Source: Chloroflexi bacterium 44-23 (GTDB lineage: Bacteria > Chloroflexota > Anaerolineae > Anaerolineales > Anaerolineaceae). From it: a stretch of 64,000 nt of DNA. Below the pieces are notes generated by a model. That model searched no databases and had not been told where the DNA came from. It saw only the letters and a program-made list of their open reading frames with translations. The translations under genes were made by a program, and so were the position numbers. The stretch's first letter is position 1. The number at the start of each line of letters is the position of its first letter. Positions 1-64,000 of this stretch are shown here, one piece after another. Where the stretch lies: assembly GCA_001899005.1 (NCBI GenBank), contig MKUW01000019.1, positions 175,212 to 239,211 on the forward strand. Direction: 5' to 3'.

Positions 1-230
1 CAATACAAAGAAACCTCCAGAAATGGGGGTTTTTCTTTATCGAGATCGGAGGCACCCCTTACGGGGTGTAATTATTCGAACCCTGTCGCTCCCGCCAATA
101 CAAAGAAACCTCCAGAAATGGGGGTTTTTCTTTATCGAGATCGGAGGCACCCCCTACGGGGTGTAATTATTCGAACCCCGTCGCTCCCGCGAATACAAAG
201 AAACCTCCAGAAATGGGGGTTTTTCTTTAT
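1..230. repeat. 95-bp tandem repeat (2 full copies and a partial third) of terminator plus tRNA-3'-like segment
   Basis: Units run 1-95, 96-190 and 191-230 (partial) and are almost identical. Each begins with a rho-independent-type hairpin (AAACCTCC pairing with GGGGGTTT, then a T-rich tail). The full units continue with a segment carrying a perfect CACCCC/GGGGTG hairpin, the T-loop-like TTCGAACCC, and an end CGCTCCCG followed by CCA in unit 1. This looks like the 3' half of a class II tRNA (long variable arm, G discriminator, encoded CCA) plus its terminator, duplicated in tandem. The T arm does not fold canonically, so no complete tRNA gene is called. The parent gene may lie left of the window. 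Copy 2 differs from copy 1 by only two C/T changes. Confidence 0.75.
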
Positions 231-780
231 AAAGTAATAAGTGAGGAGTTCTGAGTAATCAGGTGAGAGTTTTTACCGCTAAGGCGCAAAGAACGCTAAA
301 TTGAGGAAGAATGGATTTTTCTGAGAAATCCTTAGGAAAATTTGGCGAAGGTGGCTAACGCTAATGCAAAGAGAAATTCGTAATCGCGTCCGGTTTTTTA
401 TTGTAAAGTAAAAAGTGACGAGTTCTGAGTAATCAGGTGAGAGTTTTTACCGCTAAGGCGCAAAGAACGCTAAATTGAGGAAGAATGGATTTTTTTGAGA
501 AATCCTTAGGAAAATTTGGCGAAGGTGGCTAACGCTAATGCAAAGAGAAATTCGTAATCGCGGCGGTTTTTTATTGTAAAGTAAAAAGTGACGAGTTCTG
601 AGTAATCAGGTGAGAGTTTTTACCGCTAAGGCGCAAAGAACGCGAAGGTTACTGCGAGTCTGGCTTTGAAGCGGAAGGAGGGTTCAAAGTAAATACCCCT
701 TCATTTTCAACATAGATTAATGGATGTATGCAACTTATATCACGTCGTCGGAATTACAGGTGAAGCCTGTGTAGTTGGTG
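231..780. repeat. 174-bp tandem intergenic repeat, about 2.4 copies
   Basis: Units start at 231, 405 and 578. Shared landmarks are AGTTCTGAGTAATCAGGTGA, then ACCGCTAAGGCGCAAAGAACGC, a hairpin-like GGATTTTT...GAAATCC and CTAACGCTAATGCAAAGAGA. Unit 3 diverges after about 641 into a tail (GCGAAGGTTACTGCGAGTCT onward) that reaches into the 3' end of the first gene. The same order of blocks recurs at 4990-5390. The motif 'accgctaaggcgcaaagaacgc' resembles repeats common in intergenic DNA of environmental bacteria. No coding content is seen. Confidence 0.8.
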
Positions 781-1213
781 TTCTCTGATTTTTCAGCGCT
801 AAAATTGCAAAGGAAATTATTAAAAGTGGCGCTGTGATTTCTTCAATACCCAGTGGGGTGACAAAAATACAGAACACGGATGCCATCAAGAGACCGGTAA
901 GCATTGCTTTTCCACGAAATAGAATGAGAATTCCTGTTGTGATTTCGAATACTATCAGGGCAAAACCTAATGGAATGGTATAAGTCGCGAGAATAGTAGA
1001 GAAAAACCAGCGGTAAAGGGGTAAAAATGCTCCATTTCCCATTTGGACATATAAATCAGGATTTGTGAGCAAGATAGGCAGATTGACACCCAACGCCATC
1101 AGCAGAAAGAAGACGCCGGTTACTTTTTGCCCCAGGCGGGGGTTGAAATAGGCGAGTCCAGCCAACAAAAGGGCAAACGATCCAACAACAGTGAAGGGAT
1201 TAATAATGTTCAT
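740..1213 (-). CDS. small integral membrane protein (DoxX-like), unknown function
   Basis: A 157-aa protein with four or five hydrophobic helices (around residues 5-25, 30-52, 70-100, 103-125 and 128-145), so it is an inner-membrane protein. The size and helix layout resemble DoxX/DoxD-like proteins, but I see no diagnostic motif. The ATG at 1213 is chosen because a strong Shine-Dalgarno (AAGGAGG) lies just upstream; an in-frame extension to 1255 lacks one and runs into the inverted-repeat element. It is the last gene of a minus-strand group with the two small genes at 1320-1966, and is separated from them by inverted-repeat copy A. Its 3' end lies in the tail of the 174-bp repeat. Confidence 0.7.
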   Translation of the reverse strand: MNIINPFTVVGSFALLLAGLAYFNPRLGQKVTGVFFLLMALGVNLPILLTNPDLYVQMGNGAFLPLYRWFFSTILATYTIPLGFALIVFEITTGILILFRGKAMLTGLLMASVFCIFVTPLGIEEITAPLLIISFAILALKNQRTPTTQASPVIPTT

Positions 1214-1230
1214 TTTTACCTCCTTAAGAA

Positions 1231-1345
1231 AATAGAAATTTTGGTATCTTTTCAAAAATTAGGGGCAGAGTGTTTTAAGCCGGGCAATTGCCGGACTAAA
1301 AACACTCCTCAACCCCGTTTTATTGAAAAAATACAAATTTTGGAA
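1231..1345. repeat. inverted-repeat (MITE/REP-like) element, copy A
   Basis: A palindromic element of about 105 bp. One arm reads GGGGCAGAGTGTTTTAAG and the other CTAAAAACACTCCTCAACCCC, flanked outward by related AT-rich ends (TTTTGGTATCTTTTCAAAAATT at the left; the reverse complement of the right end is TTTGTATTTTTTCAATAAAA). A GC hairpin GCCGGGCAATTGCCGG-like loop sits in the centre. Four further copies lie at about 15068, 23145, 35363 and 41302. The right end lies inside the 3' end of the 1320-1754 gene. Confidence 0.8.
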
Positions 1346-1754
1346 ATTGGAAAACAATAGCTGATAACAGGACTGCGTTGATCAGCACGGCGGCAATATA
1401 CCAGGGATGCCAGAAGAAAATGAGCATCAATAGTGAAGAAGAAGCTCCTGTGATAATTGCAATTCTTAAATATTGTTCAATTCCTGGAACGTGCAATAAT
1501 GCCAGACCTGCCAAAGCAAAAGCGAGGGCCGAAACAAGCCACAAAACAATCCCGATCCCTCGGATGAGATTATGGGAGTGCAATACCCTGGCAACAGGCC
1601 AGGTTGAGTCAATGTCTGGTCGCCCCCAGGAAGGCCAAAAAGGTGTGTGTAGCTCCCCCGGTTTGGGTAGGGGAACATAGGTCAGACTGACATGAATGAA
1701 GGCATGCGCAATGAGAAAAACAGCAATTAAAACACGGGTGATATTTGGGTTCAT
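1320..1754 (-). CDS. small integral membrane protein, unknown function
   Basis: A 144-aa protein with four predicted helices (about residues 5-25, 62-88, 93-112 and 116-138). The loop after helix 1 contains PLPKPGELHTPFWPSWGRPDID. No family is recognised with confidence. The start ATG at 1754 has GGAGG just upstream and overlaps the stop of the upstream 71-aa gene (ATGA), so the two are translationally coupled. The last seven codons and the TAA (PKFVFFQ end) are encoded by the terminal repeat of inverted-repeat copy A, so the native C-terminus was probably replaced when the element arrived. Confidence 0.7.
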   Translation of the reverse strand: MNPNITRVLIAVFLIAHAFIHVSLTYVPLPKPGELHTPFWPSWGRPDIDSTWPVARVLHSHNLIRGIGIVLWLVSALAFALAGLALLHVPGIEQYLRIAIITGASSSLLMLIFFWHPWYIAAVLINAVLLSAIVFQFPKFVFFQ

Positions 1755-1966
1755 TTTTCCTCCACTTTGAGTGAAATCAGATTGAGGTTAAGATTCCGAA
1801 TGATTTCCAGATAACCAAATAAGGCTGCATGATCTGGCACCACTCCAGTTAATTTGAGGGAATCCTCAGAAAGCTGGCTGGCAGTCAGCCCCGCAAACCA
1901 GATTTCCCAACTGGGATCCGGTTTTTGTTCGATGATGATTTCGATCTGTAATTGTCTGAATTTCAT
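1751..1966 (-). CDS. 71-aa hypothetical protein
   Basis: A small soluble protein with alternating hydrophobic and charged segments (begins MKFRQLQIEIIIEQ, ends LNLISLKVEEK). It has a C-terminal amphipathic helix and no cysteine or recognisable motif. A fair ribosome site (AAAGGA) precedes the ATG. It overlaps the following membrane-protein gene by ATGA and lies just downstream of the large MalT-like regulator on the same strand, so regulator and small genes could share transcription. Function unknown; reality is supported by the coupling and the ribosome site. Confidence 0.6.
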   Translation of the reverse strand: MKFRQLQIEIIIEQKPDPSWEIWFAGLTASQLSEDSLKLTGVVPDHAALFGYLEIIRNLNLNLISLKVEEK

Positions 1967-2068
1967 CGGGCTTATCCTTTAATCAAGAATATAGCCGGAA
2001 TAATGCGCGATGCCATCTGCCAAATGGTTATAAAAAGGGTTTATTCTGGGTTTATAAGACTGAATCTT

Positions 2069-4720
2069 TCAGACCAGACCTTTATCTTTCGCAACAGCGA
2101 TGGCTTCTGTTCGATTTGTAACGTCTAATTTTCTAAAAATGGCGGCTGAATGCGCTTTTACTGTCCCGGTTGAGACAAAAAGCTTCTTACCAATTTGTGG
2201 GTTGGTAAACCCGGCGGCCATCAGGCGCAAGACGTCAATCTCTCTTTGACTTAATAACGTCTGAGTGGCTTTTTGTCGATCTTCTTTTTGAAGAAAAGCG
2301 AGAAGCTCCACAGCTCCTTCAATCTCAAGGCAATCTGGCAGGATACTTGAGATTGCATCTCGGTCATCGATAAATATTTTCCTGAATCCAGCTGGTAAAC
2401 CAATCTCCAATGCCTTTCTTATGAGAGGTAAGCTATTCGTGCGAGGAGAAAAGGCCTGAGCTTGGATTAAAAGTGCTTCAATGAGCGTGCTGATGCGCGA
2501 AAACCTGCGTGCAGTATTTTCAACAGATCGCAATACGTGCAGTGTTTTATCAGTATCATTTTGGGCCAGATAAATTCGCGCTGCTGTTAGCCGATTGATC
2601 TCTTCCACCTCATCGATGTTCTTCTCATCAGGAACGGGTTGGAATATTGTGTTTTCCAGCCACGATAGGACGCTTTTCTGATTGCCTGTTTTTAGAAAGA
2701 GTTTCACTCTTGTTGTTGTGATCACAGCGCTCAAGTTTGGGGTGACGGTTCCTTTACGAATCCATTCTTCGGCTTGATCTAATTCCTGGAAAGCTGCATC
2801 GTATTTATGGAGAAAGATAGAAATTGCAGCTTTTGTCAACCAGGCATGGGCACAATGATTTGGATTCTGCCAATATTGATTGTGGCGAAGTGCCTTTTCA
2901 ACATATATTTCTGCTGCGGAGACCATTCCATACTCTAGCATGAGGGACCCATAAAAGGATTCAAGTCGACCTACATAGCCTGGGGCGGAAATCTCCGGAA
3001 TCATTTGAAGTGTCTGCAGATAGATGGCTTCGGCTTGCTTGAGTTTCCCTTGCTGCCTTAAGACAATTCCCAGATCAGCCGATGCGGTCACGATCGTCCA
3101 TAGGTTTCGCATTTGATGCCCCAGCCTTAACACTTCCTCAAAATTGGTTTGGGCGCGCAGCAAATCGCCTTGCAAGCGACCGGCATAACCAATTGACCAG
3201 TAATAAACACTCTGGACAAAAGCAGTTAGCAGTTGTAATTCAGATTTACTCAACTCCGTTAAGAAAAGCGTTTGAACATTTTTACAACCACTAACTTCTA
3301 AGAAATTGCAGATAACTTGTATATCTGTGTTTAGATTCTGTTCATCTACAAGAGTAGGAAAGCTGCGATTTCCAGTTACCATTAATGAATTTAGCAACTC
3401 CGCCGCATTAACTATATCCCCTGCAAAAGCAATCGCCCATATTCGCATCAATCCCAAACGGGTTCTCGATTCCAGTAATGCTCTCGGAAGCAGATCGAAC
3501 CAATTTAATAGCGAGTGCAAGCGACCTTGCTCAAATAATTTGAATGTTGTTTCCTCAACGAGTTTGCCTGCTTTCGAAAATTCTTCACTTTGAATGTAAT
3601 GCGAAATTGCCTGCTCGAAAAATCCATGACTTGCATACCAATCAGCTGCTTTATTGTGTAGAAAATGCATTGCCGTAGGATCATTCAAACATTGTTGCTT
3701 GAGATAAAATTGCAGAAGATCACGAAAAAGATGATGAAATCGAAACCATTCATGCTCAGGATCCAAAGAAAACAAAAAACAATTGGTTCGACACAAATCC
3801 TGCAAGATCGTGTGGCTATTATTCAAATCGGTCAAATGATCGCACAGGGATGGATTTAATCGCTCCAAAATTGAGGTCTTAATCAGAAATAACCGGGTTC
3901 TTATGTCTAACTGGTCAAGGATTTCTGCAGTTAAGTAATCCATGATGTAGCGGGTATTTCCTGATAATTTTCGAATGAAATCGGCCTTGTCAGCTTGATG
4001 CTGAAGAGACAACAGCGCCAGACGAATGCCGGCGATCCACCCTTCAGTTGATTCTTCGAGAATGGTCAATTCGTGTTCATTTAAATTAAGGTGCTGATTG
4101 ACAAGAAAATTTTCAAATTCTTCACCAGAGAATCGTAAATCCGCTTCTCTCACTTCGATCATTTGGCCTCGCGCTCGTAGACGGTGAAGAGGAAACGGAG
4201 GATCTGATCGGGAGGAGAGAACAAGGTGAAAATTGGAAGGCAGGTGTTCGATAAACTCAAACATTCCGGCATGGATGGCAGAGTTGTGGATCAAATGATA
4301 ATCATCGATCACCAACACCAATTTTTTTTGTGAATGAACCAATTGATTGATTAGGATTCCAGCGAGAGAGGATGAAGATGGAATTTGCGGTGCAGAGAAT
4401 AAATTACGTATGAGTTCACTTGTGACTGAGCTATAAGGCTCGAGGGAATATGCCAGCACCATAAAAAACCGCTCGAGATTATCATCGCTTGGATCAAGAG
4501 AAAGCCAGGCGAAATCAAATTCTTGTGAATTCGACATAATCCAATCTACCACTAGAGAAGTTTTGCCATACCCTGCTGGCGCGGAAAGTAGAATAACCTT
4601 CATTCCCGAAAGTAACCCTTTGTTAAGATGATCCAAAAGATGTGGCCGGGCTAGCAAGCCGTCCATACGAGCAGGCGTGATAAGTTTTGTGAGAAATATA
4701 GCCGAGGAAGAAAGATTCAT
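2069..4720 (-). CDS. MalT/LuxR-family ATP-dependent transcriptional regulator
   Basis: An 883-aa regulator of the MalT type (signal-transducing NTPase with a LuxR output). The N-terminus has a Walker A (LLSAPAGYGKTSLV, about residues 43-56), a Walker B-like LVLVIDDYH (about 135-143) and the NTPase region with SRSDPP. The middle is an alpha-helical TPR-like superhelix (about 350-780). The C-terminus (about 820-883) is a LuxR helix-turn-helix: LSQREIDVLRLMAAGFTNPQIGKKLFVS...KLDVTNRTEA. Members bind an inducer through the helical region and activate promoters on ATP binding; the inducer here is unknown. The three small genes immediately downstream are candidate targets. The ribosome site is weak, so the start is less certain than the fold. 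The gene lies inside the direct-repeat-flanked module. Confidence 0.9.
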   Translation of the reverse strand: MNLSSSAIFLTKLITPARMDGLLARPHLLDHLNKGLLSGMKVILLSAPAGYGKTSLVVDWIMSNSQEFDFAWLSLDPSDDNLERFFMVLAYSLEPYSSVTSELIRNLFSAPQIPSSSSLAGILINQLVHSQKKLVLVIDDYHLIHNSAIHAGMFEFIEHLPSNFHLVLSSRSDPPFPLHRLRARGQMIEVREADLRFSGEEFENFLVNQHLNLNEHELTILEESTEGWIAGIRLALLSLQHQADKADFIRKLSGNTRYIMDYLTAEILDQLDIRTRLFLIKTSILERLNPSLCDHLTDLNNSHTILQDLCRTNCFLFSLDPEHEWFRFHHLFRDLLQFYLKQQCLNDPTAMHFLHNKAADWYASHGFFEQAISHYIQSEEFSKAGKLVEETTFKLFEQGRLHSLLNWFDLLPRALLESRTRLGLMRIWAIAFAGDIVNAAELLNSLMVTGNRSFPTLVDEQNLNTDIQVICNFLEVSGCKNVQTLFLTELSKSELQLLTAFVQSVYYWSIGYAGRLQGDLLRAQTNFEEVLRLGHQMRNLWTIVTASADLGIVLRQQGKLKQAEAIYLQTLQMIPEISAPGYVGRLESFYGSLMLEYGMVSAAEIYVEKALRHNQYWQNPNHCAHAWLTKAAISIFLHKYDAAFQELDQAEEWIRKGTVTPNLSAVITTTRVKLFLKTGNQKSVLSWLENTIFQPVPDEKNIDEVEEINRLTAARIYLAQNDTDKTLHVLRSVENTARRFSRISTLIEALLIQAQAFSPRTNSLPLIRKALEIGLPAGFRKIFIDDRDAISSILPDCLEIEGAVELLAFLQKEDRQKATQTLLSQREIDVLRLMAAGFTNPQIGKKLFVSTGTVKAHSAAIFRKLDVTNRTEAIAVAKDKGLV

Positions 4721-4989
4721 TTTAAAAAAAAGAGAAGGAAATGATGAAATATACCTGATTATTCAAAATTGTATTATTTTGTTCAATAATTAGATATTGC
4801 GAGGTTTTTGTTTAACCGAAATAAGGTTTGAAATTATTCTTTCTAACGTGGTTATCTTTTGTGAAGAATTAATTGGAAAAAGAAAAACAAAATACTCTTT
4901 TATTAATTATATGACATAAACCATCAGGAAACCCCTATTTTATTATGTAGTTTAAGTGGCTTTTCAAAGATAGCAAGCTGCGTTTGTCT
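4721..4989. other. AT-rich intergenic DNA upstream of the MalT-like gene
   Basis: Very AT-rich sequence between the regulator start and the second repeat block. It should carry the regulator's promoter, but I cannot pick a convincing -35/-10 pair. No RNA gene or open frame of note is seen. Confidence 0.4.
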
Positions 4990-5390
4990 TCTCCAGAAGT
5001 GATGAGATTTTCTTTATAAAGTAATGAGTGAGGAGTTCTGAGTAATCAGGTGAGAGTTTTTTACCGCTAAGACGCAAAGAATGCTAAGTTGAGGAAGAAT
5101 AGATTTTTTGGGGAAATACTTAGGATAATTTGGCGAAGACGGCTAACGCTAATACAAAGAGAAATTCGTAATCGCGGGGGTTTTTAGTTGTGAGGAAATA
5201 AGTCAGTAAATCTCAGTATAAAGGTGAGAGTTTTTACCGCTAAGGCACAAAGAACGCGAAGGCTACTACGAGTCTGGCTTTGGAGCGGAAGAAGGGTTCA
5301 AAGTAAATATCCCTTCATTTCCAATGTAATTTAGTCGGTGTATGCAACTTGAATCATATATTCGGAATCGTTGGTGATACCACTGGTTTT
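4990..5390. repeat. second copy of the left-end repeat block (direct repeat)
   Basis: The sequence follows the order of blocks seen at 206-404 and 587-760. It has a degenerate terminator-like stretch (CTCCAGAAGTGATGAG), then GAGGAGTTCTGAGTAATCAG, the ACCGCTAAG/CGCAAAGAA blocks, a second partial unit (GAGAGTTTTTACCGCTAAGG), and the tail AGTCTGGCTTTGGAGCGGAA...GGGTTCAAAGTAAATA. It is in the same orientation as the left-end block, so the two form imperfect long direct repeats around 780-4990. Confidence 0.75.
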
Positions 5391-5495
5391 ATCAAATTAG
5401 CCTCCAATTTGATTCCTCAAGAATGGCAAGGATTGGAAGCTTTTATAATTGAGCTGGCTGCTCACATTCGCCAAACCTCGAAGCAGTACCAATGA
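5350..5495 (+). pseudogene. possible C-terminal remnant of a protein gene
   Basis: After the repeat block, the plus strand reads an open stretch ending ...IPQEWQGLEAFIIELAAHIR..., then a stop at 5493-5495. It is about 45 codons long, with a natural-looking amphipathic composition but no start with a ribosome site. It may be the tail of a gene broken by the repeat. No family is recognised, and a chance open frame is possible. Confidence 0.25.
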
Positions 5496-5656
5496 CTGAG
5501 TTACTTCCGATTCCGCCTGGAGAGGAGACGCACAATATCTGTATTTTGAAGATTTCTTTGACCGAGTCTTTCTTATCATATTCCAATTTACCAATCCCAA
5601 ATTACTAATCAACAATTTGCATATTATTATTCACTAATCAACAATTCACTAACCCC

Positions 5657-5684
5657 TTGACTTTCTTTCTTTAATCGTTACAAT
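5657..5684 (+). promoter_or_regulatory. sigma-70 type promoter of the aromatic operon
   Basis: TTGACT (5657-5662) and TACAAT (5679-5684) are separated by 16 bp. Transcription would start near 5691, about 20 nt before the leader-peptide ATG at 5712 and about 170 nt before the first enzyme gene. Confidence 0.7.
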
Positions 5685-5711
5685 AATTAGAACGTTGGAA
5701 AACAAGCAGCT

Positions 5712-5789
5712 ATGAATAATTCTTTATGCACTTTTGGTTTTTATTTTTATTACGGCACTTTTACACCAGTCGCCGTTCTTAGCGCTTGA
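5712..5789 (+). CDS. Phe/Tyr-rich leader peptide of the aromatic operon attenuator
   Basis: A 25-codon ORF. Residues 8-17 read FGFYFYYGTF, so seven of ten residues are Phe or Tyr. It starts about 20 nt after the predicted transcription start and ends at TGA 5787-5789, 26 nt before the terminator hairpin. The ribosome site is weak. By analogy with the pheA and pheST leaders of enterobacteria, slow translation of the Phe/Tyr codons when charged tRNA-Phe or tRNA-Tyr is scarce would stall the ribosome over 5739-5762. That would mask RNA segment 1 (5752-5756). The operon encodes the path to chorismate, prephenate and the tyrosine precursor, so the aromatic codons match the end products. Confidence 0.85.
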   Translation: MNNSLCTFGFYFYYGTFTPVAVLSA

Positions 5790-5845
5790 TATACCAGGAT
5801 TAGAAGTTATCCACAAAGCGCGAGGTCACGGCCTCGGGCTTTTTT
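5752..5845 (+). promoter_or_regulatory. transcription attenuator (1:2, 2:3 antiterminator, 3:4 terminator)
   Basis: Segment 1 is ACGGC (5752-5756), inside the Tyr14-Gly15 codons. Segment 2 is GCCGT (5772-5776) plus GCGCTT (5782-5787). Segment 3 is AAGCGC (5816-5821) plus ACGGC (5828-5832). Segment 4 is CCTCGGGCTTT (5832-5842). Pairing 1:2 is 5 bp. The 2:3 antiterminator is GCGCTT/AAGCGC plus GCCGT/ACGGC, 11 bp around an internal loop. The 3:4 terminator is AAAGC-G-CGAGG (5815-5825) with CCTCG-G-GCTTT (5832-5842), 10 bp with one G-G mismatch, followed by TTT. The three pairings are mutually exclusive. This is the classical ribosome-mediated attenuator layout. Confidence 0.85.
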
Positions 5846-5859
5846 GTTTAAGGAGATGT

Positions 5860-6261
5860 ATGGCAATTAAAGCAGTTCGTGGAGCAATTACAGCAAGTGA
5901 AAACACGGTTTTGGCAATTCTGGCAGCCACAACAGAATTGCTGCGGGGAATCCAACAAGCCAACCCAACTTTGAAAGCTGGAGACCTGGTCAGTGCTGTA
6001 TTTACAGCCACCGCCGACCTGAATGCAGTCTACCCGGCAAGAGCTGCCCGTGAATTGGGCTGGGTTGACCTGGCGATGATGTGTGCCCAAGAGATGAGCG
6101 TGGAAGGCAGCCTGGCTCGCTGCATCCGAGTAATGCTGCTCTGGGATACTGATTTGAACCCCAATGAAATTATTCATGTTTATGTAGGTGCTGCTGCGCA
6201 ATTACGGCCGGATTGGTCAAATCATTTTCAGGCACAGCAGGCCAAAGGAGGAGCGATATGA
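5860..6261 (+). CDS. aroH: chorismate mutase, AroH class
   Basis: A 133-aa monofunctional chorismate mutase that converts chorismate to prephenate. It matches the trimeric AroH fold of Bacillus subtilis in length. It keeps the likely active-site residues: Arg7 (AVRGAIT), Arg in VYPARAAR, the [18 protein letters not shown] block (Glu, Arg) and Tyr/Arg in [13 protein letters not shown]. The ATG at 5860 follows AAGGAG; an open upstream extension only reads through the attenuator. It is the first gene of the operon and overlaps the DAHP synthase gene by ATGA. It also sits directly behind the attenuator, so its expression should respond to Phe/Tyr supply. Confidence 0.93.
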
Positions 6262-7298
6262 TGGTGGTAATGAAAAGTGGAAGTTCTCAAGCGGAAGTTC
6301 AACAAGTAATTAGTTTGATTAAATCGTGGGGACTCGAAGCTCATCTTTCCCAGGGTGAAGAGCGCACCGTTATCGGTATGGTCGGAGATACGCGCAAAGT
6401 GCAACGTGAATTGTTTCTGCATTACCCGGCTATTGACCGGATTGTTCCTATTTCACATCCATACAAGCTGGCCTCGCTTGATTTTATTCCGAATGCCTCA
6501 ACATTCCCTTTGGATGGATTTGAAATCGGCGGTGAGGGCATCGTAGTAATAGCAGGACCCTGTGCGGTTGAAAGTCGTGAACAAATGCTTGAAACTGCCC
6601 ACGCGGTTCGATCAGCTGGCGCTCATGCGCTTAGAGGTGGAGCGTATAAACCGCGCACATCTCCGTATGCCTTCCAGGGGCTGGGCGAGGAGGGTCTCGA
6701 GATCCTGGCCGAAGCGCGCGAATTGACCGGCCTGCCCATCATCACAGAGGTAATGGCGCCGGAATTGGTACCATTGGTCGCCAAATACGCTGATGTTCTC
6801 CAAATCGGCGCACGCAATATGCAAAATTATGCTCTGCTGCATGCCGCCGGAGAAAGCCAAAAACCGGTTCTTTTGAAACGCGGCATGTCTGCCACGATTG
6901 AGGAATTATTGATGGCCGCGGAATATATTCTTTCGCATGGCAACCGTCGTGTAATTCTGTGTGAACGTGGGATTCGAACATATGAAACGTCTACGCGTAA
7001 TACGACCGATATCAACGCCATTCCGGTATTAAAGAGTTTGACACACTTACCGGTAATTCTAGACCCGAGTCACAGTACCGGCAACTGGAAATATGTGACC
7101 GCAATTGCCCGGGCCGGGGTGGCAGCCGGAGCAGATGGAATAATTGTGGAAGTTCATCCTCATCCGGAGGAGGCCCTTTCCGATGGCGGTCAATCGCTCA
7201 ACCCCAATCGCTTTGCTGAACTAATTTGTCAGATCAAATCCATTGCCGCTGCGGTTGACAGGTCTATGGCGCCTGCAAAAGTGCAAGGCTGCGTATGA
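6258..7298 (+). CDS. aroF: 3-deoxy-7-phosphoheptulonate (DAHP) synthase, type I beta
   Basis: A 346-aa enzyme that condenses PEP and erythrose 4-phosphate, the first step of the shikimate pathway. Residues 1-75 form a ferredoxin-like N-terminal domain like that of Thermotoga DAHP synthase, where it mediates feedback inhibition by Tyr or Phe. The rest is the KDPG-aldolase-like barrel: [73 protein letters not shown]. The ATG at 6258 overlaps the upstream stop and has AAAGGAGG at the right distance; an adjacent second ATG is also possible. It is followed by tyrA with another ATGA overlap. Confidence 0.95.
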
Positions 7299-8152
7299 AA
7301 CCTGGTTTTTTAAGTGAAAAAACAATTGCAATTATTGGTTTAGGATTGATGGGCGGTTCTTTGGCTCTGGCATTGCGCAGGCAAGGCGCCAGAATTATTG
7401 CTTATGAAAAGGATGCCGAAACCATTGAGTTGGCACGTAAAAATAAGATCGTCGATCAGATATCAAACGAACCGGAAAGCATTTTATGGCAGGCAGAAGT
7501 GATTATTCTGGCGACACCTGTCTCCGCAATTCTGGATATTATCCAGCAGTTGCCGAATTGGTATGATGGCAGCCCGCTGGTTATGGATATGGGGTCAACC
7601 AAAGTTGAGATTTGTGCGGCGTTGGAGCGCTTGCCGGCCCGCTTTCGGGCAATTGGCGGACATCCTCTATGTGGTAAGGAGCTTTCCTCCTTAAAGTATG
7701 CCGATGAACAGCTTTTTCGAGACGCAGTATTTGCATTATGCGCATTACCTTCTACCTTGCCCCAAGATCGGGTATTTGCCGAGGCTATCGTGACATCTAT
7801 CGGAGCACGACCTTATTGGATTGAACCTCGCTTGCATGACCAATATGTCGCTGCCACCAGCCATGTTCCATATCTGATCGCCAATGCTTTAGCCTCTGTT
7901 GTTGCGGAGGAAGCCCTCACATTGGTCGGTCCGGGTTTACGCAGTACCACCCGCCTGGCGGCTTCTTCATTGCAAATGATGGCCGACATTTTTCAGACCA
8001 ATCGACAGGCAATTCTGGACCAATTAACCACCTACCTGGGCCAGCTAGAGAAGTTGAAAGGCTTACTTGAGCCCGGCCATGAAGACGAATTAATGATTGC
8101 ACTTAGCAATGGCCAACAGCAATACCAACGCTTTATCCGTAGTGAGGCATAA
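7295..8152 (+). CDS. tyrA: prephenate dehydrogenase
   Basis: A 285-aa NAD(P)-dependent oxidative decarboxylase that makes 4-hydroxyphenylpyruvate from prephenate. The N-terminal Rossmann motif is [15 protein letters not shown] (about residues 13-27). The signature GGHPLCGKE carries the catalytic-region His, and the C-terminal half is helical (dimerisation). There is no C-terminal ACT domain, so feedback control probably falls on DAHP synthase and the attenuator. The start overlaps the aroF stop (ATGA). The presence of tyrA and the absence of a prephenate dehydratase here mean the operon is biased to tyrosine; pheA must be elsewhere if the cell makes Phe. Confidence 0.93.
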
Positions 8153-8154
8153 GA

Positions 8155-9495
8155 ATGAAGTTAGTGGTTCAGACTGGTGATCCAATTCGCGGGACAGCCG
8201 GGCTCTACGCTGAAGGAGGGTTCAGATTGCCAGGCGATAAAAGTCTTTCTCATCGGGCAGCTTTGTTTGCCGCTTTAGCACAAGGTGAAAGCCAGGTGGA
8301 GAACTTTTTGGATTCAGGGGTAACCCAAGTGCTATTAACCTGCCTGCGGCAACTGGGTGTCCAATGGCAATTGTATGATCGCACACTGATTGTTCAAGGG
8401 GGAGGATTGGATTCCTTCTCTGCTAATTCTGAGCCCTTGTTTTGTGGCAATTCGGCTACTACCATGCGCTTATTGACGGGTGCATTGGCTGCCAGTGGTG
8501 TCGCTGCGACCCTTGATGGCAGTGCCGGGTTACGCACGCGGCCCATGGATCGGATTGTCATGCCATTGATTGCTATGGGTGTTCCTATTCAGGCTTCAGA
8601 TCAGAGAAAAGCGCCGCTTCAGCTTTCATTTCGTGATCGTAGTAAACCTTTGCAGGCAAGGGAATTCTTTTTATCGCAAGCCAGCGCTCAGGTCAAGACC
8701 TGTCTGCTTTTGGCCGCCCTTTCTGCTGATGGTACGAGCGTTATCAACGAACCGGCTTCTTCCCGCGACCATACAGAACGGATGTTGCGTAGTATGGGCG
8801 TCGAGGTATATCAGCCAAATTCCTTAAGTGTGGTGATAAAACCCCCTTCGCAACCTTTAAAACCACTCAGAATAAAGTTACCGGCTGACTTCTCGGCTGC
8901 AGCCTTTTTAATTGTGGCTGCTTTGATTACACCGGGTTCTGATGTGTGGTTGACTGATGTGGGTATTAATTCCGGCCGCACCGGCCTGGTGGAGGTTATA
9001 CAGGATATGGGAGGAAAGCTTGAATTGTTTTATAAAGATAATCAAGCTGGTGAAGATATTGCCGACATACATGTGCAATTCAGTGCACTGCGCGGTGTCA
9101 AAGTTCAAGGTGACCTTGTTGTGCGTATGATCGATGAGTTTCCCATATTCGCAGTGGCTGCTGCTGTTGCGGATGGCCAAACAGTGGTGAAAGACGCTTC
9201 TGAACTACGGTTTAAAGAATCCGACCGAATTAAGGCCATTGTGCAACAGTTATCTCATATCGGAATTTCTGTGATAGAAACAGAGGATGGTTTTATCATT
9301 AATGGAGGTCAGCCAATCAATGGCGGGCAGGTGGATTGTGATGGAGATCATCGTCTGGCGATGGCGATGGCAGTGGCAGGTATTAACTCAAATTCCCAAG
9401 TTCAAATTAACGGTGCAGAAATGATAAACGAATCATTTCCTCATTTTGTAGATTTGTTCAACAGTCTGGGCGCAAATATGGCCTGGCAACTATGA
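8155..9495 (+). CDS. aroA: 3-phosphoshikimate 1-carboxyvinyltransferase (EPSP synthase), class II-like
   Basis: A 446-aa enzyme that transfers enolpyruvyl from PEP to shikimate 3-phosphate. Motifs: LPGDKSLSHR (residues 25-34), CGNSATTMRLLTG (97-109), SQASAQVKTCLL, SSRDHTERML, DVGINSGRTG, ELRFKESDRI and DGDHRLAMA. Ala101 stands where Escherichia coli has Gly96, as in glyphosate-insensitive class II enzymes. The class II motifs GDKS, SAQxK and RDHTE are present; the N-x-T-R motif appears as NSGR. The gene starts three bases after tyrA and overlaps aroE by ATGA. Confidence 0.95.
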   Translation: MKLVVQTGDPIRGTAGLYAEGGFRLPGDKSLSHRAALFAALAQGESQVENFLDSGVTQVLLTCLRQLGVQWQLYDRTLIVQGGGLDSFSANSEPLFCGNSATTMRLLTGALAASGVAATLDGSAGLRTRPMDRIVMPLIAMGVPIQASDQRKAPLQLSFRDRSKPLQAREFFLSQASAQVKTCLLLAALSADGTSVINEPASSRDHTERMLRSMGVEVYQPNSLSVVIKPPSQPLKPLRIKLPADFSAAAFLIVAALITPGSDVWLTDVGINSGRTGLVEVIQDMGGKLELFYKDNQAGEDIADIHVQFSALRGVKVQGDLVVRMIDEFPIFAVAAAVADGQTVVKDASELRFKESDRIKAIVQQLSHIGISVIETEDGFIINGGQPINGGQVDCDGDHRLAMAMAVAGINSNSQVQINGAEMINESFPHFVDLFNSLGANMAWQL

Positions 9496-10337
9496 TTTAT
9501 CATCTAGGATTATTGGGCTTTCCGCTCAGCCATAGCATCTCACCCAGTATTCACCTAGCAGCTTTGCGATCAACCGGGCTGGTAGGAGATTATAAGCTGT
9601 ATCCGTTGCAAAAAGGATCCTCATTTGAATACCTTTTAACACGCATGCGTAAGGGTGAAATACACGGACTTAATGTAACGATACCGCATAAACAAAGCAT
9701 GTTAAGCCATGTGGATTTACTCAGCCACACTGTCAGAATGACCGGTGCAGTAAATACACTCTTAATGCGAGAAGGTCAATTAGTCGGGGATAATACTGAT
9801 GTGGCGGGGTTTATGACAGATTTGCATGAAAAAATCGGTGGCACTGTTTCCAGACGGAAGGCGCTGGTTTTGGGGGCTGGTGGGGCTGCGAGGGCTGTTG
9901 TGATTGGCCTTTTGTCAACCGGATGGCATGTAGTTGTGTCCGCCAGGCAGTCTTTTCAGGCCAGACAGCTTGTTGAGCAATTAAAACCCTGGTCGCGGGA
10001 AGGCTACCTGCAGTCGGTCTATCTGGATCCGATCGATTTGAATGCTGAAATAGATCAATGCGACTTGTTGGTGAACGCTACTTCGGCTGGGATGGCCTCT
10101 CAATTGCTTATCGATCCGCTACCACTTGCCATCGATTTGCCGAATGACCTGGTACTTTACGATTTAATATACAATCCGCAAGAAACGCTACTAATGCAGC
10201 GCTTCCGAAAAGAAGGTAAACTTGCATACAATGGATTAGGGATGTTAATAGAACAAGCTGCACGCTCATTTGAGCTATGGACAGGATTGCCTGTATCCCG
10301 CGAAGAATTATGGAAAGCGGTCGGCAATCTGCGTTAA
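9492..10337 (+). CDS. aroE: shikimate dehydrogenase
   Basis: A 281-aa NADPH-dependent reductase of 3-dehydroshikimate. Substrate-site motifs are GFPLSHSISPSIH (about residues 8-20) and NVTIPHKQ with the catalytic Lys. The nucleotide-binding glycine motif is VLGAGGAARAVV. DNTDVAGF and the C-terminal NGLGMLIEQAA complete the family signature. Length is normal. The start overlaps the aroA stop (ATGA). A 70-nt gap follows before aroC. Confidence 0.94.
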   Translation: MIYHLGLLGFPLSHSISPSIHLAALRSTGLVGDYKLYPLQKGSSFEYLLTRMRKGEIHGLNVTIPHKQSMLSHVDLLSHTVRMTGAVNTLLMREGQLVGDNTDVAGFMTDLHEKIGGTVSRRKALVLGAGGAARAVVIGLLSTGWHVVVSARQSFQARQLVEQLKPWSREGYLQSVYLDPIDLNAEIDQCDLLVNATSAGMASQLLIDPLPLAIDLPNDLVLYDLIYNPQETLLMQRFRKEGKLAYNGLGMLIEQAARSFELWTGLPVSREELWKAVGNLR

Positions 10338-10406
10338 CTGAACTGTTGATTCACCAATTGATCCAAAGGAACGTCCGAGTTTGAGGGATTGGGAAGTGAG
10401 GGAGAT

Positions 10407-11579
10407 ATGGCAATTCAATATTTCACAGCAGGAGAATCACATGGGCCTGTTGTTTTGACCATTCTAAATGGAATTCCAGCTGGATTAGATATTTCACCTG
10501 CGGAAATTGATGTTGATCTTGCCAGACGGCAGCTGACTCTCGGAGCCGGTGGGCGCATGCGTTTGGAACATGACAAGGTACAAATTTTAGCGGGAGTCAT
10601 GGCTGGAAAAACAACCGGGGCACCCATGGCGTTACAAGTTGAGAATCGCGATCATGTTCGCTGGAAAAATAAGTCAATTGCTGCTTTCACCACACCCCGG
10701 CCGGGGCATGCTGATTTGAATGGGGTGTTAAAGTTTGGTTACGATGACATCCGCCCAGCCCTGGAAAGAGCCTCTGCCCGTGAGACTGCAGTGCGCGTGG
10801 CTGCCGGTGCAGTAGCCAGAAAATTCCTGTCTGTTTTTGGTATCAAGGTAGGAGGCTATGTTACAGCGATTGGCGAAGTTGAAGCTGATGTATCCACATT
10901 GGATGAGGAAAGCCGCATTCATCAGGCCAGCCTGAACCCGGTGGTTTGCCCGGATGAAGTGGCGGCTGCAAAAATGATTTTAGCCATTGAGCGGGTTATG
11001 CAGCAGCGCGATACGCTCGGTGGAATCATTGAAGTTGTCGCGTTAGGCCTGCCGCCCGGGTTGGGATCATTTATGCAGGCAGATCAGCGGCTGGATGCCA
11101 GATTAGGAGCTGCTGTGCTGGGCGTCCAGGCCATGAAGGGGGTGGAAATAGGGCCCGCGTTTGATAATACCCGCCGTCAAGGTACGCAAGTACAGGATGC
11201 TATTCAAATTGAAAATGGCCGCCTTGTACGCCTTACCAACCGTTGCGGTGGATTGGAAGGCGGCATTACTACCGGCCAACCGCTGATTGTACGGGCTGCG
11301 ATGAAACCGATCGCGACCACACTCACACCGCAAAAAACGGTGGATCTGGCCAGCGGAGAAATGAAAGATACGGTATATGAACGCTCAGATTTCTGCCCTG
11401 TTCCGCGTGCGGTTGTCATTCTTGAAGCTGTAATTGCCCTCGAACTGGCTAACGCGCTCATTCTCAAAGTAGGCGGCGATTCGGTTCACGAAATGCTGCT
11501 TCGTTTTAACAGCCTCAGCCAGGCACGTTTGGAAGACATTCACCTGAAGGGTGGTAATCAAGTCTGGTGGGTAGACTGA
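10407..11579 (+). CDS. aroC: chorismate synthase
   Basis: A 390-aa FMN-dependent lyase that makes chorismate from EPSP. Signatures: YFTAGESHGPVVL (N-terminus), RASARETAVRVAAGAVARK, GVQAMKGVEIGPAF and the C-terminal RSDFCPVPRAVVILEA with conserved Arg/Asp. Length is typical of the longer bacterial form. The ATG at 10407 is preceded by GTGAGGGAGA; an in-frame ATG at 10389 would add six unconserved residues and is disfavoured. It lies one base from the fused aroKB. Confidence 0.95.
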   Translation: MAIQYFTAGESHGPVVLTILNGIPAGLDISPAEIDVDLARRQLTLGAGGRMRLEHDKVQILAGVMAGKTTGAPMALQVENRDHVRWKNKSIAAFTTPRPGHADLNGVLKFGYDDIRPALERASARETAVRVAAGAVARKFLSVFGIKVGGYVTAIGEVEADVSTLDEESRIHQASLNPVVCPDEVAAAKMILAIERVMQQRDTLGGIIEVVALGLPPGLGSFMQADQRLDARLGAAVLGVQAMKGVEIGPAFDNTRRQGTQVQDAIQIENGRLVRLTNRCGGLEGGITTGQPLIVRAAMKPIATTLTPQKTVDLASGEMKDTVYERSDFCPVPRAVVILEAVIALELANALILKVGGDSVHEMLLRFNSLSQARLEDIHLKGGNQVWWVD

Positions 11580-11580
11580 C

Positions 11581-13149
11581 ATGCTGGAAAGAGATCACAT
11601 TTTTATCTATGGACCGCCCGGCAGTGGTAAAAGTTATTTGGGGAGCAGGCTGGCACAAATCCTTGGGTTGCCCTTTATTGATCTGGATCAGGAAATTGAA
11701 CGAGAAGCAGGCGTTGCTATCAGTGAAATTTTCTCCGCTTCAGGTGAAGGGTCTTTTCGCAGACAAGAAAGTGAGCAGCTAAAGAAAGTTAGCCAGTGCG
11801 GCAAGGATAGTGTGGTTGCTTTGGGGGGTGGAACTCTGCTGACGGAAGAAAACCAGCAATTGGTTGAATCTAGCGGGCGGGTTATTTGTTTGCACGCAGA
11901 TGAATCCACTATTGTACGAAATCTGGATAACCATAAAAATACGCGACCTTTGCTGGCGGGTGATTTTCATTCAAAATTACGTATCCTGCTGGAACAACGC
12001 GCTGAGCATTACAATCAATTTTCACACGTTGATGTCAGGCAGCGTTCGGAGGACCAGATTCTTAATGATTTACAAATTGAGAGCCACCGCTTTAATATTC
12101 AAGGAATGGGCAAGCCTTATGCGGTGCGATTGCAACCTGGCAGTCTGGATCGGGTTGGGAAAATATTACAGGATTCGGGATTGCGTGGCCCGATTCTGAT
12201 CGTCAGTGATCGGAATATTTATCCGCTTTATGGGCGCCAGGTTGAACTACGCTTGCAGCAAGCAGGTTTTGTCAGTGCTGCTGTGGTGCTTGAGCCTGGG
12301 GAAAAAGATAAGAACCTGGCCGCAATCCAAAGGATTTGGGATGGCTGCGTTTCCGCTGGGATGGAACGCGCCAGCACCATACTGGCTTTAGGAGGCGGGG
12401 TTGTAAGTGATCTGGCTGGCTTTGCTGCTTCATCTTATATGCGCGGCATTGCCTGGGTGGCCTACCCGACCAGTCTATTGGCAATGGTGGATGCCAGCCT
12501 GGGTGGAAAAACGGGCTTTGATCTGCCCCAGGGCAAAAACCTGATTGGAGCGTTTTACGCACCCACGAAGGTGCTGGTTGATCCCAATTGTCTGGCCAGC
12601 CTGCCGATCAGTGAGGTGCGCAACGGCATGGCTGAAGTGTTAAAGCACGGCATCATTGCCGACCCTTCATTGGTGGAGTTGTGCCGCAGTGGCCGCTGGC
12701 ACTCCAATTTAGTAAATCTGCTGCCGAAAGCAATGGCAGTAAAGATTAAGATCCTGTGTGCAGACCCTTATGAAAAAGGCCAGCGGGCGGTTTTAAACTT
12801 TGGGCATACAGTTGGTCACGCAATTGAATTGGTTTCGGGCTTTCGGCTTCGGCACGGTGAAGCGGTTGGGCTGGGAATGCTGGCTGAAGCGCAGATTTCC
12901 GTGCAACTCGGGCTGGCCGAGCCGGAGTTACCGGCTGAGATTGCCTTATGTCTTAAACAATTAGGGCTGCCAGTTTCAATCCCTGGCGCTTTACCCATTG
13001 ACGCGATTCTGGCCGCCATGCAAAAAGATAAGAAAATAGAAGGCGGCCGTATAAAATTTGCTTTACCGCAGCGTGTGGGCCGAGTTGACTTTGGTATAGA
13101 AGTTGAAATCGAGCTTGTAAGAAGCGTTATCATGCAACTAATGGGTTAA
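11581..13149 (+). CDS. aroKB: bifunctional shikimate kinase / 3-dehydroquinate synthase fusion
   Basis: A 522-aa fusion of two pathway enzymes. Residues 1-165 are a shikimate kinase: P-loop GPPGSGKS (about 11-18), DLDQEIE, FRRQES with Arg for shikimate, LGGGT and the lid NTRPLL. Residues 175-522 are an NAD- and metal-dependent 3-dehydroquinate synthase: LALGGGVVSDLAGF, YPTSLLAMVDASLGGKTGFD, NLIGAFYAPTKV, GMAEVLKHGII with metal-site Glu, and NFGHTVGHAIE with metal-site His. Steps 2 and 5 of the pathway are thus on one chain, joined by a short linker with no frameshift. I know this fusion from other Chloroflexota. The start is adjacent to the aroC stop. Confidence 0.94.
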   Translation: MLERDHIFIYGPPGSGKSYLGSRLAQILGLPFIDLDQEIEREAGVAISEIFSASGEGSFRRQESEQLKKVSQCGKDSVVALGGGTLLTEENQQLVESSGRVICLHADESTIVRNLDNHKNTRPLLAGDFHSKLRILLEQRAEHYNQFSHVDVRQRSEDQILNDLQIESHRFNIQGMGKPYAVRLQPGSLDRVGKILQDSGLRGPILIVSDRNIYPLYGRQVELRLQQAGFVSAAVVLEPGEKDKNLAAIQRIWDGCVSAGMERASTILALGGGVVSDLAGFAASSYMRGIAWVAYPTSLLAMVDASLGGKTGFDLPQGKNLIGAFYAPTKVLVDPNCLASLPISEVRNGMAEVLKHGIIADPSLVELCRSGRWHSNLVNLLPKAMAVKIKILCADPYEKGQRAVLNFGHTVGHAIELVSGFRLRHGEAVGLGMLAEAQISVQLGLAEPELPAEIALCLKQLGLPVSIPGALPIDAILAAMQKDKKIEGGRIKFALPQRVGRVDFGIEVEIELVRSVIMQLMG

Positions 13150-13190
13150 TAAAAACAGTTGCCTTAACCAAAAACAATGGCGGAATGATT

Positions 13191-13637
13191 ATGACAAAAT
13201 CAATACTGGTTCTACATGGGGCAAATTTAAATTTATTAGGAGTTCGTGAGCCTGAAATTTATGGCACGCTAAGCCTGGCAGACATTGACCAACGCTTGCA
13301 AGAAAAAGGGAAGGAGATGGATCTGCTGGTCGAATGCCGGCAATCCAATATTGAAGGAGAGTTGGTAGATCTCCTGCAATCAGCGCGAGATTGGGCCGCA
13401 GGAGTTGTCTTCAACGCAGGCGGGTATACGCATACCTCAGTAGTCTTGCGGGATGCTGTCGCAGCCATTCAAATTCCGGTAATTGAGGTTCACCTTTCCA
13501 ACCCGCAGGCACGCGAATCATTCAGACAACAGTCACTGCTTGCGCCGGTGTGTGTCGGAAGCATTGCCGGGTTTGGATGGTATTCTTATGTATTGGGGCT
13601 GCAAGCGCTGAGATATCGCTTCGTTATTGCTCTTTAA
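13191..13637 (+). CDS. aroQ: 3-dehydroquinate dehydratase, type II
   Basis: A 148-aa dodecameric type II dehydroquinase that makes 3-dehydroshikimate. Motifs: [18 protein letters not shown] with the catalytic Arg/Tyr loop, [29 protein letters not shown] with the substrate-binding Asn, and VIEVHLSN with the catalytic His. ATG 13191 is preferred because GGCGGA lies six bases upstream; an ATG two codons earlier abuts that site. It is the last gene of the aromatic operon, which thereby encodes all seven shikimate steps plus chorismate mutase and TyrA. I see no clear terminator after it. Confidence 0.94.
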
Positions 13638-13704
13638 CTGGATTTGGGACTTTCACTGTTCTATAATTATCAGTAGTAGATTCAGTTTTTTCCAGGAGGA
13701 CAAA

Positions 13705-14991
13705 ATGTCAGCAATGGATAAAGTACTGGCTGTTATTCTGGGAGGAGGGCGGGGAACCCGACTGCAACCGTTGACCCTGATGCGCTCTAAACCTGCTGTC
13801 CCAATTGCCGGTAAATATCGTCTGATTGATATTCCGATTAGCAATTGCATAAACTCCGGAATTTATAAAATTGCGGTTTTAACTCAATTTAATTCTGTTT
13901 CTCTACACCGCCATATCACGCGTACATATCAGTTCGATAATTTTCATGTTGGCTGGGTACAAATTTGGGCCGCTGAGCAGACGACTTACACGGCTGATTG
14001 GTATCAAGGCACAGCCGATGCGGTCCGTAAACAACTATTTGAAATACGTTCGGCCCGCACTCCATTTGTTTTAATTTTGGCAGGTGATCATCTTTACCGG
14101 ATGGATTATGAGGCCATGGCGCGCTTTCATTGGGAGCATGATGCTGATATTACGGTAGCAGTCCAGCCCGTGCTTGCTTCTGAAGCAGACCGGTTTGGTA
14201 TTCTAAAACGAAAGCCTGACTATACCATAAGCGACTTCGCTGAAAAGCCCAAAGATCCCGAAACGCTTGCTCGCATGATCAGCCGCGATGACCCGGCCAG
14301 GCCATATTTGGGCTCAATGGGTGTCTATATTTTTAAGACAAACGTTTTGTTCGAATTATTGGCGGAAACCAAATCCGATGATTTTGGTAACCACGTGATT
14401 CCGAAAGCCATTGGCCACAAAAGAGTATTTGGTTATGATTTTGAGGGCTTTTGGGAGGATATCGGTACCATCCGATCTTTTTACGACACCAACTTGCTGT
14501 TAACAGGTCCGGATTCTCCCTTTAATTTCTTTGATCAGACGCGGCCAATTTACTCTCATTCTCGCTTTTTACCAGGCTCCCACGTGGATAACAGTTTATT
14601 GAATAACGTGCTTATGACGGATGGCTGTCTTATTCAAAGTGCAGAAATTTCAAGGTCAGTAATTGGTTTGCGCAGCCAAATCAAGCCTGGCGTGAAAATA
14701 ATTAATACCATCATGATGGGTTCAGATTATTATGATCGTGAGTATCAATCTCAAACAGGATATGATGATGGCACCAATACAAATTACGGAATGCCACTTG
14801 GAATTGGTGAGCATTCAAGCATATCTGGTGCTATCTTGGATAAAAATGTACGCATCGGTAAGAGAGTGATTATTAAACCTTTTGAGCGCGGTCAGGACTT
14901 TGAAAACGATCTCTGTTATGTGCGTGATGGCATTGTTGTGATTCCAAAGAATACTGTTTTGCCGGACGGAACCCAAATTGGCCCCGATTAA
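13705..14991 (+). CDS. glgC: glucose-1-phosphate adenylyltransferase
   Basis: A 428-aa ADP-glucose pyrophosphorylase, the first committed step of glycogen synthesis. N-terminal nucleotidyltransferase: [17 protein letters not shown] (about residues 8-24), [31 protein letters not shown] and [11 protein letters not shown]. The C-terminus has left-handed beta-helix repeats ([15 protein letters not shown]..., [14 protein letters not shown]). Length and motifs fit GlgC rather than the GlgD paralogue. The ATG at 13705 has AGGAGGA upstream; an open extension to 13627 overlaps aroQ and has none. A TATAAT at 13662-13667 suggests its own promoter. Confidence 0.93.
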
Positions 14992-15032
14992 TTCCGTAAC
15001 GAAAGCGAATAAATTAAGTTATACTTAAAAAT

Positions 15033-15060
15033 AGGTAGGAAGAAAAACCTGCCTTTTTTT
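15033..15060 (+). terminator. rho-independent terminator after glgC
   Basis: AGGTAGG (15033-15039) pairs with CCTGCCT (15048-15054) across an A-rich loop and runs into seven T residues. It ends the glgC transcript. Confidence 0.8.
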
Positions 15061-15067
15061 ACGCTAA

Positions 15068-15171
15068 AAATTTGTACCATTTTAAAAATCAAGGGCAGAG
15101 TCTCTTAGGCAGGTGACCATTCACCTAAAAACACAACTCAACCTCGTATTATCGAAAAGGAACAAAAATTT
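15068..15171. repeat. inverted-repeat (MITE/REP-like) element, copy B
   Basis: The same element as at 1231: left end TTTGTACCATTTTAAAAATC, arm AGGGCAGAGTCTCTTAGG, centre GGTGACCATTCACC, arm CTAAAAACACAACTCAACC, right end ATCGAAAAGGAACAAAAATT. It lies between the glgC terminator and the P-type ATPase gene. Confidence 0.75.
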
Positions 15172-15205
15172 AGGCGAAACTATGCAGCGATAAGGATTAA
15201 GAACT

Positions 15206-18067
15206 ATGACAAATGAACAAACTACAAATCCGGCCAAGCTTCAACCTGATGTAAATATTTCATGGCATTCTTTGACTTCATCAGAAACTCTTGAGAAACT
15301 GGGTTCAAGGTTGGAACAAGGACTCAGTAATGCTGAAGCTGCCAGCCGATTGGAGCAATTTGGCCCTAATCAACTGGAAGAAGGTAAGCGCACCACTTTT
15401 TTGCAGATGGTCATCGGGCAACTGAATAATTTTATCGTCATTTTACTGATTGTGGCTGCCCTAATATCTGCAGTTTTAGGAGAATGGGTGGATGCAAGCG
15501 CGATCCTGGGAATAGTAATCCTCAATACAATTATGGGGGTGGTTCAGGAGAATAGAGCGGAACAAGCTCTCGCAGCCCTCAAAAAACTAGCGGCTCCGGA
15601 TGCTCAAGTAATGAGAGATGGGCATCGCGAAACGGTTTCGTCCACCAAACTGGTGCCGGGAGATATTGTTTTTCTTGAATCAGGTTATTTTGTACCCGCC
15701 GATGTCCGCATTTTAGAGGCGGTCAATTTGCGGGTTGAAGAAGCTGCGCTAACCGGTGAGTCGGTGCCAGTACAAAAAAACGAATCCATATTGCTGGAAA
15801 GTGATGCCACTCTTGGTGACCGCAAAAATGCAGCTTTCATGGGTACCACCGTAGCGTACGGCCGTGGCCGGGGAGTGGTGGTGGGTACGGGGATGCGTAC
15901 CCAGCTTGGCATGATTGCTGCCATGCTGCAATCGGTGGAAAATGAACAAACTCCCCTGCAACGAAAACTCGATCAACTTGGCAAAACGCTTGGCTGGGCT
16001 TCGCTGGCTATTTGCGGTCTGGTTTTTGTTGCTGGTTTGTTGCAGGGGGGAGACCTCTTGGAAATGTTCATGATCTCCGTCAGTCTGGCGATTGCAGCGG
16101 TACCTGAGGGGTTACCGGCAATTGTCACGATCAGTCTGGCACTGGGAATGCGTGAAATGATTAGCCGTCATGCACTCATCCGCCGGCTTTCTTCTGTTGA
16201 AACACTCGGTTCTGCCACTGTTATTTGTTCTGATAAAACCGGCACGCTCACCCAAAATGAGATGACTGTAACGCGTATTTGGAGTGATGGCCAATTGGTT
16301 GATGTAAGCGGTCGCGGTTACAAACCGGTTGGTGAATTCATGGTTGATGGTAAAAAGATAAACTTGCAAGAATATCAGGGCATCCTGACCACGCTGTGGG
16401 TAGGGGCACTTAACAATGATTCGCAGCTGGAAGAAAGAGAAGGCGAAGGCGCTGAAAAATCATACCGGATCATTGGAGATCCAACTGAAGGTGCACTGAT
16501 TGTTGCGGCTGCCAAAGCGGGTGCATTTAAAGCCAGTTTGAATAATGGCTTCCCGCGTACGCAAGAAATTCCTTTCGATTCTGTTCGCAAACGTATGCTC
16601 ACAGTCCATAGTCTGGAGCAACCAACGGCAGGTGATATTTCTCCTTTTAATGAGCAGGATCAACATCAGCGCTATGTTGTTGCGGTGAAAGGTGCACCGG
16701 ACTTTGTATTGACGTTGTGTTCCAGCTATCAAACGCTTGACAATCACAACAAACCACTCGATAGCGCTGCTCAGACTGCAATTCTGAAAGCCAATGACGA
16801 AATGACCCGTGATGCATTACGTGTGTTGGGAGTTGCTTATCGAGTGATGGATAGCGTGCCTGATTTAAGTAATAGTGATGAAATCGAAAAGGATCTGATT
16901 TTCGTTGGGCTGATTGGCATGATTGACCCGGCCCGTAAAGAAGTACAGCCAGCGCTAAGCCTGGCGCGTGGTGCGGGTATTCGTACCATTATGATTACCG
17001 GAGATTATCCGAATACAGCCCGTGCTATCGCCGAAGATATTGGCTTAATGCAAAAAGGTCACCATGTGCTGACCGGTAAGCAGGTAGGCGAAATGAGTGA
17101 GAAAGAGCTGCAGGCTGCCATGGATACGACCGACGTCTTCGCACGCGTTTCTCCCGAGCATAAATTGCGAATTGTGGATGCGCTGCGCGCAAATGGCGAG
17201 GTTGTTGCCATGACCGGAGATGGTGTAAACGATGCGCCGGCCATCAAACGGGCAGATATCGGAATCGCGATGGGTATCACTGGTACTGACGTGGCTAAGG
17301 AAACGGCCGACATGGTATTGACGGATGATAATTATGCCAGCATCGTTTCAGCTGTTGAGCAGGGCCGAATTATTTATTCAAATATTCGCAAATTTGTCTA
17401 TTATCTGATCTCTTGTAATGTGGCTGAAATCATGATTATCTTTCTGGCGACTGCCTTCGGGCGCTTTTTATACCCATTTGCCACTGAGAAGGTATTATCT
17501 CCGTTGACCGCAATCCAGTTGCTGCTGCTTAATCTGGTGACGGACGGGGCTCCTGCGCTGGCCTTGGGTACAGAAAAAGGCGATCCGGATATTATGCTGC
17601 AAAAACCACGACCAGTTAAAGAACAAATCATCAACCGCAGAATGGTGAATGGTGTGATTATTCAAACCATAGCAATTACAACGGTAACTCTGGTTGCATT
17701 TGGTCTGGGACTTAAACATAATGTAATTTATGCCGAAACGATGGCATTTATTACCCTTGCTGCATCTGAGTTGGTACGAGCCTATACAGCCCGCTCCGAG
17801 CGTTATCCAATCTTGAAGATTGGAGTTTTCAACAACAAGTGGATGAATGTTGCCGTAGCTTCTTCCCTCGGCATGCTGCTGTTGATCCTCTATGTGCCTT
17901 TTTTCAATGAAATATTTAACACAGTTCCATTGGGTTGGAGCGAGTGGCGCCTGGTAATACCTTTGTTGGCGATTCCTTCGATTGCCGCAGAAGTGGCTAA
18001 ATATATTGCCAGTTGGCAATATAGAAATTTACCATCAGAAAAAGTGGATGTTGGAACGCTGGGATAA
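15206..18067 (+). CDS. P-type Ca2+-transporting ATPase (type II)
   Basis: A 953-aa cation pump with the full P-ATPase set: actuator TGES (AALTGESVPV, about residue 190), phosphorylation site CSDKTGTLTQNEMT (about 344), NNDSQL and KGAPD nucleotide-domain motifs, and hinge TGDGVNDAPAIKRADIGIAMG (about 672). TM4 PEGLPA, TM5 NVAEI and TM6 NLVTDGAPALALG match the Ca2+-binding residues of SERCA/PMCA-like pumps, so calcium (possibly Mn2+) export is the best guess. About ten transmembrane helices and a cation_ATPase_N domain at residues 15-85 are seen. The start follows AAGGATTAAGAACT. The last 33 bases overlap convergently with rnhB. Confidence 0.9.
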   Translation: MTNEQTTNPAKLQPDVNISWHSLTSSETLEKLGSRLEQGLSNAEAASRLEQFGPNQLEEGKRTTFLQMVIGQLNNFIVILLIVAALISAVLGEWVDASAILGIVILNTIMGVVQENRAEQALAALKKLAAPDAQVMRDGHRETVSSTKLVPGDIVFLESGYFVPADVRILEAVNLRVEEAALTGESVPVQKNESILLESDATLGDRKNAAFMGTTVAYGRGRGVVVGTGMRTQLGMIAAMLQSVENEQTPLQRKLDQLGKTLGWASLAICGLVFVAGLLQGGDLLEMFMISVSLAIAAVPEGLPAIVTISLALGMREMISRHALIRRLSSVETLGSATVICSDKTGTLTQNEMTVTRIWSDGQLVDVSGRGYKPVGEFMVDGKKINLQEYQGILTTLWVGALNNDSQLEEREGEGAEKSYRIIGDPTEGALIVAAAKAGAFKASLNNGFPRTQEIPFDSVRKRMLTVHSLEQPTAGDISPFNEQDQHQRYVVAVKGAPDFVLTLCSSYQTLDNHNKPLDSAAQTAILKANDEMTRDALRVLGVAYRVMDSVPDLSNSDEIEKDLIFVGLIGMIDPARKEVQPALSLARGAGIRTIMITGDYPNTARAIAEDIGLMQKGHHVLTGKQVGEMSEKELQAAMDTTDVFARVSPEHKLRIVDALRANGEVVAMTGDGVNDAPAIKRADIGIAMGITGTDVAKETADMVLTDDNYASIVSAVEQGRIIYSNIRKFVYYLISCNVAEIMIIFLATAFGRFLYPFATEKVLSPLTAIQLLLLNLVTDGAPALALGTEKGDPDIMLQKPRPVKEQIINRRMVNGVIIQTIAITTVTLVAFGLGLKHNVIYAETMAFITLAASELVRAYTARSERYPILKIGVFNNKWMNVAVASSLGMLLLILYVPFFNEIFNTVPLGWSEWRLVIPLLAIPSIAAEVAKYIASWQYRNLPSEKVDVGTLG

Positions 18068-18709
18068 AGCTATTAGCGGTTTGAAGCTCATACGGTGGAG
18101 CGGGCAAGGACCAAATTTGGCCAGAGCTTGCTGATGACGACCGGTGCCATAGCCTTTATGGGATGAAAACCCATACTGCGGGTAAAGCTGATCTGTTTCT
18201 TGCATCCAGTGATCGCGGGCAGTTTTGGCCAGGATGGAGGCAGCTGCTATGGAAAGTGATCGTTGGTCGCCTTTTATAAGGGCTGTTTGTGGGTTATCAA
18301 CTTGCGGGAGTAAAAGCGCGTCAATTAATAAATGATCTGATGAATTAGCGGCTTTGGTCAAAGCGCGTGTCATGGCGCAGCGGGTGGCGGCGATGATACC
18401 AGTGGCATCGATTTCTTCCTGAGTTGAGAAACCGATTGCCCAGGCGAGTGCAATTTCCTTGATTTTCTCAGCCCAATAATTTCTTTTTGAAGCTGATATT
18501 TGTTTGGAATCGCGGACTCCAGACAATAATTCGCAAATATTCGAATTGAGTGGAAGAATGACAACGGCTGCACTGACCGGGCCAGCCCAAGCGCCTCGGC
18601 CGGCTTCATCCAACCCGGCAACCCGGCAACTCACTTTTTTATTAAGCTCAAATTCGAAAGCAAAATTTGGTGCAGCTGGAATCTCAAAGGGTTTTCTGGC
18701 TGCGCACAT
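18035..18709 (-). CDS. rnhB: ribonuclease HII
   Basis: A 224-aa RNase HII that removes ribonucleotides and RNA primers from DNA. The catalytic motif is VAGLDEAGRGAWAGPV (first Asp-Glu), followed by DALLLP, IKGDQRSLSIAAASILAKTARD and SSHKGYGTGRH. The chosen ATG (18709) has GAGGA seven bases upstream; an in-frame ATG at 18727 extends further into the upstream gene. The C-terminus overlaps the end of the ATPase gene on the other strand. It overlaps the GT2 gene by 26 bases, so it is probably cotranscribed with it. Confidence 0.92.
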   Translation of the reverse strand: MCAARKPFEIPAAPNFAFEFELNKKVSCRVAGLDEAGRGAWAGPVSAAVVILPLNSNICELLSGVRDSKQISASKRNYWAEKIKEIALAWAIGFSTQEEIDATGIIAATRCAMTRALTKAANSSDHLLIDALLLPQVDNPQTALIKGDQRSLSIAAASILAKTARDHWMQETDQLYPQYGFSSHKGYGTGRHQQALAKFGPCPLHRMSFKPLIALSQRSNIHFF

Positions 18710-19424
18710 AATATCCTCGGCGGGCATTGCGGCGGATCGTGAGCAGATCCAGGGCCATTCTAATTGAATCTCTGACGATGTTTAACCGTGTTCCGGGTTT
18801 GTAATACCATGTGATTGGTACTTCTTCAATTTTATAGCCATTTTGCCGTGCAATAACCAATACCTCGGCATCAAATGACCAACCTACCAAGGTTTGAATA
18901 GGAAAAACCTGATCTGCCACTTCGCCCCGAAAGGCTTTAAAGCCGCACTGAGTATCTTGCAAACCTGGCAACACTGTAAAGCGTACCATGCTGTTGAAAA
19001 TACGCCCAATCAAGTGACGGTATTCCGGTTCATTAACTCTTTTCGATTCAGGAAGTTCCCGAGAAGCAATGGCAACATCGTATGTTTGACCATTGGTGGG
19101 AACAAATTTGTTTATTTCAGCCACTGGCATGGAGAAATCAGCGTCACAGAATATACGGTAGATACCCGTGGCTGCTAAAATACCGGTGCGAACCGCCAGC
19201 CCTTTGCCTGGCATTTTTTCGTTTATGACACGTAAATAAGGCATCTCTGCAATGAAACTGCTGGCCACTTCAAATGTGCGGTCATGGCTGCCATTCTCAA
19301 CAACGATTACTTCGATCTCGTAGCTTTGTGCATTCACAAATTCTTTTACCTGCAGCAACGAAGGTGGCAGTCTTTCTTCTTCATTGTGCGCTGGAATGAT
19401 GATCGAAAGTAGGGGTGGAGTCAT
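18684..19424 (-). CDS. family 2 glycosyltransferase (dolichyl/polyprenyl-phosphate hexose synthase-like)
   Basis: A 246-aa GT-A fold enzyme. N-terminal LSIIIPAHNEEERLPPSL, then VVENGSHDRT, NEKMPGKGLAVRTG, CDADFSMPVAEI (metal-binding DxD-type), the acceptor region DTQCGFKAFRGE and GWSFDAEVLVIA. This set is typical of DPM/DPG synthase-like enzymes that load Glc or Man onto a polyprenyl phosphate at the cytoplasmic membrane. There is no C-terminal membrane domain. The start overlaps the stop of the 103-aa gene by one base, so the two are coupled. The sugar cannot be told from sequence. Confidence 0.85.
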   Translation of the reverse strand: MTPPLLSIIIPAHNEEERLPPSLLQVKEFVNAQSYEIEVIVVENGSHDRTFEVASSFIAEMPYLRVINEKMPGKGLAVRTGILAATGIYRIFCDADFSMPVAEINKFVPTNGQTYDVAIASRELPESKRVNEPEYRHLIGRIFNSMVRFTVLPGLQDTQCGFKAFRGEVADQVFPIQTLVGWSFDAEVLVIARQNGYKIEEVPITWYYKPGTRLNIVRDSIRMALDLLTIRRNARRGYYVRSQKTL

Positions 19425-19735
19425 TAAAATCTGGGTACAGTAGGCAAATAATCAGCGGAAATATGCTCTTGATCGAGACGGATAAATCCATTTTCTTCGA
19501 AGGATGCCAAGTATAGAGGTTTTCCGGTATCAAAGGTAGATCCTAATTGATGAATGCGTGTTCCAAGGACAAAACGCTGACCAGCTTTCATTCGTTTGAT
19601 TAGTTCCTCCCGGTCGACCACGAAAAGATCGCTCCAGATAGCTCCATGTTTTTTATAAATACGCGCCAGACTGAGCTGGTTATTTTCATCCACTCGAATG
19701 GCCTCTAAGACAGCGTCGTACTCTTTTTTTGGCAT
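19424..19735 (-). CDS. 103-aa hypothetical protein
   Basis: A soluble acidic/basic protein beginning MPKKEYDAVLEAIRVDENNQ with mixed alpha/beta composition and no recognised motif. Coupling to the glycosyltransferase gene (shared base at 19424) and a short gap to tRNA-Pro suggest it opens a three-gene minus-strand operon with GT2 and rnhB. Function unknown. Confidence 0.65.
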   Translation of the reverse strand: MPKKEYDAVLEAIRVDENNQLSLARIYKKHGAIWSDLFVVDREELIKRMKAGQRFVLGTRIHQLGSTFDTGKPLYLASFEENGFIRLDQEHISADYLPTVPRF

Positions 19736-19759
19736 GTTTATTCCTCATTCTCGCTTTCT

Positions 19760-19797
19760 AAAAAAATACCGTCCAGATGTGCACCAGACGGTTTTTT
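19760..19797 (-). terminator. terminator downstream of tRNA-Pro
   Basis: On the minus strand ACCGTC pairs with GACGGT around a 10-14 nt loop and is followed by ATTTTTTT. It ends the tRNA transcript just before the 103-aa gene. Confidence 0.7.
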
Positions 19798-19801
19798 CAG
19801 G

Positions 19802-19875
19802 TCGGGGTGGGCGGACTCGAACCGCCGACCCCCGCGTCCCAAACGCGGTGCGCTAGCCAACTGCGCTACACCCCG
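19802..19875 (-). tRNA. tRNA-Pro (anticodon TGG)
   Basis: It folds as a standard 74-nt cloverleaf: acceptor CGGGGTG/CACCCCG with A73, D arm GCGC/GCGC, anticodon stem CCGCG/CGCGG with loop TTTGGGA (anticodon TGG), and T arm GGCGG-TTCGAGT-CCGCC. A full CCA is not encoded (ACCT follows). Confidence 0.95.
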
Positions 19876-19901
19876 AGCTAAGAGAGTATAATCGTGTTAC
19901 G

Positions 19902-20870
19902 TTGAAATCGTCAAGACACTTTCTTAATTCTAATCCTGTTTTCATCTTTTGCAACTTGTTTTTTTTGGCCTTCATGATAACCGGCTGCATGAGTCAACCT
20001 TTACCTATTGCAGTCGAACAGCCTGATTTCCAGCCAACAAAAACACACGTGTTCTTGCCCAGCGTCATACCAACATCCACAAGCACTGCAAATCGAATGA
20101 TCACTACTCCCAGCCCCCTGCCAAGCGAGGCATTTTGCAAAAAGACAGGCGTAATTAAAAACGTTGAAATCCCTTCTCCAACTTTGGGAGAAAAACTGCG
20201 CATGCGTATTTATCTGCCGCCTTGTTATCAAAAAGAAAAAGAAGGCGGCTATCCATTGCTGGTTTTGTTACACGGACAGAACGGGCAGGATGACCAATGG
20301 ATTAATCTGGGGTTGACCAAAGCAGCCGATTCCTTGATTTTGAGCAATGAAATCCCTGCTATAGTAATGGTTTTTCCCTGGGAACGGCTCTATTTACTCG
20401 ATTGGCGTGAATCACACTTTGGAGAAGCCCTAACTGAAGATCTCATGGCGTATATTCTGGCTGAATATAACATTAATCCAGCGCGCGATCAGCATGCCAT
20501 CGGTGGAATTTCACGAGGAGCCAGTTGGGCGGTCCAGGTTGGAATGGAAAGCCCGCAGCTCTTTGGTGTGATTGGCGGTCATAGTTTTCCGTCTTTTGGC
20601 GGTGAAATTCGCAAACTGCCAGTCTGGATTGAACAATTTGATCCGCTGGGTGCACCTGCTTTATATTTTGATATCGGCAAATATGATCGCTATAAACGTT
20701 ATTGTGACCCATTTATGGAAGCATTGACGCAGCAAGGGGTTGAGCACCAATATATAATCAATGAAGGTGCCCATAACAATGAATATTGGCAGGAACACAT
20801 TATTGATTATTTGACCTGGTATGGTAAAACTTTTTCAGGAACGGATCTTGTTGATACACCACGTCAATAA
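19902..20870 (+). CDS. secreted esterase lipoprotein (esterase D / feruloyl-esterase-like alpha/beta hydrolase)
   Basis: A 322-aa protein with a lipoprotein signal (hydrophobic stretch then AFMITGC) and a Pro/Thr/Ser-rich linker to about residue 80. An alpha/beta hydrolase of the putative esterase (EsterD) type follows: LLVLLHGQNGQDDQW, AIVMVFPWER, nucleophile elbow GGISRGASWA, then acid and His near DIGKYD and EGAHNNEYW. It is likely anchored on the outer face of the membrane and hydrolyses esters; the substrate is unknown. The start is a TTG with no clear ribosome site and a TATAAT only 10 bases upstream. Translation may be leaderless, or the true start may be a later ATG. Confidence 0.75.
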   Translation: MKSSRHFLNSNPVFIFCNLFFLAFMITGCMSQPLPIAVEQPDFQPTKTHVFLPSVIPTSTSTANRMITTPSPLPSEAFCKKTGVIKNVEIPSPTLGEKLRMRIYLPPCYQKEKEGGYPLLVLLHGQNGQDDQWINLGLTKAADSLILSNEIPAIVMVFPWERLYLLDWRESHFGEALTEDLMAYILAEYNINPARDQHAIGGISRGASWAVQVGMESPQLFGVIGGHSFPSFGGEIRKLPVWIEQFDPLGAPALYFDIGKYDRYKRYCDPFMEALTQQGVEHQYIINEGAHNNEYWQEHIIDYLTWYGKTFSGTDLVDTPRQ

Positions 20871-20946
20871 TTTGGGCCAGGCAATTTTTTTAAAGTACGC
20901 ATAAGCAGAAAACTAAAGACGCTGTTTGTTAATCTATGGTTGTTCT

Positions 20947-21630
20947 CTACTTGACCTTAATGACCAAGCGAAGATTGCAGAAATAAATGCTGCCTTTTCG
21001 TAGTGCCCAATTTGATTCATAGGTACCGGCATCCCGCGGAGCGAGCATATCTACGATCATATCGACCGAGTTATTAACATCCACTTCCTGAGGAAGGTCA
21101 AAGGCATCAGGTCCTGTTTGGAATCTGGTGCCGCTCATAAACACCAAATCAACACCCGCGTCCCAGCTCTCAGTGCCGATATTTTTCAAAGTCCACCGCC
21201 CGTCAAAATCACCACCGGGAGGATACTCCTGGTTCATTCTTGGGGAAGCAGAGACCACAGAACACTGATAGGCTTCGCTGGTAGGGGTGACCGTAGGCGT
21301 TTCCGTTTCAGTTGCAGTGGGAGTAGACGTGATGGTCGCTGTAGGCAGGACGAAAGCGGTGTTGGTGGGCAGAGGGGTGGAAGATGGACGCAAGGTTTCC
21401 GTAACACTTTCTGTCGCTGTGACCGGCAGCCGCGATGGAGTTATCAACTGTGGCAACTGCTTTAGAGTGGCTGTGGAACTTGGCAACACCAAAACCTCCG
21501 GGAGCGGCGGGGGCGAGAGTGGATTTAATTTGGAGTTGGGGTTAAGAAACATGTAACCAAAACCTATTATGAGGATACCCGCAATAAAAAACACCAGGAT
21601 AGTCAGCAAATTCCATAATCCATCTCTCAT
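20947..21630 (-). CDS. membrane-anchored protein with NBR1-like (FW) Ig domain
   Basis: A 227-aa protein: an N-terminal membrane anchor (about residues 8-30), a long Thr/Pro/Ser linker (about 45-118), and a C-terminal domain beginning around residue 125. That domain matches the NBR1/FW Ig-like family: GGDFDGRWTLKNIGTESWDAGVDLVFMSG..., ending FCNLRLVIKVK. In Anaerolineae such domains are common on the cell surface and are thought to mediate adhesion or protein interaction; no enzyme motif is present. It is paralogous to the next gene upstream. Confidence 0.75.
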   Translation of the reverse strand: MRDGLWNLLTILVFFIAGILIIGFGYMFLNPNSKLNPLSPPPLPEVLVLPSSTATLKQLPQLITPSRLPVTATESVTETLRPSSTPLPTNTAFVLPTATITSTPTATETETPTVTPTSEAYQCSVVSASPRMNQEYPPGGDFDGRWTLKNIGTESWDAGVDLVFMSGTRFQTGPDAFDLPQEVDVNNSVDMIVDMLAPRDAGTYESNWALRKGSIYFCNLRLVIKVK

Positions 21631-21750
21631 TTTGTTTGCATCCTTTTTGTAGAAACTAAGTTTTAGCGGATATATACCAGTATATATTAAATTCTCAATT
21701 TGTTAATAGGATAGAGGATAATTTATGCATTAATCTGCTGCATTAAAGCC

Positions 21751-21783
21751 AAAAAAAGGCCTGTACAGCACTGTGCAGGCCTT
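21751..21783 (-). terminator. terminator after the FW-domain lipoprotein
   Basis: On the minus strand AAGGCCTGCACAG pairs with CTGTACAGGCCTT and is followed by TTTTT. It is a strong hairpin that separates the two FW-domain genes. Confidence 0.85.
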
Positions 21784-21802
21784 AACAGTGAATTAAGAGT
21801 GA

Positions 21803-22480
21803 TTATTTAACGGTAATATTAATATTGACGTAGCAGAAACGGTCACTGCCCTGAACCAGAGCCCAGGTAGATTGATAATTACCAGCTGATGAAGGTGCCA
21901 TCATATCGATAATCAATTCAACCGTATTGCCATTGGTCACAGTGACTGGCAGGTCAATGACATCAAATTTTGTTTGAAATTTTGTGCCACTGACATAGGT
22001 AAAATCTACCGAGGATTGATCCCAGGTCTGAGAACCCGTATTTTTAAACGTCCAACGACCATCAAAATCCAATCCCGGTGACATTACTTGATAATTGGCT
22101 GGAGAACTGGAGATTATCTGGCAGTTGAGGTCAGAACGTGTTGGTGTAGCAGTCGCTGTGGCAGTTGCCAGAATGGGTGTGGATGTGGGCGGTGCCAGGG
22201 TCGGGAATGGAGTGGGCGGCACAGCAGTATTGGTTGGTGGCAAAGCTGTGTTGGTGGGCATTTCCAAAGTGATTGTAGCTACTTCTGTTGGGGTAACGGT
22301 TGGTTGCGCTAAAGCTGTTTGGGTCAATTGCTCCTGAGCGGCTTGCATGGCCTGGGTTTGCATTGACTCAAAAACAGCCGTCTCGATTGCGGGATCTGAT
22401 GTAGGTGTAACATTTTTCGGCAAACAGCCCGCAAAAATGATGATTGCGATCAGTGAAATTACGATCAATTTTGTTTTCAT
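21803..22480 (-). CDS. lipoprotein with NBR1-like (FW) Ig domain
   Basis: A 225-aa lipoprotein (signal with lipobox IIFAGC at about residue 19). A Thr/Pro-rich linker (about 60-115) is followed by the domain PGLDFDGRWTFKNTGSQTWDQSSVDFTYVSGTKFQTKFDVIDLP..., the same fold as in the neighbouring paralogue, to the C-terminus. The start has AGGAGAAAAG upstream. It is probably surface-exposed, with role unknown. Confidence 0.78.
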   Translation of the reverse strand: MKTKLIVISLIAIIIFAGCLPKNVTPTSDPAIETAVFESMQTQAMQAAQEQLTQTALAQPTVTPTEVATITLEMPTNTALPPTNTAVPPTPFPTLAPPTSTPILATATATATPTRSDLNCQIISSSPANYQVMSPGLDFDGRWTFKNTGSQTWDQSSVDFTYVSGTKFQTKFDVIDLPVTVTNGNTVELIIDMMAPSSAGNYQSTWALVQGSDRFCYVNINITVK

Positions 22481-22639
22481 TCTTTTCTCCTGTTTTAGAT
22501 ACTTACTCTATGGTATGCTTTCTTTAAAGTTGAACTTACGTGATAATCTTACTTAATTGTACTGTATTAAGGTCTCCTTCCAAAATAAAGCCGGTTTGAG
22601 GCCATAAAAATAGATCTCTGCTTCATGTAGACGCTTGAT

Positions 22640-23155
22640 ATGCAAAAAAAGTTTCAAAAATGGCTATTCATAAATGCAATCATCATTCTTCTGATAATGG
22701 TGATCGCGGGCTGTGCGTTTAAACCACCATTGACACCCAATGTTGAAAATGAAGATCTTAATTTTGCCCGTTCGCAACTAATTCAATTTTATGATTTTCT
22801 CGCACAGCAAAAGTATGATCAGGCAGCAACGCTCTTTGGAGGGGATCTGGATATTTTGCGTGGTTACAATCCGGATCTTGCTGCGGATGACTTCAATATG
22901 CTCTTTAAAAGAGCTTGTGAACAAAATGGCTTTCAATGCTTATCTGTAAAACAGATCATTAATGAAGAAATAATTGCAACCAACCAATTTGTGTTTACGG
23001 TTGAATACCAGCAAGCTGATGGAAATCTGTTCGTGCGTGGTGCTTGTTGTGGTGCCAGCGAAGAAGAAATGCCACCTGTCAGTCAATTTTCTGTGCAGGT
23101 GGAAAGGGTTGATGGGGAATATAAAGTGCTTAGTTTACCACCCTATGTACCTTAG
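22640..23155 (+). CDS. hypothetical lipoprotein
   Basis: A 171-aa protein with signal and lipobox VIAGC (about residue 25). The mature part (DLNFARSQLIQFYDFLAQQKYDQAATLFGG...) looks like an NTF2/SnoaL-type cone domain, and ACCGASEEEMPP forms a Cys pair. Function unknown. The last three codons and stop (TATGTACCTTAG) lie at the left end of inverted-repeat copy C, so the C-terminus may have been trimmed by it. Confidence 0.65.
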   Translation: MQKKFQKWLFINAIIILLIMVIAGCAFKPPLTPNVENEDLNFARSQLIQFYDFLAQQKYDQAATLFGGDLDILRGYNPDLAADDFNMLFKRACEQNGFQCLSVKQIINEEIIATNQFVFTVEYQQADGNLFVRGACCGASEEEMPPVSQFSVQVERVDGEYKVLSLPPYVP

Positions 23156-23248
23156 ACTCTTCGATAAAACGGGGTTGAGGAGTGTATCTAAGTGGGCATC
23201 TGCCCCCAAAAAAACCCTCTGCCACTAATTTTTGAAAAGAATCGAATT
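23145..23248. repeat. inverted-repeat (MITE/REP-like) element, copy C
   Basis: The element in the opposite orientation to copy A: TGTACC...TCGATAAAACGGGGTTG, arm GAGGAGTGTATCTAAG, centre TGGGCATCTGCCC, arm AAAAAACCCTCTGCC, end ACTAATTTTTGAAAAGA. It overlaps the 3' end of the upstream lipoprotein gene. Confidence 0.78.
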
Positions 23249-23406
23249 TCCAGTCTTTAATTTTTCTGCCGGTTTTTCTAATTGAATAAATGCAGACAAC
23301 GGATTTGCAGGTGAAAATTTTATCGACTACGTACCTGATTAAATTCTTAAACATTACGTCTTTAAACTGAAAGTTAAGTCTGCTTTTTAGTGGAAGCCAG
23401 TGATCT

Positions 23407-23610
23407 TTAGACAACTGGATTGCTTGTCTTTTTTTTGTGCGGGAGAAAAGCGATGGTGATAAAGGGTCCCACAATTGGCACAAAGAGGGACAGCAGCAAC
23501 CAGGCAAGGGCATCGAAAAGTGGCAACCGCCTGCGTAGAATATGCAGAATTGCCAGAGCCAGCAGGATTAATTCCGCTGAAAAGAGCAAGAAACGAATAA
23601 TGTCTTCCAA
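23407..23610 (-). CDS. small membrane protein, PLD-nuclease N-terminal (PLDc_N)-like
   Basis: 67 aa with two helices (about residues 5-25 and 33-55) and the motif LLLSLFVPIVGPFITIAFLP. This matches the two-helix PLDc_N module found alone or ahead of cardiolipin synthases. The start is TTG, with GGGAG about 12 bases upstream, so it is not secure. Function unknown. Confidence 0.5.
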   Translation of the reverse strand: MEDIIRFLLFSAELILLALAILHILRRRLPLFDALAWLLLSLFVPIVGPFITIAFLPHKKKTSNPVV

Positions 23611-24107
23611 AGTACTTTTTAACTCCCGTTGGATATATTATAGAGCATTCGCAAAGACTCAGCCAATCAATTTTAGGTGCCAAATTTAGTTAAAAATTCC
23701 CCTTCTGTTGTAGGGAAGTACACCTGCAGGACCCACTTGAAAATGAATTGCCTTGGACCGGAGTTGAATAAAATTAATCTATCGTTACCCTCGTGTGGCA
23801 TCACCCAGAAATCGCGTAGGTTTCATCTGTGAGGTAGGATGTCCATTGCAATTTAATCCCAATAGTGGCCGTATTGCATAAGTCAATCAAGGTTTCGAAC
23901 TCAGGTTCAGAGGGGAAATCGTAAAAAAATGTTATCTTTGGGAGCTAAATCAAAACAGTATGCCTGGCAATTTTCGAGATGATTTACAAACAAAACCCCC
24001 TGGGGTAAGGAAACTGGTTTTAATTTACTTATTCTTTTTCTGGATCCATCATATAATTAAATTAATCGGTCTTAATTGGGTCTACAATCTTTTTAAAGGA
24101 AGAATAA
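23611..24107. other. intergenic region without recognised gene
   Basis: AT-rich, with many stops in all frames. It should contain the flavodoxin promoter near its right end; no repeat copy or RNA gene is seen. Confidence 0.4.
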
Positions 24108-24587
24108 ATGAGTAACTCATTGGTGGTTTATGATTCTGTCTTTGGCAATACACACAAGATAGCAGTGGCGATTTCGGAGGGACTGGCTGAGCGAGGTACT
24201 TCGGTTGTGCGTGCAGTCGTTGAGGTAACGCCAGAGGATCTGATTGATTTGCAGACTCTGGTAGTTGGATCACCTACCCGTGGATTTCGGGCCACACAGG
24301 TCATCATTGAGTGGATCAATTCGCTGCCAATCAGCGCTCTGTCAGCCGTAAAAGTGGCAGCTTTTGATACGCGCATCCCTGAGGCAACCATAAAAAGCAA
24401 TCTCATTCTGCGCTTATTAGGAGGGATGGTCAAGTATGCCGTTGATCAAATTGCGAAGAGTTTGCAAGCCAAAATGGCAGGCGGTGAGATGCCAAAGAAT
24501 TGGTTCTATGTTGCTGATTCCAAAGGCCCACTGTTAGAAGGTGAGCTGGATCGCGCCTATCAGTGGGGTGAAGAGCTGGCTGGATAA
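24108..24587 (+). CDS. flavodoxin-family protein
   Basis: A 159-aa FMN-binding protein. The phosphate loop is YDSVFGNTHKIA (about residues 8-19), followed by VVGSPTRGFRATQ. The mid-region FDTRIPEATIKSNL replaces the long acidic loop of classical flavodoxins, so this is the flavodoxin-like electron carrier or oxidoreductase type often found beside metabolic genes. A ribosome site (AAAGGAAGAA) precedes the ATG. It is convergent with gdhA and shares a bidirectional terminator. Confidence 0.88.
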   Translation: MSNSLVVYDSVFGNTHKIAVAISEGLAERGTSVVRAVVEVTPEDLIDLQTLVVGSPTRGFRATQVIIEWINSLPISALSAVKVAAFDTRIPEATIKSNLILRLLGGMVKYAVDQIAKSLQAKMAGGEMPKNWFYVADSKGPLLEGELDRAYQWGEELAG

Positions 24588-24590
24588 CAA

Positions 24591-24617
24591 AAAGGCGGCC
24601 AGCGGCCGCCTTTTTCT
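24591..24617. terminator. bidirectional terminator between flavodoxin and gdhA
   Basis: AAGGCGGCC pairs with GGCCGCCTT (9 bp, 3-nt loop) with A and T tracts on either side, so it can end both convergent transcripts. Confidence 0.9.
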
Positions 24618-24691
24618 ATAAGTTGGTTAACTGGATGGGCATATATTGTTTACACCCGCAATACTTCTAACTCGGAACTGATTACCCGTTC

Positions 24692-25978
24692 TTATATCCA
24701 GCCACGCAATTCCATGGCTTTGACCACACGAGCAATGGCAACCATATAAGCAGCATCGCGCATGTATACATTTTCTTTAAGTGACATATCCAGCACAGCC
24801 TTAAAAGCGGATGTCATTTTATTATCTTCTTTTTCCAGTACTTCTTCTCTAGTCCAATAAAAATTCATATCATTCTGGACGCCTTCGAAGTATGAAACAG
24901 TGACTCCGCCAGCATTGCACAGGAAATCAGGCACCAGGAAAATTCCGCGTTCCTTGATAACGACGTCAGCATCCGGGGTGGTTGGCCCATTGGCGCCTTC
25001 GGCAATTACGCGTACGGTCTTGCTGATTTTTTGGACTGTATCGGCGTTGATTTGGCCTTCCATAGCCGCCGGAATAAGCACGTCAACATCTTTACTGATC
25101 CAGGCATCGCCATCTTCAATTACATAACCGGCTGCTTTCGCCTTATTTTTATCGATTGAACCGTATTGGTCAGTAATTGATTTCAAGAAATGTGGGTCAA
25201 TTCCATCTTCTTTGGAAACCGTATAAGAAGCACGGTCTTCACGATCCCAGAAGGAGACGCAGACGACTGTGCCGCCCAGTATTTCGATAAATCCAATCGT
25301 TGCATACTGGGAGACATTACCAAAACCTTGAATAGACGCTTTGCATGTGGTTGGGTCCAAACCAAGGTGCTTGAGAGCTTCCCGTACAGAAAAGATGACG
25401 CCATATCCGGTGGCTTCCGTGCGGCCCAGAGAACCGCCGTTGCCAACCGGTTTACCTGTGATTGCTCCCGGTGTGAATTCGCCGGTTAGAAGTGAATATT
25501 CATCCATCATCCAACCCATCATTTGCGGTGTGGTTCCCACATCCGGTGCAGGAACATCCTGGCGTGGACCGATGTTCTTCCACATTTTCTGAATGTAACC
25601 GCGCACCAAGCGCTCTTTTTCACCATTGGTTAAGGTTGCCGGGTCGACAATTACGCCGCCTTTACCACCACCAAGGGGAATGTCGACGACGGCACATTTC
25701 CAGGTCATCCAGGTGGCCAGGGCGCGCACAGTGTCAATTGTCTCTGCCGGGTGAAACCGGATTCCACCTTTATTGGGTCCGCGGGCATCATTGTGTTGAA
25801 CACGATATCCCTGGAATACTCTCAGGGTTCCATCATCCATTCGCACGGGAATACGGAAATGAAATTCACGCAAAGGCCATCGTAAGATTTCACGCACTTC
25901 CGGGTCGAGACGGAGCATGTCGGCGACATGATCAAACTGACTTTGCGCCATTTCAAACGCGTTGGTATTTGATGACAT
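24692..25978 (-). CDS. gdhA: Glu/Leu/Phe/Val dehydrogenase (glutamate dehydrogenase)
   Basis: A 428-aa oxidoreductase that interconverts glutamate and 2-oxoglutarate plus ammonia. The substrate domain holds GGIRFHPAETIDTVRALATWMTWKCAVVDIPLGGGKGGVIVDP with the catalytic Lys. The Rossmann domain carries SIQGFGNVSQYA (about residue 217). The C-terminus holds EGANGPTTPDADVV and DFLCNAGGVTVSYFE. Length is that of the hexameric small GDH. AGGAGAATAATT precedes the ATG. The 5' leader carries a candidate attenuator (26046-26160). Confidence 0.93.
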   Translation of the reverse strand: MSSNTNAFEMAQSQFDHVADMLRLDPEVREILRWPLREFHFRIPVRMDDGTLRVFQGYRVQHNDARGPNKGGIRFHPAETIDTVRALATWMTWKCAVVDIPLGGGKGGVIVDPATLTNGEKERLVRGYIQKMWKNIGPRQDVPAPDVGTTPQMMGWMMDEYSLLTGEFTPGAITGKPVGNGGSLGRTEATGYGVIFSVREALKHLGLDPTTCKASIQGFGNVSQYATIGFIEILGGTVVCVSFWDREDRASYTVSKEDGIDPHFLKSITDQYGSIDKNKAKAAGYVIEDGDAWISKDVDVLIPAAMEGQINADTVQKISKTVRVIAEGANGPTTPDADVVIKERGIFLVPDFLCNAGGVTVSYFEGVQNDMNFYWTREEVLEKEDNKMTSAFKAVLDMSLKENVYMRDAAYMVAIARVVKAMELRGWI

Positions 25979-26034
25979 AAAATTATTCTCCTGTTTCTGA
26001 AAAGATTGATAAATCGAGTATTTTTTAGCAGTAG

Positions 26035-26118
26035 TTATTCACCAGAAAAAAAATAAACGGACAACTCGGGAAGGGTCCGCTTAAGGGTGCATGATATGTC
26101 TGAACAGGAATATCGCAT
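26035..26118 (-). CDS. candidate 27-codon leader ORF upstream of gdhA
   Basis: ATG at 26118 with GGAG four bases upstream, inside the 3' arm of hairpin P1. It reads MRYSCSDISCTLKR..., runs across the terminator hairpin and stops at 26035-26037, 57 bases before gdhA. The peptide has no Glu/Gln cluster, so it is not a classical amino-acid-sensing leader. Its translation would nevertheless disturb P1 and the terminator. It may be a chance ORF. Confidence 0.35.
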   Translation of the reverse strand: MRYSCSDISCTLKRTLPELSVYFFSGE

Positions 26119-26160
26119 ATTTCTCCGCTCAATGATAAGGTTAACAAATTGGAGCGGACA
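26046..26160 (-). promoter_or_regulatory. candidate attenuator in the gdhA leader
   Basis: Read on the minus strand, P1 pairs TCCGCTC (top 26158-26152) with GAGCGGA (top 26130-26124). The antiterminator pairs GTCCGCT (26159-26153) with AGCGGAC (26081-26075). The terminator pairs AAGCGGAC (26082-26075) with GTCCGTTT (26062-26055) and runs into ATTTTTTTT. P1 and the antiterminator share a strand, as do the antiterminator and the terminator, so the folds exclude each other. No known riboswitch core is recognised. Confidence 0.55.
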
Positions 26161-26331
26161 AGTCAAGATGATTAAGCTCTCGTTTATCGAATGTAATCCA
26201 TCAGTATTGTCAGTGAATTGTCATGCCTTTTCTATGGTATCTGTAATAGCCTGATTAAACGCATTGGGATGCCGCAAGACTGGAGATGAAAACACGGGCA
26301 GCAGCGCTGTCTTCCGACAGATATTCTGCTT
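26161..26331. other. intergenic DNA between gatB end and gdhA leader
   Basis: It should contain the gdhA promoter (minus strand). A TTGACT-like hexamer at 26167-26162 (minus) is present but its -10 is poor. No gene is seen. Confidence 0.35.
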
Positions 26332-27795
26332 CTATTTTTGCCGCAAAAGGTCTAGTTCGTCTTTCAAGGCTGCCCGTAAGATGGCAGGGTCGACCTGATT
26401 GCGGGTCTTAAGCATCACCTGACCAAAAAACCAATTGATCAGCGATTCCTTTCCTGATACAAAATCGCTCACTGCTTTGGGGTTTTCAGATAGCACAATC
26501 CTGATGAGCGAGTTTATTTGCGCTGAGTCTCGCAATTGTTGAAAACCGTGTTTTGCAATAATTTTGGCCGCCGGTTCACCGTTGATCAACATTTCTTCCA
26601 AAACAATTTTGGCTGTGGTCTGGTTGATTTCAGCATTGGTCACATATTTCAGCAACTGCGCCAGTTCTTTTGGCTGAACTTTGATTTGAGAGAAAGTTTC
26701 ACCACTGTAATTTTGCCAGGCGAAGAGTGGGCCGGTAATCCAATTAGCGAGCAGCTTTGGAGAAAGGGATGGGTCTGCTGCAAGTGTCTGCTCAAAATAA
26801 ACAGATATCTGTAAATCTTCTGCCAGTAGACTTGTTTCTTCTGGCCCGAGCTTATAGGCCGCATGCATTCTCTTAAAACGCGCTTGCGGTAGCTCCGGCA
26901 GGTTACTTTTAATGAGTGCGACCCAGGTTGGATCTACTACCAAAGGAGGCAGATCAGGTTCGGGAAAGTAGCGGTAATCATGAGCTTCTTCTTTGCTGCG
27001 TTGGGTGGTGGTCTCTTCGGCAGTCTCATCCCAACCAAGCGTTTCCTGCACTACCGCGAGACCGGCTTCTACCAGTGCGGTTTGGCGCAGCACTTCAAAT
27101 CGAATGGCTTTTTCCATACCGCGGAAAGTATTCAGATTCTTAATTTCCACACGGGTGCCCAGATTGGTTTGACCTCTTGGGCGTATGGAGACGTTGGCTT
27201 CAAAACGGATGACCCCTTTTTCCATGTCGCCGCTATTCACTCCCAACTCGCGAATTATTTCGCGTAAGGCCATAGCATAAGCACCGGCTTCTTCCGCGCT
27301 ATTCATATCTGGTTCCGAGACGATCTCAAGCAGGGACACACCAGCGCGGTTAAGATCAACCAGTGAGAAGGCAGTTTGATCTGCATTGATCACATGGGTC
27401 AGCTTGCCGGTATCTTCTTCCATATGTACGCGTTGGATTCGGATCTTTTTTTCGCCAGATTCGGTTTTGATGTTCAGGTGACCGAATTGAGCCAGTGGAT
27501 GCTCATACTGCGAAATTTGATACCCTTTTGGAAGGTCGGGATAAAAATAATTCTTGCGGGCGAAGATACTGGTCGTTTCAATGCGGCAATCCAGCGCCAG
27601 CGCAACTCGCAGGGCGAATTCGACAGCTTGTTTATTGATTACAGGCAATGCACCGGGCATACCGCTGCAGACAGGGCAAACAGCGCTGTTGGGTGGAGCC
27701 TGAGTTAAATCGACCACCGGGCAGGCGCAAAACATTTTTGTCTTCGTTTGCAATTCGGCATGTACTTCCAATCCGATAACTGCTTCGAATTCCAT
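26332..27795 (-). CDS. gatB: Asp-tRNA(Asn)/Glu-tRNA(Gln) amidotransferase subunit B
   Basis: A 487-aa subunit that activates the tRNA-bound Glu or Asp before amidation in the GatCAB complex. N-terminal MEFEAVIGLEVHAELQTKTKMFC, then CPVCSGMPGALPVIN, RKNYFYPDLPKGYQISQYE, VHMEEDTGKL, DLNRAGVSLLEIVSEPDM and DYRYFPEPDLPPL are all family signatures. The C-terminal YqeY-like tail ends the chain. The ATG at 27795 has AAAGGAA upstream; a longer open frame to 27864 lacks conservation. The gatC and gatA genes lie 14 kb away at 41448-43216. Confidence 0.94.
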   Translation of the reverse strand: MEFEAVIGLEVHAELQTKTKMFCACPVVDLTQAPPNSAVCPVCSGMPGALPVINKQAVEFALRVALALDCRIETTSIFARKNYFYPDLPKGYQISQYEHPLAQFGHLNIKTESGEKKIRIQRVHMEEDTGKLTHVINADQTAFSLVDLNRAGVSLLEIVSEPDMNSAEEAGAYAMALREIIRELGVNSGDMEKGVIRFEANVSIRPRGQTNLGTRVEIKNLNTFRGMEKAIRFEVLRQTALVEAGLAVVQETLGWDETAEETTTQRSKEEAHDYRYFPEPDLPPLVVDPTWVALIKSNLPELPQARFKRMHAAYKLGPEETSLLAEDLQISVYFEQTLAADPSLSPKLLANWITGPLFAWQNYSGETFSQIKVQPKELAQLLKYVTNAEINQTTAKIVLEEMLINGEPAAKIIAKHGFQQLRDSAQINSLIRIVLSENPKAVSDFVSGKESLINWFFGQVMLKTRNQVDPAILRAALKDELDLLRQK

Positions 27796-28142
27796 TGATT
27801 TCCTTTGTTGGGATGGTGAAACGTTCTGTTCGCTGGTCACCAAAAACTGAAATGATTTTACCATGACCGTGAAGTTGATATTCGCTTTGTTTGATGTGAT
27901 ATAAACTTTCCGTTAACAGTACATTCAACTTGAAATGGTCAAAAAATATAGTCGAATGTAACCACAAGCCTGGAAAGTGCTCTCTATCCTCCAGGATATT
28001 TTTTTTGATACAATAGATATGGATTTCAGAAATTAATAGGTGAAGGAAAATAATCATTTTCTATTTTCTGTTTGTCTGTAAATAATGTCCTATACCCAAA
28101 TAATACACTTTTCTCTATATGAAACTATCCAGGGAGGTAGCT
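27796..28142. other. divergent promoter region between gatB and the nucleotidyltransferase gene
   Basis: AT-rich. A TTTGATACAAT at about 28004-28014 could be a plus-strand -10 for the nucleotidyltransferase gene. The minus strand has AAGTTTATATCA for gatB. No RNA gene is recognised. Confidence 0.35.
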
Positions 28143-29156
28143 TTGCAAAAAACGCTCAAGATTGCAATACCCATGGCAGGTTTAGGAACGCGCATGCGCC
28201 CGCAAACATGGAGCAAACCTAAACCATTAATTGCCGTAGCTGGAAAAACAGTGTTGGATTATGTGCTCGAACAATTTAACACACTACCGGAAGGAACCCT
28301 TTATAAATTTGTGTTTATCGTCGGCCCGAATCAGGAAGAACAAGTAGCTGCCCACATGCAAAAATATCATGCAGACAAGGATTATTGTTTTGTAGTGCAA
28401 ACGGATATGCGCGGGCAATCGGATGCGCTCTATCAAGCTCGTCATGAGTTAATGGGCCACCCGGTGTTAATGACTTTCTCAGACACGTTGATTGAGACAG
28501 ATTTGAAAATTCTAGCTGATCCCGACCTTCATTCGAGTGTATGGGTCAAGCCTGTTCCGGACCCGCGCCGTTTTGGTGTGGCTGTCTTGAATGATGATGG
28601 CTTTGTCAGTCGCCTGGTGGAAAAGCCGGATACCAAGGAAAACAATCTGGCGATCGTTGGCTTTTATTATTTTGAAAGTGGCAGTGATTTAATTGAGGCG
28701 ATTGAAGAGCAAACCAGGCGTGAATTGACCCTAAAAGGAGAGTTCTTTCTGGCAGATGCAGTCAATATATTGTTGGAACGCGGATTAAAAATGCAAGTAT
28801 GTCAGGTGGAAGCCTGGTTGGATGCTGGTTTGCCCAGTGCTCTGCTGGAGACAAACCAGTATTTGCTGCAGCATGGGCGAGAAAATAGTAATGAGTGCCA
28901 TTGCGAGGGTGTCACTATTATTCCACCGGTATTCATCCATGAAAGTGCTGAAATTTCCTCATCTGTGATTGGACCCTATGTATCAATAGCTGCCAATTGT
29001 AAAATTAAAGATGCGATTATCAGAAATTCTATTGTGGAAGAAGATACGCATGTGGAACGCTTCATCCTCGAAGATTCGATTTTGGGAAGGCAAGTGCAAC
29101 TGCACGGGCAAGCCTTACGGGTAAACCTAGGCGATAACTCATGGACAATGCGGTGA
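28143..29156 (+). CDS. sugar-phosphate nucleotidyltransferase
   Basis: About 337 aa. N-terminal GT-A nucleotidyltransferase: KIAIPMAGLGTRMRPQTWSKPKPLIAVAGK (G-x-G-T-R loop and KPKP), DMRGQSDALYQAR and FSDTLIETD. The C-terminal left-handed beta-helix is SSVIGPYVSIAANCKIKDAIIRNS.... Similar enzymes make dTDP-, UDP- or GDP-sugars; the nucleotide cannot be fixed. TTG 28143 is chosen because GGGAGG lies five bases upstream; an ATG at 28119 is in frame but has no ribosome site and contains that Shine-Dalgarno within its coding part. It overlaps the next small gene. Confidence 0.82.
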   Translation: MQKTLKIAIPMAGLGTRMRPQTWSKPKPLIAVAGKTVLDYVLEQFNTLPEGTLYKFVFIVGPNQEEQVAAHMQKYHADKDYCFVVQTDMRGQSDALYQARHELMGHPVLMTFSDTLIETDLKILADPDLHSSVWVKPVPDPRRFGVAVLNDDGFVSRLVEKPDTKENNLAIVGFYYFESGSDLIEAIEEQTRRELTLKGEFFLADAVNILLERGLKMQVCQVEAWLDAGLPSALLETNQYLLQHGRENSNECHCEGVTIIPPVFIHESAEISSSVIGPYVSIAANCKIKDAIIRNSIVEEDTHVERFILEDSILGRQVQLHGQALRVNLGDNSWTMR

Positions 29157-29365
29157 GCGAGATCGTTTCCTGTTACAGCGGCAGTAGTTTTGCTGAGCAC
29201 CCCATATCGTTTATTTGGCAAGGTCAAAAACTGGATGTGGTTGTATGCCAGGCCGAAGGCAGATTACCCGAAGGAAAATTCTTTCACGTCAGAGCTTCGG
29301 ATGGCCGGGCTTATCGCCTTTTTTATCAATTTTCTGATTGTGACTGGACTATTGAGGCCAGATAA
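29141..29365 (+). CDS. 74-aa hypothetical protein
   Basis: A small soluble beta-rich protein (HPISFIWQGQKLDVVVCQAEGRLPEGKFFHVRASDGRAYRLFYQ, then a Trp). This looks like the small barrel-type DUF proteins (DUF6504-like), which is a weak guess. It overlaps the nucleotidyltransferase gene by 16 bases and precedes the aminotransferase by 40, consistent with one operon. Confidence 0.6.
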   Translation: MDNAVSEIVSCYSGSSFAEHPISFIWQGQKLDVVVCQAEGRLPEGKFFHVRASDGRAYRLFYQFSDCDWTIEAR

Positions 29366-29405
29366 AATCAATCACATTTTTGTTATTGTAATTAATTAGG
29401 GAGAA

Positions 29406-30572
29406 ATGATGCAATCAATAAAATTTTCTGAACGTGTCAGCCGTTTAAAACCCTCCGGGATCCGTAAATTTTTTGATATTGCCGCTACGATGGATAATGT
29501 TATCTCGCTGGGAATTGGTGAACCAGATTTTACTTCACCACCAAGTGTCATTGAAGCTGGAATTCGTGCTTTGCGTGAAGGACAGACCCATTACACCTCC
29601 AACGCTGGCATTCTGGAGTTGCGTGAAAAACTGACAGCTCATATCGATATGCTGTATGGCGTCAGCTATGACCCGCAGACAGAAGCACTGATTACTGTGG
29701 GTGGCTCCGAAGCATTATATTTGGCCTGTACAGCCATGTTGAACCCTGGAGATGAAGTCATTATTCCCAGCCCATGTTTTGTGTCTTATCAGGCACAGGT
29801 TATTCTGGCGGATGCTGTGCCGGTTGAGATTCCTTCGAATATGGAAGACAACTTTGATGTAGATCCGGCTGCGATTGAAGCAGCAATTACTGATCGAACC
29901 AAAGCGATCTTATTGGGATTTCCGAACAATCCAACCGGTGCTGTGGCGACTCGAGAACGATTGTTAGAAATCGCTCAGATTGCTGAAAAATATAATTTAA
30001 TTGTCATCTCGGATGAGATCTACGATCGCCTGGTCTATGGTGGGCACCAGCATGTTTGCTTCCCCGCATTACCGGAAATGAAAAAACGGACGCTCCTATT
30101 GGGGGGATTTTCTAAGGATTATGCCATGACGGGTTGGCGGATTGGGTATGCGCTTGGGCCGCAGAATATTATTCAAGGGCTGGTACGGGTTCATCAATTC
30201 ACTGTCATGTCATCCCCAACCATTGCACAGATCGCTGCCATTGAAGCACTGGCTGATCTGGATGAGGCCGTTGCAATGATGGTTGAGGAATATGATCGCC
30301 GTCGAAAGTTTGTTGTGGCTGATCTCAACCGCATGGGCTTGCCCACCTTTGAACCGAAAGGTGCATTTTATGCCTTTCCCAAGGTTAGTGTTACCGGTTT
30401 GGATGATGACACCTTTGCAAACAGGCTATTGAAGGAAGAACGGGTGGCTATCGTGCCAGGATCAGCGTTTGGTGCCGGTGGCGATGGTTTTTGCCGCATC
30501 TCCTATGCTGCCTCGTGTGATAAGCTGGAGGAATCAATGCGCCGCATTGAACGGATGGTAGCCAGGATTTAA
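29406..30572 (+). CDS. class I/II aminotransferase (aspartate/aromatic type)
   Basis: A 388-aa PLP enzyme. It begins with SERVSRLKPSGIRKFFD, then SLGIGEPDFTSP, YTSNAGILELREKL, LGFPNNPTGAVA, ISDEIYDRLVY and the PLP-lysine motif GGFSKDYAMTGWRIGYALGP, with a C-terminal GDGFCRISYAAS Arg. Family I-gamma members act on aspartate, aromatic or branched amino acids. It could supply the final Tyr/Phe transamination missing from the aromatic operon, but that is inference. AGGGAG precedes the ATG pair. Confidence 0.88.
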   Translation: MMQSIKFSERVSRLKPSGIRKFFDIAATMDNVISLGIGEPDFTSPPSVIEAGIRALREGQTHYTSNAGILELREKLTAHIDMLYGVSYDPQTEALITVGGSEALYLACTAMLNPGDEVIIPSPCFVSYQAQVILADAVPVEIPSNMEDNFDVDPAAIEAAITDRTKAILLGFPNNPTGAVATRERLLEIAQIAEKYNLIVISDEIYDRLVYGGHQHVCFPALPEMKKRTLLLGGFSKDYAMTGWRIGYALGPQNIIQGLVRVHQFTVMSSPTIAQIAAIEALADLDEAVAMMVEEYDRRRKFVVADLNRMGLPTFEPKGAFYAFPKVSVTGLDDDTFANRLLKEERVAIVPGSAFGAGGDGFCRISYAASCDKLEESMRRIERMVARI

Positions 30573-30607
30573 AAGCAGATTGAATGGATAACTGAAAGTG
30601 ATGGAGG

Positions 30608-30652
30608 ACGGGCATAGCGCGAAAATGAGCCATGCCCGTTCTTTGTCTTTTT
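30608..30652 (+). terminator. terminator after the aminotransferase
   Basis: ACGGGCAT (30608-30615) pairs with ATGCCCGT (30632-30639), followed by a T-rich but interrupted tail. Confidence 0.7.
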
Positions 30653-30663
30653 CTGATTATTTA

Positions 30664-31410
30664 TTACTTCTTTTTTCTCTCGATATAGATTCTGACTGCC
30701 TTGGGTATAAATTCCGCCAGGCGGGGGTCAAAAGCATCGAAGGTCTTTTTGAAGCGCGGGTCGTCATTGTAGCGATCGGCCAGCCCGAGCAGTTGTTCTT
30801 CATTGGGACTCCAGAAATTTTGGATGTGGTGATGCCAGCGTGCAATTGCGGTTTGTACATTCTCGGAATCTGCGCCCTGATCAATCGCATCAGCAAGTGC
30901 CTGGTAAATCTCATTCCCTTCCGCCAGAATTGAATCCTTTTTTGATTGGCTGTAATTCTTCCACTTTCGATTGGATTCTTTTACGGTTTCAGGGTCATAC
31001 ATTTGTATGGCTTCTTTTTCATATTCTGCTTGCAGTTCTTCAGAAAAAGCTTGAAAAAATTGTTTTTTGTTCATTTTCTTTTCTCCTTGGATGTGTTGAA
31101 TGGTGTTTTCTACTGTCGCCACCAGACTTTGGAGCCGATGGATGCGTTTTTGTAGCTCTTGCTTGTGGGATTCAAGCGCTTCAACCAAATTGTACGAAGG
31201 TTGGGCAAGAATCTGCTTAATTTTTAGTAGCGGCATGTTCAATTCACGATAAAAAAGGATTTGCTGCAGCTGCAAGACGCACGCATCGTCATAATAACGA
31301 TAACCATTTTCTGCCACCCGGGATGGTTTTAAAAGGTCAATCTGGTCATAGTAGTGAAGTGTGCGCGGGCTGATACCCGCTAGTTTGGAAAGCTGCTTTA
31401 CCGTTAACAT
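30664..31410 (-). CDS. MerR-family regulator with TipAS domain
   Basis: 248 aa. The N-terminal winged helix MLTVKQLSKLAGISPRTLHYYDQIDLLKPSRVAENGYRYYDD (residues 1-42) is followed by a coiled-coil dimerisation helix (about 75-110). The TipAS antibiotic-recognition domain (FFQAFSEELQAEYEKEA...W..., about 118-245) completes the chain. TipAL/Mta relatives bind hydrophobic or thiopeptide-like drugs and activate efflux and their own gene. The promoter ahead of it has the 19-bp spacer of MerR-controlled promoters, and transcription would start at or next to the ATG, so autoregulation and leaderless translation are likely. No transporter is adjacent. Confidence 0.9.
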   Translation of the reverse strand: MLTVKQLSKLAGISPRTLHYYDQIDLLKPSRVAENGYRYYDDACVLQLQQILFYRELNMPLLKIKQILAQPSYNLVEALESHKQELQKRIHRLQSLVATVENTIQHIQGEKKMNKKQFFQAFSEELQAEYEKEAIQMYDPETVKESNRKWKNYSQSKKDSILAEGNEIYQALADAIDQGADSENVQTAIARWHHHIQNFWSPNEEQLLGLADRYNDDPRFKKTFDAFDPRLAEFIPKAVRIYIERKKK

Positions 31411-31416
31411 GCCAAC

Positions 31417-31447
31417 AGTATAAGCTATGACGTAACGTTAATGTCAA
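31417..31447 (-). promoter_or_regulatory. MerR-type promoter with 19-bp spacer
   Basis: On the minus strand TTGACA (31447-31442) and TATACT (31422-31417) are separated by exactly 19 bp. The spacer holds an imperfect dyad centred on TAACGTTA. MerR proteins activate such over-long spacers by twisting DNA. The predicted start falls about at the MerR-gene ATG (31410). Confidence 0.7.
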
Positions 31448-31716
31448 GGGGGAACTTTGGTGTAACCAGGGTTTCATTTGAAGCCAGGGATGGAACTGGT
31501 TAGTAGAAAAGATGAGAAAATTGTCCCTATGGATATAATGTTTCTTAGCGTGTTTGTTATGCGAGCTTTGTTTCTCCGCTAGCAGGCTTTTGCCGAATCT
31601 ACGACTTGACTGAAAACTCATTACAAAAACCTATCAACGAATTACTACTTTATTCTTCCACCAATCAGTGAGTATAAATGTGCAAGATATCAATTTGCGC
31701 AGTGTGATTTTCCCCG

Positions 31717-31745
31717 TTTACAAAGTCCTTTTTTGGGAATATAAT
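31717..31745 (+). promoter_or_regulatory. promoter of the first mgtE transcript
   Basis: TTTACA (31717-31722), a 17-bp spacer, then TATAAT (31740-31745). The start would be near 31752, giving a leader of about 168 nt before the mgtE ATG. Confidence 0.75.
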
Positions 31746-31786
31746 ACATCCGGATTTAACACTTAAGACTACCAAATGTGGAGACT

Positions 31787-31852
31787 ATGGAAGAGCAACA
31801 AACTCCCGGTGACCGGGATCCTGAACCTGATAGTTGTAAGCCAATTAACTAA
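31787..31852 (+). CDS. acidic/proline-rich leader peptide upstream of mgtE
   Basis: A 21-codon ORF with a proper ribosome site (GGAG four bases before the ATG) about 35 nt after the predicted transcription start. The peptide contains TPGDRDPEPDS, with six Asp/Glu and four Pro in total. Acidic-plus-proline nascent chains such as the EPDP start of enterobacterial MgtL destabilise ribosomes at low Mg2+. Here the ORF stops at 31852, six bases before the anti-sequestor arm. It is likely a Mg2+-sensing leader of the Mg2+ transporter gene; this is inferred from composition and layout. Confidence 0.7.
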   Translation: MEEQQTPGDRDPEPDSCKPIN

Positions 31853-31857
31853 GCGAA

Positions 31858-31912
31858 CCCTGGTCTTCTGTTAACGACAGCTAACCGTCTCCAGGGCTGA
31901 GCGCCCCGGAGG
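31858..31912 (+). promoter_or_regulatory. Shine-Dalgarno sequestor and competing anti-sequestor, mgtE leader
   Basis: The sequestor pairs CTCC-A-GGGC (31889-31897) with GCCC-C-GGAG (31903-31911), loop TGAGC. It buries the mgtE Shine-Dalgarno GGAGG (31908-31912). The anti-sequestor pairs CCCTGG (31858-31863) with CCAGGG (31891-31896), which destroys the sequestor. A small CTGT/ACAG hairpin (31868-31880) fits inside. There is no T-tract, so control would act on translation. A ribosome at the leader-peptide stop (31850-31852) would cover 31858-31863. Confidence 0.65.
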
Positions 31913-31919
31913 TGTCATA

Positions 31920-33269
31920 ATGCTGACCATCAATACGGATACAATTTTAGCGCAAATTCAGGCAGCGTTGGAAAAGAATGATGTTAATTCGGCTTTAAAA
32001 GTGCTGGAGGATTTGCGCACACCTGATCAGGCAGAAGTCTTTTACGAATTGGAAGATGATGAAAAGATAGCCTTGCTGCCACATCTTGACCCTTCTGTTT
32101 CCGCAGACATTTTGGAAGAATTAGAAGATGAAGAAGTGGCCGAACTGGTCAGCCAACTCGATTCGGATAGTGCAGTTCGCATTTTGGACGAGATGGATCC
32201 GGATGAGGCAGCCGACTTCCTAGGGGATGTAAGCCGTGAGCAGGCTGAAAATTATCTGGCTCAAATGGAAAACCCGCAGGAAGTACGCCCCTTGATGATT
32301 CACGCCGATGACAGCGCCGGTGGCTTGATGACATCTGAATTTATTGCCCTGCGCACCCGTATGCGTGCCGGAGATGCCATCAATGTTTTACGTACGTACA
32401 AACCTGATAGCGAAGAAATATATTACCTCTTTGTCGTTGATTCGGAAGACGTTCTCTCAGGTGTGATCGGTTTACGAGATTTAATTATTTCAGACCCGGA
32501 TGTAATTTTGGGAGAAATCATGGATCCGCAGGTTGTATCCGTCAATGCCGGTACGGACCAGGAAGAATGTGCCCGGATCATTGCCAAGTATGACCTGCTC
32601 GCTCTACCGGTCGTGGATAGTTCCCGCAGATTGATTGGTGTTATCACGGTAGATGATGTCATTGATGTACTCGAAGAAGAAACCACGGAGGATTTCCAGC
32701 GTTTGGGTGGTGCAGAACCATTAGATCAATCCTATCTCAATACCGGCACCTGGATGATCGCAAAAAAACGTATCGGCTGGCTGCTGCTCTTGTTTCTGAC
32801 AGGTAGTCTGACCGGTACAGTCATGCGTATGTTTGAAGCAGAATTAGCTGCGGTGGTGGCATTGGCTTATTTTATTCCATTGCTGATTGGTACCGGTGGG
32901 AATGCTGGTTCGCAAACCACCAGCACCATCATCCGCGCTTTGGCAGTTGGAGATATGGATGTTTCTGATGGATTGGTATCGCTCTGGCATGAACTGCGCG
33001 TTGGTTTGATACTTGGCCTGGGAATGTCCGGTTTTGCGTTTATTCGAGCCATCACCTGGGGCACCACACCCCAATTGGCCTTTGCGGTTGCTTTTTCAAT
33101 TATTGCCATTGTTATTTGGGCGAATGCCTCCGGTGCAGTACTGCCGTTGCTGGCAGCCAGATTAAAAATTGACCCAACGGTAGTATCCGGGCCGGTCATG
33201 AGCACTCTGGTAGACGCAACAGGTTTGTTTATCTACTTTACAATTGCAAAATCTGTAATTGGTGTCTGA
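31920..33269 (+). CDS. mgtE: magnesium transporter MgtE (first of two)
   Basis: A 449-aa MgtE channel. The N-terminal acidic superhelical domain (about residues 10-130) carries repeated LEELEDEEVAELV and DEMDPDEAADFL motifs. Two CBS domains (about 135-255) follow, and five transmembrane helices (about 285-449) contain PLLIGTGGNAGSQTTSTIIRALA and the C-terminal DPTVVSGPVMSTLVDATGLFIYF. The cytosolic domains sense Mg2+ and gate the pore. GGAGG is seven bases before the ATG and is buried in the leader hairpin. A second mgtE follows 171 bases downstream. Confidence 0.95.
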   Translation: MLTINTDTILAQIQAALEKNDVNSALKVLEDLRTPDQAEVFYELEDDEKIALLPHLDPSVSADILEELEDEEVAELVSQLDSDSAVRILDEMDPDEAADFLGDVSREQAENYLAQMENPQEVRPLMIHADDSAGGLMTSEFIALRTRMRAGDAINVLRTYKPDSEEIYYLFVVDSEDVLSGVIGLRDLIISDPDVILGEIMDPQVVSVNAGTDQEECARIIAKYDLLALPVVDSSRRLIGVITVDDVIDVLEEETTEDFQRLGGAEPLDQSYLNTGTWMIAKKRIGWLLLLFLTGSLTGTVMRMFEAELAAVVALAYFIPLLIGTGGNAGSQTTSTIIRALAVGDMDVSDGLVSLWHELRVGLILGLGMSGFAFIRAITWGTTPQLAFAVAFSIIAIVIWANASGAVLPLLAARLKIDPTVVSGPVMSTLVDATGLFIYFTIAKSVIGV

Positions 33270-33316
33270 AGAAGTGATCACTATGAAAACATATAACCGA
33301 ATTCGAAAGTAAACAA

Positions 33317-33385
33317 ATGAGAAAGAAAAAACCACCCAGAAAAAGGGACCAATATCCCTTGCTAAGTAGACGAAATAAGGGCTGA
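33317..33385 (+). CDS. candidate leader ORF upstream of the second mgtE
   Basis: A 22-codon ORF beginning MRKKKPPRKRDQYP. It is basic with three prolines including PP, and its ribosome site is weak. Its TGA (33383-33385) overlaps the anti-sequestor arm GGGCTG (33379-33384). The position mirrors the leader peptide of the first mgtE although the sequence does not. A shorter ORF (33283-33312) also precedes it. Confidence 0.4.
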   Translation: MRKKKPPRKRDQYPLLSRRNKG

Positions 33386-33434
33386 ATGCTAAGAGAAGCG
33401 GCATAAACTTCCAACCGGCAGACAGCCCGGGAGG
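33379..33434 (+). promoter_or_regulatory. Shine-Dalgarno sequestor and competing anti-sequestor, second mgtE leader
   Basis: CTTCC (33408-33412) pairs with GGAGG-side bases 33430-33434, with an inner GGC/GCC (33417-33419 with 33425-33427), masking the Shine-Dalgarno GGGAGG (33429-33434). The alternative GGGCTG (33379-33384) with CAGCCC (33423-33428) is a perfect 6-bp helix that breaks it. The logic is the same as in the first mgtE leader. Confidence 0.5.
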
Positions 33435-33440
33435 ATGTTT

Positions 33441-34790
33441 ATGCTGAAGTATGATGCAAGCTCTTTAATCGAACAAATCCAGGCTGCCCTGGAGAATAAT
33501 GATATCCAATCTGTCATACGGATTCTTGAGACCTTGAAATCTGCAGACCAGGCAGATATTTTCTCTGAATTGAATGATGATGAGAAAATGGCGATCCTTC
33601 CCCATTTGAACCCGGCCTTTTCAGCCGATTTGCTGGAAGAAATGGAGGATGATGAAGTCGCCGAATTAGTTGGGGGATTACCATCCGAACACGCCATTCG
33701 TATTGTCGATGAAATGGACCCTGACGATGCCGCCGACTTTCTTGGAGATATTCCTGATTTTCAAGCTAATGCAATTCTAGCGGGTATGGAAAATCCGGAG
33801 GATGTGCGCCCATTGCTGCTACATCCCGATGATAGCGCTGGCGGATTGATGACCTCTGAATTTCTGGCACTGCGCCGCAAGATGACAGCCAGCGATGCAT
33901 TACAGGCGATTCGGGAATGGAAACCGGATAATGATGATATTTACCATCTGTTTGTCGTGGATGGGCAGAATTACCTGGTGGGGGTAGTCAGCCTGCGCCA
34001 GTTGATTACATCTGATCCAAAAGATTTACTGGAAACATTTATGGATCCGCAGGTTATCGCTGTTACCACCGGTACTGATCAGGAGGAAGTTGCCAGACTT
34101 TTCGCTCGTTACGACCTTCTCGCTTTGCCGGTTGTCGATCACGATCGCAAGCTAATCGGTGTTATCACCATTGATGATGTGATTGACGTTTTGGAAGAAG
34201 AGACTACCGAAGATATTCAGCGATTGGGTGGTGCCCAACCGTTGGAACAAGCCTATCTCAATACCAGCCCGTTGAGGATAACAAAGAAAAGAATCGGTTG
34301 GCTGCTGCTCCTGTTTTTAACCGAAAGCCTGACCGGTACAGTTTTACGCCATTTTGAAAGCGAGCTGGCCTCGGTTGTAGCACTCTCGTTTTTTATCCCG
34401 TTGTTGATTGGAACCGGCGGAAATGCCGGTTCTCAAACAACCAGCACCATTATTCGTGCTCTGGCGATCGGTGATATTCAAATCGGCGACGCAATCAAAT
34501 CTCTCTGGCATGAATTTCGTGTTGGCTTGATGCTGGGGGTTGGAATGTCCGCTCTTGCCTTTGTACGGGCCTTGACGTGGGGCTCATCACCGCAATTGGC
34601 AGTAACTGTATCCGTTGCAATCCTCACAATTGTGATCTGGGCTAATATGCTGGGTGCTATTTTACCGATTTTGGCCGCCAAATTAAAGATTGATCCGACT
34701 GTTGTTTCCGGTCCGGTTATGAGCACGCTGGTAGATGCCACCGGTTTGTTTATTTACTTTTCGATTGCTAAAATTGTAATTGGATTGTAA
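33441..34790 (+). CDS. mgtE: magnesium transporter MgtE (second of two)
   Basis: A 449-aa MgtE, the same length and domain order as the first: N-domain with LLEEMEDDEVAELV and DEMDPDDAADFLGD, paired CBS domains with HPDDSAGGLMTSEF, and a membrane domain with LIGTGGNAGSQTTSTIIRAL and DPTVVSGPVMSTLVDATGLF. ATG 33441 is preferred over 33435 because GGGAGG lies six bases before it, whereas it abuts the earlier ATG. It is a clear tandem duplicate with considerable divergence in the N-domain and CBS region. Confidence 0.94.
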   Translation: MLKYDASSLIEQIQAALENNDIQSVIRILETLKSADQADIFSELNDDEKMAILPHLNPAFSADLLEEMEDDEVAELVGGLPSEHAIRIVDEMDPDDAADFLGDIPDFQANAILAGMENPEDVRPLLLHPDDSAGGLMTSEFLALRRKMTASDALQAIREWKPDNDDIYHLFVVDGQNYLVGVVSLRQLITSDPKDLLETFMDPQVIAVTTGTDQEEVARLFARYDLLALPVVDHDRKLIGVITIDDVIDVLEEETTEDIQRLGGAQPLEQAYLNTSPLRITKKRIGWLLLLFLTESLTGTVLRHFESELASVVALSFFIPLLIGTGGNAGSQTTSTIIRALAIGDIQIGDAIKSLWHEFRVGLMLGVGMSALAFVRALTWGSSPQLAVTVSVAILTIVIWANMLGAILPILAAKLKIDPTVVSGPVMSTLVDATGLFIYFSIAKIVIGL

Positions 34791-35362
34791 TGGGGACGAA
34801 AGGTCTAGAAAAAAGTCAGGGTGCAGTGTTGAAGGTTTTTTTTTGTTAGCGGGGGGTCTCACACCGCCGGTATTATATACAACCATGCGGCTGCGACGAT
34901 TTCGAGGACATGGAGGAGTTATTTGGCATGTTCGCTCTTGAACGTACCCTGCAATTTTTTTCACCATTGCCCGGCAATTTCCAGCAAGTATGGCAAATTG
35001 GAATCTCCAATGATTTGCAAATCCATGGCACTGGCCCCTCGAATCCGTTAAGGTATGTCTATCTCAGGAAAGTAGATGACCATTCCGAATTTTCTTTGCG
35101 CTTAAGTTTTCCCAACCCAAGTATGCTAAATAATACCTGATAAGGGTGGCTAGGGTCCTCGGATGCTTTTTCAACCATGTGCTCAAGAGCTTCATTCAAC
35201 AGGTGAGAGCAACCAATTTCTGCTGCTGACGAGCTAAATCCTAATTAGCACACGCACCTACGGTACCTGATCCGCTTAAAAAATAATCCGTCCATCCAGT
35301 CAGGTTAGTGAAAATTGATTTGTAACTATTAAGCCGATTCATTGTTGTTAAGTATGTCGAAA
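34791..35362. other. intergenic region with one doubtful small ORF
   Basis: About 570 bases between the second mgtE and inverted-repeat copy D. Apart from the possible small gene at 34928-35140 nothing recognisable is seen. There is no clear terminator after mgtE. Confidence 0.35.
34928..35140 (+). CDS. doubtful 70-aa hypothetical protein
   Basis: It reads MFALERTLQFFSPLPGN... with GGAGGAG nine bases before the ATG. Composition is protein-like but no family is recognised. It could be a small gene, a gene remnant or a chance frame. Confidence 0.3.
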   Translation: MFALERTLQFFSPLPGNFQQVWQIGISNDLQIHGTGPSNPLRYVYLRKVDDHSEFSLRLSFPNPSMLNNT

Positions 35363-35463
35363 ACTTGTACCTTTTCATTAAAACGGGGTTGAGGAGTGTT
35401 TTTAAGCAGCCAATCGTCTCTCTAAAAATAATCTACCCCTAATTTTTGAAATAATGCGAAAAC
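35363..35463. repeat. inverted-repeat (MITE/REP-like) element, copy D
   Basis: The best-preserved end: CTTGTACCTTTTCATTAAAA, arm CGGGGTTGAGGAGTGTTTTT, then a degenerate centre and arm CTAAAAATAATCTACCCC, end TAATTTTTGAAATAA. It lies upstream of the CBS-protein gene. Confidence 0.75.
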
Positions 35464-35571
35464 TTATTATAAAAAACTGGCACGTTTGCTTGCAAAAAAT
35501 TTGAATTTTCGTAATATGATGCTATATCTTCTTGTGTAATACCTTGTTGTGAATCGGGAAAGGAACTGTAA

Positions 35572-36006
35572 ATGCTGAAAGTCAAAGAATTAATTCTATT
35601 AAAGGATAACCCGGTCTGGACTATTTCACCCGATGAAAGCGTTAGCAAAGCTGTGCAACTGTTAACTGAAAAGAAAATTGGGGCACTGCCGGTGGTGGAA
35701 AATTCAAGTGTGATTGGGATCATTTCGGAACGTGACATTGTTCGTGCTGTGGATCGTGAAGGAACTGCCGCTCTCAATTTATTGGTTGAACAGGTGATGA
35801 TTAAAGAAGTAATTGTTATTTCCGCAGAAACCACTTTGGAAGATTGTATGAATTTAATGACTGATTACCACTTCCGGCATCTACCGGTTCTGGAGGGAGA
35901 TGAGTTGGTTGGAATTGTTTCAATTCGAGATTTGATTAAGAAAGTACTGCCCCAACGTGATGCTTTGATTGAGGATCTGGAAAAATATATCCGCGGTGGG
36001 CATTAA
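35572..36006 (+). CDS. CBS-pair domain protein
   Basis: A 144-aa stand-alone Bateman module: CBS1 about residues 8-65 (SKAVQLLTEKKIGALPVVENSSVIGIISERDIVRAV) and CBS2 about 75-130 (TTLEDCMNLMTDYHFRHLPVLEGDELVGIVSIRDLIKKV), then a short acidic helix. Such proteins bind adenine nucleotides and regulate partner enzymes or channels. GGGAAAGGAAC precedes the ATG. It is paralogous to the protein at 37405-37848. Nearness to two MgtE proteins, which also carry CBS domains, is notable but does not prove partnership. Confidence 0.88.
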   Translation: MLKVKELILLKDNPVWTISPDESVSKAVQLLTEKKIGALPVVENSSVIGIISERDIVRAVDREGTAALNLLVEQVMIKEVIVISAETTLEDCMNLMTDYHFRHLPVLEGDELVGIVSIRDLIKKVLPQRDALIEDLEKYIRGGH

Positions 36007-36024
36007 ACAATTATAGAAAAATGT

Positions 36025-36064
36025 AAAAACACATCCATTTGGTTGTATATATGGATGTGTTTTT
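36025..36064 (+). terminator. terminator after the CBS protein
   Basis: ACACATCCAT (36029-36038) pairs with ATGGATGTGT (36051-36060), a 10-bp stem followed by TTTT. Confidence 0.85.
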
Positions 36065-36188
36065 ATTTGCATGGGATTGATTAGAAAGCATCTATCCTCG
36101 CACGATTTGCTCAGGCGTTTAAGATGCTTCGCCAGTCACGTGGACTGCCCTAAAACGAATTTTGGCTGGCCTTTTTCCAAGAAGATAT

Positions 36189-36638
36189 TTAAGGCATGTT
36201 TTCGAAGATGAGGCACATTACCTCTTCACCTTCCACGAATTCACCCGTTTTTTCAAAACCCAGGCTTAGGTAGAGGTGTTCAGCGGCTTGATTGCCAGGT
36301 TCAATACTCAACTTCAGGTCGGAACTTTTAGGACGTTTGCGGATTTCTTTGATGATGGATTGCATGGCTTGTTTTGCATAGCCATGACCCTGAAAATAGC
36401 GGTCAATCATTAAGCGGCATATCCAATAACTCTCATCCTCAAGATTAAAGGCATACATCAGAAAACCCACCAAGCGATTATTATCGTAGATAGCCAGCGG
36501 AATGCATTCAGGATAAACCTTGGATTCGGCTAATGAATAAAGATTACTGGCGACGTACTGCTGCTGTTCATCACTCACTTCCAGTCTTATTACTGCTTCA
36601 AAGTTGGATTTTGTAACCGGACGTAATTCGATGCTCAC
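36189..36638 (-). CDS. GNAT-family N-acetyltransferase
   Basis: 149 aa. The GNAT core spans the molecule: IYDNNRLVGFLMYAF (beta strands 2-3), ICRLMIDRYFQGHGYAKQAMQSI (acetyl-CoA-binding R/Q-x-x-G-x-G/A) and IEPGNQAAEHLYLSLGFEKTGEF. It resembles the spermidine/diamine acetyltransferases (PaiA/BltD type); the substrate is unknown. A GTG start at 36638 is chosen because GAGGAG lies ten bases upstream; a TTG at 36656 would overlap that site. Confidence 0.85.
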   Translation of the reverse strand: MSIELRPVTKSNFEAVIRLEVSDEQQQYVASNLYSLAESKVYPECIPLAIYDNNRLVGFLMYAFNLEDESYWICRLMIDRYFQGHGYAKQAMQSIIKEIRKRPKSSDLKLSIEPGNQAAEHLYLSLGFEKTGEFVEGEEVMCLIFENMP

Positions 36639-36656
36639 GGGAATTGTGCTCCTCAA

Positions 36657-37404
36657 ATGGTATTCGAAGGGATTTGCAATTATAGTTTTACCACAATCCC
36701 TATTTTTTGGCGCGTAAATTCCTCTATAAGTTTAATATTTCAATAGAAATTTATCCGGCAATTCCATTCTGATACTTTTTTTGAAACCGATAGCAGCGGA
36801 TGGATAACTTTCATTGCGAGACCATCCAATGACCCAAAGCGTCATCAAAAGCAGAAATAACATACGGGTAAATTGGGTGGGCTACACCAAGTCGAAAATA
36901 CCGAAGTGAATTGGAGCGAGAGGGCCCATTGGCGAAAGCGGTTAAGTTGCGAGCGGGGTTAAGTTACGACGTTTGAGTTTTGTTATGTGCATCAGCCGGT
37001 TGATGGGCGAAGCATCCGCGATGGGTGTGTTTTTAGAGGATGGAATGGTTTCCCGGATGCTTCGCCCTTACGAGAGATCTCACGAGAAAGAATCATCATA
37101 CCCCTCGAAAGGAAAATCTTTTTGCTTTCTTTTTCTCAAGTTAGTTCATAACGCACCAAACTATCACTGTTTTTTGTTATGAGCAGGAAGGCGCGTTACG
37201 TCTGATGAAGCAATCCTATCCTATACGAGAAAGATTACTTGGCTGCGTTCGCAACGACGCACAATCAATAAAGGTATGTATGAAGGCGGAATGCTTGATA
37301 TTTTTGAGGGTGAAAAATGGCCTTAAAGAATCAGAAAGATCGTCGCAAAATCGCTGCCATTTACTCGCAGATTATTTTGCGTTGCTCGCAATGGCGCGGC
37401 CAGC
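36657..37404. other. repeat-rich intergenic region, no convincing gene
   Basis: Roughly 750 bases. It includes a long inverted repeat (37005-37067) and stretches such as GCGTTCGCAACGACGC and TTGCGTTGCTCGCAATGGCG, which resemble repeat debris often found between genes in environmental genomes. Open frames here (36973-37182, 37205-37435) have no ribosome site or protein character. Confidence 0.5.
37005..37067. repeat. inverted repeat with 14-bp perfect arms
   Basis: GGGCGAAGCATCCG (37005-37018) is perfectly complementary to CGGATGCTTCGCCC (37054-37067), with a 35-base spacer. It is unrelated to the A-E element family. Confidence 0.85.
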
Positions 37405-37848
37405 CTATGGGATATACCCCGGCCCGCTGATATAGTCTTCCAGGTGGCTGATGGTTTCGTCGCGATCGTCGATGAATGCTTTGATTACATCACCAATGGA
37501 AACGATACCGATCAAGGCATCAGATTCCAGCACCGGCAGGTGGCGGATATTGTAGGTGGTCATCAATTGCATGCAATCCTCAATGGTTGAATCAGGATTG
37601 GCTGTGATAACCTCTTTGGTCATGACTTGTGCAACATCCTTTTCGGCCGAAAAACCATCCTCTTGTGCAAGCAGTTTGATGATATCCCGCTCAGAAATAA
37701 TTCCCACAAGGCCAGAGGAATCAACCACCGGCAAAGCGCCAATATCTTTTTGGGTCATTAATCGTAATGCATCAAATATGCTTTTGTGCGGTTCGATTTG
37801 CCAAACATGGTGGCCTTTCCTCTGCATCAGGTTTCGGACTGTGATCAT
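37405..37848 (-). CDS. CBS-pair domain protein
   Basis: 147 aa with two CBS domains: KSIFDALRLMTQKDIGALPVVDSSGLVGIISERDIIKLL and STIEDCMQLMTTYNIRHLPVLESDALIGIVSIGDVIKAF. It is paralogous to the 35572-36006 protein. The last residues (GPGYIP) run into repeat DNA, so the C-terminus may be altered. AAGGAGAAGCC precedes the ATG. Confidence 0.88.
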   Translation of the reverse strand: MITVRNLMQRKGHHVWQIEPHKSIFDALRLMTQKDIGALPVVDSSGLVGIISERDIIKLLAQEDGFSAEKDVAQVMTKEVITANPDSTIEDCMQLMTTYNIRHLPVLESDALIGIVSIGDVIKAFIDDRDETISHLEDYISGPGYIP

Positions 37849-38020
37849 GGCTTCTCCTTGGGGTTAACAATTTGATGTTTTAAGCAAATAAATAACTTAT
37901 CAATTTTGCTTTGACGAAGAATAGCGGTATGGGAATGCGTAGCTCTTGATTTATCATACTGAAAAAAAGGGGCGGTTTCAAGGAAATGGAGAGGTGAGAT
38001 AAACGTATTGAGTGAGACGC

Positions 38021-38785
38021 CTATTGAAAATAGGTTGTGTAAAGTAATTGTGTTATTGTAGCGGCGATCACTACCAGCAGGAAGGTACGAATCAATTTTG
38101 TTCCAGAGCGCAAGACCAGTCGGGATCCGAAAAATGCGCCGCTTAACTGACCACCGGCCATAACCAAGCCCGGGATAACCAACACGTTTCCTTGCCAGGC
38201 AAAAAAAGTGAGCGCAATGATATTGCTGGTAAAGTTGAGCCATTTAGTGTGGGCGGTTGCCTTTTTGCTGTTGAATCCCATTAAAATGATAAAGGCCAGC
38301 ATCCAAAAACTTCCGGTCCCAGGGCCAAAAAAACCATCATAAAAACCCAGCAGAAGACCAAAAACCACGTAAAAAATTTCCGGCTTTACTTTTGGCGGTT
38401 GATCAAGAGCGCCATTATTTTTCGAGAAAAGGAGAAAAATGAAGGCAGCCAATAAAAGGATTGGAATGACAGTCCGTAATACGTCTGCAGAGAGTTGTTG
38501 GATGGTGATTGTGCCGAATGCTGCTCCAATCGCTGTGAAAATGATTGCACCGGCAAGCTGCTTGACCTTTACGAGACCTCCACGGGAATAGTTGAGTGAG
38601 GCAGTCAAGCTACCAAAGCTGGATTGCAATTTGTTGGTCCCAAGTGCCAGATGGGGTGGCAGGCCTACTGAAAGTAGAATTGGCACTGAGATAAGACCGC
38701 CTCCTCCGGCGATAGAATCAACAAATCCGGCCAGTAAACCGCCTCCAAACAGGACAATGATGATTGGTAGTGTCAATTCCGTCAT
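38021..38785 (-). CDS. TauE/SafE-family membrane transporter
   Basis: A 254-aa protein with about eight helices. Family marks: an N-terminal GFVDSIAGGGGLISVPILLSVGLPPHLALGTNKLQSSFGS and a second half-repeat GFYDGFFGPGTGSFWMLAFIILMGFNSKKATAHTKWLNF. Members are proposed exporters of sulfite, sulfoacetate or related anions; the substrate here is not inferable. Length is normal. Confidence 0.9.
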   Translation of the reverse strand: MTELTLPIIIVLFGGGLLAGFVDSIAGGGGLISVPILLSVGLPPHLALGTNKLQSSFGSLTASLNYSRGGLVKVKQLAGAIIFTAIGAAFGTITIQQLSADVLRTVIPILLLAAFIFLLFSKNNGALDQPPKVKPEIFYVVFGLLLGFYDGFFGPGTGSFWMLAFIILMGFNSKKATAHTKWLNFTSNIIALTFFAWQGNVLVIPGLVMAGGQLSGAFFGSRLVLRSGTKLIRTFLLVVIAATITQLLYTTYFQ

Positions 38786-39044
38786 TAGGGTTTTTAGCTT
38801 TCATTGAAAAAATGACAATAACCAACGCATCATATCACCAACCTGATTTGATTGGAAGAGGTGCTTTGTAAGGACAAGTTTTTGAGAAGATAGAAACGAA
38901 AAGATAGCAAAGTGGTTCTGTTTGCTTTGGTTTTTCCAAACTTTTCGAACGAAGGATAGGTGACATTGAAAGATAATTAACAGACTTCAGTGTAGGTTGT
39001 TTGATGAGCCAATAATGACACCAAGCAAACCGCTGGCAATTTGC
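38786..39044. other. intergenic region upstream of the TauE-like gene
   Basis: No gene or repeat is recognised. It should hold the promoter for the TauE-like gene on the minus strand. Confidence 0.35.
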
Positions 39045-39080
39045 AAAAAAGTGAGCGCCCTTGAATTAAGGGCAGCTCAC
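39045..39080 (-). terminator. terminator after the YccF-like gene
   Basis: On the minus strand GTGAGC-TG-CCCTT pairs with AAGGG-C-GCTCAC (loop AATTC) and is followed by TTTTTT. Confidence 0.8.
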
Positions 39081-39109
39081 TAAGGGGAGAAAAAGGCTGG
39101 TGAAATTAT

Positions 39110-39547
39110 TTAATAAGTGGAAAGCGTTGTAATTGCCGGTACCCGGTCAAACATCCAGAAGGCTAGCGGTAAGCCTAACCCAAGGGTAATTCCTGATACA
39201 GCCCAGGCCAGTAAGAGCCAAAGGGCACTGAACCACCAACCGATTAAGATAAAGTAGAGTGCCCGAAGCAGGAAGGCGGGCTGATCTTTTGTGATCGTGC
39301 GTGTGACCCAACGACCATTCACCTGCACCAGGTAGCGGTTTCTGCGCACTGGTTTGAGTGTCATAATCTGGGGAATACGATTAAGCATCAGCAATCCCAA
39401 TGGAAGTCCAATGATGGAAACGACCAGCACCCAGGCGATGGTAGTCCAGACGCCGCCTAACCACAACCCGACGAAAATGAAATAAATGGCCCGTAGCAGA
39501 AAGCCCGGTCCGGTCTCTTGTTGAATTTGCACTGTTGACGGTGACAT
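39110..39547 (-). CDS. YccF-domain inner-membrane protein
   Basis: 145 aa with two copies of the YccF module: FLLRAIYFIFVGLWLGGVWTTIAWVL...LGLLMLNRIPQIMTL and FLLRALYFILIGWWFSALWLLLAWAV...LPLAFWMFDRVPAITTL, four helices in all. Function of the family is unknown. Confidence 0.85.
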   Translation of the reverse strand: MSPSTVQIQQETGPGFLLRAIYFIFVGLWLGGVWTTIAWVLVVSIIGLPLGLLMLNRIPQIMTLKPVRRNRYLVQVNGRWVTRTITKDQPAFLLRALYFILIGWWFSALWLLLAWAVSGITLGLGLPLAFWMFDRVPAITTLSTY

Positions 39548-39630
39548 TGGTAATCCTTTCTAAACATGAAGAATGCTTTTCTCGCATTCATCATAAAAGA
39601 TATACGGAAGATCGCCGGGAAAGTTGTAAT

Positions 39631-41205
39631 TTAGTTTGCCTGGAATTCCTGGAGCGGCTCAAGGACACTCATCTTTTCAAGATTGGCGTAAAATTTGATC
39701 ATCTCTTTGCCCTCACGGCGCGCTTGGTTCAAAGCGCGATCGGTCTTTTCTACCAGGGTGTGGATGTCACCGCCATCATCGGGCATAAAGGCGACACCGC
39801 TGGAAAAAGTAACAATGAATTGCTCGCCATCAATCGCCACAGGAAATTTCGAGCGTTCACGGAAGCGGTGCATTAGATTCTCAAAATCCAACTCCGGTCG
39901 AATATCATCAAAAATAATGATGAATTCGCCACCGCCATAGCGGATAACAATATCGTCTTTCCGCTTGATTTGAAGGAAGCGATTTGAGATTTCCAATAAG
40001 ACATTGTCAGCCTGATTTCTGCCCAGCCGCTCAAGGATGTAGTCAAAATCATCCAGGTTCAGCATTGCAAAAGCCAATCGTTTCTTTACAAACTTTGCGT
40101 TTTTAATCGCCTGTTCCCCATATTCAAACAGAAATTTACGATTGAAGAGATTGGTCAGGTGATCAATATTGGCCAGCGTCTTCAGCATTTCGTTCTGATT
40201 GTTCAACTCGAGATTCTTATCTTTAATCTGGTAGTATGTGCGGCTGAGATTGCGTACCTGCATAAATACCAGCATAAAAACGATCGCTACGGATGAAATC
40301 ATCAGGAGATCATTTACATCCTCACCCTTGAAATACTGAATCAGGAAGGTCAGTGGGATGATCATAAAAGAAATGCCGAGGATGTTGATGGTATATTTGT
40401 TGGCATCAATGCGCAGGAATAGTTGATCTTCCTTAAATTTTGCCAGTGAGGGGTGCAGAAAAGCCAGGGCAACCAATAAGTAGCCGACCGGATAGAAGAG
40501 ATCCATATTGGCAATCACACCGATTTCTTTCAGGATGAAATAATTGGAAGTCCAGCCGTATAGTTTGAAATAATTAAGAATTCCAACGATCATAACCAGG
40601 CCGGCGGTGAAGATGATATAGATCGAAACGCTTTGCCCGGAGCGGATCATGATGATCAGAGATAGCACAAATATAATCATGGCAACCCCCGCCAGGAAAA
40701 TAGTCAGTAGGAGTGAATTAACCAGGCCGCTGGGTAAAAGCAGGTCGTCTTTGATACTCACAACCCAGATGAAAAGGCTGGCGGCCGAGGTGATGATTAA
40801 TCCGTTAACAAAAGTGCTGTATGATATTTCCTCGCGGAACTTCTTAACCATGGAAAGTATTCCCATAAGGAAAAATAGCCCGCCTAATGCATAAAAAAAG
40901 GCTTCGAAGATCAAGTCAGTTTGGCCGCCACCCAGGTAAAAAAAGCGGCAGAAGAAAAAATTACCGATAGAATCGAATAGCTGGCCCAGAAAAAGCATAT
41001 ACCAGCCACGCACTGGAAAAGGCTGGTGAATATATACGCCGATCAGCATGCATGTACTGCACATCAGTGCGAATCCCACGATGAAAATACTGTCTGAAAC
41101 GGGGTTTTGCCCAATAAAGATCTTAATGATGATCAATAACAGGCCTACTACAGCCACTATTTTCCAGCCATTTTCCCGATTAATTTTGTTGGTTATTTGG
41201 CGCAT
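39631..41205 (-). CDS. membrane GGDEF-domain protein with degenerate active site and intact I-site
   Basis: 524 aa. About nine or ten transmembrane helices fill the first 320 residues, a short coiled coil follows (NLELNNQNEMLKTLANIDHL), and then a GGDEF domain (about residues 350-510). The signature reads GGGEF, so the catalytic third-position Asp/Glu is Gly; an RxxD inhibitory site (RKDD) lies exactly five residues before it. It is therefore more likely a c-di-GMP receptor than an active cyclase. ATG 41205 follows GGAGGGG; a longer frame to 41250 has no ribosome site. Copy E of the inverted repeat lies 97 bases upstream. Confidence 0.85.
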   Translation of the reverse strand: MRQITNKINRENGWKIVAVVGLLLIIIKIFIGQNPVSDSIFIVGFALMCSTCMLIGVYIHQPFPVRGWYMLFLGQLFDSIGNFFFCRFFYLGGGQTDLIFEAFFYALGGLFFLMGILSMVKKFREEISYSTFVNGLIITSAASLFIWVVSIKDDLLLPSGLVNSLLLTIFLAGVAMIIFVLSLIIMIRSGQSVSIYIIFTAGLVMIVGILNYFKLYGWTSNYFILKEIGVIANMDLFYPVGYLLVALAFLHPSLAKFKEDQLFLRIDANKYTINILGISFMIIPLTFLIQYFKGEDVNDLLMISSVAIVFMLVFMQVRNLSRTYYQIKDKNLELNNQNEMLKTLANIDHLTNLFNRKFLFEYGEQAIKNAKFVKKRLAFAMLNLDDFDYILERLGRNQADNVLLEISNRFLQIKRKDDIVIRYGGGEFIIIFDDIRPELDFENLMHRFRERSKFPVAIDGEQFIVTFSSGVAFMPDDGGDIHTLVEKTDRALNQARREGKEMIKFYANLEKMSVLEPLQEFQAN

Positions 41206-41301
41206 AAATTCCCCTCCAGACTCAATCCGCATACAAGGAACTATCGACATATTGAAAATTATTATGCACGAATCTTTGTTGAATAGTCTTAATTATAGCA
41301 A

Positions 41302-41400
41302 TGAAGGTATATCATTTCAAAAATTTGGGGCAGAGAGTTTTTAATCGGGCGATAGCTCACCTAAAAACACTCATCAACCCCGTTTTAATGAAGAGATGCG
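41302..41400. repeat. inverted-repeat (MITE/REP-like) element, copy E
   Basis: Left end AGGTATATCATTTCAAAAAT, arm GGGGCAGAGAGTTTTTAA, centre GGGCGATAGCTCACC, arm CTAAAAACACTCATCAACCCC, right end TTTTAATGAAGAG. It lies between gatA and the GGDEF gene. Confidence 0.78.
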
Positions 41401-41447
41401 ATGAAGGTGTTTAATTTATTCGTCAGGAGGTGAGTAAAGCGAAAACA

Positions 41448-42923
41448 TTAAGTCGTGATTTGTGGTGATTGCAAATGCCAATCGCTGGCCATTTGATATG
41501 CATTTGCTATCTGAAAAAGCTGCTGTTCTTGCAAAGGAGCTGCCAGCAGCTGCAAGCCAACCGGCAAGTGGTCACCATCAAAACCGACCGGCAGTGAAAG
41601 GCCCGGCAACCCAGCCAGATTAGTGGGTAAAGTAAAGATATCACCCAGGTACATTGCCAGAGGATCATTATTGTGTTCACCTATCCGAAATGCGGTGGTG
41701 GGTGCCACCGGTGTGGCAATCACATCCAGGTTCTCAAAAGCCTGATCGAAATCACGCTTGATGAGGGTGCGTACTTTTTGTGCCTGACCGTAGTAGGCAT
41801 CGTAATAACCTGCTGAAAGAGCATACGTGCCTAACATGATGCGCCGTTTAACCTCCTGGCCAAACCCTGCACCACGACTTTCTTTGTAAACGTCCAGCAA
41901 ATGCTTTTGATCAGCCGAATAACCATAGCGAATGCCATCAAAGCGTGCCAAGTTGGCGGATGCTTCGGCAGGGGCGATGATGTAGTAGACTGGCAGGGCA
42001 AAGGCAGTGTGCGGCAGACTGATCTCATGAATGGAGGCACCCAAAGAACGCATCAGATCAATTGCAGCACGGACTGCTTGTTCAACTGCTGGTTGCATGC
42101 CCTCAATGAAATACTCGCGCGGAACGCCAATCCGTTTCCCTTTTAGATCGGTGGGATTGTTATCGTTATAAGCTGGCAAAGGTACAGCGATACTGGTCGA
42201 ATCAAGCGGATCGTGGCCGGCCATTTGTTGGAAAATGAGGCTGACATCACGAGCACTATGACCAAACACGCCAACCGTATCGAGAGATGATCCATAAGCG
42301 ATCAGACCAAAGCGCGAGCAGCGACCATAGGTGGGTTTAAGACCGGTGATACCACAGAACGAGGCAGGTTGGCGAACGGATCCGCCCGTGTCACTACCGA
42401 GTGCAAGCGGTGCCATATGGGCTGCCACAGCTGCTGCCGAACCTCCGGATGATCCGCCGGGTACGCGCTGCAGATCCCAGGGGTTGTAGGTGGTAAAAAA
42501 GGCTGAATTCTCGGTGGAAGAACCCATTGCAAATTCATCCATGTTCGTTTTACCAAGTACCACCATGCCGGCATCCAGCAAACGCTGAACGGTGGTGGCA
42601 GTATATTGCGGAATGAAATTTTCAAGAATCTTGGATCCACTGGTACAGCGAATGTCCTGTAAAGCCAACGCATCTTTAATAGCGAATGGCACGCCCAACA
42701 GCGGTGATAATTGGTCATCCCGGCTAATCCTGACGCGCAGATCGTCTGCTTTTTTAGCTTGCTGGCGTGCCAGCTCGGGTGTCGTGGTAATAAAGGCTTG
42801 GATGGAAGGCTCAAATCTTTCGATCTGCTGCAAATAGGCATTCGTTAATTCCAGGCTGGAAATTTGTTTGGACGAAAGCATGGTGATGATCTGGCTTAAT
42901 GACAATGCAGTCAAATCCTTCAT
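41448..42923 (-). CDS. gatA: Asp-tRNA(Asn)/Glu-tRNA(Gln) amidotransferase subunit A
   Basis: A 491-aa glutamine amidase subunit that frees ammonia for tRNA transamidation. Amidase-signature catalytic triad: Lys in [11 protein letters not shown], cis-Ser and nucleophile Ser in [14 protein letters not shown] and [38 protein letters not shown] is GatA-specific. It follows gatC by six bases; an in-frame GTG one codon earlier is an alternative start. Confidence 0.95.
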
Positions 42924-42928
42924 CACAT

Positions 42929-43216
42929 TTATTCCATAACCGGCGGAACTTTAAATTGATTTTCCACACTGTGAGGAGCATTTTGAAGCGTTTGCTGTGT
43001 CGTGAAGCCTGCCTGGGGCCGGTCGGATCGCAGTGGTGCCTGCATGACCAGCACCGAAGAAGTCGGCGAGATGCCAGTGGTATCCAATTCATTTAAACTT
43101 GTGGCATATTCCAGGATATCTGAAAGCTGCTGGCGGTACAGCTCAAGGTCGGCTTGTGTGAGAGATAGCCGTGCAAGTTCGGCAATGTGCTGCACCTCTT
43201 GGGTTGAAAGTGGCAT
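42929..43216 (-). CDS. gatC: Asp-tRNA(Asn)/Glu-tRNA(Gln) amidotransferase subunit C
   Basis: A 95-aa GatC that stabilises GatA. N-terminal VQHIAELARLSLTQADLELYRQQLSDILEYATSLNELDTTGISPT and the C-terminal APHSVENQFKVPPVME are typical. It is the first gene of a gatCA operon; gatB is encoded at 26332. Confidence 0.92.
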   Translation of the reverse strand: MPLSTQEVQHIAELARLSLTQADLELYRQQLSDILEYATSLNELDTTGISPTSSVLVMQAPLRSDRPQAGFTTQQTLQNAPHSVENQFKVPPVME

Positions 43217-43394
43217 GAATAAAGCTCCAATGGAAAATATGATCGCTAATTATAGCATCGATGGAGCTCGCAAATCCGCCGATTTTAGCCGGTAGGTTGA
43301 GTTTTGATTGAGATAAAAACGAATAGAATTTCGAAAAAAAGGGTTTGGCAAGCTTGCATTTCGTAAAGCGTGTTTATAATAAAAAAACTCATAC

Positions 43395-43423
43395 TTGACA
43401 GCATTACGTAATAGTGCTACATT
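43395..43423 (+). promoter_or_regulatory. promoter with palindromic operator ahead of the MerR-VWA pair
   Basis: TTGACA (43395-43400) and TACATT (43418-43423, spacer 17) or CATTAT (43420-43425, spacer 19). The spacer contains the perfect palindrome ATTACGTAAT (43403-43412), a candidate MerR-protein operator for autoregulation. Confidence 0.6.
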
Positions 43424-43461
43424 ATGATTATTACCACACCTGATTTAAGGAATTAAACCAA

Positions 43462-44025
43462 ATGACAGAAGATGAGTTTTTAATCGGTGAATTAGCACAA
43501 AAAACAAATGTAAGTGTGCGCACCATCCGATACTATATCAATCAAGGTTTACTGCCCGCACCTGATTCCCGTGGAAGATATACGGTTTATGATAATGATT
43601 ATGTTGAGCGAATTCTTTTAATAAAACGGTTAAAGGATGCATTTTTGCCGATCAAAGAAATTCGGGTAATGCTGGAAACGCAGACCAGGGCTGAGATCGA
43701 AGAATTTCTAAGAATGTTCAAAATGCAAAGGGCGCAAAAAAATGATGCCCTCAGCTACATTAATAACCTGCTTGGGCATTCCATTTCGGAGCCCTCACAG
43801 TCAACAATTCGTTCCAAACCGATGCTGAAGGAAAGTGGAATACCTCCGCAACCCGCACTGCAATTTCCACAACAACGCGAAAGCAGCTGGAAGCGCATTG
43901 TCTTGGCACCCGGTGTTGAGCTGCACATTGAGCAACATCAGGCAGCCCGCTATGACAAATTAATCCAAGCCCTTCTGGCAGATTATCAGGTGCGCTTCAG
44001 CACAACTGGCAAGCAGGAAAGTTAA
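43462..44025 (+). CDS. MerR-family transcriptional regulator
   Basis: 187 aa. The N-terminal MerR winged helix FLIGELAQKTNVSVRTIRYYINQGLLPAPDSRGRYTVYDNDYVERI (about residues 5-50) is followed by a dimerisation helix to about 100. A disordered Pro/Ser/Gln linker and a C-terminal segment (VLAPGVELHIEQ..., about 150-165) of a kind seen in other MerR proteins follow VWA operons. There is no Cys or metal site. It is likely cotranscribed with the VWA gene 50 bases downstream and autoregulated through the ATTACGTAAT site. Confidence 0.85.
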   Translation: MTEDEFLIGELAQKTNVSVRTIRYYINQGLLPAPDSRGRYTVYDNDYVERILLIKRLKDAFLPIKEIRVMLETQTRAEIEEFLRMFKMQRAQKNDALSYINNLLGHSISEPSQSTIRSKPMLKESGIPPQPALQFPQQRESSWKRIVLAPGVELHIEQHQAARYDKLIQALLADYQVRFSTTGKQES

Positions 44026-44075
44026 CCCAATAAGGAAGTCAGATCTCATGTTTTGTTTCGACTGGAGGAAACCAC

Positions 44076-45308
44076 ATGGAAACAAGAATTAATCTTCAAA
44101 CCCAATTTGATGGTGATTTAATTGCCAAAGAGGTACCAACGGAACGCATTTTAGAATTGATTTTAAATGCGCCGCTTAGTTCTGTCAGCAACAGCCGGCC
44201 ATCCTTGAACCTGGCCGTGGTGATCGATCGCAGCGGTTCGATGCAAGGTGCAAAGTTGGAATATGTCAAACGTGCCGCCGTGCATGTGCTCGATTTATTA
44301 ACCGAACGAGACCAGGTAGCCTTGGTGATTTACGACAGCGAGGTGGAACTGCTTTCTCCCAGCATTGCAATGGCACCCGGTAATCGAGTCACCCTGACCA
44401 GAAAAATTCAACAGGTGACTGCTCGCAGCAGTACCAACCTGGGCGGTGGCTGGTTGCAAGGCTGTCAGGAAGTTGCCCTGGCAGCTCGCGAAGGCGACCT
44501 CAATCGGGTACTCTTGTTGACCGATGGTCTGGCGAATGTTGGTATTACCGATCTGGAAGAGCTGGGCATCCATGCCGGCCAACTATTGGAGCGGGGTGTC
44601 TCTACCTCAACTTTTGGGGTTGGATTGGACTTTAACGAATATCTGATGGAAAATATGGCCAATCAGGGCGGCGGTCGCTTTTATTTCATTGAAGATCCGG
44701 CCAGTATCCCTGCCATCTTTGAACAGGAATTTCAAAGTTTGAGCACAGTAACAGCCAGTCATATCCAGCTGGCTCTGACAATCCCGAACGGGGTTTCGGC
44801 CCAGGTATTGGGAAGCTGGCGAAATGAATTAGAAGGAGAAAAGCTGGTAGTTATGCTAGGAGATTTGGCTGCCGGACTCAAACGAGAAATTTATATTCGG
44901 TTACTGACACCCCCACAGAAAAAACAGACTTATTTATCGATACCTGTTACTTTAAACGCTCATGACGAGACGGGCCAGTCATATTCCCTCGAACAAATAC
45001 TGTCATTAAGCTATGCATCACAGCCGAAAGTATCCGCAATGGACCAACGCAAGGATGTCATGGCACGCTATAGCGAAGTGTTACTGGCAGATCAGGCAAG
45101 TGAAGCACTTAAGCTGGAACGCGCCGGAGAGCGCGAAAAAGCACGGAGGCTGATGGACGCATCCATCCTCAGCTCTTCTCCGCACACATGTTCCAAAATT
45201 CGAGAAGACTACCAGCACCTTTCCGAGCGGCTTGCACGCGGTTTGGACGAGCAGGATCGCAAGGATAGACATCAGGAGGAATACATCCGCAAACAACGTC
45301 GTCGCTAG
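44076..45308 (+). CDS. von Willebrand factor A domain protein
   Basis: 410 aa without a signal peptide. The VWA domain (about residues 40-225) has an intact MIDAS: DRSGSM (DxSxS), the Thr in STNLGGG and the Asp in LLTDGLANVG. A beta-rich region (about 230-330) and an alpha-helical C-terminus (about 335-410, ending in a basic tail) follow. Cytoplasmic VWA proteins usually act as metal-dependent adaptors in complexes, for example with MoxR-like ATPases; none is adjacent here. A ribosome site (TGGAGGAAACC) precedes the ATG. Confidence 0.85.
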   Translation: METRINLQTQFDGDLIAKEVPTERILELILNAPLSSVSNSRPSLNLAVVIDRSGSMQGAKLEYVKRAAVHVLDLLTERDQVALVIYDSEVELLSPSIAMAPGNRVTLTRKIQQVTARSSTNLGGGWLQGCQEVALAAREGDLNRVLLLTDGLANVGITDLEELGIHAGQLLERGVSTSTFGVGLDFNEYLMENMANQGGGRFYFIEDPASIPAIFEQEFQSLSTVTASHIQLALTIPNGVSAQVLGSWRNELEGEKLVVMLGDLAAGLKREIYIRLLTPPQKKQTYLSIPVTLNAHDETGQSYSLEQILSLSYASQPKVSAMDQRKDVMARYSEVLLADQASEALKLERAGEREKARRLMDASILSSSPHTCSKIREDYQHLSERLARGLDEQDRKDRHQEEYIRKQRRR

Positions 45309-45332
45309 AACCAAATTCTCAATCTTCTCAGC

Positions 45333-45369
45333 CGGGGATGGTCAGGGGGCAGACCATTCCCGATTTTTT
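45333..45369 (+). terminator. terminator after the VWA gene
   Basis: CGGGGATGGTC (45333-45343) pairs with GACCATTCCCG (45352-45362), an 11-bp stem with one wobble, then T6. Confidence 0.9.
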
Positions 45370-45453
45370 AAATTCATTTCAGTAAATTTTTGCCAGCGTA
45401 ACTCTTTTTTAGGTACAATAAATGGAAGAGATCTTTATATGGGAGCTTTGCCT

Positions 45454-46041
45454 ATGCCGTCCAGTATCCAAAAATTACCAGAAAGCTTTGAGAGTTTACG
45501 CCTCTTGATCCGGGTTCCGCGCCCGGGCGATGGAATTATGTTATTTGAGGCGATTAATGAATCGCATGAGCGCTTGAAAGCCTGGTTCCCCTGGGCACAG
45601 GAATTGACAGGCTTGGACGAGCGGGAACTGTTTGTGCGTCAATGCTATTGCAAATATCTTTTAAACGAGGATATGCCACTCGCTCTTTTCTTAAAAGAAA
45701 CAGGAGTCCTGGTCGGCGGCAGCGGGCTCCATTACCGGGATTCGCATGTTCCCTCATTTGAAATTGGCTATTGGTTACGTAGCGGCTATGAGGGAAAGGG
45801 TTTAATGAGTGAAGCGGTGCAAGCCATTACCTGCTTTGCATTTGAGGTGGCCGGTGCCAACCGCGTCTATATTCGCTGTGATATGGATAACCTGCGCTCA
45901 CAAGCGGTTGCCTTGCGGGCAGGTTACGTGTACGAAGGTCGTATGCGCAACAGTGAAAGAAAAGCCGATAGTGGTGACTTAACTGACATGTTGTTTTATG
46001 GAATGACTCGCTCGGATTATGAGAAGGGAAACCAAAAATGA
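45454..46041 (+). CDS. GNAT-family acetyltransferase (RimJ/RimL-like)
   Basis: About 195 aa. The RimJ/L type N-terminus is LRLLIRVPRPGDG, followed by WFPWAQELT, the core HVPSFEIGYWLRSGYEGKGLMSEAVQAITCFAFE (acetyl-CoA loop) and RVYIRCDMDNLRSQAVALRAGYVYEG. It probably acetylates a protein N-terminus or small amine. ATG 45454 has GGGAG eight bases upstream; ATG 45439 (with GGAAGAG) is an equally possible start. It overlaps the racemase gene by ATGA. Confidence 0.85.
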   Translation: MPSSIQKLPESFESLRLLIRVPRPGDGIMLFEAINESHERLKAWFPWAQELTGLDERELFVRQCYCKYLLNEDMPLALFLKETGVLVGGSGLHYRDSHVPSFEIGYWLRSGYEGKGLMSEAVQAITCFAFEVAGANRVYIRCDMDNLRSQAVALRAGYVYEGRMRNSERKADSGDLTDMLFYGMTRSDYEKGNQK

Positions 46042-46760
46042 AAATCATTGGTTTGATAGGCGGCATGAGCTGGGAATCAACCCTGGATTATTACCGTTAC
46101 CTGAATGAAGGAGTCAAGCAAAAATTAGGAGGTTTGCACTCCGCCCCATGCCTCTTATTCTCGGTTGATTTTGCTGAAATTGAAGAATATCAACGGACGA
46201 CCCGCTGGGACCTTGCCACCGATGCAATGGTGGTGGCAGCCCAACGTCTGGAACGCGGCGGTGCAGAATTTATCATCATTTGCACCAACACCATGCACAA
46301 AATGGCTGCCGAAGTACAGGCAGTTGTCAATATTCCGGTACTGCACATTGTGGACGCTCTGGCCGCGGCCATCAAAGCAGCCGGTATTGACACAATTGGC
46401 CTGCTGGGTACCCGCTTTACCATGGAGCAGGATTTTTATAAGGGCAGATTGGAAACTTTGCACCACATCCAGGTGCTGGTGCCGGATCCAGCACAAAGGC
46501 AACAGGTGCATGACATTATTTATAATGAGCTTTGTTTGGGTGATATCCGCGAAAGCTCCCGTCAGGAATATCAGCAAATCATCGCCTCATTGCAGCAGCG
46601 AGGTGCCCGGGGAATCATCCTGGGTTGCACCGAGATTGGCATGCTTGTCAAACAAGCCGATAGCAGCCTGCCCTTATTTGATAGTACCCACATCCATGCC
46701 CAAATGGCGGTGAATTTTGCGCTGGGCGAGATGGATGACGGGGTTCTCCAAATTGTTTGA
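46038..46760 (+). CDS. aspartate/glutamate racemase family protein
   Basis: A 240-aa cofactor-independent racemase. The two catalytic Cys are in IICTNTMHK (about residue 82) and LGCTEIGML (about 195). N-terminal IGLIGGMSWESTLDYYRYLN is characteristic of the YgeA/aspartate racemase group. It probably makes D-Asp, D-Glu or a related D-amino acid. Coupled to the upstream GNAT gene. Confidence 0.9.
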   Translation: MKIIGLIGGMSWESTLDYYRYLNEGVKQKLGGLHSAPCLLFSVDFAEIEEYQRTTRWDLATDAMVVAAQRLERGGAEFIIICTNTMHKMAAEVQAVVNIPVLHIVDALAAAIKAAGIDTIGLLGTRFTMEQDFYKGRLETLHHIQVLVPDPAQRQQVHDIIYNELCLGDIRESSRQEYQQIIASLQQRGARGIILGCTEIGMLVKQADSSLPLFDSTHIHAQMAVNFALGEMDDGVLQIV

Positions 46761-46774
46761 ATAGAAAGGCTTAA

Positions 46775-47644
46775 ATGATGACCCTACCAATTCAAGCAGA
46801 GATGGATATTTGGCTAAAAAAAACAGCCTCCTTACCGGATGCGATTCTGGAGCTGCCTTGGAAATGGCAAAGTTATGATGAAGGAATTCGCTTTGCATTT
46901 TTTCGCTTAATGGAAGAAATAATCACACTGGCAGGCAACCCGGATATATTTAAGCTCGACTCGGAAAAGAATTCTCAGAAGGAAGTTAATACCTACCTTT
47001 TGCGATTTCATCGTGCGTTTTGGCAGTTAAAAGCACAATTAACCGGATTGGATGAGGGACTGGCAAATCAGCAGCCTACACCGCAGGACTGGTCTATCCG
47101 TCGGACAGCGGAGCATATCCTCGAAGCTGAGTGGATGTTTTATGGCGTTTTCCGATACGGGTTTCATGCAAGTGATCACAGTGAGAATTTGCCATCCGAG
47201 AAACCAAATCAGGATTTCATTGATCAACATTTTGATGTGGAAGGTGGATTTCCTCCAGACAAATTTGAATGTTCTTTGGTCGAACTTCTCATGTTTTTTG
47301 AAAAGCACCATAGCGACGTACTGTCTGGCTTGAGCAGCCTGAAAGATGATGATCTTGAAAGGTCATTGACATTTTGGGAAGACGAAGCTATGTCTGCTCG
47401 ATTCCGTTTGATACGGTTTGAATCACATTTGCGCCAACATTTGATTCAAATTAAAAAAACGGCTCATCAATTACAATTTCAGTATTCTGAAGTTCATGCC
47501 CTTATTCAAGAGTGTATCTCCGCATTTTCCAGCCTTGATTGGTACCTGCGATTTCCTGAACAACTCAATCTGGAGGTATTGGAAAAGCAATGGGAACAAT
47601 TGGTTCGACCATATCTTCAAATAACATCTGATGTAGCAGTTTGA
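46775..47644 (+). CDS. DinB-superfamily protein
   Basis: 289 aa. The central region is a four-helix DinB_2 bundle: QPTPQDWSIRRTAEHILEAEWMFYGVFRY supplies the first metal His and FESHLRQHLIQIKKTAHQ the later His residues. An N-terminal extension (about 1-75) and a C-terminal helical tail (about 225-289) surround it. DinB proteins are metal-binding thiol-transferase-like or damage-induced proteins; the role here is unknown. It follows the racemase by 14 bases. Confidence 0.75.
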   Translation: MMTLPIQAEMDIWLKKTASLPDAILELPWKWQSYDEGIRFAFFRLMEEIITLAGNPDIFKLDSEKNSQKEVNTYLLRFHRAFWQLKAQLTGLDEGLANQQPTPQDWSIRRTAEHILEAEWMFYGVFRYGFHASDHSENLPSEKPNQDFIDQHFDVEGGFPPDKFECSLVELLMFFEKHHSDVLSGLSSLKDDDLERSLTFWEDEAMSARFRLIRFESHLRQHLIQIKKTAHQLQFQYSEVHALIQECISAFSSLDWYLRFPEQLNLEVLEKQWEQLVRPYLQITSDVAV

Positions 47645-47715
47645 GAGATTCTTGATGTGCGTTCGTTTTTGAACGTAACATAGGAATTGGCAACTTAAAA
47701 ATTAATATAACAGAA

Positions 47716-47776
47716 CCTCACCCCCGGCCCCTCTCCAAACCTTGGAGAGGGGTGACCAGCCTGGGGCGGGGTGAGG
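47716..47776. repeat. nested REP-type palindrome (CCTCACCCC...GGGGTGAGG)
   Basis: Outer arms CCTCACCCC / GGGGTGAGG enclose inner arms CCCCTCTCC (47728-47736) / GGAGAGGGG (47744-47752). I know this sequence type as a very widespread intergenic palindrome in environmental bacterial genomes. It lies between the DinB-like and VTT genes. Confidence 0.85.
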
Positions 47777-47865
47777 CATGTTGATGAAGTATTCAATGGC
47801 AAATCAAGAACATAACAAAATAAGAAGATGCTAGACTGTATGTTTGCTTTACAGGCTCACCTCAC

Positions 47866-48573
47866 ATGAAATCCTCGCGGAAAATCTGGCTCGCCCTTGG
47901 CGTTTTGGCTGCGGCTCTCCTTGTTTTTGTCTGGATCTGGGCCGGCCCTGGCCGAACGCTGTTTACCGATGCACGAGCGCTGACCGATTGGCTGCAGCAG
48001 TGGGGTGCCTGGATACCATTGTTGACGATCAGTCTGCACATCGTCCAGGTGCTCGCTGCACCTATCCCAGGTGCAGTCATCGATACGGTCAATGGCTTTC
48101 TCTTTGGTCCCTGGCTGGGTACGCTTTATAGCATGATTGGCTTACAGGTGGGTGGTTTTATTTTACTGTTATTGGTACGTCGATTCGGCCGGCCGGCTGC
48201 AGAGCATTTTATTTCGCGGGAGCGGTTAAACCAATTTGATGAACGCGTGCAGCGTTATGGCAAGGTTTTTATTTTCTTGATTTTTCTGATACCTTTCATG
48301 CCAGATGATATTGTTTTGGCATTGGCGGGGCTGTCCCCGCTCCCAATCGGAGAGTTGTTACTACTGGCCCTGGTTGGCAGGCTTCCTGGTGTGTTTGTGG
48401 CGAATTGGTTGGGTTCACAGGCGCCGGAACTGACCAGCGGGCAATGGGTGTTGTTCGCACTCATTTTTGCGTTCTTACTGTTTATTTTCTGGCGATATCA
48501 TGCATTAGTGGTAGAAAAAATCAGCAAATGGATTGAGATTATTGCTCAACGCTGGCGAAAGAAGGAACAATGA
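47866..48573 (+). CDS. TVP38/TMEM64-family (VTT domain) membrane protein
   Basis: 235 aa with about six helices. The VTT/SNARE-associated core is GAVIDTVNGFLFGPWLGTLYSMIGLQVGGFILLLLVRRFGRPAAEHFI (about residues 66-112), then FLIFLIPFMPDDIVLALAGLSPLPIGELL with the family's acidic and proline marks. DedA/VTT proteins are implicated in lipid scrambling. The start ribosome site is poor. Its stop overlaps addB (ATGA), an unusual partner. Confidence 0.88.
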   Translation: MKSSRKIWLALGVLAAALLVFVWIWAGPGRTLFTDARALTDWLQQWGAWIPLLTISLHIVQVLAAPIPGAVIDTVNGFLFGPWLGTLYSMIGLQVGGFILLLLVRRFGRPAAEHFISRERLNQFDERVQRYGKVFIFLIFLIPFMPDDIVLALAGLSPLPIGELLLLALVGRLPGVFVANWLGSQAPELTSGQWVLFALIFAFLLFIFWRYHALVVEKISKWIEIIAQRWRKKEQ

Positions 48574-51500
48574 CAGTTGAAATACTTGCTTCCCGCCCTG
48601 CAAGCGGAAAAACGGAGTGGCTGGTGAGTACCATTCAAGAGCAATACCGTAGCGATCCGCATGCTAAAATTACGGTGATCTTGCCCGCATATGCTCAGGA
48701 ACAACAATTTAAGCAACGCCTGGTGCGCCGGGGGGGCTACTTTGGTATACAGATTCTGAATTTAACCAGATATTGCCGGACGCTGCTAGATCATCAGCGA
48801 CGTCTCTTCAAGGAAGCACCTTTCTCCATGAAACAGCGCCTGCTTAATGACAGCATCCTTGAATTGGTTTCTCAGGAAATGTTGGCAGATCTATCCAGAA
48901 TTGCTGATCTGCCCGGCTTCAGGAGCGTTGTCTTCGAACGCTTCAGTCAATTAATGCTGGCCGGAATCCAACCGGATGACAAGCGCCTCGCGACTTTTTG
49001 CAACAATGATCCACAACTGGCAGCTATCATGAGGCTCTTTAGCAATTATTGGCAGCGTTGCTGGCAATTTGGCTGGCTGGATCGTGACTGGCTGGTACCT
49101 TTTACGGTCAACCTGCTTGAGAAGACAGAAATTCAACCGCAGCCTCTGTCCTTGCTGATCGTGGATGGCTTTGAGCATTTCAACCCGGCTCATTTACGAC
49201 TGCTGCAAGTATTAGCACCCAACTGTAAGCGGCTGATTATTTCGCTGCCTTTGGAGCCGGGGAATGAAAGTGCAATATATGCCCGTCCGCAGGCGACACT
49301 CGAACGGTTGCGCCGGAATTTCTCAAACCTGGAAATGACCGCGCCTGTCGAGGCAACTTTTTTGCCGGGCGGTTTGGACGCACTTTCGCATTCTTTCTAC
49401 CAGGCAGCGCGTAAGCCTGCCAATTTTCCAGCCGACCAATCGGTAACATTATTAGCGGTTCAATCACCTCGGGCTGAGGTACGCGAAGGTTTACGCTGGC
49501 TGAAAAAAAAGCTGCTGGCAGAAAGCGAAGACGGCAAAAGGTTGCTAAATTATTCAGATTGTGTCATTATCAGCCCCGAAGGGGAAGAATATCATGACCT
49601 GCTCAAAGTAACAGCGTTTGAATTCGGCATCCCTCTGCTGTTCAGTTACCGTGAAAAATTAGGGCAACAACCAGCCATTCTGGCTTTGCTCAATCTGCTG
49701 CAGCTGCCATTGGAAGAATTTAAGCGCCGTATGCTTCTAGATGTAATTCGCAGTCCCTATTTCGATTTGACAGTTTTTGGCTTGCATGTGGAAGATGCCC
49801 TCACCCTGGAATTAATCAGCCGCAAGGAGCTGATTATGAGCGGTTGGGAACGCTGGCAGCAAGTGCTGACACAACTTCAAGATGTTCCTATCCAACAAGA
49901 TGATCTATTCGAAGAAGAATCGATCCTCAATTTTGATCTGCTGGATGCAGCAACTGCGGAACGCCTGCTGGGTGGATTGAACAATCTGGCAGCTCTATTT
50001 CAAGATGGTGCAGATGGTCAAGCACTTACATTCTGGGTGGATTGGTTGAAAACATTGCTTGAAAGTGTTAATTTCCTTTCGCAAAATGCCGGTTCAGGGA
50101 AAGAATTGATTAAAGCCCTCGATGAGTTAGTAATGGTTGAGAACGAGATGGGAACATCATTGCTCGGCTATGCCCAATTCGTGCAGGAAATAACGGCTGT
50201 GCTGCAGATGAAACCGGTTAGGGTGAATTCGGAAAGGATGGCAGCCATACAGGTGCTGCGCATAGCGGAGGCGCGCGCTCAGCGTTTTGCTTGTGTGGTT
50301 GTGCATGGTCTGGCAGAAGGAGTTTTGCCGCGCATAGAGCGTGAAGATCCCTTCTTGCCGGAAGACTTCCGTGCCGGGCTGGGGTTAGAGCTCCAATTAC
50401 AACGGCATCAGGTGGGTCAATTTTTTCAGTTGATCACACGTGCGGACCAGGCGTTGCTGGTGACGCGTCCTTACCTGAATGATAAAGGTGAAACCCTGGA
50501 TCCCTCGCCTTACTGGAATGAGCTGGCAGCCTGTGTCCATAAAGACAATATTGAGACAATTCGTCCGGCACAGAAACGTCCCCTGAATGAGGCCGCTTCC
50601 CTGGCAGAAGCTCTCTTTTGGAGTGGGTTGTACGGCTATGATACCGGCACTATTTTCCATTCAGCCCTTCAGCGGGAAACCAGGTTGCTACAACAACAAA
50701 GGCAGGTTTATCATGACCGCCAGAAAACTACCCAGCAAGGGGAGTACGAAGGCAACCTGGGTAGTTTAATTCCCCCGCTGGATGTAATTTTTACGTACCA
50801 TTCCGTATGGAGCGCCTCACGCCTGGAAGCATACCTGGCCTGCCCAATGCGCTTTTGGGTTAATTACGGCCTGAATGCCAGGGAACTGCCACCACCCGAG
50901 CCTGGCGTTCTTCCCAATCAGACCGGTAGTATTCTGCATGAAATTCTGGAGAAGGTCTATCGCGATTCTGGCAACGGAGACGTGGAAACCATTTTAGAAA
51001 ATCTGCCCAATGTGGCTAACGAAGTGTTCCGCCAGGCTCCCAAAAAATACAGTTTTGAACCCAGCATGCTGTGGGAGATCCAACAGGAAGAATGGCTGCC
51101 TGCCTTGCAGCAAACCATACGCGGACTGGCTAGCTCTGAATGGATGCCCTTTTGCTACGAGCAGAAATTTGGCAGCGATGGCTTACCGGCACTGGAGATC
51201 GTAAGCACCGCTGGAAAGACCATCCGCATTCAGGGAACGATTGATCGCATTGACTGCAACTCTAATGGGCAAATCCGTGTGATCGACTACAAAACAGGGG
51301 CAAGCCACTTGGATGGCAAAGATCTGCTCATTGGGAACCGGATTCAACTCCCAATTTATGCACGCGCAGCCAGCGACAGCCTGAAGTTGGGTGAAGTGGT
51401 GGAAGGTTTTTACTGGGCTATTTTAATTGGCAAGGAGAGCCAGCTTAAGCTCTCCAGCTTTGAATTTGATACCTACTCAGGCCCGCCGGCTGCCCAGATG

Positions 51501-51644
51501 GTGCTGGAAGGGCACCTGGAAAAGATCTTGAATGGCATCGAGAATGGCCGTTTTTCACCGACCCCGCCGCCTGATAACTGCCCCGAGTATTGTGCTGCCA
51601 AAGGATGGTGCTGGCACTATCGACCGGCCTGGAGGAGGAAATGA
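48570..51644 (+). CDS. addB: AddB-like helicase-nuclease subunit
   Basis: A 1024-aa partner of AddA in double-strand-break processing. Residues 5-15 form a nucleotide-binding loop (ASRPASGKTEW), and an inactivated helicase-like body follows. The C-terminal RecB-type nuclease (about 760-1010) carries GSILHEILEKVY, GTIDRIDCNSNGQIRVIDYKTG with catalytic Asp/Lys, and Cys at YLACPMRFW plus CPEYCAAKGWC. That spacing matches the 4Fe-4S cluster that clips AddB nuclease domains. It overlaps addA by ATGA. Confidence 0.9.
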   Translation: MTVEILASRPASGKTEWLVSTIQEQYRSDPHAKITVILPAYAQEQQFKQRLVRRGGYFGIQILNLTRYCRTLLDHQRRLFKEAPFSMKQRLLNDSILELVSQEMLADLSRIADLPGFRSVVFERFSQLMLAGIQPDDKRLATFCNNDPQLAAIMRLFSNYWQRCWQFGWLDRDWLVPFTVNLLEKTEIQPQPLSLLIVDGFEHFNPAHLRLLQVLAPNCKRLIISLPLEPGNESAIYARPQATLERLRRNFSNLEMTAPVEATFLPGGLDALSHSFYQAARKPANFPADQSVTLLAVQSPRAEVREGLRWLKKKLLAESEDGKRLLNYSDCVIISPEGEEYHDLLKVTAFEFGIPLLFSYREKLGQQPAILALLNLLQLPLEEFKRRMLLDVIRSPYFDLTVFGLHVEDALTLELISRKELIMSGWERWQQVLTQLQDVPIQQDDLFEEESILNFDLLDAATAERLLGGLNNLAALFQDGADGQALTFWVDWLKTLLESVNFLSQNAGSGKELIKALDELVMVENEMGTSLLGYAQFVQEITAVLQMKPVRVNSERMAAIQVLRIAEARAQRFACVVVHGLAEGVLPRIEREDPFLPEDFRAGLGLELQLQRHQVGQFFQLITRADQALLVTRPYLNDKGETLDPSPYWNELAACVHKDNIETIRPAQKRPLNEAASLAEALFWSGLYGYDTGTIFHSALQRETRLLQQQRQVYHDRQKTTQQGEYEGNLGSLIPPLDVIFTYHSVWSASRLEAYLACPMRFWVNYGLNARELPPPEPGVLPNQTGSILHEILEKVYRDSGNGDVETILENLPNVANEVFRQAPKKYSFEPSMLWEIQQEEWLPALQQTIRGLASSEWMPFCYEQKFGSDGLPALEIVSTAGKTIRIQGTIDRIDCNSNGQIRVIDYKTGASHLDGKDLLIGNRIQLPIYARAASDSLKLGEVVEGFYWAILIGKESQLKLSSFEFDTYSGPPAAQMVLEGHLEKILNGIENGRFSPTPPPDNCPEYCAAKGWCWHYRPAWRRK

Positions 51645-54600
51645 ACACGAATTCAAAAACATGCATGGCCGAACAGGAACTCAGTGATGAACAACGCACA
51701 CCGGCAAGTGAACGAAATCAGCGGGTCGTGCTGACCGCCGGGGCAGGCTCCGGTAAGACCCGCACCCTGGTGGCGCGCTATGTGGGATTACTGGCGGATG
51801 GATTCAAGCCGGATGAAGTGGTTGCAATCACGTTTACGGATAAAGCGGCCCGCGAAATGCGCGCTCGCATCCGCCTGGAGGTACAAAAAGAGAAAGATGT
51901 AGCTGTAGACGATCAGCTGCGCATTCAATGGCAGAACCTGGAACAGAAAATGGATGGCGCACGGATTGGCACCATTCACAGCCTGTGTGCCGAGATTTTG
52001 CGCAGCCATCCCGCTGCGGCAGGGTTGGACCCGGAGTTCAAGGTGCTGGACGAAGCCATGGCAATCGTGGAGCGTTTAAACGCCATTCAAACCGCCATGA
52101 GTGAAACGCTTAATGACAACGACCTGCGCGCATTGTATCGCTTGTTTAAGATTAATGCACTCAGTGATCTCTTAAAGGAAACTCTGGTATTGCGCCTGGA
52201 CACACATACCTGGTTAATTGATTCTTCCAAGGATGGGCAGCAATTGCTGCAAGAACAGCTAGAGGTGTGGTTTTCACCCGGGGATTGCCGTGAGATCGTT
52301 CTGGCCATCCTGGATCTTTCGGATGAATTTTTGCAGCAGGAGACAACCGTCAGCGGCTGCAATCAGGTGCTCGCTTTTCAGCAGGATTGGTACGCAATCG
52401 AGCAGCTGTATGCCGCAGGTGACTATTGGGGCTGTTTCAGCGCGCTGTCCGCCATCCGTAAAGCTCACCGCAAAGGGGTTGGCAGTAAATCAAGCCAATC
52501 CTATCAATTAATGACGGCTTGGTTCAATTATTATGATCAGAACTGGAAGCCGCTCTTCGGTGCTGATGCGGTTGATGCGGATCTTGAAGCGCTCTACTTC
52601 GCAGCCATCCCGGCCATTAAAAGGCTCATTCAACGCGCAGAAGAAGTTTACCTTGATAACTTGCGACGCCAACAGAGCCTCGATTTTGACGATCTGGAAC
52701 AAATGGCTTTATATGTGCTGCAAGTGCCCGAAATTGGTGCGATCTGGCAGCAGAAGGTGGCCGCCCTGCTGGTGGATGAATTTCAGGATACCAATGCCCG
52801 CCAGCAGCAAATTGTGGAAATTTTATGCGGCGCTCAAGCGGCCAAATTGTTTGTAGTGGGGGATGCACGCCAATCAATTTACCGCTTTCGCGGTGCGGAT
52901 GTTAGCATCTTTCGGAACCTGGAAGCTGCCACCCAGGCTATGGGCGGCCTGAAATTCAGCTTGGCGGAAACCTACCGCACCCATGCAACACTGCTGTCAG
53001 GAATCAATCACCTGCTTGGTGCAATGATGCAGGCTGGCATAGACGAAAGCAATCCGCACCTGGTGCCGTTCAGCGCGATGGTAACTAAAAAGAAAGCGCC
53101 AAAAGTGGAAATGAAGCCGCCTTTTATTGAAGTTCTGATTGGAGTGGGTCAAAATTCTGACCTGGGACGCCTGAATAGCGCAAATTTACTGGTTACCCGG
53201 CTGATCGAATTGAAAAAAAGTAATCCCGCGTTGCAATGGCAGGATATCGTCTTGCTGTTCCGTGCTTCCACTACCTTCATTTATTATGAGCGCGAACTGG
53301 AAAAAGCCGGCATTCCCTTTGTGACCGTAGCCGGACGAGGTTTCTATGACCGGCCCGAGATACGCGACCTACTCAACCTGTTAACAGCCCTGGCCGATCC
53401 CTGGGATGATCTCAGCCTGATCGGATTGTTACGTTCGCCCGCGGTGGCTATGAGCGATATTGGCATCACCAAGCTGCGCTGGTTGAATGGTGCCAGAAAA
53501 CCTGCGGCGCTCTTCCTGGCTCTACAAGGCGACCTGAGCGGACTTTCCAGCTTGGATCAGGCTGCCGCTGTCAGAGCGCGGGCATTATTTGCCACTTTTC
53601 AGCCGGTGATGGGACGCAAGCCGGTGGCTGAGATTTTGCAGCAGCTGGTGGTTTTTAGCCACTATCAGGCTATTTTGGCCGGCTCAACCGAACGCGCCTG
53701 GCGCAATGTTGAAAAGCTGCTGGCGGATAGCGCTGGAAACCGATATTTCAGCCTGCATGCCTATCTGGAATATGTGGCCCAGATGAACGATTCAGGCGCG
53801 CGTGAAGGCGAAGCGCCTGGTGAGGCCGAAGAAGCTGTGCGCCTGATGACAATTCATAAGGCCAAAGGGCTGGAGTTTCCGGTGGTAGTACTGGCCGACT
53901 TCGGGCGTAAACCCAATCTGCAAACCGGTCAATGGGTCCATTTAAGCGATAAAGGGGCTGCTTTCAAACCCGGTCGTCTGGATTACAAGCCGCTCGTCTG
54001 GCGTTTGCTGACCTGGCTGGACCAGGAACGGGAAAACGCAGAGGACCTGCGACTATTATACGTGGCTATGACGCGCTCAGAGGATATGCTGATTTTAAAC
54101 GGGCATGCCAGCATACGCAGAGGTTCGTATCTGATGGAGGGTTGGTTAAAAGACACCTGTCAGATTTTAGGGATTGATCTTGAGACAATCTTAGCAGAGG
54201 GTGGGGAACGTTTGGTCGATCTGCAGGATGACTGTCAGCTTCGGGTGCAAGTATGCGAAAATGCGAGGTCATTGGAAACGAAAACCAAATCTCAGCCAGA
54301 AATAGAGCGTCAAAACATATCTTCGCTGCTAGATCCGCTGGAAAATCTGGACTGGCTGGAGTCTGAGACTGCATTTCAATCGCCCGCTGATGATTTGCAG
54401 CCGCTGGTTGGTCATCTGCTGCACCGGGCTTTGCAAGACTGGTGGTTCCCGCACGATGAGCAAGATCGAATGATGCTGGTGAATTGGGCCTACCAGGAAG
54501 GTTATTATCACCATGAACAAGTTCTTCAAGCGGTGGAAGCGGTGATCAACTGTCTACAGCGTCTGGAGAAGAACTCACTTTTTAAAGAAATCGACGGGGC

Positions 54601-54889
54601 GGAATCTCGTTTGCATGAGGTGCCCTTCAGTACCGTGCAAGACGGTGTTTTATCTGCTGGGCGGATGGATTTATTATACAAGAGTGGGGGAAGCTGGCAT
54701 CTATTGGATTTCAAATCGGATAGGTTGGCGCAAATAACCAATCTACCCGCGGAAGTGCTCGTAGATTACCAGAACCAGTTACGGCGCTATGCACGTGCGA
54801 TACAGAATCACTTTGGTGAAATACCCTCAGCCAGAATCTGCTTCCTGAATGCAGGTGAACAATTGGAATTGGTGGAGGTAGCGTTGTAA
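51641..54889 (+). CDS. addA: AddA-like UvrD/Rep helicase-nuclease subunit
   Basis: A 1082-aa SF1A helicase and nuclease. Walker A TAGAGSGKTRTLVARYV (about residues 33-49), motif Ia ITFTDKAAREMRAR, Walker B ALLVDEFQDTN, motif III VGDARQSIYRFRGAD, motif V VRLMTIHKAKGLEFPVVVLADFG and motif VI LRLLYVAMTRSEDML. The C-terminal RecB nuclease motif is GRMDLLYKSGGSWHLLDFKSDR with catalytic Asp and Lys. With AddB it resects DNA ends for RecA. ATG 51641 has GGAGGAGG upstream and couples to addB; a longer open frame to 51590 lies inside addB. Confidence 0.93.
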   Translation: MNTNSKTCMAEQELSDEQRTPASERNQRVVLTAGAGSGKTRTLVARYVGLLADGFKPDEVVAITFTDKAAREMRARIRLEVQKEKDVAVDDQLRIQWQNLEQKMDGARIGTIHSLCAEILRSHPAAAGLDPEFKVLDEAMAIVERLNAIQTAMSETLNDNDLRALYRLFKINALSDLLKETLVLRLDTHTWLIDSSKDGQQLLQEQLEVWFSPGDCREIVLAILDLSDEFLQQETTVSGCNQVLAFQQDWYAIEQLYAAGDYWGCFSALSAIRKAHRKGVGSKSSQSYQLMTAWFNYYDQNWKPLFGADAVDADLEALYFAAIPAIKRLIQRAEEVYLDNLRRQQSLDFDDLEQMALYVLQVPEIGAIWQQKVAALLVDEFQDTNARQQQIVEILCGAQAAKLFVVGDARQSIYRFRGADVSIFRNLEAATQAMGGLKFSLAETYRTHATLLSGINHLLGAMMQAGIDESNPHLVPFSAMVTKKKAPKVEMKPPFIEVLIGVGQNSDLGRLNSANLLVTRLIELKKSNPALQWQDIVLLFRASTTFIYYERELEKAGIPFVTVAGRGFYDRPEIRDLLNLLTALADPWDDLSLIGLLRSPAVAMSDIGITKLRWLNGARKPAALFLALQGDLSGLSSLDQAAAVRARALFATFQPVMGRKPVAEILQQLVVFSHYQAILAGSTERAWRNVEKLLADSAGNRYFSLHAYLEYVAQMNDSGAREGEAPGEAEEAVRLMTIHKAKGLEFPVVVLADFGRKPNLQTGQWVHLSDKGAAFKPGRLDYKPLVWRLLTWLDQERENAEDLRLLYVAMTRSEDMLILNGHASIRRGSYLMEGWLKDTCQILGIDLETILAEGGERLVDLQDDCQLRVQVCENARSLETKTKSQPEIERQNISSLLDPLENLDWLESETAFQSPADDLQPLVGHLLHRALQDWWFPHDEQDRMMLVNWAYQEGYYHHEQVLQAVEAVINCLQRLEKNSLFKEIDGAESRLHEVPFSTVQDGVLSAGRMDLLYKSGGSWHLLDFKSDRLAQITNLPAEVLVDYQNQLRRYARAIQNHFGEIPSARICFLNAGEQLELVEVAL

Positions 54890-54909
54890 TTTCAGGGATT
54901 AATCCTGGA

Positions 54910-55725
54910 TCACTGCATGTGAATTACCGGAAGATCAAAGCTCCAGGGACCGGGTACAGCACCGACAACAACATCCTGTACCATTCCATAAACGATATTT
55001 TTTGGAATATTTTGGTCATTGCGGGTAATTTCCATGCTGAATGCGCCATTTACCTCATCGCAAGAAAATTCGATGCCTGCCTCTACAACACGTTGATCTC
55101 GCTGCGAGCGCCGTTGATATGCTTCACAAAAGCGACCTTCATCCGGGACGACATATCCAACGATATCCATCGTGAATTGCATGCTGGTTGCGTAAATAGG
55201 CGGGATATCCCAGTACTCCAAAATCAAGCAGCGACCTTGCTCAGGTGAAATTAGCGCTGGATGACCGTTTATGTAAAAATTGATCCAGATTCCTTCACTG
55301 GAAGTTAATGTGGAGGAACCGAAATCCATTGGATCCACTGCGTCAGGTGAAGAAATACATGTTTTTATATAGGCGCGTGAGTCATACAGGACGACATCTG
55401 AAACTTGCAACAACACGTCTTTAACAACCTGGCTTTGCGTGATTATCAAACTTTGACGAATTTCATCATTTAGCAGAGGTCCACGCCGAAAGTCGGTCAG
55501 TGCATCGAGACGTGGAGATTCTAGAGTTTCAAGAATAGCGCCCTTCGTTGGGAGAAGAGATGTTGGTGTTAAAACAGGTTGGCGCGAAGTTTGTGTGATT
55601 CCTATGCCGGATAAGTCAATGGACGCCTGCGCCGATCTTTGATTTGCCCAATTAAACGCAAAACCAAGTAAAAAAAGGATGGCGCCTGCCATCAAAAAGG
55701 TAAGTAAAGTGTATATTTTTTTCAT
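54910..55725 (-). CDS. hypothetical membrane-anchored extracytoplasmic protein
   Basis: 271 aa with an N-terminal helix (about residues 5-25) as signal anchor, a Ser/Thr/Pro linker, and a mature domain with several Cys (TCISSPDA, GRCLILEYW, GRFCEAY, FSCDE). These may form two disulfides outside the cell. The family is not recognised. It follows the DUF2690-like secreted protein on the same strand, so the two may be cotranscribed. Confidence 0.65.
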   Translation of the reverse strand: MKKIYTLLTFLMAGAILFLLGFAFNWANQRSAQASIDLSGIGITQTSRQPVLTPTSLLPTKGAILETLESPRLDALTDFRRGPLLNDEIRQSLIITQSQVVKDVLLQVSDVVLYDSRAYIKTCISSPDAVDPMDFGSSTLTSSEGIWINFYINGHPALISPEQGRCLILEYWDIPPIYATSMQFTMDIVGYVVPDEGRFCEAYQRRSQRDQRVVEAGIEFSCDEVNGAFSMEITRNDQNIPKNIVYGMVQDVVVGAVPGPWSFDLPVIHMQ

Positions 55726-55740
55726 AGCCTGCCTCTCTAT

Positions 55741-56230
55741 CTACCAAACAGATGTGCAATATGGACTCAGGTAAGGCTGGGAACCACCGATAGGCTGACT
55801 CAATTGATTTGTGCCTGTATTCCCACAACTCAGTGTATCGATAACGTTTACACCGTTGTCATTTCCAACCATCGGTGTAAAAACAGATACACCATAACCA
55901 ATTGGCGCTGCCGATTGTACCGATTGATAGTACATTTCGTAATATGTCCCCCCGTAACGCGTTGCACTGGCTGTCCAACGGGAAGCGGAATTCTTATTAG
56001 TCACACGTGTCCATTGCGCCTTACAGTAAAACTCGGACTGTCGTCTCTCAATCATTGCATAATTATAAGTATAAGATGCGCCGACACCGGTTGCATTGCA
56101 AGATGAGTCAGCGTATAACCCAGTACAATTATATCCGCTGCACATGGCTGCTTGGATGGTCTTAATAGGCAAAACCAAACCTGCAATAAAAAAACAAAAG
56201 CATAAAAATTATTCTCCAATATTTCTTCAT
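55741..56230 (-). CDS. secreted DUF2690/YjfA-like protein, frameshifted in its signal peptide
   Basis: The downstream frame (from about 56178) encodes a Cys-rich secreted domain: CSGYNCTGLYADSSCNATG, then IERRQSEFYCKAQWTRVTN, RWTASATRYGG and APIGYGVSVFTPMV. This resembles DUF2690 (YjfA) proteins. Its signal peptide is in another frame: ATG 56230 with a strong GAGGTGG ribosome site reads MKKYWRIIFMLLFFYC and soon stops. Removing one base from the 7-T run (top-strand A7 at 56188-56194) joins them into MKKYWRIIFMLLFFIAGLV... running to IQAAMC. This is either phase variation, a decayed gene or a sequencing error. Confidence 0.65.
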
Positions 56231-56561
56231 GATGATCCACCTCTTTTATGAAAAAAAATTAAAGAAAATTAAATTTATATTTGCTTACAAGTTTATTGTA
56301 ACACAACCTTTCCTTAACACAATAACAAATTTGTAAGGATATTTACTAATAATCTTTGTTCATTGATTGTGATTACAGCGGGAGAATCATAAATACGAAC
56401 CTACACCTTTTGTATTTACTTACTCTCAGTGTGTCTGTTGGGTGAGGCAGCGACATAGAGCAAGTTACGGTTTAATGGATTATGTTTGTTTCAATTAGCG
56501 GAGTTTTATATATGACCGCTACTGTAGGATTAGTAATCCTGGTAGTGCGAAAAAAACCCAC
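56231..56561. other. AT-rich divergent intergenic region
   Basis: Between the frameshifted secreted-protein gene and the HTH gene. It should hold the promoter for the minus-strand secreted genes; no repeat copy or RNA gene is seen. Confidence 0.35.
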
Positions 56562-56624
56562 TTGACAAAACCTATTTCCCGTTATAAACTATTTTTACCA
56601 CTGAAAATAATTTTTACGGTAAAA
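56562..56624 (+). promoter_or_regulatory. promoter and candidate operator of the HTH-MFS pair
   Basis: TTGACA (56562-56567) with TAAACT (56585-56590, spacer 17) or TATAAA (spacer 15). Downstream, ATTTTTAC occurs twice (56591 and about 56610), and TTTTACC (56593-56599) is inverted as GGTAAAA (56618-56624). Both are plausible binding sites for the regulator encoded next. Confidence 0.5.
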
Positions 56625-56636
56625 GAAAAGGTTGCG

Positions 56637-57254
56637 ATGGACGCTTCAAGACAGGAAGACACATTTGTAATTCGGGATTTGGAAACGCTGAAGGTAATTG
56701 CCGATCCGATCCGTAACCAGATATTGGATATTCTGGTTTTTACACCACAGAATACCAAAGAGGTGGCCGAAAAATTAGGGCTGGCTCCCAGCAAATTGTA
56801 TTACCACTTCAATATGTTGGAAAAATTCGGTTTGATCGAAGTCGTGGAGACTCGCCAGGTTTCCAACTTGATTGAAAAGTATTACAAGGCGAAGGCTGCC
56901 TACTTTATGGTCGACTCTGCGCTGCTTAACTTTGAAAGTTCGGAGGGCAAAGAAAACATGTATGCCCTGGTCGAATCGGTTATCATTACCACCCGCGAAG
57001 ATATATTACGCAGCCTGCAGGCGCGGACATTGCAGCTCGAACAGGGTGGCGAGAGCAAAAAACGCTCACTCATTTTGACTCGCAATTTGAGTAATTTAAA
57101 TGACGAAAAAGCGGATGAATTTTTTAAGCGTCTGAGCGATTTAATTGAAGAATTCTCCGACGCCGATACAAAAGATGCGGATGATCAAACCTTTGCGATG
57201 ACAATTGCCATGTATCCGAGCTTCTACTTCCGCGATCTGAAAGACGAAGATTGA
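56637..57254 (+). CDS. ArsR-like winged-helix transcriptional regulator
   Basis: 205 aa. The winged helix is at about residues 15-90: LKVIADPIRNQILDILVFTPQNTKEVAEKLGLAPSKLYYHFNMLEKFGLIEVVETRQV (helix-turn-helix and wing). The C-terminal half is helical, probably for dimerisation or ligand. No metal-binding Cys are seen. It likely represses itself and the MFS gene 100 bases downstream. ATG 56637 follows AAAGG; the open frame extending to 56562 would start inside the promoter. Confidence 0.85.
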   Translation: MDASRQEDTFVIRDLETLKVIADPIRNQILDILVFTPQNTKEVAEKLGLAPSKLYYHFNMLEKFGLIEVVETRQVSNLIEKYYKAKAAYFMVDSALLNFESSEGKENMYALVESVIITTREDILRSLQARTLQLEQGGESKKRSLILTRNLSNLNDEKADEFFKRLSDLIEEFSDADTKDADDQTFAMTIAMYPSFYFRDLKDED

Positions 57255-57353
57255 GCAATTAAGCTTTCGAAATAAGATTCTAATTTTAACCTTTGCAATG
57301 CCTGCCCGCGAGTGTAGGTCTCTTAACTGTTATTAATTTTTGGAGAATTTGAA

Positions 57354-58691
57354 ATGACAACAATTGAAACACCAAAAAATATGCGCACCTTTACCACCAT
57401 CTGGATTGGACAGTTGGTTTCCTTGCTGGGTTCAGGTTTGACCGGTTTTGCGTTAGGGGTCTGGATTTACAGTCAAACAGGGAAGGCAACCCCCTTTGCA
57501 ATGACCGTTCTGTTTAGCAGTCTGCCGCCGGTATTGTTAGGCCCGTGGGTTGGGTCGATTGCCGATCGTTATAGCCGCAAGAAAATCATTCTATTGGCTG
57601 ATAGCGGTGCGGCGCTGGTTACACTGGTTGCCTTAATCTTGCTGATGGCTGGAAAATTACAAATCTGGAATATCTATTTGATTGCCCTAGCGGGTTCCAC
57701 TTTTAGTGCCTTTCAAGAACCAGCTTTCTCTGCCTCGGTAGTGATGCTGGTTCCAAAGAAGGATTTGCAGCGTGCCAACGGAATGGCTCAAATGAGCAAC
57801 GCTCTGGGTAATTTAATCTCACCTATTTTGGGCGGTCTGCTTTTTGGATTGATTGGGCTGAAAGGTGTTATTCTGATTGATTTTATTACTTATTTTGCCG
57901 CCTTGTTTACCATGCTCTTTTCAGTCATACCCCAACCGCCGGTGCCGGAAGTTGTTGCAAAAGAGTCGAGCTGGAATAATGCCATGGCGGGTTGGCGCTT
58001 CTTGCGTATTCACAGTGGGTTGCTTGGCCTGGTTTTATTTTTTGCAGTTGTCAATTTTATGCTCAATTTTGCATCGGTGCTGACCGGACCTTTGGTGCTT
58101 TCCACTTCATCTTCTCAGGTGCTGGGCATCGTTTACTCAGTTAGCGGATTGGGGATGCTGGCAGGCAGCCTGGTTTTAAGCATTTGGGGAGGACCCAAGC
58201 GCAATAAGATCAGATTTATCCTTTCCTTGATTTTCTTGAATAGCATTGGTCTTGGTATGATCGGCTTGAGTTCCAATCCAATCTTGATCTCGGTCGGGTT
58301 CTTCATTATGCTGTTCTTTGTACCGATTGTTTCCGGCACCAATCAATCTATATTCCAGGTGAAGATCCCACCCGATTTGCAAGGGAGGGTATATGCCATG
58401 ATGAGTATGATCTCGCGCTCGATTATGCCGCTTGCGTTTCTAACCGCAGGCCCGTTGGCGGATTATGTTTTCGAGCCCATGATGCAGCCGGATGGCTTGT
58501 TGGCCAATAGTATCATTGCCGGGTTGATTGGCAGCGGCCCCGGGCGTGGGATAGGATTGCTGTTTTTAATCTGCATGCTGGGGGAAATGATCGCGATCGC
58601 CGTGGTTTGGGGCAATCGCAAGATTCGCAATATCGAAAATGACATGCCGGATGTTGTTTTCGAGGAGCTAGCCTTATCGACGGCGAATTAG
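57354..58691 (+). CDS. MFS transporter (drug efflux type)
   Basis: 445 aa, about twelve helices. MFS motif A is GSIADRYSRKKIILLADSG (between helices 2 and 3). Helices 5-6 read NALGNLISPILGGLLFGLIGLKGVILID, and NQSIFQVKIPPDLQGRVYAMMSMI starts the second bundle's late loop. It belongs to the MFS_3/enterobactin-exporter-like group typical of drug or lipopeptide efflux. Paired with the HTH gene upstream. GGAGAATTTG precedes the ATG. Confidence 0.9.
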   Translation: MTTIETPKNMRTFTTIWIGQLVSLLGSGLTGFALGVWIYSQTGKATPFAMTVLFSSLPPVLLGPWVGSIADRYSRKKIILLADSGAALVTLVALILLMAGKLQIWNIYLIALAGSTFSAFQEPAFSASVVMLVPKKDLQRANGMAQMSNALGNLISPILGGLLFGLIGLKGVILIDFITYFAALFTMLFSVIPQPPVPEVVAKESSWNNAMAGWRFLRIHSGLLGLVLFFAVVNFMLNFASVLTGPLVLSTSSSQVLGIVYSVSGLGMLAGSLVLSIWGGPKRNKIRFILSLIFLNSIGLGMIGLSSNPILISVGFFIMLFFVPIVSGTNQSIFQVKIPPDLQGRVYAMMSMISRSIMPLAFLTAGPLADYVFEPMMQPDGLLANSIIAGLIGSGPGRGIGLLFLICMLGEMIAIAVVWGNRKIRNIENDMPDVVFEELALSTAN

Positions 58692-58870
58692 CTGGAATAC
58701 TTTTTGATTGGATTGAGGATTTCTTTTATTCTAATTGGCGTGGTGATCGTAAATGTGTGTGATTCTTCAAACTGCTTACATGCCCTCTTCATAAGTTCTT
58801 CACATGTGTTCGCTATCCTATAGTCAGGTTGATCAACAACCCGATTAATAAGAACAAAGGAGAATAGTAA

Positions 58871-59371
58871 ATGAAAAAGAGTTTAATTGCAGTTGTAATA
58901 GCAGTTGTAGTAATTGGTGTGATCGGCGCAGCCGGAGCAGTCTATGCTCAGGCACCCGATCCGGGAACCTGGATACCAGGACAAGGCTTTGGAAACCGGG
59001 ACCAGATGCGCAACGAAGACGGCAGCGGTATCTACCATGAAGAAATGATGACCATTTTTTCGGAAGCCTTTGGTATCTCAATTGAAGATTTGCAGACACG
59101 CATAGAAGGCGGCGAGACCCTCATGCAGATAGCATTGGCAGAAGGTTTGAGCTTTGAAGAAGTCAAAGCCCTCTTACCTGCAGGTGTTCTTGAAATGCGA
59201 ACCATGCGCGCGCAAAATGGGCGTGGATTCATGCATAACAATGCGGATGGGGAATTCATGCCCGGCCCGCGAGGTGATGGAACCTGCTTGCAGGATGGAG
59301 AGTATGCTCCCCAATTCATGGGGCCACGTCATGGCCAGGGGATGAGCCGCGGCAGCGGTGGGCGCAACTAG
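58871..59371 (+). CDS. hypothetical secreted protein
   Basis: 166 aa with a signal peptide cleaved near AVYAQA (about residue 27). The mature part has a helical segment EEMMTIFSEAFGISIEDLQTRIEGGETLMQIALAEGLSFEEVKALLPAG. This repeat-like helix pattern is seen in sporulation/stress-type secreted proteins, with a Gly/Met/Arg-rich tail. Function unknown. AAAGGAGAATAG precedes the ATG. Confidence 0.75.
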   Translation: MKKSLIAVVIAVVVIGVIGAAGAVYAQAPDPGTWIPGQGFGNRDQMRNEDGSGIYHEEMMTIFSEAFGISIEDLQTRIEGGETLMQIALAEGLSFEEVKALLPAGVLEMRTMRAQNGRGFMHNNADGEFMPGPRGDGTCLQDGEYAPQFMGPRHGQGMSRGSGGRN

Positions 59372-59426
59372 GTGAAAGAATAAATCAAGTTATAAACAAT
59401 TTGTAACCCGAAATTTAGAAAAAGAC

Positions 59427-59455
59427 AAAAAACGCGGTGGAAGCCGCGTTTTTTG
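59427..59455. terminator. bidirectional terminator
   Basis: AAAACGCGG (59429-59437) pairs with CCGCGTTTT (59444-59452), with A and T tracts on both sides. It serves the secreted-protein gene and the convergent epimerase gene. Confidence 0.9.
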
Positions 59456-59461
59456 TGTTAA

Positions 59462-61054
59462 TTACTTCAAATCCCGATATGCGGTATCCGCCCCGGCGAT
59501 ATCCTGAATGCCATCTTCCTGATAGCGGTTTTCTTCATCGATAGCATGGTTGGGATACCAAACCTGTGCCAGAAAGGGGTTTTTCCTGGCTACTTCATCA
59601 TAATTCCAGGGGGGTTTAACACAGACCGGGCACCAATGGCCGGCTTTTAGGATGGTATATACTTTTGCATTAAATTGGTGCCCAAACGCACATTGCCATG
59701 TCAATAATCGGTACAGATCTCCATCCCAGGCATCGCTCAGACACAACCCTCCTCGAAAAGCTGCGGCTTGCTGCAAATCGTTTAATTCCAGGTGAGCTTT
59801 GCTTTCATCATAGCCGTGATCCAACTCAATGGCTGGATGATCTAATGCGACTACCTGGATTTTATCCCATCCTTTAGCGGTTTGCGTTGTGGCTTCTTTA
59901 TTAAAGAATGCAGAAATTCTTTGTTTGCTTTGTTCGAGAATCCAGTTTAATGGGGAATTACGGTGGTTTTCAGCCAGCGACCTAAGGCGTTGATACGTTA
60001 TTTTTTCAACCAGGGTACGCACTATGCGCGAATTGCGGGTAAGAAAAGATACGAATCGGAATTGTATGGACAAGCCATCTTTCAATTTCTCAATAAAAGC
60101 ATCAAAATCATCCCTCCAAAAATGGAGATATTCATTGAGTTTGTAGCTATCCGAAAAAAAATGTAAATGAAAATTTCTGCCTGCATACCAACCAGGTTCA
60201 CTGATTGCCCGGATCCCGGTTAGACCCAAAATTCCGTAAATGCGATCATAAAAAGTAATCGCATCGATACGCATTCCAGGCCCTCCGCCCATGTTATATA
60301 CTTTACGCCAGAAGTCGGAATCCTGTGGTATTGTAAGTGTGTTGAATAGACCCAGCCCGGCATCCCTATCAGAAATAGCTTCCATGAGTGTATTTAATGG
60401 CATGTGAAACATGATCGGATCTTCTAATGAGATCAATTTCTGAAAATTAGTGGGCATCAGAAACGTCATTCGCAAAGAAACCCAATACTGCAAATTAGAT
60501 TCAAGCACCAGACGCTCCCCTTCTGTCTTGGTAAGTGCGTAAAAATCAAAGATGGAAGGCTTTAATGGATCACCTACACGGCCAATATGAATACCAGGCA
60601 GACGATCGCCGGTTTCCGCGACGGTGCCGATGTGAACATAGCGAATGGTAGCGGCCCCATGCGGTTGTTCCTGGATGGCTCTTAATATATTTTTGACCGC
60701 GGTTACATTGACCGCTGTGGCTACCTCCGGGTAATAGTCCGCTTTGGGTGAAATATAGGCCATTGCGTTTAAAACCATATCAGCGCCCTGGATGGTTTCG
60801 CGCATATCCTTATAAGCGGCTCCATCACCCCACACGATTTTCAACCCGTTATTCTCGACGACGCCGCTGCTTTTGATGGGTTGTATGCCTGCTTTTAGTT
60901 CATAAGTGCGAAAAAGTTTCTTTTCAAATTTGTTTGGAAGCAATAGCAAAACAATCTCATACTGATCACGATGCTGCCATAATAGCTTAAACGTCTCAAA
61001 GCCAAGCGTGCCGGATGCCCCTAAAAGAACAACACGTTTTTTTGTTTTTTCCAT
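59462..61054 (-). CDS. NAD-dependent epimerase/dehydratase with C-terminal zinc-ribbon domain
   Basis: About 530 aa. Residues 1-330 are an extended-SDR Rossmann protein: VVLLGASGTLGFETFKLL (NAD loop), VLNAMAYISPKAD, HIGTVAETG and the catalytic-type YALTKTEGERLV (YxxxK). After about residue 380 comes a separate domain with WQCAFGHQFNAK and GHWCPVCVKPPWN (Cys-His...Cys-x-x-Cys), a zinc-ribbon-like site, and an acidic tail. The combination is not one I recognise. ATG 61054 has GAGG upstream. Confidence 0.8.
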   Translation of the reverse strand: MEKTKKRVVLLGASGTLGFETFKLLWQHRDQYEIVLLLLPNKFEKKLFRTYELKAGIQPIKSSGVVENNGLKIVWGDGAAYKDMRETIQGADMVLNAMAYISPKADYYPEVATAVNVTAVKNILRAIQEQPHGAATIRYVHIGTVAETGDRLPGIHIGRVGDPLKPSIFDFYALTKTEGERLVLESNLQYWVSLRMTFLMPTNFQKLISLEDPIMFHMPLNTLMEAISDRDAGLGLFNTLTIPQDSDFWRKVYNMGGGPGMRIDAITFYDRIYGILGLTGIRAISEPGWYAGRNFHLHFFSDSYKLNEYLHFWRDDFDAFIEKLKDGLSIQFRFVSFLTRNSRIVRTLVEKITYQRLRSLAENHRNSPLNWILEQSKQRISAFFNKEATTQTAKGWDKIQVVALDHPAIELDHGYDESKAHLELNDLQQAAAFRGGLCLSDAWDGDLYRLLTWQCAFGHQFNAKVYTILKAGHWCPVCVKPPWNYDEVARKNPFLAQVWYPNHAIDEENRYQEDGIQDIAGADTAYRDLK

Positions 61055-61721
61055 TTTTGGCCTCAATCATCCGAAATATGATGTGAATTACTTAAGCAGA
61101 CTACGCGGTTTCACCATAAGAGTTGTGAGACACAGCCAATAGCTTTTGATTAATTGTAGCGTCAATTGTTCACAAATGCATCCTGGTTTGGAACTTTTTG
61201 GCTACCAGGTTCCTGATATATGCTGCAATTCAAATTTCCAGGGTTAAAGGCGGTCACCTATTTGGTTCTTTCCATATTTGAAAGTGGACCATTCCACACG
61301 AACAAGATGGTTGGGCAATCAGCAATCGCTGTAAAGCCCCCGAAAATTTCAATACTTTCTTTCGTTTTTTCTCGTCTGAAATTTTCAACCCACTTAAAAA
61401 CTCAATTGTTACGGCGTGTCATTGTGCTAAAGTGGTCAGAAGAAACTCCGTAATCTATTATGAGAATATTTGCGGCAAGCATCTTATTTTTACACAAGAT
61501 GATGGGATTGATGTTCTACGATTATTGCTCCTCCAGGATGCCTCGCTGACAGCCGTCGCAGTCTGGATGCTAGTTGTCTGATATTGAGAGTCGTACAGCG
61601 TGGCGGAACCAACTTTGACATCTTTATAGGCATGGGGGATAATGAAGAGAAGCGTACAACGAATGAATAGCCAATTTTTCGAAATTTTCATTGAATTAAA
61701 ATCTTATTTTGGGAGCAGCAC
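61055..61721. other. intergenic region, no convincing gene
   Basis: About 670 bases with two unremarkable open frames (61220-61453 plus, 61458-61691 minus) and no ribosome sites. It could contain decayed coding DNA; nothing can be named. The ABC gene promoter should lie near the right end. Confidence 0.4.
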
Positions 61722-62369
61722 ATGGAAAATATCTTAAAAGCTGTGGGGATCAGCCGTTATTTTGACAAATTTCGGGCACTAGCAGCGAGTGACCTTGACT
61801 TCCATGCCAGAGAAATTACAGTGCTGCAGGGGCCAAACGGAGCTGGTAAATCCACTCTTTTACAATGTTTGGGCGGGCTTATTCGGCCATCGACCGGGAA
61901 AATCGATATTTGCGGGTTTGATCTCTACCGGCAGGAACGGGAAGCGAAAAGACACCTGGCTTATGTGCCGGATGTGCCCCGCTTTTATCAAGAATTGACA
62001 GCCTGGGAGCATTTGCAATTCATGGCCGCCGCACATGAGGTGCTGGCAGGTTTTGAGGAGCGCGCAGAAAAGCTTCTGCGCAGCTTTGGCCTGTGGGATG
62101 CCCGTGATTTGTTTCCCCACAATTATTCTCGCGGAATGCGGTTGAAATTAGGTTTATTGCTGACCTTTATCCGGCCGTTTGATATGTTGATCCTGGACGA
62201 ACCTACCTCTGCACTGGATGAAGAAAGCACCCGAAACCTGGGAGACCATCTTCACTCATTGCGGGCAGAAGGCAAAGCGATTCTGCTTTCGAGTCATCAT
62301 AACCAATGGATTGAGCAGCTTGCAGATCGCAGCTTACAGATTCAAAACGGCATCATCCAGGAAGGATAA
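61722..62369 (+). CDS. ABC transporter ATP-binding protein
   Basis: 215 aa. Walker A GPNGAGKSTLLQCLGG (about residues 38-53), Q-loop region YVPDVPRFYQELTAWEHL, signature NYSRGMRLKLGLLL, Walker B MLILDEPTSALDEE and H-loop LLSSHH. It matches the ABC-2/DrrA-like exporters. GGGAG precedes the ATG. The permease begins four bases after its stop. Confidence 0.92.
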   Translation: MENILKAVGISRYFDKFRALAASDLDFHAREITVLQGPNGAGKSTLLQCLGGLIRPSTGKIDICGFDLYRQEREAKRHLAYVPDVPRFYQELTAWEHLQFMAAAHEVLAGFEERAEKLLRSFGLWDARDLFPHNYSRGMRLKLGLLLTFIRPFDMLILDEPTSALDEESTRNLGDHLHSLRAEGKAILLSSHHNQWIEQLADRSLQIQNGIIQEG

Positions 62370-62372
62370 TCC

Positions 62373-63956
62373 ATGCAGGCAGTTTGGATGGTGTTCTCAC
62401 GTCGCATGGCTGGGCAGTTTGCCTTTCTTTTGGTAATTGCCGGGCATAATCCTCGCAAAGACCGATCCTGGAACGATAAGCTCTATCTCGTTTACATTGT
62501 CATTTTCTTTTCTCTTTGGGTTTTTGCGGTGCTGACTTTGTTTGCCAGTTGGGCAGCTGCACTGCTTAAGATGGTTGGACAACAAAGCCCAGCTGTGACG
62601 GCAGTCAATGTTATGCTGTTGGCACTTGGCGCCATCGCAGCGGCCAAGCTTTGGAAGGCGGCCAAAATCAGCCCATTTGTCTTTAGCGAAGATGATGCCC
62701 TCTTATTGTGCCTGACTCCGGTCAGCCGGCGTGCAGTAGCCATATTGTGGTTTTTCCAGCACTGGTTGATGAGCGTTCTACCTTTTGCGGTCCTGGCAAT
62801 TGTTTTGGGTTTTGCCCAGGTCGAAGTGCTCGCCGGGAAGGAATTGGGATTTCTGGACCTGCCGATGTATATCGGCGCAGGAGTAAAAGCTTTATTGGCG
62901 ATGGCATTAACCTATGCCTCAGTTCTGAGTCTGGTTTGGCTCTTTGGTTTGATGCGTATTCGCGCAGATCGCGACATTCGACACTATCGTTGGGCTGCTG
63001 CTGCCATCATTGGCCTGTTTGGGGCCGCAGGATTGACTGACGCACCGGCATTATCTGTGCTACTTGCTCCCTGGCAAAGGGCATTGGAAGCAGGTATGGG
63101 CGCGCGTGCCTATTTTGGCGGAATCCAATTGGTTGGTGTGTTTACTTTTATATTGCTTGGTCTGCTATGGTTCTTCGCTGAAAAATTGAATTTGAGCCGG
63201 GCGGCGCAGGAAACAGCCTACAGTCAAAAGATGCAAGCAGCGCTCTGGTTAGGGGATACAGACACCGTCAAACGCATGCACATACAGAAACGCCTGGGCG
63301 GCAGCCATGTCCCCACCCGCCTGCCAATTGCAGAAGGCAGCCTGGTGCTCTTATGGCGAGACGTATTGCGTTATTCGCGTGGGTTTCGTTTTCAAAATTT
63401 ACTGGAATTTGGCCTCATTTTAATTTTAACCGTCCTCATTTTTTTCGCGCCTGATATTGGTTCCTGGCTGCTGATACTGGCTGTCTGGGTGCTGCGATTA
63501 GGTCAGGCAGCCGCAGATAAAATGCGAGCTACCCTCAATCACTGGTGGTTATGGACACAAATGCCTTTTGGTATTGAACAGGAAATGGTCTGGCAAATCA
63601 TCCCAATGACAGTGCTCCTTTCCGCGCTGGCTTGCCTGGGGTTGTTGCTCTTTGTGGGCAAAGTACCAGTCTTAATATTGGTGATCCTTCCGATCACGAT
63701 CATTTTGGTAATTGAGGCTGGTATTTTCGATGTGATCCGGGTAGTGTCTGCTCACAGCGAAATGTTGGCGGTTGAATCCGTTCCCAGCTTTACATTGGTA
63801 GGTGCAATCGTTGCACTGGTTTCGTTATTTTTGCCGTTCTGGTTTTATCTCCAGCCGCTTACCAGCTATTCGTATTTTTTTATCGTGGGTTGGGGAATTA
63901 TTGAAATAAGTTTAATGTGGTTATGGATTGTTCATTTGTGGAAGAATCGCAAATAA
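62373..63956 (+). CDS. ABC-2-like transporter permease
   Basis: 527 aa with about twelve hydrophobic segments, no nucleotide-binding domain and no substrate-binding domain. It forms the membrane half of the exporter with the adjacent ATPase; the substrate is unknown. Small changes of charge (LHIQKRLGGSHVPTRLPIAEGSLVLLWRDVLRYSRGFR, residues about 305-345) mark a cytoplasmic loop of the sort that contacts the ATPase. Confidence 0.85.
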   Translation: MQAVWMVFSRRMAGQFAFLLVIAGHNPRKDRSWNDKLYLVYIVIFFSLWVFAVLTLFASWAAALLKMVGQQSPAVTAVNVMLLALGAIAAAKLWKAAKISPFVFSEDDALLLCLTPVSRRAVAILWFFQHWLMSVLPFAVLAIVLGFAQVEVLAGKELGFLDLPMYIGAGVKALLAMALTYASVLSLVWLFGLMRIRADRDIRHYRWAAAAIIGLFGAAGLTDAPALSVLLAPWQRALEAGMGARAYFGGIQLVGVFTFILLGLLWFFAEKLNLSRAAQETAYSQKMQAALWLGDTDTVKRMHIQKRLGGSHVPTRLPIAEGSLVLLWRDVLRYSRGFRFQNLLEFGLILILTVLIFFAPDIGSWLLILAVWVLRLGQAAADKMRATLNHWWLWTQMPFGIEQEMVWQIIPMTVLLSALACLGLLLFVGKVPVLILVILPITIILVIEAGIFDVIRVVSAHSEMLAVESVPSFTLVGAIVALVSLFLPFWFYLQPLTSYSYFFIVGWGIIEISLMWLWIVHLWKNRK

Positions 63957-64000
63957 ATTTGGAATGAATTTTCAGAAGATACTCGGAGATTGAAAAAATG

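Follow-up and report, generated by a model that had tools for sequence, protein, structure and literature searches.

A candidate Mg2+-responsive leader peptide and Shine-Dalgarno switch upstream of mgtE in Anaerolineaceae and across their class

How is an mgtE gene controlled in a bacterium whose mgtE leader matches no known riboswitch? The window (the whole 64,000-nucleotide stretch analyzed here) raises this question. The relatives of its genome are Anaerolineaceae MAGs (Chloroflexota), and it encodes a protein with MgtE_N, a CBS pair and the MgtE transmembrane domains, all above the Pfam cut-offs (PF01769, PF03448, CBS), with a tandem mgtE paralogue downstream at 33441-34790. The mgtE pair is flanked by a divergent MerR/TipAS-type regulator (30664-31410, - strand) and by a two-CBS-domain protein (35572-36006, + strand). 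As is proposed for the leader described here, the M-box (ykoK) governs mgtE from the 5' leader, with expression off at high Mg2+, but the M-box mechanism is RNA-only. Rfam searches of the leader (at E<=5), of 20 loci and of the whole window gave no family, M-box included, that matches the leader, the sole match of the leader search being a chance-level one to LhrC. A known riboswitch of the M-box type was therefore rejected as the identity of the leader, and with it the explanation that the original prediction had named as a possible replacement for its own.

The features of the leader are collected in the table below. On direct reading of the sequence, the promoter, upstream open reading frame (uORF), GGAG, sequestor and anti-sequestor were all found where they had been predicted; promoter-type sites as such were found twice against 1.0 by chance. 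The uORF stop and the mgtE start are separated by 67 nt. The 5' arm of the anti-sequestor starts at the sixth base past the uORF stop, within the footprint of a ribosome standing at that stop. As the sequestor includes the anti-sequestor 3' arm CCAGGG, the two hairpins are mutually exclusive, and this part of the original prediction holds.

Features of the mgtE leader in the window (R1, covariance model; A2 and A3, genus and class alignments; SD, Shine-Dalgarno sequence)
Feature	Position	Strand	Evidence
Sigma-70-like promoter TTTACA-N17-TATAAT (TTTACA 31717-31722, 17-nt spacer, TATAAT 31740-31745)	31717..31745	+	sequence; matches 11/12 consensus letters
Whole leader element matched by R1	31769..31925	+	22.5 bits, E=5.4e-4
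uORF SD GGAG	31780..31783	+	sequence; TGGAGA invariant in genus alignment A2
21-codon acidic/proline uORF, product MEEQQTPGDRDPEPDSCKPIN (ATG at 31787, TAA stop at 31850-31852)	31787..31852	+	class-wide conservation of the stop position and of acidity at residues 2-3
Hairpin H1 CCCGG-TGA-CCGGG, within the uORF	31805..31817	+	compensatory change in congeners; class-wide pairing
Anti-sequestor (AS) 5' arm CCCTGG	31858..31863	+	sequence; AS helix conserved in class
Sequestor (SQ) hairpin CTCC-A-GGGC (31889-31897) / GCCC-C-GGAG (31903-31911), buries the mgtE SD	31889..31911	+	sequence; SQ helix conserved in class
Anti-sequestor 3' arm CCAGGG, common to the sequestor	31891..31896	+	sequence; class-wide AS helix
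mgtE SD GGAGG	31908..31912	+	sequence; nearly invariant in A3
mgtE, Mg2+ transporter/channel, presumed regulated gene (start codon ATG at 31920)	31920..33269	+	MgtE_N, CBS x2, MgtE

We consider it probable, by analogy with MgtQ and MgtL, that this leader is a translational attenuator of mgtE that senses Mg2+ by nascent-chain-induced ribosome drop-off. When Mg2+ is sufficient, ribosomes would complete the uORF and terminate at 31850-31852, where the stop-site ribosome would cover 31858-31863 and keep the anti-sequestor from forming; the sequestor would then close on the mgtE SD and mgtE would be off. At low Mg2+, the acidic residues near the N-terminus of the peptide, which contains DPEPD (E2 and E3, then D9 and D11-P-E-P-D15), would destabilize the translating 70S ribosome and cause early drop-off, so that the anti-sequestor could form during transcription of the SD, pre-empt the sequestor and leave mgtE to be translated. 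We infer uORF translation, Mg2+-dependent drop-off, the direction of the switch and its co-transcriptional opening, and Mg2+ is proposed as the signal because of the associated genes (mgtE and corA) and the acidic N-terminus. Mg2+-dependent drop-off in attenuators of the MgtL/MgtQ type is counteracted by bL31. To our knowledge, Mg2+ sensing by ribosome destabilization is known for mgtA, mgtCBR and corA, and in enterobacteria only.

The closest parallel in design is the MgtQ-mgtB system of the Salmonella mgtC-mgtB intergenic region, where Asp2 and Glu5 of a short acidic uORF control mgtB through exclusive SD hairpins: stem-loops 1:2 and 3:4 exclude 2:3, and 3:4 hides the mgtB ribosome-binding site (PMC8092293). 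The exclusive segments of the class leaders follow this scheme. In MgtQ (mgtB), MgtL (mgtA) and CorL (corA), efficient translation of the uORF goes with low expression of the transporter (PMC8092293, PMC11282234, PMC11552253), as is proposed here. MgtB, however, is a P-type ATPase encoded within an operon of enterobacteria behind an 8-codon uORF, whereas here the target is MgtE, the leader precedes a first gene in Chloroflexota, the uORFs have 16-35 codons, the stop-site ribosome would cover the anti-sequestor and the sequences are unrelated. MgtL of E. coli and Salmonella shares the acidic-proline nascent chain, its EPDP causing ribosome drop-off at low Mg2+, and both its inverse relation between uORF translation and transporter expression and its Mg2+ signal are proposed here too; its output, however, is Rho-dependent transcription termination, while the conserved output here is SD sequestration (PMC11282234, PMC11552253). 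CorL, from the same two species, also lets a uORF control a Mg2+ transporter in response to Mg2+, as proposed here, and starts with TTG, weak starts being frequent in our leaders as well, but it has few acidic or proline residues, is Rho-dependent and is enterobacterial (PMC11552253). Compared by eye with the enterobacterial mgtL, mgtP, mgtQ and corL leaders, the present one has only its acidic/proline character in common with them and shows no sign of homology to MgtQ or MgtL; we treat it as an analogue and not as a member. A candidate RNA before mgtE, the SRC-65-1 motif of Thioalkalivibrio, has a last stem that holds the SD and AUG; as described in the accessible part of that report (PMC11109978), it is set apart from our leader by its distribution (32 examples, all from a single genus that belongs to another phylum), by its proposal as a riboswitch and by the lack of any mention of a uORF there. 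The searchable open literature, which takes in few preprints and no subscription papers, yielded no earlier description of a leader peptide for mgtE. The original prediction had seen here an independent invention for MgtE in another phylum, acting on translation. The element proved class-wide instead of local, and a precedent for acidic-uORF control at the level of translation exists in MgtQ-mgtB. What would be new is acidic-leader control on the MgtE transporter family and its class-wide scale in Chloroflexota.

The original prediction depended on conservation of the uORF, and congeners do retain it, with products MDALQTPGDRDPEPDKRSINS, MDEQQNPGDREPLSDKCTLNL and MDEQQPPAEREPHSY.. encoded at the same site. 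In H1, CCCGG..CCGGG becomes CCCGC..GCGGG in congeners, a compensatory change which turns G-D-R into A-E-R and retains the acidic charge. The sequestor pairing varies among congeners between GGGC/GCCC, GGGT/GCCC and, in L008, GGGT/ACCC. Four congeners (L007, L009, L033 and L008) differ in their uORF ends. In the first three, the uORF continues across the anti-sequestor arm to a stop 44 nt upstream of mgtE; by the usual footprint, a ribosome at that stop would still cover the arm. In L008 (reverse strand), a deletion takes out the uORF stop together with the anti-sequestor 5' arm, so that the acidic uORF runs on in frame into mgtE (MDEQQPPAEREPSRVNHPGGVSMLKIN..). Unless this is an assembly fault, the switch would here have been lost or rewired naturally.

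The same arrangement was observed upstream of MgtE homologues of ~53-65% identity from many families of the class. These leaders comprise a uORF (for example MDEIKPEDGPPSSRKGHLSRLRPANRIV, MDDSSLPSSQGHVS.. and MNEKAEPGGSHRQMPPLSTE) with an internal hairpin, a CCCCC immediately past the stop, and GCCTCCGGGG / CCCGGAGG covering the SD. In an alignment of 33 class leaders (A3), the SD hairpin SQ is 93.6% paired, AS 80.6%, the class-wide counterpart of H1 72.6% with changes on both sides, and H2, a pairing of the uORF 3' end with the segment past the stop, 73.0%; H2 is poorly formed in the window, where the R1 alignment has several non-standard pairs. The helix covariation score was above those of all 500 shuffles and of all slid controls, the shuffles and the slides both leaving the relatedness of the sequences in place. 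The SD hairpins expected near mgtE in Anaerolineae are thus kept across families and covary.

A covariance model (R1) was derived from 30 leaders belonging to other families; the genus of the window was excluded. On the 64 kb, its only significant match is the window leader, and it also matches the leaders of the congeners at the homologous place. Among 298 class genomes, it gave 36 matches at E<=0.01, of which 30 immediately precede mgtE; in one of these 30 cases, the encoded product is just 42% identical to the window protein. A further match (L365:174-345, 30.6 bits, uORF MDDESASRSSNTRRVVCCQSGRRIA) precedes by ~200 nt a CorA-family gene (553-1482; PF01544, E=1.5e-57), CorA being a Mg2+ transporter unrelated to MgtE. 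In L363 and L364, which belong to different families, the R1 leader is followed by an MgtE_N fragment, which is clear in L364 but at best a remnant in L363, and then by an ABC permease (BPD_transp_1). This arrangement could represent a novel transporter linked to Mg2+ or an mgtE that has decayed. One of the remaining matches stands before nothing recognizable, and two are weak and chance-like. In 400 phylum-wide genomes, R1 matched in three, each time ahead of mgtE. In the spacer before the second mgtE of the window (33270-33434), the R1 search gave no match. That spacer contains the short basic ORFs MKTYNRIRK and MRKKKPPRKRDQYPLLSRRNKG, as well as a hairpin, GGGACCAATATCCC, similar to H1 of the class leader.

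The uORF start is NTG in 33/33 leaders (9 ATG, 18 GTG and 6 TTG). Codon 2 encodes D, E or N in 32/33 and codon 3 encodes Asp or Glu in 30/33, with all four third letters used. The distance from the stop to the anti-sequestor arm is -9..+1 nt in 29/33 leaders, compared with 11/33 and 1/33 in the other frames, and the predicted placing of the stop next to this arm is therefore a constant of the class. uORFs of the M[DEN][DE] type occur in 42/138 class mgtE upstream regions versus 2.3% of dinucleotide shuffles and 0/31 control genes, a count to be read with the facts that the criterion was set after part of the data had been seen and that the sequences are related. Around 60-70% of the class mgtE genes have no recognizable uORF. 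A search with the regex [DE]P[DE] alone misses most class peptides, as the class signature is M[DEN][DE]..P/SS; proline is present in most of these peptides, not in all. Tested along its full length, the uORF showed no excess of synonymous change (22 synonymous codon differences, with a mean of 22.2 in permutations, against 70 nonsynonymous ones), and purifying selection on the whole peptide is not claimed. Because this test is flat, what appears to be kept is initiation, the acidic N-terminus and the position at which translation ends, and peptide-level constraint, as read from the sequences, seems confined to these. Of the acidic/proline peptide originally predicted, acidic residues 2-3 thus proved conserved, while the peptide as a whole shows no visible constraint. 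Strong ribosome destabilization is also not assured, since many class peptides (MDDSSLPSS..) are less acidic and less proline-dense than MgtL.

When transcripts ending before the SD were folded, an anti-sequestor of at least 3 bp formed in 23/38 leaders that were free and in 1/38 with a ribosome at the stop. In this pre-SD folding the stop-site ribosome blocks the anti-sequestor, so finished translation would favor the off state and early drop-off the on state. Equilibrium folding of the full leader with ribosome masks (no pseudoknots) left the SD paired in every ribosome state. A purely thermodynamic switch was rejected, as the sequestor wins at equilibrium in all states; the on state would therefore have to arise co-transcriptionally, or with the help of initiating ribosomes or of a pseudoknot between H2 and the anti-sequestor. 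The pre-SD folding is in this way compatible with the ribosome-dependent choice of structure that had been predicted, but the full leader shows no switch at equilibrium.

The covariation and the stop position suit any uORF sensor equally, and the leader could be an attenuator that responds through translation to a cue other than Mg2+ (elongation speed, Pro or Ser tRNA charging, EF-P or ABC-F), with Mg2+ acting indirectly at most. Pro and Ser-Ser (PSS) recur in the peptides, as do AGT serine codons, and ATP and charged proline-tRNA are further signals for the mgtCBR leader of Salmonella (PMC8092293). We regard this as unlikely, although worth keeping in mind, as the best-kept residues, 2-3, are acidic and neither proline nor serine, and as the transporters encoded by the regulated genes have two unrelated folds and Mg2+ in common, an argument for Mg2+ as the variable.

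Sensing by the RNA itself, that is, a Mg2+-binding riboswitch of a new class whose aptamer overlaps an incidental or modulatory uORF, appears improbable. It would account for the conserved helices (H1, H2, AS and SQ), of which H2 and AS may form a pseudoknot, and would agree with mgtE being a classical M-box target and with the riboswitch-candidate mgtE motif of Thioalkalivibrio (PMC11109978). Few nucleotides are invariant beyond the helices, however, and none looks like an aptamer core; H2 is weak in the window and Rfam gave no match. A riboswitch would not explain either why the uORF frame, the NTG start, the acidic codons and the stop position are kept, or why leaders of other phyla have just peptide character in common.

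Plain translational coupling, in which the uORF would serve solely to deliver ribosomes that open up the leader or start again at mgtE, with no sensing involved, is very improbable: the short gap of 67 nt and the in-frame fusion in L008 would suit it, but it needs neither an anti-sequestor under the stop-site ribosome nor acidic residues, and a ribosome at the stop favors the sequestor, the opposite of coupling. That a functionless chance ORF happens to lie among chance hairpins can practically be dismissed, for even if the R1 match to the window is modest (22.5 bits), conservation in the genus and the class, the match of a held-out model and the specificity for mgtE all speak against it.

If Mg2+ sensing by nascent-chain-induced drop-off is indeed what these leaders do, ribosome stability would be a widespread Mg2+ gauge, and the control of MgtE in lineages free of the M-box would be explained. 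The leaders also offer many natural variants in start codon, acidic pattern and switch type with which to probe which features of the nascent chain matter.

Dissimilar uORFs of acidic or proline character also precede mgtE outside the class. In a set of 30 Thermaceae mgtE leaders, those of Meiothermus and kin (L230-L248) have a uORF that starts with GTG, reads MEDHSSSRR.. or MEDSSSSRQ.. and is preceded by a strong SD, as well as an SD hairpin CTTCCTTC/GAAGGAGG; in Thermus (L251-L259), a uORF M..ALPSSPRP (LPSSPRP) lies immediately ahead of a hairpin. These mgtE leader peptides are apparently unreported before. Thermus and Meiothermus are genetically tractable, and the best structural model of MgtE is from Thermus. 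Four Glycomyces-type genomes have a uORF MGDDP(S/G)SSRDT.. before mgtE. In Lachnospiraceae, uORFs such as MEHSSKSYSTDGPLPGRQ or MKSNSKSGSSDTPVPGRS were found in 8/30 loci (L260, L262, L263, L266 and L269-L272), mostly with a GGTGG SD and a D-x-P-L/V-P-(G)R core, and several of them overlap the mgtE start. As far as tested, these out-of-class leaders are not homologous RNAs; what they share is the acidic/proline (often Ser-Ser-Arg) character of the peptide and the target gene. It is quite possible, and we propose it tentatively, that bacteria free of the M-box (Chloroflexota, Thermaceae, Glycomycetaceae and Lachnospiraceae) have repeatedly evolved acidic/proline leader peptides as a general means of cytosolic Mg2+ sensing for mgtE. 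Such a general scheme would have a recurrent core, acid-(Pro)-Ser-Ser-Arg/Lys or D-x-P-x-P, and outputs that in Chloroflexota are translational and, in order-level relatives, of the terminator type. Were it true, the ribosome would be the default Mg2+ sensor, with MgtE under nascent-chain control.

Closer to the window, a held-out order-level mgtE set had a uORF in 5/24 cases versus 8.3% of shuffles; where another ORF lies immediately upstream, order-level lineages mostly have no uORF. The mgtE genes of L312-L321 stand right behind a short conserved ORF, a putative NIL-domain gene, and are mostly without a uORF, which suggests that they are under another control. Another MgtE subfamily in the order of the window has the uORFs MNTDPDS.., MSTDPDS.. 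and MAQESAVDPDLDPDS.., several of them followed by hairpins resembling intrinsic terminators. uORFs of the DPDS type, or other acidic/proline ones, followed by such terminator-like hairpins were observed in L013, L015, L016, L022, L026 and L027. In L016 and L022, a CGCGCCCC stretch in the uORF is complementary to a downstream GGGGCGCG hairpin arm, a complementarity which suggests a putative transcriptional version of the switch.
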